Under the pieces are notes generated by a model. It was not told the DNA's origin and searched no databases. It worked only from the letters and a program-made list of their open reading frames with translations. 44,109 nt of DNA from NCBI GenBank assembly GCA_027296625.1, contig JAPUIX010000056.1, positions 1 to 44,109 on the forward strand, given 5' to 3'. A program made the translations under genes and the position numbers. This document shows, piece after piece, positions 1 to 44,109 of this stretch. This DNA is from Gammaproteobacteria bacterium. GTDB taxonomy: Bacteria; Pseudomonadota; Gammaproteobacteria; JAKEHO01. Within the stretch, counting starts at the first letter, position 1. Each line of letters begins with the position of its first letter.

Positions 1-333
1 TTCCAAGATGACCTGCTGCGCAAGCAGTGTCTCAGTGAAATCCTCACGGCGAATAGCATCCTGAATCAATTTCCGGTACTGCTCAATCGGAGCGAATCCT
101 GGAGAACGATTGATGCCGCGGGGAGCAAGCCATGTGATAGCCTTTTGAAATACTTGTGCGTGGAGGCCTTCCTGGCGCGCCTGCGCAGAAAGAAAACGAC
201 GCACGCTTGCATCTGAAGTAATAGCCTCTTGTTGGGCCGCGCAATCGTGAGCTAACCGCTCACCGAGCATTAGAAAACTGAAGAGACGGGCAATTTGCCT
301 ATTTTGGTCAGGAAGGACCAACAACGAGATCAC
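1..333 (-). CDS. ferritin-like protein, partial (3' end outside window)
   Basis: An open minus-strand frame runs from a GTG at 331-333 to the window edge, giving 111 residues. The GTG overlaps the TGA of the DUF547 gene by 4 bases (GTGA), so the two are probably translationally coupled. The protein looks helical. It has a glutamate in GERLAHDC (about residues 24-31) and an E-x2-H motif in QEGLHAQVF (about 58-66), the spacing expected of a ferritin-like di-iron four-helix bundle. The second half of the bundle would lie outside the window, so a complete metal site cannot be confirmed. Family assignment is inference from these motifs; substrate and role are unknown. Confidence 0.6.
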   Translation of the reverse strand, partial: MISLLVLPDQNRQIARLFSFLMLGERLAHDCAAQQEAITSDASVRRFLSAQARQEGLHAQVFQKAITWLAPRGINRSPGFAPIEQYRKLIQDAIRREDFTETLLAQQVILE

Positions 334-1226
334 CCGTTAGGTGGGGTGCCATTTAAGCGCCAATCATAATCCAGAAATTTCACCCGATAAAGTCCGCTTT
401 CTAACTCCTGCGCCAGTTTTGGGTCGTCTACGTAGCGCGCTAAATACGCTTGCACCGAACCAGCGTCGCGCTTGAAGTCGCTCTCAAACCAGTCAAATAT
501 CTTCGACAGATACGCCACCTTTTGTTCACGGTCGAAACGATTTCGCGTTGAGTCATTGATAAACTCCTTTGCGTTTTGCTCTAGCTGCATTTCCAATAGG
601 TCAATCGAAAAGGCTTCAGAACGCAATTTTGGGCACGAAGACGAAGCACACACGATAGTAAAGTGAATGCGCGAATCTTTTAATGGTATCAGTATTCCAT
701 GCTCTAAATAATAAAGATCGACCTCTGCTCCGCCGACCTTATACTTCTGCATTTTAAAAAAGCGAACCCTGCCAAAAAATGTACTTGGAGAGTATCCATC
801 CAGGATGCCTTTGATAACCAGGGCATTGTATGCATTTATCCAGAATGCCAGCTCTTCTTTGTGCATCGTTAACTGATCAAGATTAGCATGGCTAAGTTGA
901 TTGATATAATCAGTAAAATGCGGATCGACAGCAATAGCTGGATAATCGACTATTCCATCCACGACATGAATACGCAGTACCTGATCGAACGCTTGGTGTG
1001 AAAAATACCCTGTGGCCACCGCGGTCGGCGAGGGATCCTGAACGGAGGCATAGTGCTCCACTGATAAACGCTGCGCTTGTGACTGTTGCGTGGCGTATCT
1101 CTCCAAATGCAGGGTTTCAGCAAGCGTCACGGCCCCAGCAGTAAGCGATAGTACCGATACCGCGGTTCCAAGTGCCAACGTAGTCCACCGAATGATCAGC
1201 ACTGGCATATTTCCTAACTGGTTCAC
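330..1226 (-). CDS. DUF547 domain-containing protein
   Basis: A 298-residue protein with a hydrophobic N-terminal segment (about residues 10-35) that should act as a signal anchor or signal peptide. The rest matches the DUF547 family: a VDYPAI-like opening (about 93-98), the WINAYNALVIKG block (about 129-140) and a CASSSCPKLR block (about 193-202). The function of DUF547 is not established; the two cysteines and the conserved Asn and Trp may form an active or binding site. The GTG start at 1226 could instead be the ATG at 1208, which has an AGGA just upstream. The gene sits upstream of, and overlaps by 4 bases, the ferritin-like gene. Confidence 0.85.
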   Translation of the reverse strand: MNQLGNMPVLIIRWTTLALGTAVSVLSLTAGAVTLAETLHLERYATQQSQAQRLSVEHYASVQDPSPTAVATGYFSHQAFDQVLRIHVVDGIVDYPAIAVDPHFTDYINQLSHANLDQLTMHKEELAFWINAYNALVIKGILDGYSPSTFFGRVRFFKMQKYKVGGAEVDLYYLEHGILIPLKDSRIHFTIVCASSSCPKLRSEAFSIDLLEMQLEQNAKEFINDSTRNRFDREQKVAYLSKIFDWFESDFKRDAGSVQAYLARYVDDPKLAQELESGLYRVKFLDYDWRLNGTPPNG

Positions 1227-1256
1227 CGTGCGGGAGGCATATAAGCCACGCTACCA

Positions 1257-1805
1257 TTAATCCTCATCAGATGCAGAATTCCATGGCTTTAAGCGAGGGA
1301 TCCAACGAGAAACATTTTTTTTGTAATTTAAATAATCATTACCAAACCTGCGGACAAGATCGCGTTCTTCAACCAACGGAATGTAAATAGCATTTAAAAT
1401 AAAAAAGAGCAGGAACCAGTAGATCAAGGGCAGCGACCCAAGGATTAGTGCCTCACCCAATAAGATCGCAAGAACACCACTGATCATAGGATTTCGAACA
1501 TATCGATATGGCCCTCGAACGACAAGCATTCGTGTTGGATCCCACGGTGCGAGGGTGCCCTCGCCAACCGTCGCAAATAAAGAAATAGTCTTAATCTTTT
1601 GAAAGAAACCAAGCCCTATGAGTATGCACCCGAACAACGTCGGCAGCAGATCGTATGGACGTGCTAGGCCCCAGCCGAATTCGATTTCGCCTGTTAGTAA
1701 AATTATCGCGCCAGGAACGGCGATTGTGACGATCCCCGGAAGCAAGAGAATAGCCCAAAGGTGTTTCCACACGCCCATGGGAACTGCACCCACGTATTCA
1801 GTCAA
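1257..1805 (-). CDS. isoprenylcysteine carboxyl methyltransferase-like membrane protein
   Basis: A 182-residue integral membrane protein with about four hydrophobic segments. The block GPYRYVRNPMISG (about residues 98-110) followed by EERDL and a FGNDYLNYKKNV segment (about 146-165) is the SAM-binding signature of the ICMT / phospholipid methyltransferase family. Bacterial members methylate varied small or lipid substrates, and the substrate here cannot be read from sequence. The frame starts at a TTG three bases after the stop of the Sel1 gene, suggesting coupling; the ATG at 1778 (residue 10) is an alternative start that keeps the first membrane segment. Confidence 0.8.
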   Translation of the reverse strand: MTEYVGAVPMGVWKHLWAILLLPGIVTIAVPGAIILLTGEIEFGWGLARPYDLLPTLFGCILIGLGFFQKIKTISLFATVGEGTLAPWDPTRMLVVRGPYRYVRNPMISGVLAILLGEALILGSLPLIYWFLLFFILNAIYIPLVEERDLVRRFGNDYLNYKKNVSRWIPRLKPWNSASDED

Positions 1806-1808
1806 CTG

Positions 1809-2333
1809 TCACCCACCGTGCGAGATATACTGCTGCACAAGCGCCCTCGCCTTCATCTGCTGATTCGGCGTTAACTTACCTGTCAGCGATTGAATGTAGA
1901 TTCCGGCCCTCCTATTGCCCTGCTTCTCAGAGGCGTAATACCAAGCATACGCCTTCAAATAGTCCTGAGGAACCCCGAGTCCTTCATGATACATCGTGCC
2001 AAGGTTGCGCTGGGCGTTTGCATTGCCATGCATCGCCGCGATCGTGTACCACTTAACCGCCGTCCCATAGTCCCGGGATACACCCAAACCAAGGTAATAC
2101 ATCATGCCCAGATAGTTTTGAGCATTAACATCTCCGTTTTCGGCCATCGGCCGCCATAGCTGGCAAGCAGTCTGATAATCTCCGTGCTCAAACGCAGACA
2201 ATGGATCATCATCTTGGGCACAGCCCGCAACCATAAACGCAACAAGTCCACCAAGAATCCAGATTGTGTTGAGGCGCTTGCCGTAGGCAGCCTGATTGTG
2301 ATCCGATCTAAACAAATGGCAATTCCAACTCAC
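1809..2333 (-). CDS. Sel1-repeat lipoprotein
   Basis: A small secreted protein with a hydrophobic stretch ending in the lipobox VAGC, so the mature protein should be lipidated and held in the periplasm or outer membrane. It carries at least two Sel1-type TPR repeats, seen as LGMMYYLGLGVSRDY and LGTMYHEGLGVPQDY, each followed by an A-x-x-WY helix. Sel1 repeats are protein-interaction scaffolds; the partner is unknown. The start is uncertain: there is no ATG before the signal sequence. The GTG at 2333 (used here) and the TTG at 2315 are both possible, and the frame stays open into the cysQ coding region up to a TTG at 2423. Confidence 0.75.
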   Translation of the reverse strand: MSWNCHLFRSDHNQAAYGKRLNTIWILGGLVAFMVAGCAQDDDPLSAFEHGDYQTACQLWRPMAENGDVNAQNYLGMMYYLGLGVSRDYGTAVKWYTIAAMHGNANAQRNLGTMYHEGLGVPQDYLKAYAWYYASEKQGNRRAGIYIQSLTGKLTPNQQMKARALVQQYISHGG

Positions 2334-2376
2334 GGAATTAATAAAAAAGATGCCATCCCTACTGTCTCCCTTGCCC

Positions 2377-3198
2377 TCAAGGCAAGTACTTGCACCAGTC
2401 CCTCGAACTGTCGGCAAAGACAAGAAACTCCGGATTAAGCAGCGAAGCTTTTGTATTGTAGCGCAAGGGCTTCAAATGCATATCTGTCACGTGTCCACCT
2501 GCCTCTTCTACTACGCACTGGCTTGCTGCTGTGTCCCACTCCGACGTAGGACCAAATCGTGGCGAAACATCCACTCGACCTTCAGCAACGAGGCATGATT
2601 TCAGCGCACTACCAATCGCGATGTAGTCCACATCATCCAAATTGGCAACAAATGTCGTTTGTCTCTCATTACCATGCGAGCGGCTAACGGCCACAGTAAG
2701 CCGTCCCGTGAAATTACGGCGGACCTGGATCTGGACGGGCGCCTCGTCAGGCAGCTGCTTGCAGGCGCCATTGCCTATCGTTGCAAAATAACAAACACCC
2801 GTTACAGGTACATAGACGACACCGAGTACGGGGGAGTGATTATCAATAAGTGCAATATTGACCGTAAATTCCCCATTTCGTTTGATAAACTCCCGCGTCC
2901 CATCAAGCGGATCAACCAACCAGTAGCGGGACCATTGTTTGCGCTCGGCAAATGGAATATCCGTGGATTCTTCTGATAGAAGAGGAATTGTTGGTGTGAG
3001 ATCAGAGAGCCCCTTAGCGATTATATCGTGGGCGGCCATATCGGCTGCAGTCAGCGGAGATCGGTCTTCCTTCTCAAGCACCGAGAAGTCAGTTTCATAT
3101 ATCTCGATGATCCGCACACCGGCCTTGGCCGCCAGGGCAATGACCGACTCACACAGTTCCTGTGGATCCTCATCCATTTCGCTCACATGGATACTCAT
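2377..3198 (-). CDS. cysQ: 3'(2'),5'-bisphosphate nucleotidase CysQ
   Basis: A 273-residue member of the inositol monophosphatase-like, Mg-dependent, lithium-sensitive phosphatase family. The metal-binding signatures are visible: SEES (about residues 75-78), DPLDGTREF (about 96-104) and EWDTAASQCVVEEAGG (about 220-235). The REF after DPLDGT is typical of CysQ rather than SuhB. It should convert 3'-phosphoadenosine 5'-phosphate to AMP and phosphate, clearing a by-product of sulfate assimilation. It lies 27 bp downstream of trmB on the same strand. No sulfate-assimilation genes are in the window to support the role further. Confidence 0.9.
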   Translation of the reverse strand: MSIHVSEMDEDPQELCESVIALAAKAGVRIIEIYETDFSVLEKEDRSPLTAADMAAHDIIAKGLSDLTPTIPLLSEESTDIPFAERKQWSRYWLVDPLDGTREFIKRNGEFTVNIALIDNHSPVLGVVYVPVTGVCYFATIGNGACKQLPDEAPVQIQVRRNFTGRLTVAVSRSHGNERQTTFVANLDDVDYIAIGSALKSCLVAEGRVDVSPRFGPTSEWDTAASQCVVEEAGGHVTDMHLKPLRYNTKASLLNPEFLVFADSSRDWCKYLP

Positions 3199-3225
3199 CC
3201 AAATAATGACATCAGAGTGGCTCGG

Positions 3226-3957
3226 TCAAAACGGGCCGTCTATGTGCCTATCAGAACGCGCATAAACCAAGTCCCATATCCTATGACCCAAACGATGAGC
3301 CCGTTGTTCAAACTTTGTTAGCGGGCGCCACCGCGGCCTTGGCGCAAAGGAACCTCGCCCAGCTAGATTAATGAAGCCCGGATGAGCGTCCAAAATGCCG
3401 AGTATCTCATCAGCATAGGCGTCCAGATCTGTGGCTATATATACGCGTCCGTGTGTCTTGAGTTTCTTTTCTAAAAGGGATGCAAAGGAGGCCCTGATCA
3501 TGCGGCGCTTGTGGTGGCGCTTCTTGGGCCACGGATCAGGAAAAAAGATACACACACCATCAAGGGTTTTAGTCTGAACACAATGTTCGAGAACTTCCAC
3601 CGCATCGTGGCAAACCACGCGCACGTTGGTCAATCCTTCGGCATTCAATCGGTTCAAAAGGCGACCTACGCCCGGCCGATATACTTCGATGGCCAGGTAA
3701 TCATTTTCCGGATGCTCGCGCGCCATGGTTACCGTTGCACTCCCCATACCCGATCCGATATCCAGTATGCGTGGCGCAATGCGGCCAAACAGTTTGTTAA
3801 AGTCAAATGATTTGTCCGCGGGTTCAATACCGTACACATCCCACAGATCATCAAGCGCACGACGCTGCGCTGCCGTGATACGGGAACTATTTCTGCGTAC
3901 GTAGGTTCGGACAGACCGGCGGTGATGAGGTGCCTGAGACTTGTGAGACAACGCCAT
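3226..3957 (-). CDS. trmB: tRNA (guanine-N7-)-methyltransferase TrmB
   Basis: A 243-residue class I SAM methyltransferase that makes m7G at position 46 of the tRNA variable loop. The SAM-binding loop LDIGSGMG (about residues 65-72), the acidic AIEVYRPG segment (about 89-96) and the TrmB signature FFPDPWPKKRHHKRR (about 138-152) are all present. Length is normal, with a basic N-terminal extension of about 50 residues. It follows thiG with a 76-bp gap; the order thiS-thiG-trmB is common in gammaproteobacteria such as Pseudomonas. Confidence 0.95.
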   Translation of the reverse strand: MALSHKSQAPHHRRSVRTYVRRNSSRITAAQRRALDDLWDVYGIEPADKSFDFNKLFGRIAPRILDIGSGMGSATVTMAREHPENDYLAIEVYRPGVGRLLNRLNAEGLTNVRVVCHDAVEVLEHCVQTKTLDGVCIFFPDPWPKKRHHKRRMIRASFASLLEKKLKTHGRVYIATDLDAYADEILGILDAHPGFINLAGRGSFAPRPRWRPLTKFEQRAHRLGHRIWDLVYARSDRHIDGPF

Positions 3958-4033
3958 CCACAGTCACTCTTCAGTATGTCCCTCCCTACCGTATGGCGGG
4001 ATACTTATCCGGGATGTACCTGAGTTACTGTCC

Positions 4034-4840
4034 CTATTCAAAAAAGCTTCCGTCGATTGGAGAGGATGCGCTCGCGTAGGCACGTCGTGGCATGCGGCCC
4101 GCAAGATAGGCGCAACGACCTGCTTCAATTGCTTGTTTCATCGCCGTCGCCATCAATATGGGATTCTTTGCCTGTGCAATAGCCGTGTTCATTAACACGC
4201 CATCACAGCCGAGTTCCATCGCGATGGTTGCATCGGACGCTGTCCCAACACCGGCATCCACCAAAATTGGTACTTGGGCATTTTCGACGATAGTTCTTAT
4301 ATTATACCTATTGCGGATACCAAGCCCCGAACCAATCGGCGCTGCAAGGGGCATAACAGCCACACAACCCATTTGCTCTAGTCGAATAGCACTAACCGGG
4401 TCGTCGGTTGTATATACCATTACCTTGAAGCCCTCCTCGATAAGAATCTTAGCCGCCACGAGTGTTTCGGGAATGTCTGGAAAGAGTGTCTTTTCATCGC
4501 CCAGTACTTCAAGTTTGACCAAATCGTGTCCCCCCAACAATTCACGCGCCAGCATACATGTGCGTATGGCTGTTTTAGCGTCATAGCAACCCGCGGTGTT
4601 AGGGAGGATAGTGTACTTCCCCGGTGGGAGCTCATCGAGAAGATTCGGTTGATCCGGATCCTGACCTATGTTGGTCCGACGGATCGCCACCGTCACAATC
4701 TGTGCCCCACTTGCTTCTACTGCAAGGCGAGTCTGTGTCAGATCGCGGTACTTACCTGTCCCAATCAACAGGCGAGACCGATAGGTCACGCCTTCAATAA
4801 TCAAGGGGTCGTCGGCCACTAGCGGATTATTTTCTGTCAT
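4034..4840 (-). CDS. thiG: thiazole synthase ThiG
   Basis: A 268-residue TIM-barrel enzyme that condenses 1-deoxy-D-xylulose 5-phosphate, dehydroglycine and ThiS-thiocarboxylate sulfur into the thiazole phosphate of thiamine. Conserved blocks include IGTGKY (about residues 26-31), [10 protein letters not shown] (about 79-88), [10 protein letters not shown] (about 106-115, with the expected Schiff-base lysine near 109) and [11 protein letters not shown] near the C terminus. It lies directly downstream of thiS, its sulfur donor, in the same direction. I saw no TPP riboswitch signature upstream of thiS. Confidence 0.96.
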
Positions 4841-4894
4841 AGACTGATATGTGGCAAGTTGAACTTAAAAAAGTATACCGTGCGGATTGGCCGT

Positions 4895-5092
4895 CTAACC
4901 ACCGCCGATGGCATGTACAATCTCGACTCGATCATTGCTCTGAAGGGAGTAGGCCTCGAACCGACTTCGCGGTACGATCTCCTCGTTGACTTCCACCGCC
5001 AATCTGCCGCTGATGTCCAATTTTTGTAGAAGATCGGCGATGGTGCATTGATCGGGCACCGTGCGCCTATCGCCATTAACGATGATTTTCAT
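4895..5092 (-). CDS. thiS: sulfur carrier protein ThiS
   Basis: A 65-residue ubiquitin-fold protein ending in IGGG, the C-terminal diglycine type tail that is adenylated and then carries a thiocarboxylate for thiazole formation. The opening MKIIVNG and the segment VEVNEEIVPRSRF are typical of ThiS. The start is the ATG at 5092. It is followed by thiG after 54 bp, forming the minimal thiS-thiG pair. The adenylating enzyme ThiF is not in the window. Confidence 0.93.
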   Translation of the reverse strand: MKIIVNGDRRTVPDQCTIADLLQKLDISGRLAVEVNEEIVPRSRFEAYSLQSNDRVEIVHAIGGG

Positions 5093-5182
5093 CGAGGCAG
5101 ACTCAATGAATTGTATTGAAAATTAGAGATGATTGCCGGACGAATAGGTGACGTCTCATTCAATCCTAAGACATCTTTTTAA

Positions 5183-6094
5183 TCAAACTAGATCGACGAC
5201 GACTCCCTCCCTGGCAATATGACACTCGATCGACGAACCACGTTCACGAACTATTTCACGACAATGTTGATGAATCGCGTCTATATCTTCATCTGTGTAG
5301 TTTGGATCGTGATGGTAAAGATAGAGATGCTGGACATTCGCATCGATCGCAAAGTTAACCGTATCAACGTAGCATGAATGGCCCCAACTGCGCTTCTTTT
5401 CATAGTCGGCCGGCGTATATTGGGCATCATGGATGAGAATATCTGCATTACTGATCAAGCCTCGTTCGATGTCACGCTCTTCTTGTTTCATCTTATCAAG
5501 TAATGCCCGCTCTTCTTCATTAAACTCCTGATAACGCTGATTAATGGACTTTTCTACAACAAAGCATTCGTTATCAGAAATATATACGACTGTTTTTCCA
5601 CAGACGCGAATTCGATAGCCATAGGTAATGCCTGGATGATGAACGTTATTATAGGTTATCGCGATGGTTCCATGTTCAATTGCGCCATCCTCCGGATCCA
5701 TATATTCGACATTGGCCATCCAGTGCTCTGTCTCTACGGGGAAGTAAGGCGCTCGCATCTGGGCGGCAAGCTGTTCCGCGATATCCTTAGTAGATTGACC
5801 CGGCCCGAAAATCTTGATGTTCCAATCCTTCATAAACGCTGGCATGAAAAATGGAAGCCCGCAGATATGATCCCAATGATAATGCGTAAGGATTAGCATG
5901 AGATTACGGACCGTGTCTTGAGCTACTATCGCATTGCCAAAGGGAATAATGCCAGTACCGGCATCACAAACAAGAATGTCATCACCTACGCGGATTTCCA
6001 CACATGAAGTGTTGCCGCCAACCTTCATATGGGATGCGAAAGGTGCTGTATAGGAACCCCTCACACCCCAAAACCGGATATAGGCGTTATCCAT
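5183..6094 (-). CDS. MBL-fold metal-dependent hydrolase
   Basis: A 303-residue metallo-beta-lactamase-fold protein. The start RFWGVRGS and the segment GGNTSCVEI resemble the PhnP / cyclic-nucleotide phosphodiesterase-like branch. The metal-binding HxHxDH motif is seen as HYHWDH (residues 71-76), and further metal ligands are expected in the VHHPG and SDNE segments. The family hydrolyses phosphodiesters or other esters; the substrate cannot be told here. Its start lies 8 bases inside the upstream response regulator gene, so the two are one transcription unit. No signal peptide is present, so it should be cytoplasmic. Confidence 0.82.
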   Translation of the reverse strand: MDNAYIRFWGVRGSYTAPFASHMKVGGNTSCVEIRVGDDILVCDAGTGIIPFGNAIVAQDTVRNLMLILTHYHWDHICGLPFFMPAFMKDWNIKIFGPGQSTKDIAEQLAAQMRAPYFPVETEHWMANVEYMDPEDGAIEHGTIAITYNNVHHPGITYGYRIRVCGKTVVYISDNECFVVEKSINQRYQEFNEEERALLDKMKQEERDIERGLISNADILIHDAQYTPADYEKKRSWGHSCYVDTVNFAIDANVQHLYLYHHDPNYTDEDIDAIHQHCREIVRERGSSIECHIAREGVVVDLV

Positions 6095-6497
6095 GTGATG
6101 AGTTATGGGCTCGTTTCATATTTGCGTTTGTGTATTTGACGATCAGATCCCTTATGGCCTGCATGCCCACGGGCTTAACCACAAATTCGAGAGCGCCCAG
6201 TTCCTTTGCCACAGATCTGTCCTGAGCATAGTCCTTGGTGCTTATGATGACCACGGGCGTTTTCCGATGGAGAGGGTTGTTCCTAAGTTGCTGCAAAAAA
6301 GTCAAGCCGTCTTTCTCAGGCATGATATTGTCCAGAAATAGCAGCTCAGGCTGAGTCGTCGCGAGATACGACATGGACTCAGCCGCCGACCCGAAGGTTT
6401 CAAGCTCAATGTTTAATGACGCACTACTGCGCTCGAACATGGATCGTACACTCCAAGTATCATCCACCACGACGACTATTGGCACGGAGTTTCCCAT
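6087..6497 (-). CDS. single-domain response regulator (CheY-like receiver)
   Basis: About 136 residues forming one receiver domain with no output domain. From the ATG at 6497, the acidic pair is at about residues 12-13 (VVDD), the phospho-acceptor aspartate at about 56 (LFLDNIMP), and the conserved lysine at about 108 (VVKPV). The frame can extend two codons to a TTG at 6503, but the ATG is more likely. The end overlaps the start of the MBL hydrolase by 8 bases. No histidine kinase gene is nearby, so the phosphate donor is unknown. Confidence 0.88.
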   Translation of the reverse strand: MGNSVPIVVVVDDTWSVRSMFERSSASLNIELETFGSAAESMSYLATTQPELLFLDNIMPEKDGLTFLQQLRNNPLHRKTPVVIISTKDYAQDRSVAKELGALEFVVKPVGMQAIRDLIVKYTNANMKRAHNSSHG

Positions 6498-6856
6498 GAT
6501 CAACTTATAGCCTTCCGTCGCACTCAGCAGCAGAGTAGCACTGAAGCGGGTTCAATAATCAACAATCAACGTATGTTAATAATTTAAAAAGGGTTTTTCT
6601 ATTTCTTCTCTGTGACCCCACATGAGGATTGGCAAACCAGTCACACCCTGCACCAGAATCGCTCGTAACATCGCAATATTACACTAAATTTTGGCGCGCG
6701 CCAGCGACGGACTGGGCGTCACGGCTCCTCTGGTGGTGTGCTTGACTGGCAAGGATCGCACCAAGAACGTAACCATTACATCATGCGCGTCGTCTCAGCT
6801 CTACGCACTCCTTTTGTTCCTAATCACCTACCCTGAATCCAGCAAATAGCCAAATT

Positions 6857-6881
6857 CGGGTAAGCACCCGCTCAATTTTTT
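6857..6881 (+). terminator. weak terminator-like hairpin
   Basis: A 5-bp stem CGGGT / ACCCG with an AAGC loop is followed by CTCAA and six T. The stem is short and the T-run is separated by five bases. No plus-strand gene is seen upstream, so this may be chance. Confidence 0.25.
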
Positions 6882-6994
6882 CCTCAGAGCGCAGCAGGCT
6901 AGAAGTCGGGAACATCACACATCGTACAGCCCGGAATGTGACAACATGGGCGTTAGCCGATAGTATGGAGGCACCAGAACTATGCGAAAGTCCG

Positions 6995-7000
6995 TATAAA
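6995..7000 (+). promoter_or_regulatory. candidate -10 box of the tRNA-Gly promoter
   Basis: TATAAA lies 12 bases before the first base of the mature tRNA, a suitable distance for a -10 element with a short 5' leader. No good -35 hexamer is visible at 16-18 bp spacing, so the call is tentative. Confidence 0.35.
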
Positions 7001-7012
7001 AGGTAGCAAAAA

Positions 7013-7086
7013 GCGGGTGTAGTTCAATGGTAGAACATCAGCTTCCCAAGCTGAGAACGTGGGTTCGATCCCCATCACCCGCTCCA
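7013..7086 (+). tRNA. glyU: tRNA-Gly(CCC)
   Basis: A full cloverleaf of 74 bases. The acceptor stem GCGGGTG pairs with CACCCGC, followed by discriminator T and an encoded CCA (7084-7086). The D arm is GTTC..GAAC. The anticodon stem TCAGC / GCTGA encloses loop TTCCCAA with anticodon CCC at 7045-7047, and the T arm carries GGTTCGATCC. It closely resembles E. coli glyU. It reads GGG glycine codons. No obvious terminator follows within 100 bases. Confidence 0.97.
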
Positions 7087-7229
7087 GCGTCGGCTGCTTA
7101 CGAATCAAGAACATGCCCAACATCAATTCGGCTTGCGGCGACTCAAACAGATTTTTTGCCTCGGGCGATTTGTCAACTGAAGCCCTACGGCAACGAGGAA
7201 AAGAGTATCTTGGACCTATTGATGCGATA

Positions 7230-7970
7230 TTAGCTGCAATACCGTGTTAGGGCACTTGAGTTTTCCTTAGGGACGAAAACAAAGTCGATAAGAGCTTTCT
7301 TATGCATTGAATTTCGCAGTAGATTGTACTTCGATACTGGAGCAAATCCCTGCTTATAGAAACAAAAACCGTCGTACTCCAGACTAATCAGATAGGAAAA
7401 CACATTGCATTCTGGATCCTGGGCATAGCCACATTCAAACAATAAGTCAGGACGATCTTCTTGCAGTATCTGTTTTCCGCCTTGAAATACGTCGTATTCA
7501 TGTCCCTCCACATCACATTTGATAAATCTTATCGGTCGAGCATCGTGATTTTGGAAGTAGCTGTCTAGTGTAGTTACCGCAACCTTGAGGCTATCAAGCT
7601 GCCCATTCGGGCGCCACTCCATGCTTGCCCCACCCCAATGGTGTTTAGGGCGAAGTAATTCTTTTTCTCCAATAACAGATGATAGGGCAATATTTGCGAT
7701 TTCTAGTTGAGTAAGCCTCAAACTATTTCTCGCTTGCTCTAGGTATGCCACTAGTTCGGGCTGAAGTTCAAAGGCGATCACAAATCCCTGAGACCCTACT
7801 TTTTTGTGCATTCAATAAGAATAGACGCCACGATTAGCACCTATGTCTACAGCGGTTTTGCCTTCTAATTCACGGCTTAAGAGAAATGATGTGCCATATG
7901 TATCGGCATATAAACGAAAACGCCACGCGCGATAAAGAAACCTTAACTTCTCAAAAAAGCTCACGTTCAT
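7230..7970 (-). pseudogene. FkbM-family methyltransferase interrupted by an in-frame TGA
   Basis: Read without interruption, the frame from the ATG at 7968-7970 to the stop at 7230 would give about 245 residues of an FkbM-type SAM methyltransferase. The SAM-binding motif VDIGANRGVYSY lies before an in-frame TGA at 7812-7814 (codon 53). The same frame continues with MHKKVGSQGFVIAFE, the expected next segment of the family, then FIKCDVEGHEYDVFQGG and LLFECG. The ATG right after the TGA would give a 193-residue protein lacking the glycine-rich SAM loop. A single base change (for example TGG to TGA) explains it. Such enzymes usually O-methylate sugars or similar groups. It is followed downstream by the tRNA on the other strand. 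Confidence 0.8.
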
Positions 7971-8139
7971 TCACCGTGAAATATGGCGACACCGAGTTAC
8001 TTAAATGCATTAATTGTATGTATAGAGCTGAACCAGTCTCTTCGCCGCTTGTCCGGTCAAAATCGTAATCATTGAAATCGCGAAGCTCCTAATCAGCTTG
8101 ACGGAAAAACAGCAGGCCACAACCCCAGCGACATAACCG

Positions 8140-8952
8140 TTATGGACCGCCCTCGCTTGGCAAAAGGGCGATCGCCCGCACTGGGCCGCCAGACCCGCCC
8201 TCGATCTTCATGGGTAACGCAATGACGACAGCGCCCCGGGCAGGGAGCCTTTCGAGATTAGCGAGGTTCTCAAGACCCAACACATTATTTTCCGCCGCAA
8301 GCCGATGTACGGGAAAATCCTTTGATTTCCCATAATCAATTGACGCGACGTCAGCACCCAGGACCGAAACCTTCCTCTCTCCCACCAGCAGCCGCGCCGC
8401 CGCCTCCCCGTAACCAGGAAAGTGCAACTTGGACACGTCACCGGGCGTATCATCACCCAGGTAGGCCTTACGATCAGGCCAAAATTCCCCCCATCCTGTG
8501 CGAAGCAGGACAATCGTACCGGGTTCTATCACCCCATGCTTCGCCTCAAACTCAAGCACGTCTTGCCGGGTGAGTCGATAATCCCGATCGATCGCAGCCT
8601 GCGTTGAAACATCGATCACAACCGCATGCGCCATGAACTGCTGAAGTGGAATTTGGTCTGTCGTCCGTTGTCCTTCAGAAAAGTGAATCGGCGAATCAAG
8701 ATGCGTGCCACCGTGCTCCGGGGCACAGATGGCGTAGGCGGCATAAAAGTAACCTTTATCCGTTTGCCCATAAGCAAGCTTTTTCAGTTCGAAAGTTGTG
8801 GGTGCGGTTGGCCAGTAAATCGTCTCCTCATTAAACGCATACGTAAGATCTATCAAGTGAAATTTGCTCGGATTGAATGTATCCGCTGGTGATATGTGAG
8901 GCGCTGCCATCAACAATATGCTAATGACAAAAGCACAAATATCACGGTTCAT
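8140..8952 (-). CDS. exported cyclase-family (kynurenine formamidase-like) hydrolase
   Basis: A 270-residue protein from the ATG at 8952, chosen because GGGAGG lies 6 bases upstream; a longer frame to 8985 has no such site. Residues 1-24 form a signal peptide, so the enzyme should be periplasmic or secreted. The cyclase-family metal motif HGGTHLDSPIHF (about residues 80-91) matches the HxGTHxDxPxHF signature of the Mn/Zn-dependent hydrolases that include KynB and isatin hydrolase. A C-terminal segment rich in small residues (GGSGGP) is also typical. The substrate is not deducible; tryptophan degradation genes are absent here, and most known relatives are cytoplasmic. Confidence 0.85.
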   Translation of the reverse strand: MNRDICAFVISILLMAAPHISPADTFNPSKFHLIDLTYAFNEETIYWPTAPTTFELKKLAYGQTDKGYFYAAYAICAPEHGGTHLDSPIHFSEGQRTTDQIPLQQFMAHAVVIDVSTQAAIDRDYRLTRQDVLEFEAKHGVIEPGTIVLLRTGWGEFWPDRKAYLGDDTPGDVSKLHFPGYGEAAARLLVGERKVSVLGADVASIDYGKSKDFPVHRLAAENNVLGLENLANLERLPARGAVVIALPMKIEGGSGGPVRAIALLPSEGGP

Positions 8953-9088
8953 AGCACACCTCCCAGCAAAATTAGATAGAAACACCCGCTCTGCACTTCA
9001 ACAGACTGGAGACCCAACTCTTCATAGCATCACAATGTCGTTTTACTCTTGAGCACTGAATCGGGTTGGATCGACGCCGTCAGTCACG

Positions 9089-9685
9089 TCAGTCGCGAAA
9101 TCGTGTTTCATCCTCCGTCTTTATCCGCAACATCATGAAATCGAGATCGTTGGCCAACAGACGCTCACGCATTTCGTCCAATCTTGCGAGATGCTTGAAT
9201 GGGCCAATACGGACTCGGTGCCACGTATCCTGGCCATTCATCACGACCCGCTGTATTTCCGCCTGAATGCCCATGGACTCCAATTGCGCCTTGACACGAT
9301 CCGCCTCATCGAGGTTGCGGAACGAGCCCACCTGAATGACATAAATGCCCGGCTGGAGCGGTTTCTCTTGTGCCTGGCCCGCTTCGCCAACCTCCCAGTC
9401 AGGTACCTTGACTTCCATCTCCGGAAGGATCGTGTAGAAATCAAAGCGCGGCTTGGGAGGCGGGGGAAGCGGATCGCTTGTGTCCTTCTGCACCGTACGT
9501 GTGTCCACCGAGCCACTGCTCTCCTGGACCACCGGTTGTTCCACAATCACTGGAGAATGCTGCTTTAAAAACACAATCAATGCGACAAATAAGCCAATGC
9601 CAAGGCCCAGTGCAAACAAGGGCCACTCGTGACCGCGTTTCGGCGACACTTTTCCTTTTGGTACATGTTTATAGTCGCGGGCCAC
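9089..9685 (-). CDS. SPOR-domain inner-membrane protein (FtsN-like)
   Basis: A 198-residue protein with a basic cytoplasmic start (about residues 1-20), one membrane segment (about 21-40), a proline-rich periplasmic linker (about 50-112) and a C-terminal SPOR domain opening with YVIQVGSFRNLDEADRVKA (about 115-133). SPOR domains bind denuded septal peptidoglycan, so a cell-division role is likely. A SPOR/FtsN-like gene next to argS is a common gammaproteobacterial arrangement. The start is a GTG at 9683-9685 that shares one base with the argS stop (TAGTG). Confidence 0.9.
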   Translation of the reverse strand: MARDYKHVPKGKVSPKRGHEWPLFALGLGIGLFVALIVFLKQHSPVIVEQPVVQESSGSVDTRTVQKDTSDPLPPPPKPRFDFYTILPEMEVKVPDWEVGEAGQAQEKPLQPGIYVIQVGSFRNLDEADRVKAQLESMGIQAEIQRVVMNGQDTWHRVRIGPFKHLARLDEMRERLLANDLDFMMLRIKTEDETRFRD

Positions 9686-11427
9686 TACATTACCTCCGGT
9701 GCCGACACACCCAATAGGCTAAGACCATTGTGCAATACTTGGCGCGTTGCGAGAATCAGACTAATACGGGCATTTCGCAACGGCGATGACTCCACCAGGA
9801 ACTGGTGTGTGTTGTAATAGGTGTGAAAGTCATTGGCGAGATCCCGCAGATAGTAGGCAAGCTGATGAGGTTCCTCACCCTGCGCCGCCGACTCAATCAC
9901 TTCGGGATAACGGAACAGCGTGGCCAACAGTGCCTGTTCGTGCTGTTCAGTTAACAACGAAAGATTCCGAGCGCCCTCTTCGGCGTCCCACTTAAGATGC
10001 TTCTGATCCATTTGCTTCATCACACTGCATATCCTTGCATGTGCATATTGGACGTAATACACAGGGTTATCACTGGACTGCGACTTGGCAAGATCAAGAT
10101 CGAAATCCAGGTGCTGGTCGCTCTTCCGCAACACGTAGAAAAATCGCGCAGCATCACAGCCCACCTCTTCACGCAACTCTCTGAGGGTCACAAACTCACC
10201 AGCGCGGGTAGACATTTGGACTTTCTTTCCTCCCCGATAGAGGGATACGAACTGTATAAGCAAGACATCCAACTTGCCAGGGCCTTCACCCATTGCAGCA
10301 ATTGCTGCCTTCAGTCTCGGCACATAGCCATGATGATCTGCGCCCCATACATCGATAATCCGGCCAAAGCCTCTTTCTAATTTGTTCAGGTGATAGGCGG
10401 TATCTAAGGCAAAGTAGGTAGGCTGGCCATTTTCGCGAATCACGACACGATCTTTTTCATCGTGGAACTTTTTGGCACTGAACCATCGGGCACCACCTTT
10501 TTCATAAATATGTTCGCCAAGGCGATTGATTACTTGATCGACCGCCTTACTATCGACTAGCTCATGCTCATAAAACCATGTATCAAACTCAACGCCGAAT
10601 GCAGCGAGATCATCTCGGATATCTTCTAAAATTATTTGAACTGCTAAATCAGTTACCTTGCGAAAGGCATTTTTTCCAATAAGTCTCCCAGCCTGCTCCA
10701 CCAACCGATCCAGTTGTGCTTCCACGTCCATGTCCGGCGTGATGACGCCCATTACAGCGTCCGCAGAGTGACAAAGCGATTTTCCATCTCGCTCGTAGAG
10801 CGTTGCGGCGATCTCTTTTATATACTCGCCTTGATACGCATTGGGTGGAAACGCGATATCTTCACCGCATTTCTCTAGATAGCGCAGCCATACACTGAGC
10901 GCCAGGATGCCCGTCTGCCGCCCAGCATCATTGACATAATATTCGCGCTGCACGGTAAAACCGATGGCCTCCAGCAGATTCGCCACAGTGGACCCATAGG
11001 CCGCACCCCGACCGTGTCCTATGTGCAGCGGGCCTGTGGGATTCGCGGAGACGAATTCGACAACGACCCGTCCGCCCTGCCCATAGTCCGAGCGTCCATA
11101 AGCCTCACCTGCATCCAGAATCTCCTTCGGAATATTTTGAAAGGCGCCGGGTTTGAGAAAGAAATTGATAAATCCCGGTCCGGCAACCTCAATCTTTTCC
11201 ACCAGATCGGAATCAGGTATGGCAGCGGCGATCTTGGCTGCTATATCTCGGGGCTTAAGCTTCGATGCTGCGGCAAGTACCATTGCAATGTTACAGGCAA
11301 AGTCACCATGTTTCGCATCGCGCGTTCGCTCAAGCTGAACCGCGGGTCGATCATCGATACTTAACACTCCATCTTGCTGCAACGTAGCCAAGGCATCCAG
11401 GACCAATCTTTCCAAATTTCGTTTCAA
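9685..11427 (-). CDS. argS: arginyl-tRNA synthetase
   Basis: Class I aminoacyl-tRNA synthetase that charges tRNA-Arg. An N-terminal Add-1 type domain (about residues 1-90) binds the tRNA D-loop. The HIGH motif is in ANPTGPLHIGHGRGA, and the KMSKS position reads VQMSTR, a variant form of the kind known in ArgS enzymes. A C-terminal DALR anticodon-binding domain follows. I chose the TTG at 11425-11427 as start because AAGGG lies 6 bases upstream and the resulting N terminus (KRNLERLVLDAL) aligns with known ArgS starts; the frame extends five codons to another TTG at 11442. The length of about 580 residues is normal. Confidence 0.95.
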   Translation of the reverse strand: MKRNLERLVLDALATLQQDGVLSIDDRPAVQLERTRDAKHGDFACNIAMVLAAASKLKPRDIAAKIAAAIPDSDLVEKIEVAGPGFINFFLKPGAFQNIPKEILDAGEAYGRSDYGQGGRVVVEFVSANPTGPLHIGHGRGAAYGSTVANLLEAIGFTVQREYYVNDAGRQTGILALSVWLRYLEKCGEDIAFPPNAYQGEYIKEIAATLYERDGKSLCHSADAVMGVITPDMDVEAQLDRLVEQAGRLIGKNAFRKVTDLAVQIILEDIRDDLAAFGVEFDTWFYEHELVDSKAVDQVINRLGEHIYEKGGARWFSAKKFHDEKDRVVIRENGQPTYFALDTAYHLNKLERGFGRIIDVWGADHHGYVPRLKAAIAAMGEGPGKLDVLLIQFVSLYRGGKKVQMSTRAGEFVTLRELREEVGCDAARFFYVLRKSDQHLDFDLDLAKSQSSDNPVYYVQYAHARICSVMKQMDQKHLKWDAEEGARNLSLLTEQHEQALLATLFRYPEVIESAAQGEEPHQLAYYLRDLANDFHTYYNTHQFLVESSPLRNARISLILATRQVLHNGLSLLGVSAPEVM

Positions 11428-11579
11428 GTGCAGCCCTTGCAAACAAACGGCACATTGTAACGTGCGCTTTTGTAGTGGAGAAGGTAAATTAGGAGTGCCT
11501 CGCCGTGAGAGCGTGAGGCCCCCTCAGCGATATGTTGGCCCGGCACCAACAATGGCTCAACGTAGCTGCCTGTTCACCA

Positions 11580-13796
11580 TCACAACATATCCTGTGGATC
11601 CACATCCAACGACCACCGTACCTTACGCGCCGATCTCAAACGCTCAAGCTGCTGAATCCATGGACTCAGCATGTGCTGCAATGTACTGCGAGTATGAGCT
11701 TGAACCAATAACTGGCCGCGGTAACGGCCGGCGCGCCGTTCAATCGGTGCTGCCACAGGTCCAAAAATTTTATTCCCATCATCCGCGAGCTTAAGTGCCA
11801 CAGCTCGCGCTTCGTCGAGAAAGTTGTTCGGTGCGTCCCGCCCGGTCGCTTCTGCGCGCAAGAGCGCCAGACGGCTATATGGTGGCAGATCGGCCTCGCG
11901 TCGCTCAAGGAGCGCATTTTGAGCAAACTGCCTATAGCCATGTTCTATCAATGACCTTAATAAATGATGATCAGGATGGTGCGTCTGAATTAGTACGGTT
12001 CCTGGACATTCGGCACGTCCCGCACGCCCGGCAACTTGCATGATAAGCTGGGCCATGCGTTCGCTGGAGCGAAAATCAGCTCCGAACAAACCGCTATCTG
12101 CATCGACAACGCCAACAAGCGTGACATTCGGAAAGTGGTGGCCCTTCGCCAGCATCTGCGTCCCAATCAAAATACCGGCCCCACCGGATTGAATGGCGTC
12201 CAGCATGTTCTGCATCGCACCCTTGCGGCGCGTGCTGTCGCGGTCAATCCGAAGGATCCCAGTCTGTGGGAAAACTTCCTTTAACATCTGCGCAACACGC
12301 TCCGTTCCATAGCCCACTGCGATCAGATCGGCACCCCCGCACGACGGACAAGACTTCTCGGGCCGACGCTCAGCTCCACAGTGGTGGCAAACCAGGACTT
12401 CCCTCTGTTTGTGATAGGTCATATGCACATCGCAGCGCTGGCAGCCTGCGACCGAGCCACAGTGATGGCACAGCATAGTAGGCGCATAACCGCGCCGATT
12501 AAGAAACAACAGGACTTGGTGTCCCTGTTTGAGGTGATCTGTGGTGGCCTCTAATAAAAAATCCGAGACAGCTGCCTGCATAGGGCGACGCCGAACGTCC
12601 ACTACCTCAATCTTAGGAGCGACCGCGCCGCCGGCCCGTTCAGGAAGGATCAGATGTTGGTAGCGCTGTTCAGCCGCGTTATATAACGATTCCAGTGACG
12701 GTGTGGCTGTGCCGAGTAAAATTGGAACTTTTGCCCGTTGCGCACGCACAACGGCAAGGTCACGAGCGGAGTAGCGAAACCCTTCTTGCTGTTTGTACGA
12801 TAGATCATGCTCTTCGTCGACGATGAACGCGCCCGGGCGACGCAACGGCGTCCAAACTGCGGAGCGAGTGCCGATTACGATCGATGCACTACCATCTCGA
12901 GCCATCAACCATGCACTCAACCGTTCCTGTTCCGATAACGCAGAATGTAACACGGCAATCGGGACAGAAAACCGTCGGCGGAAGCGGGAGATGATCTGAG
13001 GTGTTAAACCGATTTCCGGTATCAACACGAGAGCTTGTCGACCATCGCGTATCATACGGTCGATTACATGCAGATAAACTTCAGTCTTGCCGCTACCAGT
13101 AACCCCATCCAACAAAAACGCCTGGAACTTTCCAATAGATGAATGAATTGCTTCTACAGCCTGATGTTGAGCAGTATTGAGCGCAAGCGCGGGCTCAAGG
13201 CGCTCATTGTCTTCCCTTGGTTTGTATGTGCTCTCATACGCGTCGACCCAACCTTTCTTAATTAGTGATCGAATGACGGCGTGCCATCCACGACTCTGCT
13301 CGGAAATTTGCTTGCGCGTCGCCCCTTCAGGATATTTCCGCAAGAACTGCAACAATCCCGCCTGACGTGGGGCACGTCTAAGATCATCAATTTGGACGCG
13401 GCCGCCTTCAGCAGTAACGCGCCATCGGGTCTCGCTTCGTCGACGGGCGGGTCGGCCTTTGCGCAGCAGCGACGGCAAACAAGTAAATACCACCTCCCCT
13501 ATTGGGTGATGGTAGTAATCACTTGCCCAACGCAGAAAAGACAAGTGACTCGTCGATAACAACGGTTCGCTGTCCAAAACCGAACCCGCCACCTTAAGCT
13601 GTTCTGGCAGCAGCTCAGATTTATCGGTGATCGACATCAATAGGCCGACCCGGTGTCGTGGACCAAACGGCACGCGCAGGCGGATCCCGGGGCTCAACCT
13701 ATCGATGTCACAATCGGCGGGAGGAAGATAATCAAAACAGCGGCGAACGGGAGCAGGCAGTGCAACCTGCAAGATAACCAATGGCCTCTGGGTCAT
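11580..13796 (-). CDS. priA: primosomal protein N' (replication restart helicase PriA)
   Basis: A 738-residue superfamily 2 DNA helicase that recognises stalled forks and reloads the replisome. An N-terminal 3'-DNA-binding domain (opening LQVALPAPVRRCFDYLPP) is followed by a winged-helix region, the Walker A motif GVTGSGKT (residues 231-238), a DEEH box, and eight zinc-binding cysteines in CHHCGSVAGCQRC and CHHCGAERRPEKSCPSC. The family's GRAGR motif appears as QVAGRAGRAE. Length matches the family. The start lies 16 bases after the stop of the nucleotidyltransferase-like gene. About 150 bases with a small inverted repeat (11533-11551) separate it from argS downstream. Confidence 0.96.
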   Translation of the reverse strand: MTQRPLVILQVALPAPVRRCFDYLPPADCDIDRLSPGIRLRVPFGPRHRVGLLMSITDKSELLPEQLKVAGSVLDSEPLLSTSHLSFLRWASDYYHHPIGEVVFTCLPSLLRKGRPARRRSETRWRVTAEGGRVQIDDLRRAPRQAGLLQFLRKYPEGATRKQISEQSRGWHAVIRSLIKKGWVDAYESTYKPREDNERLEPALALNTAQHQAVEAIHSSIGKFQAFLLDGVTGSGKTEVYLHVIDRMIRDGRQALVLIPEIGLTPQIISRFRRRFSVPIAVLHSALSEQERLSAWLMARDGSASIVIGTRSAVWTPLRRPGAFIVDEEHDLSYKQQEGFRYSARDLAVVRAQRAKVPILLGTATPSLESLYNAAEQRYQHLILPERAGGAVAPKIEVVDVRRRPMQAAVSDFLLEATTDHLKQGHQVLLFLNRRGYAPTMLCHHCGSVAGCQRCDVHMTYHKQREVLVCHHCGAERRPEKSCPSCGGADLIAVGYGTERVAQMLKEVFPQTGILRIDRDSTRRKGAMQNMLDAIQSGGAGILIGTQMLAKGHHFPNVTLVGVVDADSGLFGADFRSSERMAQLIMQVAGRAGRAECPGTVLIQTHHPDHHLLRSLIEHGYRQFAQNALLERREADLPPYSRLALLRAEATGRDAPNNFLDEARAVALKLADDGNKIFGPVAAPIERRAGRYRGQLLVQAHTRSTLQHMLSPWIQQLERLRSARKVRWSLDVDPQDML

Positions 13797-13811
13797 CGAT
13801 AAGACCGCATA

Positions 13812-14453
13812 TCATATCGCAAGGCCATCTACGCATTCGGCTTCTTCAATGAGTAGCTCAACCTTCGCAATGCTTGCCCGGCGTATCGGCTTTCCATCAA
13901 CAGGACTCTGTGGGGCTTGGCGCAATCCCTTCAGCGGGAATACTGCCAGCTCGATGGGAATATCACCCGCAGTGAACCGATACGCTGGCGTTGAGGTGAC
14001 TGTGCTCGCGTCGATACGCAGATGCCGCTCCCCCAATTTGTAAGCAATTGCGCGATCAAGCAAAAACAGCCCCACGTTCTCCGGTGTATCAGTAAACAGG
14101 TGAAGGGTCACCTCGGTGTACTCACCAGCGCTCCCGGTGAGAACGGGTCCAACGAGGCGCGGGTTAAACCGCTCAAAGAATCGCATGGCGTCCCGTGCGC
14201 CCAGGCGCAGTTTGTGTAATTGCTGAGGCTGGGTATTACCTTGGAAGATGCGCTGATATTCCCGAAACGCCAACTCGATCTCGCGGTTACTGGGCAGGTG
14301 GTGACTAGCCGTGATACCCATCTGTTGAGTAGCTTTTTGTTTGGCCACTAGATAGCTGTCCACACCATCTTTGGCCATGAAACGGGCGGCGAAATGCATT
14401 ATGCGCTGGCGCAGTTGCTGTTCGCTGCTCTTATTGCGGGTTGCCATCGCCAT
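13812..14453 (-). CDS. conserved protein with nucleotidyltransferase-like core
   Basis: A 213-residue soluble protein. An N-terminal helical part (about residues 1-85) is followed by a segment RFNPRLVGPVLTGSAGEYTE and VTLHLFTDTPENV (about 94-127) that resembles the GS-x-D core of nucleotidyltransferase-fold proteins. I recall similar proteins across beta- and gammaproteobacteria, some carrying a doubtful UDP-N-acetylmuramate-alanine ligase label; nothing in the sequence supports that activity. The stop codon of PBP1A is immediately followed by its ATG (TGAATG), with no ribosome site of its own, so expression is probably coupled to PBP1A. A second ATG lies two codons in. Confidence 0.7.
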   Translation of the reverse strand: MAMATRNKSSEQQLRQRIMHFAARFMAKDGVDSYLVAKQKATQQMGITASHHLPSNREIELAFREYQRIFQGNTQPQQLHKLRLGARDAMRFFERFNPRLVGPVLTGSAGEYTEVTLHLFTDTPENVGLFLLDRAIAYKLGERHLRIDASTVTSTPAYRFTAGDIPIELAVFPLKGLRQAPQSPVDGKPIRRASIAKVELLIEEAECVDGLAI

Positions 14454-16880
14454 TCAAAAAAGCTGTTCCGGAATCTCTTCTACTCCAAGCTCGTCGCTAT
14501 GCGTCGTCGGCATTTGGTTATTAGCAGGACCTTCAGGTACATAATTACTTCTGAAGATCTCGAATATCGCCCGCGAATTATCTGCGCTTGCAAGTTCGCC
14601 CGTATCAGGATCAATACGCACTGCAACTAAGCCGGTTGGACGCTCCAATGGGGATGAAGATATGTCTTTAAGTGCACTACGCATAAATTTTACCCACATC
14701 GGCAGTGCCGCGTATGCACCGGTCTCGCGATCGCCAAGCGGCTGAAATTGATCGAAGCCCACCCACGCAGTAGCAACCAGTTCCGTATTGAAGCCGGAAA
14801 ACCACGCATCTCGCTGGTCATTTGTTGTGCCCGTTTTCCCCGCAAGATCATCGCGACCCACTTCTCGCGCACGCCGCCCAGTCCCTCGACGGATCACGTC
14901 ACGCATCATTGAGTTAATGATCCATGCATTCTGTGGACTGATAACACTGTCTGCGTTAACCTCATCAGCTTCCAATAGCATCAAGGTTGAATCGTCTATG
15001 CTGACCAGTAATGCCGAGGTGTCTTCCGCAAAGTCGGCAGATTTGCAATCATGGCAGACTGTCTTTGGTTGGGCTCGCATAACGATGCGGCCATCGTCCG
15101 TCTCAATTCTGTCGATAAAATACGGTTGAACTAAATATCCACCGTTAGCGAAGACGGCGAAGCCAGTTGCAAGTTCTAAGGGACTAAGCGCACCGCTGCC
15201 GAGTGCTAGAGACAAATTTCTTGGCAGTTGTTCAGTATTAAAACCGAAGCGACCAAGATATTCGATAGCGTTCGAGACACCAATAGCGTTTAGAAGCCGT
15301 ATCGAAACTAGGTTACGTGAATGGGTCAGTGCTTCCCGCAATCGCGTGGGGCCGTGTGTTCTGCCGCTATAGTTTTCAGGTCGCCAAACTGCCTCAAGCC
15401 CTGGGTCATCAAATACTACTGGTGCATCATTAATGAGACTCGCCGCCGTATAGCCCGACTCGAGCGCAGCAGAATAAATAAACGGCTTAAAGCTCGATCC
15501 CGGCTGGCGTCGGGCTTGCGTCACTCGATTGAACTTGCTTCGTTGAAAATCATATCCTCCAACCAGCGCAAGTATCGCTCCGTCATCTGGTCTCATCGCA
15601 ACCAGACCGCCTTCGATCGCCGGGATCTGCGCAAGCCGCCATTGCCCATCTTCCGTCAACTGCACATGGATGACATCACCCACGCTAAGGATGTCCGCCG
15701 CTTTTTTAGGCGCTGGACCACGGCGGTTTTCGTTAACATATGGCCGCGCCCAAGACAGGCCGGACCATTCAATAATCACCGGACCGACGTCTGGCAGATA
15801 GGCGATCACTGATTGCTCGTCCAAGTCGACGACCAATGCCGGGAACAGATCGCCTAACCGAGCAACTCCCTCAAGCTGAGTTAACCAGCTGTCCTCCTCA
15901 GCCTCCATTTCAAGCTCAACATGGTGCTCCGGCCCGCGGTAACCGTGGCGTTTGGCGTACTCGAGCAAGGCCTCGCTGAGGCTCCTGTTGGCTGCTGTTT
16001 GTAAGCGATCACTCACCGTCGTAAACACACGATACCCAGCCGTATAGGCAGCCACCCCATAATTCTTGAGCATGTATGCCCGCACCATCTCGGCAATATA
16101 AGGGGCTTTCACCTTCACCGCCGGGCTGTGCAGGCTCGCAATGACCGGAGCGTCAATGGCGTCCGTATATTCCTGCATGGTGATGTACCCCAGTTCAAGC
16201 ATTCGCCCGAGTACATAGTTTCTCCGCTCAATCGCCCGTGCCGGATTAGTGACAGGATTAGTCGTCGACGGGGCCTTCGGAAGGCCCGCGATCATGGCAA
16301 ACTGCGGTAGCGTAAGGGACCGGATGTCGGTTCCATAGTAGACTTGGGCTGCGGCTGCAACCCCATAGGCCCTGTGCCCGAGATAGATCTTGTTGAGGTA
16401 TAACTCAAGAATGGCAGCTTTCGAAAGTTCCCGCTCTATCTTCAGGGCGAGGAGAATCTCGTTCAATTTACGCAAGTAGGTCTTCTCCCGAGTAAGGAAA
16501 AAATTGCGTGCCACTTGCATCGTGATGGTACTTCCGCCCTGTGTCTTTTCACCCGTTCTAACGAGCTGGATCGCGGCACGCAATAGCCCCTGCCAATCTA
16601 CCCCGGGGTGGTCGTAGTAACGATCATCCTCCGCTGCCAGAACCGCTCGAATCAATTGTGGGGGCACCTCACTGAGGGCCAGCGGCGCCCGTCGTTGCTC
16701 ACCAAATTCTGATATTAGGGAGAAATCCTGGGTGTACACCCGTAGCGGTACCTGCATCTGGACATTCTTGAGCACTTCGATACCGGGCAGCTTTGGCAAT
16801 ACGTACCAAAGCGTGCCTGCCGCCAAGACCACGGCTGAGAATAAGACGACTAGGAGAAGATTGAATACAAGCCGCAACAT
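14454..16880 (-). CDS. mrcA: penicillin-binding protein 1A (bifunctional transglycosylase/transpeptidase)
   Basis: An 808-residue class A PBP that polymerises and cross-links peptidoglycan. One N-terminal membrane anchor (about residues 5-25) leads to a GT51 domain with catalytic Glu in EDDRYYDHPG (about residue 84) and the QGGSTITMQVARN motif (about 114-126). An OB-like insertion (about 320-425) and a transpeptidase domain follow, with SxxK at about 462-465 (GSSFKPF), SxN at about 521-523 (SRN) and KTG in GKTGTTNDQRDAW. All catalytic motifs are intact. It is divergent from pilM, a common arrangement in gammaproteobacteria, where ponA/mrcA faces pilMNOPQ. Confidence 0.96.
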   Translation of the reverse strand: MLRLVFNLLLVVLFSAVVLAAGTLWYVLPKLPGIEVLKNVQMQVPLRVYTQDFSLISEFGEQRRAPLALSEVPPQLIRAVLAAEDDRYYDHPGVDWQGLLRAAIQLVRTGEKTQGGSTITMQVARNFFLTREKTYLRKLNEILLALKIERELSKAAILELYLNKIYLGHRAYGVAAAAQVYYGTDIRSLTLPQFAMIAGLPKAPSTTNPVTNPARAIERRNYVLGRMLELGYITMQEYTDAIDAPVIASLHSPAVKVKAPYIAEMVRAYMLKNYGVAAYTAGYRVFTTVSDRLQTAANRSLSEALLEYAKRHGYRGPEHHVELEMEAEEDSWLTQLEGVARLGDLFPALVVDLDEQSVIAYLPDVGPVIIEWSGLSWARPYVNENRRGPAPKKAADILSVGDVIHVQLTEDGQWRLAQIPAIEGGLVAMRPDDGAILALVGGYDFQRSKFNRVTQARRQPGSSFKPFIYSAALESGYTAASLINDAPVVFDDPGLEAVWRPENYSGRTHGPTRLREALTHSRNLVSIRLLNAIGVSNAIEYLGRFGFNTEQLPRNLSLALGSGALSPLELATGFAVFANGGYLVQPYFIDRIETDDGRIVMRAQPKTVCHDCKSADFAEDTSALLVSIDDSTLMLLEADEVNADSVISPQNAWIINSMMRDVIRRGTGRRAREVGRDDLAGKTGTTNDQRDAWFSGFNTELVATAWVGFDQFQPLGDRETGAYAALPMWVKFMRSALKDISSSPLERPTGLVAVRIDPDTGELASADNSRAIFEIFRSNYVPEGPANNQMPTTHSDELGVEEIPEQLF

Positions 16881-16996
16881 GTTGGGTATTAATTACATTA
16901 CTACCGCGATATATAGTGTATGAAGGCACGTTAAGTTAAACATATGATAAAGTCCATGAAATTTGCGAGCTAAAGTATTTGTTTTTTAACTTTCGC

Positions 16997-17025
16997 TTGA
17001 CTATAGTCTAGCATTGCAATTTAAA
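16997..17025 (+). promoter_or_regulatory. candidate promoter of the pilMNOPQ operon
   Basis: TTGACT at 16997-17002 is followed after 17 bp by TTTAAA at 17020-17025. An overlapping alternative is TTGTTT (16979-16984) with TATAGT (17002-17007), also spaced 17 bp. Both would give a leader of roughly 45-65 bases before the pilM start. Only the sequence match supports them. Confidence 0.35.
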
Positions 17026-17026
17026 G

Positions 17027-17050
17027 TTATGGGCGACGTATGCGCCATAA
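17027..17050 (+). promoter_or_regulatory. hairpin in the pilM leader
   Basis: TTATGGGCG pairs with CGCCATAA to make an 8-bp stem with one bulged G and a 7-base loop. It lies just upstream of the AAGGAAAA ribosome site of pilM, so it could affect translation or mRNA stability, or be a protein-binding site. Function is unproven. Confidence 0.35.
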
Positions 17051-17063
17051 CCACGGAGACTAA

Positions 17064-18136
<1,073 letters not shown>

Positions 18137-18137
<1 letters not shown>

Positions 18138-18715
18138 TGGCGAAGATTAACCTGCTTCCCTGGCGCGCGGCGCTCCGCAAAGAGCGCCAAACTCGATTCT
18201 ATATCACCGTGGGTGTGGCCATTGTTGTGACGCTAGGCATTTGGGGTTTCGTCCATCTCTTCTTCGAACAATTAATCTCCTATCAGAATTCGCGTAACCA
18301 ATACCTTCAGGTCCAGATTGTGCTACTTGATAAGAAGATCAAAGAGATTAGGGAACTTGAAAGGGAGAAAGAAAGACTCCTAGCGCGCATGAGAGCTATT
18401 GAGCGGCTGCAAGCCAATCGTCCTTTGATCGTTCGGTTGTTTGATGAAATGGTTACCAGTTTGCCGGAAGGAGTCAGTCTTAAACAGGTTACTCAAAAAG
18501 GTGCCGTCATAACGATTGACGGCATCGCCCAATCGAATGCGCGCGTTTCTAATTTCATGCGCAATCTCGAGGAATCACCCTGGTTAGCGACGCCAGAGCT
18601 CGACATTATTCAAACAACAGATCAGAAAGGAACGCGCATTAGCAACTTCACCCTGCGCTTTAATCAAGTGTATCCGAAGGCTGAAGAAGATAGCGAAGAC
18701 GAGGCAGGTTCATAA
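18137..18715 (+). CDS. pilN: type IV pilus assembly protein PilN
   Basis: A 192-residue inner-membrane protein. The cytoplasmic tail carries INLLPWR (residues 4-10), the motif that docks into PilM. One membrane segment (about 22-45) is followed by a coiled coil (about 50-95) and a ferredoxin-like periplasmic domain. It pairs with PilO to align the pilus machine across the periplasm. The stop overlaps the pilO ATG by one base. Confidence 0.96.
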
Positions 18716-19320
18716 TGAATTGGTCGGATCTACAAAATCTTGAACTCCAAAACATCGGCAATTGGCCGACACCTGCAAAGCTCGGGATCATCATGTTGGT
18801 ATGCGGCGGCATTCTTGGTGCAGCGTGGTACTTAGATACGCAGAAACAACGAGACACGCTCGCTAAGGTTGAGGCTGAGGAAATCAGTCTGCGGGAAACC
18901 TTTGGATTCAAACAAAAGAAGGCCGCAAATCTGGAAGCCTTAAAACAACAGATGAAGGAAATGGAGCAGACATTTGGTGACATGCTCCGCCAACTTCCCA
19001 ATAAAACGGAAGTGGCTGGGTTGCTTGTCGACATCTCCCAGACAGGCCTAGCCAGCGGCCTTGAATTTGAGCTTTTCCAGCCCCTGCAGGAACAGCCGTC
19101 AGAGTTTTATGCAGAGCTACCGATTCGCATACAAGTGAAGGGCGATTATCACGAGTTAGGAGAATTCGTTAGCGGCGTCGCTGCGCTTCCCCGCATCGTT
19201 ACCGAACACGACATCAATATCTCAAAGCAGGGCGACAAAGGCTTGACGATGACAGTCACGGCAAAAACCTATCGCGCGATGGAGGAAGAAGAGGAAGCAC
19301 AAGCGGGAGCGGCCCAATGA
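18715..19320 (+). CDS. pilO: type IV pilus assembly protein PilO
   Basis: A 201-residue inner-membrane protein with one membrane segment (about residues 22-40), a coiled coil (about 45-90) and a ferredoxin-like periplasmic domain containing the usual FELFQP and EFYAELPIRIQVKG-like segments. It forms heterodimers with PilN and contacts PilP. The end overlaps pilP by 4 bases (ATGA). Confidence 0.96.
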   Translation: MNWSDLQNLELQNIGNWPTPAKLGIIMLVCGGILGAAWYLDTQKQRDTLAKVEAEEISLRETFGFKQKKAANLEALKQQMKEMEQTFGDMLRQLPNKTEVAGLLVDISQTGLASGLEFELFQPLQEQPSEFYAELPIRIQVKGDYHELGEFVSGVAALPRIVTEHDINISKQGDKGLTMTVTAKTYRAMEEEEEAQAGAAQ

Positions 19321-19877
19321 TGAGGGCGCGTCCTAAAGCATTGTTATCAGCCTTCCTCGGCCTGAGTCTGATCGCGGTTGTCACGGGCGGCTGCGTATCC
19401 CGTGACATCAGCGACCTAGAGGAATTCGTAGAACAGATCAAGGCGAGGCCGGGGGGGCGCCTTGAACCGCTCCCGGAGATTAGACCCTATGAAGCATATA
19501 CGTATCAATCAAGTGGCGAACGGGATCCTTTTGCTCCGTTCTTTGAAAAGTCCCTAGATGAGATCACCGCCGAATTGGCAGATTCACAAAACAATAAATA
19601 TATCGATGAGCTACAGAATAGGAATCGTGAGGAACTCGAACAGTTTGAGCTTGATAGCCTACGCATGGTGGGTCTATTGGAGGATACAGATGAGCAATGG
19701 GGGATTATTGTAGACCCAGACGGAACGATTCACCGCGTCAAGGTTGGCAACTACATGGGTCGCAACATTGGAAAGATCACGAATATCTACGAAGACAGAA
19801 TTGAACTTCGGGAGGTTGTTCAGGACAGCCAGGGCCGGTGGACAGAGCGTACAGCCGCGCTAGCACTGGTTGAATAA
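19317..19877 (+). CDS. pilP: type IV pilus assembly lipoprotein PilP
   Basis: A 186-residue lipoprotein. The signal peptide ends in the lipobox VTGGC, with the lipidated Cys at about residue 26. A disordered segment follows with the GERDPFAPF motif (about 63-71), then a beta-sandwich domain (about 105-186) that binds the N0 domain of PilQ. It links the inner-membrane PilMNO complex to the outer-membrane secretin. A second ATG lies one codon in. Confidence 0.95.
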   Translation: MMRARPKALLSAFLGLSLIAVVTGGCVSRDISDLEEFVEQIKARPGGRLEPLPEIRPYEAYTYQSSGERDPFAPFFEKSLDEITAELADSQNNKYIDELQNRNREELEQFELDSLRMVGLLEDTDEQWGIIVDPDGTIHRVKVGNYMGRNIGKITNIYEDRIELREVVQDSQGRWTERTAALALVE

Positions 19878-19898
19878 TCTGACAAAGGGGTGGAAATC

Positions 19899-22031
19899 AT
19901 GACGGTATCGATAGCGTTAAACGATCAAGCGACTACAAACTCGTCAGTTAAGTGGCTTTCGCGCCTTGCCGTGGCAATGTATCTGCTGTGTCTGCACACT
20001 GTCGTCCATTCCGCCGGCAACACCCTGGATAGCATTAGCTACTCAGTACTACCCGGGGATCAGGTGCAGGTAAGACTTAATCTGTCTGTGCCACTGGAGC
20101 AAGAGCCATTGAGCTTCAGCATTGACAATCCGGCCCGCATCGCGCTGGACTTTCCAGACACAAGTCTGAATCTGGAGGCAAAGAGTCAGGCTATCGGTGT
20201 CGGCATGGCCCATAGTGTGGTAGCGGTCGAGGCTGGTGGACGTACCCGTGTTGTACTGAATCTCGTACAACTAGTGCCCTATGACCTGCGGGTAGAAGGA
20301 AATTCCGTGGTGCTCACCCTACAGACAGTGGAACTCGTCGCAACCGGTCTCCCTGCGAAAATCGAGGCCGCCGGGCCAGCCCGGATGCCCGTGGGCATGG
20401 CAGGTATCGACAAGATCGACTTCCGCCGTGGCGATCAGGGCGAAGGTAGAGTAATCGTCACCCTCACGGATCCCTCCATCGGCATTAACCTGGATCAGGA
20501 AGCCGGCAACATCATCATCGATTTCCTGGACACCTCACTCCCGGAAGAGCTCGATCGACGTCTCAACGTAATCGACTTTGCAACACCGGTCAAGGAAATC
20601 GATACCTCACCACTCGGCAATGGAGCCCGTATGGTCATCACCACAACGACTGAGAACTACGACTACCTCTCCTATCAGACGGACAAAATATTCACAGTCG
20701 AGGTCAAGCCACTCACCCCGGCACAGAAGGAAGCGATCAGAAAGGAAAAATTTGGTTACACGGGAGAGCGCTTGTCGTTTAACTTCCAGAACATCGAGGT
20801 GCGCGCGGTACTCCAGCTTATCGCCGATTTTACAGGCCTCAATATGGTGGCGAGCGATACCGTCACAGGCAATATAACGCTCCGCTTGAAGAACGTGCCC
20901 TGGGACCAGGCACTAGACATCATCTTGAAATCGAAAGGTTTGGCTATGCGCAGGGTCGGCAACGTCGTCATGGTTGCCCCTCAGGAAGAGATCGCGGCAC
21001 GCGAGAAACTGGAGCTTGAGGCAGAAAGGCAACTCGAGGAACTGGCTCCCTTGCGGACGGAGTTTATTCAGGTTAACTACGCCAAGGCGTCGGATCTCGC
21101 AGTGCTAATCAAGGCCGAAGCCAACAACCTGCTGTCAGAGCGCGGTAACGTGACTATCGATCAGCGCACCAACATACTTATCGTGCAGGATATCGCAGTA
21201 AACCTCCAAAGCATCCGAGAGATGATCATTAAGCTCGACATCCCGGTGCGACAGGTGCTCATCGAGTCACGCATCGTCAATGCCAGCGAGGACTTTGCCA
21301 AAGACATCGGTGTCCGCTTTGGGCTGGCCGGGCGCACGGAGGATCCCAGCAGGACCAAGACCTTCGCCATCGCGGGCGGAACGGAATTGGGTATATTTGA
21401 GGATCTCGACCCGACCGGGTTCAACACGGCAGGACTTGAGGATTTTATCGTCGACCTGCCTGTTACCGATCCCGCTGGGGCGCTGGGCCTGGTCGTCGGT
21501 AAGGTTGGGACCTGGCTCCTGCAGCTCGAGCTATCCGCGGCGATTGCCGAAGGGCGCACAGAAGACATCGCGAGTCCGAGGGTCATTACGGCAAACCAGC
21601 AAGAGGCCCTCATAGAGACAGGCGAAGAGATTCCGTACCAGGAGGCCACCTCCAGCGGCGCCACCTCGGTGGCGTTCAAGAAGGCGGTCTTGTCGCTGAG
21701 AGTCACGCCCCAGATCACCCCGGACGACCGCGTGCTTTTGGACCTGCAGGTCAACCAGGACACTCGGGGTTCCCCGGAAGTCCTTGGCGTGCCGCCGATC
21801 GATACCAATGAGGTCACCACACAGGTCCTGGTCGACAATGGCGAGACGGTCGTGCTTGGCGGGGTCTACACACAGTTAGACGAGGTGACCATTGATAGAG
21901 TCCCCTGGTTCAGTGACCTGCCGCTCTTTGGTTTCTTGTTCAAGCGGACCCTGACAACAAAGAATCGTTCCGAACTGCTCATCTTCGTGACACCGAAGAT
22001 CCTTAAAGAGACGTTAACCGTAGAGTTGTGA
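19899..22031 (+). CDS. pilQ: type IV pilus secretin PilQ
   Basis: About 710 residues forming the outer-membrane ring through which the pilus passes. After a signal peptide (about residues 20-40) come two AMIN domains (about 45-145 and 165-260) that bind peptidoglycan, an STN/N0 domain near 290-350 (VRAVLQLIADFTGLNMV), an N1/KH-type domain and the secretin barrel (about 480-705) with the VPWFSDLPLFGFLF signature near the end. The ATG at 19899 was chosen because AAAGGGG lies 8 bases upstream; a GTG at 19890 is in the same frame. A strong terminator follows at 22068. Confidence 0.96.
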   Translation: MTVSIALNDQATTNSSVKWLSRLAVAMYLLCLHTVVHSAGNTLDSISYSVLPGDQVQVRLNLSVPLEQEPLSFSIDNPARIALDFPDTSLNLEAKSQAIGVGMAHSVVAVEAGGRTRVVLNLVQLVPYDLRVEGNSVVLTLQTVELVATGLPAKIEAAGPARMPVGMAGIDKIDFRRGDQGEGRVIVTLTDPSIGINLDQEAGNIIIDFLDTSLPEELDRRLNVIDFATPVKEIDTSPLGNGARMVITTTTENYDYLSYQTDKIFTVEVKPLTPAQKEAIRKEKFGYTGERLSFNFQNIEVRAVLQLIADFTGLNMVASDTVTGNITLRLKNVPWDQALDIILKSKGLAMRRVGNVVMVAPQEEIAAREKLELEAERQLEELAPLRTEFIQVNYAKASDLAVLIKAEANNLLSERGNVTIDQRTNILIVQDIAVNLQSIREMIIKLDIPVRQVLIESRIVNASEDFAKDIGVRFGLAGRTEDPSRTKTFAIAGGTELGIFEDLDPTGFNTAGLEDFIVDLPVTDPAGALGLVVGKVGTWLLQLELSAAIAEGRTEDIASPRVITANQQEALIETGEEIPYQEATSSGATSVAFKKAVLSLRVTPQITPDDRVLLDLQVNQDTRGSPEVLGVPPIDTNEVTTQVLVDNGETVVLGGVYTQLDEVTIDRVPWFSDLPLFGFLFKRTLTTKNRSELLIFVTPKILKETLTVEL

Positions 22032-22067
22032 GATCCACGAAGACCCACGGATTGGGTCGACGCGACT

Positions 22068-22100
22068 AGATGTGGTCCTCACGGGCCACATCTTTTTTTT
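22068..22100 (+). terminator. intrinsic terminator of the pilMNOPQ operon
   Basis: The 8-bp stem AGATGTGG / CCACATCT with a 10-base loop is followed directly by a run of eight T. It sits 37 bases after the pilQ stop and separates the pil genes from aroK. Confidence 0.88.
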
Positions 22101-22321
22101 GCTCGTGTCGCCTTCACGCGGGGCCAGAACCTCGCTCGGCGCTCAGGACAGCCCCATTCACCTCAGATACCCGAGCTCATAGACTATCGGGCTGGTTCAA
22201 GAATTCCGACAGAGGCTTGATTTCTAAACTTAACACTGGCATATCTGCACCACCCATCTCGATAAAGTGAACTCGCCTTTTTTGATGCGCAATCGAGTAT
22301 TCAAAATCTGATGCCAGCTTC

Positions 22322-22843
22322 GTGATAGCTAGGCCTAACAATATTTTTCTCGTCGGTCCCATGGGCGCAGGCAAATCAACCATCGGTCGCCAACTTGCCA
22401 AACAACTTAAGATGGATTTTCGTGATAGTGACCACGAAATCGAAACGCGTACTGGTGTAGATATTCCCTTTATCTTTGAGATGGAGGGCGAAAAAGGTTT
22501 TCGCAAGCGTGAGAAGCAAGTAATCGACGAGTTAACACAGCTACAGGGTATTGTGCTCGCTAGTGGCGGCGGCGCCGTACTCGACCCGGATAATCGGTCA
22601 CGGCTTGTTAGCCGTGGATTTGTGATCTACCTACACGCACCAATGGAACAATTGCTCGAACGCACGTGCTTGGATCGGAAACGTCCCTTACTCCAGAATG
22701 AAGATCCGCAACAGAAGATGAAACAGGTCATCGCGGAGCGTGATCCCTTATATCGAGAGGTTGCCGATTTGATAGTAGAAACAGGCCGCCGTACAGTACG
22801 ACGAGTCGTAAACGATATCTGTCAACAAACTGAAAATCAATGA
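22322..22843 (+). CDS. aroK: shikimate kinase
   Basis: A 173-residue P-loop kinase that phosphorylates shikimate in the pathway to chorismate. Walker A is GPMGAGKST (about residues 12-20). The shikimate-binding DSD (about 36-38) and GGG (about 81-83) and the lid sequence RKRPLL (about 119-124) are present. The start is a GTG; upstream in-frame codons back to a stop at 22283 contain no ATG, GTG or TTG, so this is the only normal start, although no ribosome site is obvious. About 220 bases with a weak inverted repeat (22170-22191) separate it from the pil terminator. The stop overlaps the aroB ATG (ATGA). Confidence 0.95.
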
Positions 22844-23934
22844 AAACATTAATGGTCGAGTTGGGAGCAAGGCGTTATCCGATCTACATCGGTGAGCACC
22901 TGATAGACCAACCAGATCCTCTGGCGGCCCATATTCGAGGGCGGAAAATCATGGTGGTAACGAACACCACCGTGGCGCCGCTGTATTTGGAAACCGTGTT
23001 GAATGCACTTAGTCGTTACTCGACCGAAACGCTTGTGCTGCCCGATGGTGAAGAACACAAAAACCTGGACGTAATGAACAGGATCATTACTGCTTTGCTA
23101 GAAAACCAGTTTGGCCGCACCAGCACATTAGTTGCCTTAGGAGGTGGCGTCATAGGGGATATCACTGGCTTTGCAGCCGCTTGTTATCAGCGAGGTATTG
23201 ACTACATTCAAATACCGACCACTTTGCTCGCCCAGGTTGACGCATCAGTGGGCGGCAAAACTGCTGTCAATCATCCATTAGGCAAGAACATGATTGGCGC
23301 GTTTCACCAACCGCAATGTGTGATCGCCGACACGCGAACACTCGGGACCCTAGACGACAGAGAGTTCTGTGCCGGGCTGTCCGAGGTTATAAAATACGGG
23401 CTCATTCGGGATCAGGGATTCTTCGACTGGTTAGAGGGTCATATGGCCGCGCTCCTTGAGCGCGAGCCGGAGGCCCTTAGCTTCGCGATCGAGTGCTCCT
23501 GCCAACACAAGGCTTACGTGGTCGCTGCCGACGAGCGTGAGGCAGGTATGCGCGCGCTGCTGAATCTGGGTCATACATTTGCGCATGCGATCGAGACTGG
23601 TCTCGGGTACGGGCAATGGTTACACGGCGAGGCTGTTGCGGCAGGCATTTATATGGCGGCTGATCTATCGGCCCGCCTCGGCTGGATTGATCAGACAAAA
23701 GTTGATCGTATTGAAATGCTTATCAAACAGGCACGCCTGTCAGTTAGGGCGCCAAACGCAATAAAGCCTACACGCATGCTGGAGCTGATGGCTGTAGACA
23801 AAAAGGCGAAAGATGGCACCCTACGACTGGTGCTTTTACGGGGCATCGGAGATGCCGTCGTAACCTCCGACTTCGATATAGAAGCTTTGAAGGACACCCT
23901 GTCCCATTGCCGCGAAGTGCCAGAGGTCGCGTGA
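22840..23934 (+). CDS. aroB: 3-dehydroquinate synthase
   Basis: A 364-residue NAD- and metal-dependent enzyme that closes DAHP into 3-dehydroquinate, the second step of the shikimate pathway. The nucleotide-binding [19 protein letters not shown] (about residues 104-122), the [20 protein letters not shown] active-site region (about 127-146) and the metal ligands in [12 protein letters not shown] and LHGEAVAAG are all present. It overlaps aroK by 4 bases and the next gene by one base (TGATG), so the three are one operon. Confidence 0.97.
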
Positions 23935-25097
23935 TGCCTGATCTGGCGCCGTATGCAGCCAGTCAAGAATCCTCCCGCGGCCGTAGGTACAAGGAACCGG
24001 CCTCGGCTTACCGCGACCAATATCAGCGAGATCGGGATCGCATTATCCACTCTGCCGCCTTTCGACGCCTCGAATATAAGACCCAGGTATTCGTTAATCA
24101 CGAAGGCGACATGTTTCGCACCCGATTAACGCATTCAATCGAAGTGGCCCAAATTGGACGTACAATTGCACGAGCATTGCGGCTAAATGAGGATCTGACA
24201 GAAGCCATTGCCTTGGCACATGATCTCGGCCATACCCCGTTTGGTCATTCGGGCCAGGATGCCCTTAATGATTGCATGCGCAACTTCGGTGAGTTTGAAC
24301 ATAATTTACAATCGCTGCGCGTCGTCGATGTACTTGAGCAACGATACCCTGAGTTCACGGGCCTCAACCTCACTTTTGAGACGCGTGAAGGAATCCTTAA
24401 ACACTGCCCAGTGGAAAAGGCAGCTGAACTCGGTGACGTGGGACGTCGATTTCTCGAACAACAACGGCCGGGCCTTGAAGCCCAGCTCTGCAATCTCGCG
24501 GATGAGATTGCCTATAACAATCACGATGTCGATGATGGTCTTCGTGCGAGATTGATTCATGTTGATGAACTGTGCGAGATTCGGCTATTTGGCGAAAAAC
24601 ATACTGAAGTTATCAAGCGTTGGCCCGACCTGTCCAAAAGACGCGTGGTTCACGAAGTAATCAGACGGATGATTAATCAACAAGTAAGCGACCTCATTGA
24701 AAACTCCCAGAAAAACATCGAGGCGCTGAATCCTGCGGATATTGAGGCTGTGCGTTCCGCCGAGAGGCGACTCGTCACCTTTAGCAAGGAGATGCGTCAG
24801 AGGCAATTAGAACTCAAGCGATTTTTGCACAAACACCTCTACCGCCATCACCATGTCCATCGCATGTCTGTAGAGGCAAAAGCAATCATTTCCGCGCTTT
24901 TCAATGCCTTTATGCATAACGTTGACTTGCTCCCGGCAGACGTAAGGGTTACCACGCTGCATCTGGAACGTGAAGGTGGAGATGAGGCAGGCCGTGCTCG
25001 AGGCGTGGCCGATTACATTGCCGGGATGACAGACCGCTATGCAAGGATTGAGTATGACCGTATCGTGGATCCAACGGCACTACGCTCGCAATCTTAG
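23934..25097 (+). CDS. dgt: dGTPase-like HD-domain deoxynucleotide triphosphohydrolase
   Basis: About 387 residues of the dGTP triphosphohydrolase family (short Dgt type 2 form), which cleaves dNTPs to nucleoside and tripolyphosphate. The HD metal site is formed by [15 protein letters not shown] and [15 protein letters not shown], with further ligands in [15 protein letters not shown]. The ATG overlapping the aroB stop was taken as start; the frame reaches back to a TTG at 23907 inside aroB, which is less likely. It follows aroB, where many gammaproteobacteria have damX. Confidence 0.92.
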
Positions 25098-25421
25098 GGG
25101 GATATTCAAAACGCGAGTCGTCCGATGCTGGCCCCCACGCCCGAGCCCCAAGAGGCCCTTATGGGGGGCTTCATGCTTTGCCGGGCTTCGATGCATTACG
25201 CAGAAACCCGGTGTTCATCATTGCATGCCGTTCACAGGGGCAGAATCGGTGATCATTTGCGATCTCCCAGCATCGGCTTTTTACGCTAATGTGTCGCTAT
25301 TTTCAGCGATCGTGCCTGTATTTGCTCCGCACTCCCATGATCTCTGGGCCCTAATCAGGCCCTTGGAGGCACCCCCTCTGACCCACCTCAGGCAACTCGG
25401 ATTGCCGTGCTCGGCTGCCCC
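25098..25421. other. intergenic stretch between dgt and hemE
   Basis: About 324 bases with no coding region I can support. A plus-strand frame overlaps it but runs out of frame with both neighbours and has no family resemblance. A short inverted repeat GGGCC / GGCCC (25346-25362, 7-base loop) lies about 60 bases before the hemE start, with no T-run. It probably holds the hemE promoter, though I could not pick out clear hexamers. Confidence 0.45.
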
Positions 25422-26486
25422 ATGTCGGAATTAAAAAACAAGCGGATCTTAAGCGCGCTGAGACGCGAACCCGTGGACATGACGCCAGTGTGGATGATGC
25501 GCCAGGCAGGACGCTATTTGCCGGAATACCGAGCCACGCGCAGCCGCGCAGGTAATTTTATGACACTCTGCACCACTCCGGAGCTTGCATGTGAAGTCAC
25601 CTTACAACCGCTTTCAAGATTTCCCCTCGATGCCGCGATTCTGTTCTCGGACATCCTGACGATACCCCATGCCATGGGCCTCGGCCTTTCTATCACGGAT
25701 GGAGAAGGCCCACGCTTCAAGCGGCCAATACGCTCGGAGGCGGACGTCAAGGCGCTCGGTGTGCCCGATCCGGAAACGGAACTCCGATACGTCATGGACA
25801 CCATTCGTCTAGTGCGCCAAGAACTTGACGGGCGCGTGCCGCTCATCGGCTTCGCCGGCAGTCCCTGGACCCTGGCCACTTATATGGTAGAGGGCCAGTC
25901 AAGTAAGGATTTCCCACTGGTTAAGGAGCTCGCGTATGAGCGACCTGACATGATGCATCGGCTGCTTGCAATCATTACCGAGGCTGTGACTCGCTACCTC
26001 AACGCGCAGATCGCCGCTGGCGCCGAGGTGCTGATGATCTTCGATACCTGGGGAGGGCTGCTGACTACTCGCGGCTACCACGACTTTTCACTTGAATACT
26101 CTCAACGCGTGATACAAGGTTTAAATCGCGAGTGCGAAGGCATCGTAGTGCCGGTGATCCTTTTTACAAAAGGTGGAGGCGCCTGGCTCGATGCGATGGC
26201 GGAGAGCCATTGTGATGCGATAGGACTAGACTGGACTCTGGATATCGGAGTGGTACGGGCAACGGTAGGCGAACGTGTTGCCTTACAGGGAAATATGGAC
26301 CCACTCATTCTCTTTGCTTCACCCGCTCGGATCCGGGAGGAAGTTAAAGTAATCTTGGAGAGTTACGGCCACGGCACTGGACATGTGTTTAATCTGGGAC
26401 ATGGTATTCACCCGGAGACTAAACCGGAGCATGTTGAGGTCTTTATCCAAGCTGTGCATGAGTTGAGCCCCCCCTTTCACGCCTAA
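25422..26486 (+). CDS. hemE: uroporphyrinogen decarboxylase
   Basis: A 354-residue TIM-barrel enzyme that removes four carboxyl groups from uroporphyrinogen III to give coproporphyrinogen III in haem synthesis. The family signature [16 protein letters not shown] is near the N terminus, with the catalytic Asp in [12 protein letters not shown] and the [13 protein letters not shown] and [13 protein letters not shown] blocks further on. The ATG at 25422 gives the usual N terminus ([10 protein letters not shown]); the frame also extends five codons upstream to 25407. Confidence 0.96.
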
Positions 26487-26508
26487 CCCGTCCGTTGATC
26501 AATCACCA

Positions 26509-27438
26509 ATGAAACAAAATTCACTCTACGAGCATGGAGCAACGATCGTCAAAGGATTTTGTATGGGTACCGCGGACGTTATTCCCGGGGTTAGCGGAGG
26601 AACAATTGCCTTTATTCTCGGAATCTATCCCAAACTGCTTACGGCGATTAAGTCCTTTGATGTGGAATGGTTGTGGCGTCTCGTAAGGCTCGACATCAAG
26701 GGCGCAATTACTTATCCGCATTTTGGATTTCTCATACCGCTCTGTGTCGGGATCATTGCAGCGTTGCTGTTTTTTACCCGCATCGCTCCGTTACCCGTAT
26801 ATATCCGTACGCACCCCGAAGTTACCTATGGTTTATTTTTCGGATTGATATTGGGCTCAATCATTATCCTATTAAGGCAGCTCGGTGAGCTAAACCGTAA
26901 TGAATACCTCGAGCTTGCTGCGGGCATCGTATTGGGCCTCCTGCTGGTTAACCTGGTACCATTCAATACGCCGAACAGCGCATGGTTCATTTTCATCTCC
27001 GGAGCGATAGCCACCTGTGCAATGATTCTGCCAGGTATCTCTGGATCCTTTATCCTCCTGATCTTCAGAAAATACGCCTATGTGTTCGATGGATTGAGCA
27101 AACTCGACTTTACTGTGATGGTTCCATTCATCCTGGGCGCCATCACAGGTCTTGCGCTTTTCAGCCGTATTTTAACCTCGTTACTCAACACGTATTACCG
27201 GCCCACGTTACTCGTTATTACGGGAATCCTTGTTGCTTCACTTTGGGTAATTTGGCCGTTTCAGGATAGGGTATATGAATTCATACGAGGGGAAGAGCAT
27301 CTCATAAGCACGGTTCCGTTAGTCCCCCAATCACTCGATGGAACGACAGTGCTTTCTCTGCTGCTCGTAGGGCTTGGTTTCGTTTTCATTTTGTTTATCG
27401 ACTGGCTTGCACGAAAGCGTATAAGTCAGGTGGCTTGA
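26509..27438 (+). CDS. DUF368 membrane protein, probable undecaprenyl-phosphate transporter
   Basis: A 309-residue polytopic membrane protein with roughly eight to nine hydrophobic segments. The repeated signature is clear: GFCMGTADVIPGVSGGTIAFILG near the N terminus and MILPGISGSFILLI in the second half, an inverted-repeat re-entrant arrangement typical of DUF368. Published work on this family (PopT) assigns it recycling of undecaprenyl phosphate across the inner membrane for cell-wall synthesis; the assignment here is by family only. It lies 22 bases after hemE in the same direction and ends facing lnt. Confidence 0.88.
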   Translation: MKQNSLYEHGATIVKGFCMGTADVIPGVSGGTIAFILGIYPKLLTAIKSFDVEWLWRLVRLDIKGAITYPHFGFLIPLCVGIIAALLFFTRIAPLPVYIRTHPEVTYGLFFGLILGSIIILLRQLGELNRNEYLELAAGIVLGLLLVNLVPFNTPNSAWFIFISGAIATCAMILPGISGSFILLIFRKYAYVFDGLSKLDFTVMVPFILGAITGLALFSRILTSLLNTYYRPTLLVITGILVASLWVIWPFQDRVYEFIRGEEHLISTVPLVPQSLDGTTVLSLLLVGLGFVFILFIDWLARKRISQVA

Positions 27439-27507
27439 GCAACGCCGTTAAACCCTGCGACGAGAAGATCCCTTATTGATGTGCGCTCTGCTTGAAGCGC
27501 CCTATTA

Positions 27508-29013
27508 TCACCTTGCCGAGGAATGCCGACCGAGCCAGGCGGCCAAGCCGAGCATAAGGAAGAAGGCTACGATAACGGGTGTATTGCCCATACGTGCGTA
27601 AAGGGTCCACCCATCATATATCCGGATATCGGCAACTAAAGTATGGATTTTGAACTGAGGGGAGCGCGCAAGGACTTCCCCTTTGGCGTCAATAACTGCA
27701 GTGATACCCGTATTCGTTGCACGTAACACATAACGGCCCGTCTCCAATGCTCGCATACGTGCCATCTGAAAATGCTGATGCGGTCCGAGGGAATCCCCAA
27801 ACCATCCATCATTGCTGACATTGACCAGGAAATCCGCATCGGGGAGTGCCCTGATGATCTCCTCCCCAAAAATGATCTCATAGCAGATGGAAACACCCAC
27901 ATGATGGCCAGCAACTCGGAGCAGCGGTTGATTAGCCGGCCCGGCGCTAAAGCCCGACATGGGTATTGCCAGGAGGTCCGCCAAGCGTTGCAGCCACTTC
28001 CCCAGCGGCATGAATTCACCAAACGGGACAAGATGCTGTTTGTGATAAGCCCCAGCGTGGCCGCCGATCGCAACGACGCTGTTGTAATAACGGGCACCGT
28101 CAGGATCAAGAACAGGAATGCCAATGAGTAAGTCCGTCCCATCTAGGCGAGCTTTTGATTGTAATGACTCTATAACGGGTGTGACGGAATGATAGAAGGC
28201 CGGTATTGCCGCTTCTGGCCAGATGATGAGATCTTCACCCCAGAACTTTTTCGTTAGGGCCTGATAGAGCCTTATTGTCTGTTGACGTTCCTCCGGTAGC
28301 CACTTCATCTGCTGCGTGACATTGCCCTGAAGTAACGCGACCTTAACCGTCTCTCCGGTTGGCTCTGTCCACGAGACACGCCCCAACAAAAAAGCACCGG
28401 CCCACAACAACACTATTGCAGAAAGTGGATACGCACATTGCCTGAGCCCTCCGCAAAAAGCGTAGGCGAGCAGACCAGCACTCAAAGCCACCGCCCAACT
28501 CACACCGTATACGCCAACGAGCGGCGCCAGACTGGCAAGCGGGGCGTCAATCTGACTGTAACCCAAATTAAGCCAGGGGAACCCGGTTAAAATCCATCCA
28601 CGCAGCCATTCGACGAGCGTCCATGTTGCGGGTACCACGGCAAGCAACCACAGCGCTTCACCTACGCTAAAGAACCTTCTAGCAACGTACCCGGCAACCG
28701 CCGGATAGCAGGCTAGATAAGCAACCAACAGGTAGGTCAACAGAAGTGCAACTGGCAGCTTAAGGCCACCAAATTGATAGATGCTGATGTGTAGCCAGTA
28801 GACCCCTACACCAAACATGCCCATCCCGTAAAGCCACCCACGCCAAAAGGCCCGCCAAGGAGGATTATTCCGCCAGGTCAGGAAAAGAAGCGCGGGCGAG
28901 ATGACAGCAATGGGGAACCACTGAAAAGGCGCGAACGCGAACGGCAGGGCCAATCCTGCAAGTAGCGCGATCGCATCTTGAATATACGCACTCTGCCGTG
29001 GAGCTAGGATCAC
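27508..29013 (-). CDS. lnt: apolipoprotein N-acyltransferase
   Basis: About 501 residues. An N-terminal membrane part with about six to seven helices (about residues 10-215) is followed by a nitrilase-type periplasmic domain. The catalytic triad is visible as Glu in IIWPEAAIP (about 268), Lys in YHKQHLVPFGEF (about 326) and Cys in SICYEIIFGE (about 378). A last membrane helix closes the protein. It adds the third acyl chain to lipoproteins at the inner membrane. The GTG at 29013 was taken as start; a TTG directly precedes it. It is the last gene of the miaB operon, 112-115 bp after corC. Confidence 0.95.
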   Translation of the reverse strand: MILAPRQSAYIQDAIALLAGLALPFAFAPFQWFPIAVISPALLFLTWRNNPPWRAFWRGWLYGMGMFGVGVYWLHISIYQFGGLKLPVALLLTYLLVAYLACYPAVAGYVARRFFSVGEALWLLAVVPATWTLVEWLRGWILTGFPWLNLGYSQIDAPLASLAPLVGVYGVSWAVALSAGLLAYAFCGGLRQCAYPLSAIVLLWAGAFLLGRVSWTEPTGETVKVALLQGNVTQQMKWLPEERQQTIRLYQALTKKFWGEDLIIWPEAAIPAFYHSVTPVIESLQSKARLDGTDLLIGIPVLDPDGARYYNSVVAIGGHAGAYHKQHLVPFGEFMPLGKWLQRLADLLAIPMSGFSAGPANQPLLRVAGHHVGVSICYEIIFGEEIIRALPDADFLVNVSNDGWFGDSLGPHQHFQMARMRALETGRYVLRATNTGITAVIDAKGEVLARSPQFKIHTLVADIRIYDGWTLYARMGNTPVIVAFFLMLGLAAWLGRHSSAR

Positions 29014-29128
29014 CAAGAATTTATTCGCGCTGAATTGTCGTTATACAAAACATGGGGCTCCAGCAGATTGCATCACCCCCTATTTACGGCGATAGACCCT
29101 TAGCTGCCTAGGTTTTTAGTTACGTCCG

Positions 29129-29998
29129 TCAACTGGGTTTTTCTGTTACGTTTTCCGACTCTAGCCTGATGAGTCGCATCAGATGAATGCGGCGTTTGTC
29201 TGCACGCAGAACTTTAACGTTAAATCCACCATAATCGATTGTCTCTCCGCGTCTAGGCAAGTGTCCAAACGCATTTAACATGAGCCCACCGAACGTGTCA
29301 TATTCTTCATCACTAAAGTTGGTGTGGAAATACCGATTAAAGTCTTCAATGGGCGTAAGCGCTTTTACAGTATATCTATTTTTCCCGTGTTGTTTTATAA
29401 AGTCTTCCTCATCGATATCATGTTCATCCTTGATCTCACCAACAATTTCCTCGATGACATCTTCAATCGTAACCAGACCTGAAACTCCGCTGTACTCATC
29501 GACAACGATTGCCATGTGATTGCGACTTGCACGAAACTCCCTAAGCAGCACATTCAAGCGCTTGCTCTCAGGCACAAATACCGCTGGCCGCATGACATCC
29601 CTACTATCAAACGCCTCGGCATCACGCTTGGCGAGATAGACAAGCAGATCTTTAGCTAGGAGGATACCGACCACTTCGTCCACGTCATCGCCAATAACTG
29701 GAAATCGAGAATGCCCTGATTCGATCACTATAGGCAAGAAATCCTGCGGCTTAGCATCTTGTTTCACTACAACCATTTGCACGCGAGGAACCATGATGTC
29801 ACGCACTTGGATGTCTGAGACTTGCAGCGCTCCCTCAATCATCGGAAGGGCATCCGCATGCAAGAGGTTACGTTGCTCAGCGGCGCGCAGGAGGTCAATA
29901 AGGGCTTGCTGGTCCTGCGGCTCGCCAGTAAGCACTTTGGTTAAGCGCTCGAACCAACTCCGCGAGCTGGAACCGTTATTAGGTCGATCGTCGCTCAT
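29129..29998 (-). CDS. corC: CorC/YbeX CBS-domain protein
   Basis: A 289-residue soluble protein with a CBS pair (the first starts at VRDIMVPRVQM, the second around SRDVMRPAVFVPE) and a C-terminal CorC_HlyC domain. It lacks the membrane DUF21 domain found in longer relatives, as in E. coli YbeX. The family is linked to Mg/Co homeostasis and, for YbeX, to ribosome metabolism. Its ATG overlaps the ybeY stop by 4 bases (ATGA). It lies between ybeY and lnt as in E. coli. Confidence 0.94.
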   Translation of the reverse strand: MSDDRPNNGSSSRSWFERLTKVLTGEPQDQQALIDLLRAAEQRNLLHADALPMIEGALQVSDIQVRDIMVPRVQMVVVKQDAKPQDFLPIVIESGHSRFPVIGDDVDEVVGILLAKDLLVYLAKRDAEAFDSRDVMRPAVFVPESKRLNVLLREFRASRNHMAIVVDEYSGVSGLVTIEDVIEEIVGEIKDEHDIDEEDFIKQHGKNRYTVKALTPIEDFNRYFHTNFSDEEYDTFGGLMLNAFGHLPRRGETIDYGGFNVKVLRADKRRIHLMRLIRLESENVTEKPS

Positions 29999-30459
29999 GA
30001 ATCGATCACAGACTCATACGGATCAGAATAACCAAGCTCTTTAAGAATCTGGGCCTCTAACAATTCCATTTCCCTTGCGTGATCCTCGTCGACGTGATCA
30101 AACCCTAACAGGTGCAAGGTTCCGTGTATCACCATGTGTGTCCAATGGGCTGTGAGACTCTTGCCCTGCTCTCGAGCCTCGCTTTCCACGACGGGGGCAC
30201 AGATCACAACGTCGCCGAGCAGATCCGGCGTGATCGCCTCAAGACCTTCACTAGGAAAGGACAGCACATTCGTTGGTCCACGAGCCTGTCGCCATCGTTC
30301 GTTCAGCTCAGTGCCTTCCTCTTCATCAACAATGCGCACTGTCAGTTGCACATTCTCCCGGCGCCCACGGACCACAGCGCCGATCCATGTCTCAATATCC
30401 GAAACCGATGGCACCCCATCAGCCATAACGGCGTATTGCACATCGACTTCGACGCTCAT
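29995..30459 (-). CDS. ybeY: endoribonuclease YbeY (16S rRNA maturation)
   Basis: A 154-residue zinc-dependent RNase that acts in 16S rRNA 3'-end maturation and ribosome quality control. The zinc motif HGTLHLLGFDH gives ligands His112, His116 and His122, and the TNVLSFP block (about 63-69) is also conserved. Both ends overlap neighbouring genes by 4 bases (ATGA), showing tight coupling with ybeZ and corC. Confidence 0.95.
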   Translation of the reverse strand: MSVEVDVQYAVMADGVPSVSDIETWIGAVVRGRRENVQLTVRIVDEEEGTELNERWRQARGPTNVLSFPSEGLEAITPDLLGDVVICAPVVESEAREQGKSLTAHWTHMVIHGTLHLLGFDHVDEDHAREMELLEAQILKELGYSDPYESVIDS

Positions 30460-31466
30460 GACTGCTTATCAGAGGAATCGTCACTATTTTCTCTTTCGTT
30501 CCGCTCATAAGCATTGAGGATGCGTGCGACGAGAGGATGCCGAACAACGTCCCGCGCCTGGAAGAACGTAAAGCTGATACCGTCGTCGCTATCCTTCAGC
30601 ACATCAATTACGTGACGAAGCCCGGACTTACGACCACGGGGTAGGTCAATCTGGGTTATGTCCCCCGTAACCACAGCCCTTGACCCAAAGCCGGTGCGGG
30701 TAAGAAACATCTTCATCTGTTCGACCGTGGTGTTCTGTGCCTCATCTAGGATGATAAATGACTCGTTCAAGGTGCGGCCACGCATAAAAGCAAGCGGCGC
30801 GACCTCAATAATGTTCCGATCAATATATCGAGCTACCCGTTCAAACCCCAACATCTCATATAGAGCGTCGTATAATGGTCTTAAATACGGATCAACTTTC
30901 TGGGCCATATCGCCGGGCAAGAAACCAAGCCGTTCACCCGCCTCCACCGCGGGGCGTACAAGAATAACCCGGCGCACCTGATCTTGCGCGAGCGCCTCCA
31001 CAGCACAAGCCACTGCGAGATAGGTCTTACCCGTCCCTGCCGGGCCAATACCAAAGCTTATGTCATGGCTTTGAATATTCCTTAAATAACCTCTCTGATT
31101 TGGACCGCGCGCTTTAATGACGCTGTGCTTGGTATGGATGATCGCTTCGTCATACTCCTCACCTTCCAGAAGTTCCTCTATGCCTGCTTCTTGTAAGAAG
31201 AGATGAACGCGCTCCGGAGAAAGTACCTCATTGCTCGTTGCTTCATAAAGTTGTTTTATAACCCTACCTGCTATCTCCGCGGACTTAGGTGAACCGATCA
31301 CTCGAAACGTGTTGCCTCGGTTATTAATCTCAACACCCATACGCCGCTCGAGCTGGCGAAGGTGTTCGTCGAACGGCCCGCACAGATTTGCAAGTCGCTT
31401 ATTATCGGCGGGATGAAGAACAAGGTCGCTCGCGAGCGCTTGGTAGGAATTGGACCGCGTATTCAA
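30456..31466 (-). CDS. ybeZ: PhoH-like ATPase YbeZ
   Basis: A 336-residue cytoplasmic ATPase of the PhoH family. A KH-like N-terminal part (about residues 30-80) precedes the Walker A motif GPAGTGKT (141-148) and a Walker B segment FIILDEAQNTT (about 233-243). It is a known partner of YbeY and is thought to act in RNA processing. The start is a TTG two bases after the miaB stop; the first in-frame ATG is far inside the KH-like part, so a non-ATG start is needed. Confidence 0.94.
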   Translation of the reverse strand: MNTRSNSYQALASDLVLHPADNKRLANLCGPFDEHLRQLERRMGVEINNRGNTFRVIGSPKSAEIAGRVIKQLYEATSNEVLSPERVHLFLQEAGIEELLEGEEYDEAIIHTKHSVIKARGPNQRGYLRNIQSHDISFGIGPAGTGKTYLAVACAVEALAQDQVRRVILVRPAVEAGERLGFLPGDMAQKVDPYLRPLYDALYEMLGFERVARYIDRNIIEVAPLAFMRGRTLNESFIILDEAQNTTVEQMKMFLTRTGFGSRAVVTGDITQIDLPRGRKSGLRHVIDVLKDSDDGISFTFFQARDVVRHPLVARILNAYERNERENSDDSSDKQS

Positions 31467-31468
31467 AG

Positions 31469-32836
31469 TTAGGCCGAAACGAGACGCTCCGTCGTTAAGC
31501 TTTCACGTTCGTGCGTGACCGGCTCGCCACGAAGCGAGTTGGACAGGGCCTGTACGATCCGCACATCGGCAAACTGACCAATGAGACTGGGGTCACCAGA
31601 GAAATTGACAACGCGATTGTTCTCTGTGCGTCCACAGAGCTCAGCCGCTTTCTTACGAGATGGCCCCTCTACCAAGATACGCTCGACGTTACCAATCATT
31701 CGCCGGCTAATTTCATGAGCCATTGCGTTGATCCGCTCCTGCAGAAGCGAGAGACGCTCTTTCTTTACCTCCAGTGCGACGTCATCAGGGAAACTAGCTG
31801 CGGGTGTGCCGGGTCGACGGCTATAAAGGAAACTGAAGGACTGGTCATAACAAACCTCTTCGATCAACTCCATCGTGGCAGCAAAGTCTTCATCAGTCTC
31901 TCCCGGGAAACCGACGATAAAATCCGACGAAATACTGATTTCAGGCCGCACCCGGCGTAGCCGACTCACTTTGGCCTTATACTCCAGGGCTGTATGGCCG
32001 CGTTTCATCCGTGAAAGGATCCGGTCAGAACCGCTCTGCACCGGCAGATGTAAATGGTTAACAAGCTCCGGTACCTCAGCAAATGCCTCGATGAGGCTTT
32101 CCGAAAACTCTACAGGGTGGGAGGTGGTGAAGCGGATGCGATCGATTCCGTCGATGGCCGCAACGTATTTAATTAACAACGCCAGGTCTGCAATCTCCCC
32201 ATTGTACATGGGACCCCGATAGGCGTTGACGTTCTGTCCAAGCAAAGTCACTTCCCGCACACCTTGGTCTGCGAGCTCTGCGATATCTGTGATCACATCA
32301 TCGAAGGCACGGCTAAACTCCTCGCCCCGGGTGTACGGCACTACGCAAAAGGTGCAGTATTTGCTGCATCCTTCCATAATGGATACGTAGGCAGTTGGCC
32401 CCTCCGCACGAGGTTTAGGCAGACGGTCGAACTTCTCGATTTCTGGAAAAGTAATATCAATGACCCGCTTACCCGCTCCATCAACCTGGTCAAGCATCTG
32501 CGGTAAACGATGCAAGGTCTGCGGGCCAAAGACAATGTCAACAATGGGTGCCCGTTCCCAAATCGCCGCGCCTTCTTGGCTGGCCACGCAGCCCCCGACA
32601 CCGATGACGAGCCCGGGTTTCTGCTTTTTCCATTGCTGCCACACACCGAGCTGCGAGAAGACCTTTTCTTGGGCTTTCTCCCGGATAGAACAGGTATTCA
32701 GTAAGAGAACGTCCGCTTCGGTGGGTTCACTCGTCCGGGTGAGTCCATGTGACTCCGCCAGAACATCCGCCATCCTGGCGGAGTCATATTCATTCATCTG
32801 ACAGCCGAATGTTTTAATATAAAGTTTGCGTGCCAT
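31469..32836 (-). CDS. miaB: tRNA-2-methylthio-N6-dimethylallyladenosine synthase MiaB
   Basis: A 455-residue radical SAM methylthiotransferase acting on i6A37 of tRNAs that read UNN codons. The N-terminal UPF0004 domain binds one 4Fe-4S cluster through cysteines in [19 protein letters not shown] and GVGGCVA. The radical SAM cluster is in [15 protein letters not shown] (about residues 155-169), and a TRAM domain with NRVVNF closes the protein. It starts the miaB-ybeZ-ybeY-corC-lnt operon, the same order as in E. coli, and diverges from the lipoprotein gene at 33035. Confidence 0.97.
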
Positions 32837-33034
32837 GACTCCGACAAATCGGAAACGACTTCAACACGTTACACGTTATCGAGGCTATTTTCCAGCCAGA
32901 TCCCAGCCAACTGATAGGACCTTGATTTACCGGTTTGCACGGACCAATCTCGGTGCCGCTGAACCTCCGAGATACAACCTGTATGGTACGGGATGGTCAA
33001 CTGGCAGGAAGTATGCACCTCCGACGTATATGCA

Positions 33035-34624
33035 ATGACTTATCGCCTCATCCTCGTTTTCCCTGTTGTGCTGCTATTGCTTGGTTGCGCTGGACAGTCG
33101 CGAGCACCGGTACAGCCCTTGCTGGCGCATCTCAGCGACGAGGGCGAAGAGGGTCAGTGCGCAAGATTTTTCGTGGATCTTAACCAGATAGTGTTTGACA
33201 CCGGGGTCGCCGATGCCGAGGCAGCGCAGATCGCTGGATTCCCTTATCTGCGCGTTGACCGTTTTCTAGCCTCTTATCGTGACGAGCCAATGGACAACGA
33301 TACGTTTGATGCTTGGGCAGATCACTTGCAGGACCTGGATCGCCAGGCAAGGAAACTCGAGATCGCAAACCTTCCTGAGAACAGCCTTCAGCATCTTCGT
33401 AAATACGCTGCTAACGAAGCAGACATCTTAGAAAAAGTCACTCTATGCGGACAGACACTGCGTGCGCGTGACCTTGCCGACGACAACGCGAAACGCAAAC
33501 TCCGACAGAAAGCAACTGTTTCCGACAACTATAGTACCTTTAAACGAGTTGTCGGCATTTACCCAATCAGCTCCGCCTTCGTAAACCAAAGCATCTTAAA
33601 CTTGCACGAGAACATCCTAGATGTCTTCGCTACTCCCATTGATTCCCTGCCGGTTAAAGGGCAGCTTGTGTACTATGTGCCACCGGTAAAAGTTAACGCG
33701 CTCACTCCAGATGAAACTGCGGCAATCATTAAACGCATCACCAATAATCCGCTGAGCATCCCGCAACCTAGCGCGCTCGACCGGGATAAGCTCTTCGCTA
33801 CATTCGCACCTATTTGGGAGATCGACGTGGTTGACGATAATGATCGCATCGGCACACTGAATTGGGACAGCACCTCCATGGCCTCAGTCGACGTCATCTA
33901 TCCTCGCGTTTACCAGCGCTTATCCTATACGCGCTTTCAAGGAAAAATACTGTTACAACTGAACTACCTGATCTGGTTTCCTGCCCGACCCCTAACCGGC
34001 CGATTTGATATGCTCGGCGGGAAGCTGGATGGGCTAACTTGGCGCGTCACGTTGGGTCCCCACGGACGCCCGATTCTCTACGATGCGATGCACAATTGCG
34101 GCTGCTATCACATGTTTTTCCCCAGTCCGACTCTGCACGAACGAGCGCAATCCAACACCTACCAGGAGCCACCCCTCATTCCCCAAACCGCGCCAGAGGT
34201 TCCCGTGGGTCAACGTATCCTCATACGCATTGCGCATCGTACACACTATCTCCAGCGCATCTTGGCAACACCAAAAACTGACAGCGGCACTGCGTACGTA
34301 TTCAGTGACTATCACGCGCTGCGCTCGTTACCCCTGTCTAGTGGTCGTTACCGCAGCCTATTCCGTGAAGACGCAATTGTAAGCGGCACGGAGCGAGGAG
34401 AAAGATGGTATCTCTGGCCGATGGGGGTTCTTGAGCCTGGTGCCATGCGTCAGTGGGGAAATCATGCCACAGCCTTTATTGGTAAGAGGCACTTCGATGA
34501 TCCGGACCTAATTGACCGCTACTTTGAAATGGGAACCGCCGACTTGGCAGAGAATAGCTTGCAGGGCGCGCTGACCATTGCACCCAACTATCATGCACAT
34601 CAACCCGGGTCACGATCCAAATGA
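33035..34624 (+). CDS. uncharacterised lipoprotein
   Basis: About 529 residues from the ATG at 33035, chosen because it gives a compact lipoprotein signal peptide ending in LLLLGC (Cys18); the frame extends 14 codons upstream to 32993. The mature part has a helical N-terminal third and a beta-rich C-terminal part with notable blocks such as WEIDVVDDNDRIG, HGRPILYDAMHNCGCYHMFFP and WGNHATAFIGKRHFDD. The paired cysteines and histidines in HNCGCYH could bind a metal or form a disulfide; that is inference. I do not recognise a characterised family. It stands alone, divergent from miaB. Confidence 0.75.
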   Translation: MTYRLILVFPVVLLLLGCAGQSRAPVQPLLAHLSDEGEEGQCARFFVDLNQIVFDTGVADAEAAQIAGFPYLRVDRFLASYRDEPMDNDTFDAWADHLQDLDRQARKLEIANLPENSLQHLRKYAANEADILEKVTLCGQTLRARDLADDNAKRKLRQKATVSDNYSTFKRVVGIYPISSAFVNQSILNLHENILDVFATPIDSLPVKGQLVYYVPPVKVNALTPDETAAIIKRITNNPLSIPQPSALDRDKLFATFAPIWEIDVVDDNDRIGTLNWDSTSMASVDVIYPRVYQRLSYTRFQGKILLQLNYLIWFPARPLTGRFDMLGGKLDGLTWRVTLGPHGRPILYDAMHNCGCYHMFFPSPTLHERAQSNTYQEPPLIPQTAPEVPVGQRILIRIAHRTHYLQRILATPKTDSGTAYVFSDYHALRSLPLSSGRYRSLFREDAIVSGTERGERWYLWPMGVLEPGAMRQWGNHATAFIGKRHFDDPDLIDRYFEMGTADLAENSLQGALTIAPNYHAHQPGSRSK

Positions 34625-34658
34625 AACTTGCGAATAGACTTTTCCCGGTATGATGTGC

Positions 34659-34964
34659 CTACTTAGAATCCGTCAGCTCATTTAATTTGCGCTGAGTCTC
34701 CGCAAGGGTTTTTTCTAGTTCTTCAAGTTTCTTCAGCGCTTCATCGCGTTCACGCCCGACCTTAGCCGTTTCCGCCACCGCTTCAAACGAGATCGCCTCC
34801 GCGCGCTCTGCGCGTTCCAAGGCCGCGATGCGTTGCTTACTCAAGCGAACTTCCCTTCTGCTCGGTCCCATGATCGAACGCCATACAGCGCCGACCCGTT
34901 CCATTATCGAACGGCTCCAGAAGTTACTGTTGCTGGTAGTTCCCATAAGCTGCGCTATAAACAT
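34659..34964 (-). CDS. small coiled-coil protein
   Basis: A 101-residue protein convergent with the lipoprotein gene. The C-terminal 60 residues are strongly charged with heptad leucines (for example ALKKLEELEKTLAETQRKL), a clear coiled coil; the N-terminal 35 residues are mixed polar and aromatic (WSRSIMERVGAVWRSIMG). No ribosome site is obvious at the ATG at 34964 or at the ATG six codons in. Coding bias looks real, but I know no family for it. Confidence 0.55.
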   Translation of the reverse strand: MFIAQLMGTTSNSNFWSRSIMERVGAVWRSIMGPSRREVRLSKQRIAALERAERAEAISFEAVAETAKVGRERDEALKKLEELEKTLAETQRKLNELTDSK

Positions 34965-35682
34965 AAATCATAAAATACACGATAACCCCTTCACGAAGGC
35001 CGCGCCACGAAAAAAGCCAAATTCCGACATTTCAAGTGCTGAACCTAGGCATCCTGTCAGCTCGGCAAATGCCAAGCCCCGTCGAATGTCCAAAAATAGC
35101 CCTGATCTGTCATGCGACCCCGATGACGGACCTCCATCAGGCTACCCCAATATACGATCCTTATTAAGGCATATCTCATAACAAGGCGCCGCCGAGTGTA
35201 CTGCTCCACGGCCTATGATTACCTTTACTTCCGTACAATGCGTAGACCGGTATACTAGGATTCTTGCCTTTACCTCGGCCATATAAACAGGTACAAAAAT
35301 AATAATTCAATCACCTAACAGCACCATAGAGGGAACGACCCGCATCAGATATACTGACTATTTATACAGTACTTTAGCTCAGCAACAACGCGATCAAAGG
35401 CGGACGTTGACGAAAGATCCACCGTAAATCAATAAGATAAGGCGCATCTTGGCCATGGCCCGCGCTCAAGAGACACTCGCAATCCGCACTTGGGGATACT
35501 AAATAGACGAAGAAGCAATGCCAGGGAAACGTTGCCTTCGGGGCAACCGGCTGCCGCTTAACACTAATAGATTGTAGAATTTGACGTCCGTTTCGGATGC
35601 TTCGACGCGCACGTGCGTTTGGGGGACACAACGCATTCATCGAGTACCGGCTAATAAGCACAAGATAAGGCATCCAGCGAAT
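34965..35682. other. long non-coding stretch upstream of gltB
   Basis: About 718 bases with no gene I can support. Frames that cross it on either strand run into neighbouring genes as shadows and show no family resemblance. It contains a 6-bp hairpin with a TTCGG loop at 35531-35547 and presumably the gltB promoter and control sites. I could not identify a known operator, riboswitch or clear promoter. Confidence 0.5.
35531..35547 (+). promoter_or_regulatory. hairpin upstream of gltB
   Basis: GTTGCC and GGCAAC form a perfect 6-bp stem around the loop TTCGG, about 135 bases before the gltB start. There is no T-run after it, so it is not a terminator. It may be a leader structure if the transcript starts upstream. 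Confidence 0.3.
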
Positions 35683-38600
35683 ATGAAGACGAAAATTCCT
35701 AACACCCGACCAGGACTCTATGATCCCGCTGCGACCCGCGCGAGTTGCGGGGTAGGCGTTGTCGTCGATCTCAACGGAATCAAAAGCCACCAATTGGTCG
35801 AAGATGGATTTCGCATACTCCAGACCCTTGATCACCGAGGCGCTCGCGGTGCAGAAGAAAAAACCGGTGACGGGGCAGGCATGTTGATACAAAAGCCTCA
35901 CGAGTTCTTCAAAGCGAACATCCCTAATCTTGGCGACTTCGATACCTACGGAGTTGGACAGACCTTCTTTCCCCAAGACAAGCGCAAACACAAGATTTTG
36001 GAGGAACTCATTGATGATAGCGCCAACAAGCACGGGTTCAAGCTCATAGACTGGCGCGATGTCCCAACTGATAATTCTGACCTAGGCAAAACAGCATTAG
36101 AGTCTGAACCGGTGATAAGACAATTTTTTGTAGAGCCTAATGATCCTCTCGAGCCAGACAGACTCGACGCGAAGCTCTATATACTCCGGCGGACCATTGA
36201 GAATACTGCGAGGAAACGCGCACTGGGCGAGGAACACCTTTTCTATATCTGTTCGCTGGATCGGAGAAAAATCGTCTACAAGGGACTTCTTACCTGCGGA
36301 CAGCTTAGAGGTTACTACCCAGATCTATCGGACGACAAAATAAAAACGAGCCTTGTGCTGGTGCACTTTCGATTTTCAACGAATACTCTGGGCTCATGGG
36401 ATCTGGCCCATCCCTATCGAAATATCATCCACAATGGCGAGATTAACACGCTGCGTGGCAATAAGAATTGGATGACAACACGTGAAATCGATCTGGCCTG
36501 CGAAAGGTTCGGTGAAGATATCGATGAGATAAAACCGGTCACCACTGAGGGTTTGAGCGATACGGCTGTATTGGACAATGTGCTCGAACTATTGCTTGAG
36601 GCAGGCCGTGAACTACCGCACGCACTACGCATGTTGATTCCGGAAGCTTGGAACAAAGATAAATTCATGGATAGAAAGAAAAGAGCATTGTACGACTATT
36701 TTTCGACCATCATGGAACCCTGGGATGGGCCCGCTCTGATTGCTGCAACCGACGGTTATCGGGTCGCCGCTGTGCTGGACCGAAACGGGCTGCGGCCCTG
36801 CCGATACTGTGTCACCAAAGACAACAAACTCATTATGGGGAGCGAGACAGGTATCTTGGAGACACCTCCGAGCGAAATCGTTTTCAAAGGACGCCTAAAA
36901 CCCGGTCAGATGTTTCTGGCTGACACCCTGCAAGGTCGCATCGTTCCTGAAGATGAGATCTTTGACGCGCTTACCGATTGTCCTTATGAAGAATGGCTCG
37001 AGAGCAATCGATTAAAACTTAAAGATATCATCACCGAATTTGGACGAAAGAAAGCGCGTCAAGATGACGTTCTCGACATCGCCCGATACCAACGAGCCTT
37101 CGGTTACACCATCGAGTATCTTCGCTGTCTAATCCAGCCGATGGCGGAGCAGGCGAAAGACCCTCTGGGATCCATGGGAGACGACGCCGCACTTGCCGTA
37201 CTCTCGGCGAGAAACAGGCTTCTTTTTGATTATTTCAACCAGCTATTCGCTCAGGTCTCGAATCCACCGATTGACTTCCTACGAGAGGACCTCGTCACTT
37301 CCCTGGAAGGTCATGTCGGCAGGCAGCGTAACTTACTGGCAGAAACTCCAGAACATTGCCGCCAGATCTTTTTAGAGTCACCAATCCTCACGGACGAGGG
37401 GATGGATGCCATCAAGCGGCTGGATAAGAACGGTATTCGCTCGTATGTGGTCGATCTGACCTATTCGATTGGAACCAAGCTTCGCCCCGCCATTGAAAAG
37501 GTTCGTTACGAAGCTGCCCAGGCGATTAATGATGGATTTGAGATACTGATTCTCTCCGACAGGAAAATTGGCCCTGATCGTATTCCTATTCCGAGCTTGC
37601 TGGCAATCGGGGCCGTCCACCACTTCCTGATCCGCAAAAAACTACGAACAAGAACGGGGCTAATCATTGAAACAGGTCAGGCCTCTACCGTACATCACTT
37701 CTGTACGCTGATTGGCTATGGCGCTGGCGCGATATATCCATGGCTCGCATATAAGAGCATCAAACGGATGGTCTCGGAAGGATCAATCCGTTCGGATTTA
37801 GAGACCGCGCTTAGCAACTACAGAAAGGCGATCGAAGGCGGCATACTCAAAGTAATGTCAAAAATGGGGATTTCAACGCTTGATAGTTACGCCGGGGCCC
37901 AGGTATTTGAGACCGTGGGGCTGAATTTCGATTTCGTACAGGAGTATTTTGAAGGCACCACCGCCCATATCCCGGGGGTAGGACTTGAGCACATTGAAAG
38001 AGAAGTTCTTCAGATGCATGAGATCGGCTTTGGTGAAACCGTAATCGGCAATCTTCCCCTAGATTCCGGCGGTGAACTCTATTGGCGCCGCGATGGTGAG
38101 CTGCATCAGTGGAATCCGTTCACTATTGGAAAACTACAGCATGCGGCAAAAACGGGAGATTATGAAGTATATAAGGAATTCGCACGATTTATTAACGATC
38201 AGGAGGGAAAGCTTCAGACCCTTCGAGGGCTACTCGACTTCAAAATCGCCACGAGTGAATCAGTTTCGATCGAGGAAGTCGAGGCCTGTGAAAAAATAAT
38301 GAAGCGCTTCTCAACCGGTTCCATGTCATTTGGTGCCCTAAGCCAGGAAGCCCATGAGACACTTGCCATTGCCATGAACCGCATCGGAGGCAAGTCCGGC
38401 ACGGGTGAAGGAGGCGAACAAGTTGATCGCTTTGGAACCGAACGCGAATGCACCATGAAACAGGTTGCCAGTGGTCGATTCGGAGTCACGATCAATTATC
38501 TCGCCCACGCGCAACAAATCGAAATTAAAATGGCCCAGGGTTCAAAGCCGGGTGAGGGTGGCGAGCTACCAGGTAGCAAGGTCGACAAGGGCATTGCCGC

Positions 38601-40206
38601 AGTCCGCTTCACCACCCCGGGCGTTGGCCTCATTTCTCCTCCGCCACACCATGACATCTATTCCATCGAGGATCTCGCGCAGTTGATCCATGATCTCAAA
38701 TGTTCAAACCCGGAGGCCGAAATACACGTTAAACTCGTGGCGCTTGGGGGAGTGGGTACCATCGCGGCGGGCGTCGCCAAGGCCAGAGCAGACGCCGTAC
38801 TCATCAGTGGAGATTCGGGAGGTACCGGTGCATCGGTCAAGACCTCGATCAAGTCCGCAGGATCGCCCTGGGAATTGGGTTTGGCGGAGACGCACCAGGT
38901 TCTACTTGCAAATAATCTGCGTTCCCGGATCAAGGTTCGAGCGGACGGTGGCCTGAAGACCGGACGAGACGTGGTCGTCGCGGCACTGCTAGGCGCGGAA
39001 GAGTACGGTTTCGGTACCTCGCCGATAGTGACTATCGGTTGCATCATGTTGCGAAAATGCCATTGCAACACCTGCTCCGTTGGCGTCGCAACCCAGAATC
39101 CAGAATTGCGCAAGAAATTCCCAGGTAAACCTGAATACGTTATCAACTATATGTATTTCGTGGCCCGGGAGGTTCGGGAGCTCATGGCCGCACTGGGATT
39201 CCGCACCATGGATGAAATGATTGGGCGTGTCGACAAACTTCGTCAGAAAGAAATTAAACATCCTAAGGGTATTAAGGTTGACCTGTCTCAGCTCCTGTAC
39301 AAGCAACCTTCCAAGGATACCCCACGCAAGACGAAAGAACAGAATCATCATCTTGACAAGAAAGTAGATCACTTCCTAATTGAAAAGGCGAGATGCGCCA
39401 TTGATAAAAAGGAACCGGTCACGCTTCGCCTGCCCCTTACAAACCGGGATCGGACAGTGGGGGCCATGTTAAGCTCGACAATCGCAAAGCGATATGGTGC
39501 GGAAGCACTTCCTCCCGATACCATCAAGATCTACTGCACCGGCTACGGTGGCCAGAGTTTTGGTGCTTTTCTTGCCAAGGGCGTCTCACTCCATTTGGAA
39601 GGAGATGCCAATGATTACGTAGGTAAGAGCCTCTCTGGAGGAAAGATCAGCGTCAAAACGCCCACAGATGCGTCTTTTCCTGCTGCCGACAACGTCATCA
39701 TTGGCAATGTGGCACTATACGGTGCCACAAGTGGTGAAGCCTATTTCAATGGTATTGCGGGCGAGCGCTTCTGCGTTCGAAATTCAGGCGCAATGACCGT
39801 TGTTGAGGGCGTAGGGGATCATGCTTGCGAATACATGACCGGTGGCGTTGTTGTGATTATTGGCAAGACAGGCAAGAACTTTGGGGCAGGGATGAGCGGT
39901 GGTGAGGCGTTTATCTTTAATGAAGAGGGCAATTTTAGCGATATGCTAAACAAAGATATGGTGCATACGGAAGAGTTTACCAGCGAACGTGATCACCATA
40001 TGGTCAAACGAATGCTGGAAAACCACTATATTTATACGCAAAGTGCCAAAGCTAAAAACATTCTCGACAACTGGCAGAAAAACACGAGGAAGTTTGTAAA
40101 GGTAATTCCGGACGCCTATGCTGAGGTTATCGCACGCTCCATCCAGCAAGGTGAAGATGTTCGATTGGCACCGCCTCCAAAACCTCAGGAAAGCGAAGCG
40201 GCCTAG
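35683..40206 (+). CDS. gltB: glutamate synthase (NADPH) large subunit
   Basis: About 1507 residues from the ATG at 35683; the frame extends to a TTG at 35581, but the longer form is not needed. A short propeptide would be removed to expose the nucleophile Cys22 (SCGVGVV) of the class II glutaminase domain. A central domain, an FMN-binding synthase domain with the 3Fe-4S cysteines at 1120, 1126 and 1131 (CIMLRKCHCNTC), and a C-terminal beta-helix domain follow. The enzyme transfers the glutamine amide to 2-oxoglutarate to make two glutamates. gltD follows after 37 bp. Confidence 0.97.
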   Translation: MKTKIPNTRPGLYDPAATRASCGVGVVVDLNGIKSHQLVEDGFRILQTLDHRGARGAEEKTGDGAGMLIQKPHEFFKANIPNLGDFDTYGVGQTFFPQDKRKHKILEELIDDSANKHGFKLIDWRDVPTDNSDLGKTALESEPVIRQFFVEPNDPLEPDRLDAKLYILRRTIENTARKRALGEEHLFYICSLDRRKIVYKGLLTCGQLRGYYPDLSDDKIKTSLVLVHFRFSTNTLGSWDLAHPYRNIIHNGEINTLRGNKNWMTTREIDLACERFGEDIDEIKPVTTEGLSDTAVLDNVLELLLEAGRELPHALRMLIPEAWNKDKFMDRKKRALYDYFSTIMEPWDGPALIAATDGYRVAAVLDRNGLRPCRYCVTKDNKLIMGSETGILETPPSEIVFKGRLKPGQMFLADTLQGRIVPEDEIFDALTDCPYEEWLESNRLKLKDIITEFGRKKARQDDVLDIARYQRAFGYTIEYLRCLIQPMAEQAKDPLGSMGDDAALAVLSARNRLLFDYFNQLFAQVSNPPIDFLREDLVTSLEGHVGRQRNLLAETPEHCRQIFLESPILTDEGMDAIKRLDKNGIRSYVVDLTYSIGTKLRPAIEKVRYEAAQAINDGFEILILSDRKIGPDRIPIPSLLAIGAVHHFLIRKKLRTRTGLIIETGQASTVHHFCTLIGYGAGAIYPWLAYKSIKRMVSEGSIRSDLETALSNYRKAIEGGILKVMSKMGISTLDSYAGAQVFETVGLNFDFVQEYFEGTTAHIPGVGLEHIEREVLQMHEIGFGETVIGNLPLDSGGELYWRRDGELHQWNPFTIGKLQHAAKTGDYEVYKEFARFINDQEGKLQTLRGLLDFKIATSESVSIEEVEACEKIMKRFSTGSMSFGALSQEAHETLAIAMNRIGGKSGTGEGGEQVDRFGTERECTMKQVASGRFGVTINYLAHAQQIEIKMAQGSKPGEGGELPGSKVDKGIAAVRFTTPGVGLISPPPHHDIYSIEDLAQLIHDLKCSNPEAEIHVKLVALGGVGTIAAGVAKARADAVLISGDSGGTGASVKTSIKSAGSPWELGLAETHQVLLANNLRSRIKVRADGGLKTGRDVVVAALLGAEEYGFGTSPIVTIGCIMLRKCHCNTCSVGVATQNPELRKKFPGKPEYVINYMYFVAREVRELMAALGFRTMDEMIGRVDKLRQKEIKHPKGIKVDLSQLLYKQPSKDTPRKTKEQNHHLDKKVDHFLIEKARCAIDKKEPVTLRLPLTNRDRTVGAMLSSTIAKRYGAEALPPDTIKIYCTGYGGQSFGAFLAKGVSLHLEGDANDYVGKSLSGGKISVKTPTDASFPAADNVIIGNVALYGATSGEAYFNGIAGERFCVRNSGAMTVVEGVGDHACEYMTGGVVVIIGKTGKNFGAGMSGGEAFIFNEEGNFSDMLNKDMVHTEEFTSERDHHMVKRMLENHYIYTQSAKAKNILDNWQKNTRKFVKVIPDAYAEVIARSIQQGEDVRLAPPPKPQESEAA

Positions 40207-40243
40207 CTGACATTTTTTCTGGTCTCATCAATCGCGTCCCAGT

Positions 40244-41722
40244 ATGAGTGAAAACCACCCAAGCGGCTTTCTGAAACACGCCCGTCACCCCATAGGGTAC
40301 AGGGAGCCACATAAGCGTATTGGGGACTATAAAGAAATCTACAATCCGAAATGGGACGAAAATCAGCTTAAAGAACAGGGCGAGCGTTGCATGGATTGTG
40401 GCGTCCCTACGTGCATGGCCGGGTGTCCAATCGGTAACATCATTCCAGAATGGAACGATCTGGTTTACCGAGGAAACTGGAAAGCAGCGCTGGACCGCCT
40501 TCACGCAACAAACAATTTCCCGGAGTTCACGGGGTACACCTGTCCCGCGCCATGTGAGCCTGCCTGTGTTCTCGCATATAACGATGATCCGGTGACCATC
40601 AAGAGCATCGAACGGGCGATTGTCGATAAAGGCTGGGCAGAAGGCTGGATCATCCCACAACCCCCTTCAACCCGGACCGGCAAAAAGGTTGCCATTGTAG
40701 GAAGTGGACCTGCCGGCCTTGCTGCGGCCCAACAGTTAAATCGCGTGGGTCACGAGGTCACCGTGTTCGAAAGAGACGATGCAATCGGCGGACTCATGAC
40801 CTACGGGATCCCGGATTTCAAGTTCGCCAAGCACCAAGTCGCCCGCCGAGTGGATCAACTCCAACATGAGGGTATCGAATTTGAGGCTAATGCCGACGTA
40901 GGAGTCGGCATACCACTCGAAACACTTCAGAACGATTTTGACGCAGTCTGTCTTACAATTGGTGCGTTGAAGCAGCGCGATGTTCCTATACCAGGCCGTG
41001 AACTGGAGGGGATCGTTTTTGCCATGGAATATCTGGTACAGGAAAATCGACGACAGGCCGGCCGTCCTGTCGAAAACATAATCGATGCAAAGGGCAAGAA
41101 CGTCATAGTGCTAGGCGGAGGCGATACCGGTGCCGATGGCATTGCGACAGCTCACCGTCAGGGCGCAAGACAGGTAATTCAGATCAGCATTAGACCACAA
41201 AGACCGCTTGAACGCCCCGACGACAACCCCTGGCCCGAACAACCTTGGACGTACGAAAAAACATATGCTCAGGAAGAGGGTGGCGAGGAGGTATTCAGTA
41301 TCAATACAGTTGAATTCGTTGATGATAACAACGACGGACGAGTTAATTATCTAAGTGCGGATCGCGTGGAATGGACATTTGATCAAAATCGTAAACGCAT
41401 CGACAAGAAGGTTTTGGAACCCGACCTCAAGATCCCTGCGGAACTCGTGCTGGTCGCCATCGGCTTTGCAGGCGCCGAGACCGATAATTTTAAAGGAACG
41501 GGGATAGAAATAAGAAAAGACGGCACCATAAAGATCGACGAGAATATGATGACCAATCTAGCGGGTGTATTCGCAGCTGGTGACGCAAATCGCGGACAAT
41601 CTATTGTCGTGTGGGCCATAGGAGAAGGCCGTGATGTCGCAAGATGTATCGATATCTACCTGACGGGCACCTCACAGCTTCCATCAAGTCTCCGAACAGC
41701 CAATCCACCCATTGGGCTCTAG
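40244..41722 (+). CDS. gltD: glutamate synthase small subunit
   Basis: A 492-residue flavoprotein that passes electrons from NADPH to GltB. The N-terminal cysteine cluster region is intact: C49, C52, C57 and C61 in CMDCGVPTCMAGC, and C100, C104 and C108 in CPAPCEPAC. The FAD-binding GSGPAGLAAAQQL (about residues 153-165) and the NAD(P)-binding GGGDTGADGIATAHR (about 291-305) are present, as is AAGDANRGQSIVVWAI near the end. It is co-transcribed with gltB by position. No clear ribosome site precedes the ATG. Confidence 0.97.
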   Translation: MSENHPSGFLKHARHPIGYREPHKRIGDYKEIYNPKWDENQLKEQGERCMDCGVPTCMAGCPIGNIIPEWNDLVYRGNWKAALDRLHATNNFPEFTGYTCPAPCEPACVLAYNDDPVTIKSIERAIVDKGWAEGWIIPQPPSTRTGKKVAIVGSGPAGLAAAQQLNRVGHEVTVFERDDAIGGLMTYGIPDFKFAKHQVARRVDQLQHEGIEFEANADVGVGIPLETLQNDFDAVCLTIGALKQRDVPIPGRELEGIVFAMEYLVQENRRQAGRPVENIIDAKGKNVIVLGGGDTGADGIATAHRQGARQVIQISIRPQRPLERPDDNPWPEQPWTYEKTYAQEEGGEEVFSINTVEFVDDNNDGRVNYLSADRVEWTFDQNRKRIDKKVLEPDLKIPAELVLVAIGFAGAETDNFKGTGIEIRKDGTIKIDENMMTNLAGVFAAGDANRGQSIVVWAIGEGRDVARCIDIYLTGTSQLPSSLRTANPPIGL

Positions 41723-41925
41723 CTAGCTGCTAACACCTCATCAGTCTTAAGGCCCGCCAGCCCCGCTCTTACCATCCATCAACAACAGCCTATGGAGGTA
41801 GAATATACGGAGAGCACTGTGGTGCTTCGATGCATATCGCACGATATTGTGTACGTCTATCGAACCATCAGGGCTGAGAAGTCAAATCTGTTTCAACCTA
41901 ATTGAAGCAATAGAAGGAGGTCATT

Positions 41926-42630
41926 ATGCCGGCGAAATCTGGGCATCCGATCATTTCACCGATGAGACGCTACCTGCTAGCAGGGATATTAACGGTCATT
42001 CCAATATGGATCACATGGCTGATCATCGAATTCCTACTAAAGCTACTGACTAAAGTGGGCGATCCTGCTGTGAGTTGGCTATCCGCTGCGCTATATCCGC
42101 ATGTGCCATCGCTTTCGGACTGGCTGGGTCAACCCTGGTTTCAGTCTGTGATGGCCATCGTCCTTGTACTATTGGCACTTTACGCCCTCGGTTGGGTTGC
42201 GACTCGCGTGATTGGGCGACGCCTCATTGCGTGGTTTGATTCGCTCATAGATCGGATCCCCCTGGTTCAAACCATCTATGGCGCCGTCAAAAGTCTTGTC
42301 GCTGCGCTACAACAAAAACCAGACGGTGTGCAGCGTGTCGTGCTTATCAATTTCCCGTCATCCGAAATGAAGACTATAGGCTTGGTGACGCGCACACTCA
42401 TGGATGAAGATACTGGCCGCGAGCTTGCAGCAGTCTACGTCCCAACCACACCAAATCCTACATCAGGGTATCTGGAGATTGTGCCGGTTGAAAACGTGAC
42501 ATCCACAAACTGGACTGTTAACGAGGCAATGATATTCATTGTCTCTGGTGGCGCCGTGGCGCCCGAGAGGATGCATTATGACAAGGGCGTTGATGGATCA
42601 TACGAGGCCAATCGACAAGATGAAGGATGA
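41926..42630 (+). CDS. DUF502 family membrane protein
   Basis: A 234-residue protein with two membrane segments (about residues 12-37 and 68-95) and a C-terminal soluble domain. The blocks RIPLVQTIYGAVKSLV and VYVPTTPNPTSGYLEIVP are characteristic of DUF502. The function of the family is not established. The start has an excellent ribosome site, GGAGG 5 bases before the ATG at 41926. It lies about 200 bases after gltD; whether it shares that transcript is unclear. Confidence 0.9.
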   Translation: MPAKSGHPIISPMRRYLLAGILTVIPIWITWLIIEFLLKLLTKVGDPAVSWLSAALYPHVPSLSDWLGQPWFQSVMAIVLVLLALYALGWVATRVIGRRLIAWFDSLIDRIPLVQTIYGAVKSLVAALQQKPDGVQRVVLINFPSSEMKTIGLVTRTLMDEDTGRELAAVYVPTTPNPTSGYLEIVPVENVTSTNWTVNEAMIFIVSGGAVAPERMHYDKGVDGSYEANRQDEG

Positions 42631-42798
42631 CACCTTTGCCTTCCATATCATTGAGTCACTCCGCCCCCACTATAATGTTCAGCCAAGCAATAAATTTCCG
42701 AAACCAAATATTGATCTATATCAAGGAATAATCTTCCTGTTCCGCTAACCTTATCATTCCAAGAGGTAGGCAAGGTTTGATTTTGCCAGGAGCGGAAC

Positions 42799-42993
42799 AT
42801 GAAGCTACTATCAATTGTCATCCTTGTCGCATTATTAATTACCATCGGCACCCTCATTACGGGTGTAGGCGCAATGGGTCGTGGTGGTGAGTTTGATGAG
42901 CGGCACAGCATACAGCTGCTGTATGCGCGAGTTGCGATGCAGGCTGTTACGTTTTTCCTATTACTACTTGCGCTTTATCTCGCAAGCTCGTAG
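42799..42993 (+). CDS. HIG1-domain-like small membrane protein
   Basis: A 64-residue protein with two membrane helices (about residues 4-25 and 45-62) joined by a short loop GAMGRGGEFDERHS. The loop followed by LLYARVAMQAVTFFLLLLAL resembles the RGGEF...LMxxRVxxQ pattern of HIG1 (hypoxia-induced) domain proteins, known in mitochondria as respiratory supercomplex factors and present as short proteins in proteobacteria. CAGGAGCGG just upstream of the ATG at 42799 is a good ribosome site. The role here is unknown; no respiratory genes are adjacent. Confidence 0.75.
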   Translation: MKLLSIVILVALLITIGTLITGVGAMGRGGEFDERHSIQLLYARVAMQAVTFFLLLLALYLASS

Positions 42994-43458
42994 CGCCCGA
43001 TGGGTCGATAACCCCCGTTTCTCCACAGGACTTAGGAAGGGACTGCGGACGGTCTGGTAAGGGATTTTTCCGTCCGGCTTCGTTATGTTAGATTGTCCTT
43101 ACGTTTTGGACGAGGCAGCACGTTAAATTTTCGGTTAAATCCCCGAAGTGTGACTTACGTCTCACAGCAGAAATTAGCCACATAAAAAAACGGCATTATA
43201 GCCTGCTAGGTTCATTACTGTAGTAGAAACTTGGCAGCCACTACCAATTTGTCTTAGATCGTAGGTTATGCGACACGATGAATCACCTCGTATCGGTAAA
43301 TCTACTGTTCAACTGACGAGACTGCTAGAACAGGTCATTGACTGCCAAGCACCAGACCTCAGCATGATGAGGGCACAATGATAATTTTACATAACCAACT
43401 AACTCAGTCACTTACGACGCTTGCTCATTCCAAAGAGTTCACAGAGTGCTAAGTAACT
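42994..43458. other. intergenic stretch after the HIG1-like gene
   Basis: About 465 bases with no well-supported gene. A 7-bp inverted repeat CGGACGG / CCGTCCG with a 17-base loop lies at 43046-43076. A 37-codon plus-strand frame at 43268-43381 starts with ATG and reads like a plausible short peptide, but it has no good ribosome site and no known relatives, so I do not call it. Confidence 0.45.
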
Positions 43459-43659
43459 TTATTCGGAAGAATAATCTCGATTGTGAATAACATTTTGCTC
43501 AAGCATCATCCATTCAGGTTTTTCTGATGACGAAACCTCAGCTGCTTGGTTTTCTCTGCCAGCCTTGTCATCTTGGTTTTCTCTGCCAGCCTTGTCATCA
43601 CTACATCCGAAAACGATCAGGATTGCGCCTATCAAAACAAGCTTTGTGAACATATTCAT
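43459..43659 (-). CDS. small lipoprotein with duplicated segment
   Basis: About 66 residues from the ATG at 43659, which has GAGAGG 6 bases upstream; the frame reaches back to 43686. A signal peptide ends in the lipobox IVFGC, so the protein should be lipidated. After it the segment DDKAGRENQ occurs twice in direct tandem, encoded by a perfect 27-bp duplication (43545-43598). The rest is polar, and no domain is recognised. Short lipoproteins of this kind are common and mostly uncharacterised. Confidence 0.65.
   Translation of the reverse strand: MNMFTKLVLIGAILIVFGCSDDKAGRENQDDKAGRENQAAEVSSSEKPEWMMLEQNVIHNRDYSSE
43545..43598 (-). repeat. perfect 27-bp tandem duplication
   Basis: Two identical 27-bp units, 43545-43571 and 43572-43598, lie end to end within the small lipoprotein gene. 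The unit is a whole number of codons, so it keeps the frame and adds nine residues. Identity at the DNA level suggests a recent duplication. Confidence 0.95.
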
Positions 43660-43962
43660 GTATTTACCTCTCACGACTCTATCCATCAGTTATAAATTAC
43701 AACAAGCTGATACACTACATGATGGTAATGATTTTCAGTGATTATTTCTATAACTACCTTGTATGATCAACCGGGACGGTGTCAGCTGATTTTCAATAAT
43801 CTCTGGCACTTTTTATTTCGTGACCTCCTCAACAACGGCATCACTTTGGAGCAGGCTGTGATTGATAAAACGTCTATAATCGTTTCACTTAACCCCTCCT
43901 AGTGCGGGGTTTTTTGTCTGTGCTATCATGTTTGTGTCATCTTAAAGAAAGGGGAGCGAGCA
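43660..43962. other. divergent intergenic stretch
   Basis: About 303 bases between two divergent small genes. It holds a TATAAT box (43875-43880) without a good -35 partner, and a plus-strand terminator at 43891-43915 about 50 bases before the last gene. No coding region is evident. The terminator implies a plus-strand transcript ending here that I cannot match to a gene. Confidence 0.5.
43891..43915 (+). terminator. intrinsic terminator without an obvious upstream gene
   Basis: AACCCC and GGGGTT form a 6-bp stem with a 9-base loop, running straight into a T-run. The T-run is on the plus strand only, so it ends plus-strand transcription. The nearest plus-strand gene upstream is the HIG1-like gene about 900 bases away. 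Confidence 0.7.
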
Positions 43963-44109
43963 ATGCAAAAGTTAATTATGGTGTTAATCGGTCTCTCGGT
44001 AGTAGCTTTCCTACTAGCAATCATTGGGGCATTCATCGGGCCAATACTGGAAATATCGTCAGAGGGCTTTTCTAGAGCATGCACCAATCTCGCACTGATT
44101 GGAATTGCA
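43963..44109 (+). CDS. small membrane protein, partial (3' end outside window)
   Basis: An open frame of 49 codons from the ATG at 43963 to the window edge. AAAGGGGAG lies 6 bases upstream, a strong ribosome site. The first 30 residues are one hydrophobic segment (for example LIGLSVVAFLLAIIGAFIG), followed by a short polar part. It could be a signal anchor or the first helix of a membrane protein. The family cannot be told from this fragment. Confidence 0.6.
   Translation, partial: MQKLIMVLIGLSVVAFLLAIIGAFIGPILEISSEGFSRACTNLALIGIA

Follow-up and report, generated by a model that had tools for sequence, protein, structure and literature searches.

Genes of foreign appearance are described as over-represented among prokaryotic pseudogenes (PMC522871), and failed horizontal transfer has been put forward as a source of them (Liu et al. 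2004, PMC522871). In Escherichia coli, about half of the inactivated acquired genes are reported to be confined to a single genome (PMC2275313). Horizontal-transfer hotspots are characterized by rapid gene turnover, and 29% of them are reported to contain tRNA or tmRNA genes (PMC5635113).

In this study, we analyzed a methyltransferase gene of the FkbM family (PF05050, Methyltransf_21) in a 44,109-nucleotide stretch of a gammaproteobacterial genome (GenBank assembly GCA_027296625.1, contig JAPUIX010000056.1, positions 1 to 44,109), hereafter referred to as the window. The gene shares with the family, and with its nearest relative L021 (61-63% identity), a common domain, length and the conserved residues DIGA, FE.QPE and KCDVEGHE, and once read through it is open over its full length like its relatives. 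Unlike L021, it carries a stop at codon 53. In its foreign composition, single disablement and absence from the corresponding locus of a congener, it resembles the pseudogenes ascribed to failed transfer (Liu et al. 2004, PMC522871). Its surroundings also resemble the hotspots as outlined in PMC5635113, with variable content amid conserved flanks and a tRNA gene adjacent, but the present case is known from two genomes and no integrase was seen among the ten neighbours scanned. Overall, these data make it probable that the locus is an ordinary case of an acquired gene that recently became a nonsense pseudogene in a spot of gene turnover.

Results

The reading frame and its stop

On the minus strand, positions 7970 to 7230 translate in one frame as 52 codons, a TGA, 193 codons and a terminal TAA, with no frameshift and no second stop within the 246-codon frame. 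The parts of the gene are as follows.

7230..7970, minus strand: putative FkbM (PF05050) methyltransferase pseudogene, 246 codons when read through, then TAA
7812..7814, minus strand: in-frame TGA at codon 53; Trp (61/80) or Tyr (18/80) in relatives, 1/80 uncovered
7815..7970, minus strand: 5' part of 52 codons with the N-terminal helices, first strand, SAM loop (DIGANRG) and half of the next helix
7230..7811, minus strand: 3' part of 193 codons, starting at the conserved Met54 of the family, without the SAM loop

In a profile search, the read-through frame matched PF05050 over profile positions 1 to 156 of 173 (E 1.7e-18) with a score of 67.7 bits, which exceeds the curated cut-off of 22.7. 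The 193-codon part alone matched positions 17-156 (55.9 bits, E 7.3e-15), and the 52-codon part alone matched no family. The frame is the sole PF05050 match in the window's own genome (2.42 Mb, 188 contigs). An initial annotation, made from the sequence of the window, had described a single FkbM gene split by one in-frame TGA without a frameshift and a 193-codon remainder devoid of the SAM loop. The translation, the domain matches and an AlphaFold model support both points.

AlphaFold2 modelled the read-through protein with confidence (mean pLDDT 93.9, pTM 0.92) and placed residue 53 in helix 46-58, which directly follows strand 39-43 and its SAM loop; the TGA therefore parts this SAM-binding first strand and loop from the rest of the domain in mid-helix. 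The top Foldseek match was a solved FkbM methyltransferase, 2py6 (E 2.4e-07, TM 0.56 by query length), although an rmsd of 11.3 limits the likeness to the family level. The same entry ranked second among the six matches in a sequence search of solved structures. Translation would end after 52 residues; if ribosomes restarted at the ATG next to the stop, the 193-residue product would lack the first strand and the SAM loop. Since the confident model puts the stop inside the helix that follows the SAM loop, neither piece is likely to work as an enzyme.

Codon 53 in related proteins

Relatives were obtained by scanning named genomes with the 193-residue part as the query, and the best 80 of 182 were retained. 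With this query, the top relatives were L021, from a Nitrospirota metagenome-assembled genome (MAG; JAJDBV010000068.1), at 63% identity and L022, from a Planctomycetota MAG, at 61%. The frame of L021 is unbroken and aligns with residues 3-244 of the read-through frame at 61% identity, and so the match is more than chance.

Codon 53 is Trp in 61 of these best 80 of 182 relatives, including all 23 best-scoring ones, and Tyr in 18; the remaining one (L085) does not cover the position. A stop was found at codon 53 in none of the 79 covered relatives. The alignment with homologues proposed in the initial annotation thus returned a sense codon in every covered relative, and the gene in the window shows the mark of a pseudogene at this position, i.e., an in-frame stop against a sense codon in intact relatives. 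The rows with Tyr belong mostly to Woeseiaceae and other Gammaproteobacteria, and the ten of them included in the tree group together on a branch separate from that of the window.

In 16 further homologues of the class, more distant and kept outside the counts for the 80 relatives, codon 53 had other residues and never Trp, which identifies Trp53 as a trait of this subfamily rather than of FkbM proteins in general. No match was obtained for L013 and L015 in that comparison; in a later alignment, L013 was read as Ala and L015 again gave no match. Among 369 genomes of the class, 4 match the FkbM protein at E<=1e-30; one of them is the window's own, and the matches in the other three are 34-40% identical and have Trp (two) or Tyr (one) at codon 53.

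At least 90% of the 26 rows of an alignment (A1) that contains 25 of the 80 relatives have the Met54 that directly follows the TGA. This family-wide conservation argues against reading the internal ATG as the start codon of a shorter form. Homologues beginning at that ATG, which the initial annotation had named as grounds for abandoning its reading, were not seen: 79 of the 80 relatives align across codon 53, and the 25 in A1 extend upstream of it.

Age of the break

Identity to L021 was 0.70, 0.79 and 0.47 at the first, second and third codon positions, respectively, with divergence largest at third positions. In a tree of 41 rows, which includes 40 of the 80 relatives, the end branch leading to the window gene measured 0.42 and that of L021 0.49. 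The excess at third positions, and a window branch no longer than that of L021, suggest that most of the divergence arose under selection and that the break is young. Within the frame, 5.1% of single-base changes give a stop, and the probability of at most one stop is 0.079 at 0.108 neutral changes per site. Under a model that ignores indels and unequal mutation rates, the lone stop in 246 codons therefore makes it unlikely that neutral changes since the loss greatly exceed about 0.1 per site.

Conserved columns were compared in 77 of the 80 loci (L064, L085 and L087, which are short or cut, were dropped). At 42 columns conserved among Trp-type proteins, the window departs at four, i.e., the stop, Y18F, P69L and G198E; among the 61 other rows, one had five departures and the rest at most three. 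Without counting the stop, the window thus falls in the ordinary range. A looser test with all 78 rows gave departures at 3 of 49 conserved columns, also ordinary for intact relatives; apart from the stop, conserved positions are not clearly changed more often in the window gene than in the 77 loci. One of the changes, at codon 69 (7764-7766, minus strand), replaces Pro with Leu in the FEPQPE motif, where Pro is present in 98% of Trp-type rows; it may represent early decay.

Foreign-looking make-up and a variable spot beside tRNA-Gly

The FkbM gene has the lowest GC (0.429) and the lowest GC3 (0.397) among 34 window genes and, by a narrow margin, the poorest codon fit. In the 41-row tree, it pairs with a Nitrospirota gene (support 98/95) within a Planctomycetota-rich set, a placement that sets neither the donor nor the direction of transfer. 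From composition, tree, the lack of another PF05050 match in the genome and the few strong matches in the class we infer that the gene was acquired horizontally, apparently from another kind of bacterium. Relatives on plasmids (50 records; 26-38% identity among the 10 listed) and phages (20 records; 29-31% identity among the 10 listed) are distant and reveal no mobile carrier. Neither the foreign make-up nor the variable spot described below had been mentioned in the initial annotation.

The features around the gene are as follows.

3226..6503, minus strand: PF02390 methyltransferase, thiG, beta-lactamase-fold and response-regulator genes, which make up the conserved flank beyond the tRNA
7013..7086, plus strand: tRNA-Gly(CCC), with its 3' end towards the variable spot; a copy was found in the congener
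8140..8985, minus strand: putative cyclase (PF04199), intact in the window and a decayed remnant in the congener
9089..11442, minus strand: SPOR-domain gene and argS; conserved flank common to the congener

The spot was compared with one genome, G001, the sole congener returned by the relatives search. Window positions 3254-6567 match its contig C68 (17277-20593) at 76%. C68 ends at 20887 and contig C71 at 46560, both inside this tRNA-Gly, and the two contigs are probably adjacent. From the tRNA on, C71 carries an outer-membrane barrel gene of 518 codons (PF13505), a stop-interrupted remnant of the cyclase gene, the SPOR-domain gene and argS. A further 91% match to tRNA-Gly lies near the start of contig C92; the G001 assembly may thus break at this tRNA because it is repeated.

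No FkbM match was found at the corresponding spot of G001 at E<=1, and FkbM matches elsewhere in that genome are 26-30% identical. Syntenic flanks with different content in G001 indicate that the spot between the 3' end of the tRNA and SPOR-argS has turned over, and the flanks shared with G001 on both sides also disfavour a mis-joined contig at the tRNA. Another gene at this spot, the cyclase, has decayed in the sister genome; its remnant there (L107:4239-4471) is C-terminal only and interrupted by stops, and its counterpart in the window is intact.

No sign of an integrated element bounded by the tRNA turned up: the 3' end of the tRNA has no second copy in the window with up to 3 mismatches, and there is no integrase among the ten neighbours scanned. 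An old tRNA-associated element could have since lost its integrase and repeat.

Probable role of the intact gene

In the Nitrospirota MAG, L021 resides in a sugar cluster with a DegT aminotransferase, two more FkbM genes, an epimerase/dehydratase, a GT2 gene and phosphomannomutase, and this cluster points to a glycan substrate for the intact form. The stretch L021:2370-5579 of this MAG holds three genes with FkbM domains and, among them, a single epimerase gene. The initial annotation had noted that such enzymes often modify surface glycans. This role is plausible from the neighbourhood of L021, and by analogy a sugar or surface glycan was the probable methylation substrate of the intact ancestor; in contrast to L021, however, the window gene has no glycan gene among its ten scanned neighbours.

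Discussion

The initial annotation had listed very recent gene loss as one possibility, and this is now the likely one, given a single stop in an otherwise open frame and relatives that all have a sense codon at position 53 where covered. An FkbM-type SAM-dependent methyltransferase gene would have been acquired horizontally into the spot between tRNA-Gly(CCC) and cyclase-SPOR-argS, and a nonsense substitution at codon 53 would then have recently inactivated it. On this reading, the base call at 7812-7814 should be correct, the stop would be fixed or common in the population, and the locus would yield no active enzyme.

One base suffices to explain the break and the remaining frame lacks clear decay, so that a sequencing or assembly (consensus) error in a gene that the organism itself carries intact has to be weighed, particularly as the 188-contig genome is probably a metagenome assembly. 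Consensus substitution errors of this kind are generally rare, however, and internal stops occurred in none of 30 ABC_tran matches of the window's genome and in 1 of 25 of G001; the gene is also foreign-looking and sits in a spot where loss is expected, and we consider such an error unlikely. Coexistence of intact and broken alleles, as a population polymorphism or an on/off variant, would fit a loss that appears young, and single-genome inactivation of the kind described for acquired genes of E. coli (PMC2275313) agrees with it. The on/off variation suggested in the initial annotation found no mechanism in the sequence: no tandem repeat was detected in or near the FkbM gene, and the one imperfect inverted repeat that touches the stop (17 nt, 76% complementary, arms 127 nt apart) is taken as chance. 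As nothing at the stop, whether a tandem repeat or a strong inverted one, suggests a switching mechanism, coexisting alleles appear improbable. Elsewhere in the window, a small lipoprotein-like frame (43459-43686, minus strand) contains a perfect 27-bp tandem duplication (43545-43599) that encodes a nine-residue stretch twice.

A split but working enzyme, in which translation stops at the TGA, resumes at the next codon, ATG, and yields pieces of 52 and 193 residues that assemble, is suggested by the ATG immediately after the stop and by the open 193-codon frame. Yet that ATG is the conserved Met54, and any such nonsense change would give this layout; no Shine-Dalgarno-like sequence precedes it by eye, the cut falls mid-helix in the SAM-binding fold of the model, and none of the 79 covered relatives shares the stop, all of which renders a split enzyme very improbable. 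Recoding of the TGA as Trp or selenocysteine, with Trp the commonest codon-53 residue in relatives, is harder still to credit. Release factor 2 (prfB) is intact in the genome, TGA ends 20 of the 33 open frames taken as window genes, and TGG is used 153 times among 12,524 window codons. One sequence (L115, C65:30028-30118) passes the Rfam tRNA-Sec threshold, with 47.3 against 47 bits; it is the sole such match in the genome, is called tRNA-Ser(CGA) by ARAGORN, and was rejected as a false positive. The view of the initial annotation that recoding is unlikely is upheld by these observations, and even when combined, a split enzyme and recoding leave very little probability.

The preferred reading, inactivation of an acquired gene by one nonsense change, opens no long-standing question. 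It matters for annotation, where the 193-codon remainder ought not to be labelled a functional methyltransferase. The locus would provide a clean, small example of the failure of an acquired gene: foreign-looking, in a variable spot by a tRNA, and broken by a single nonsense change.
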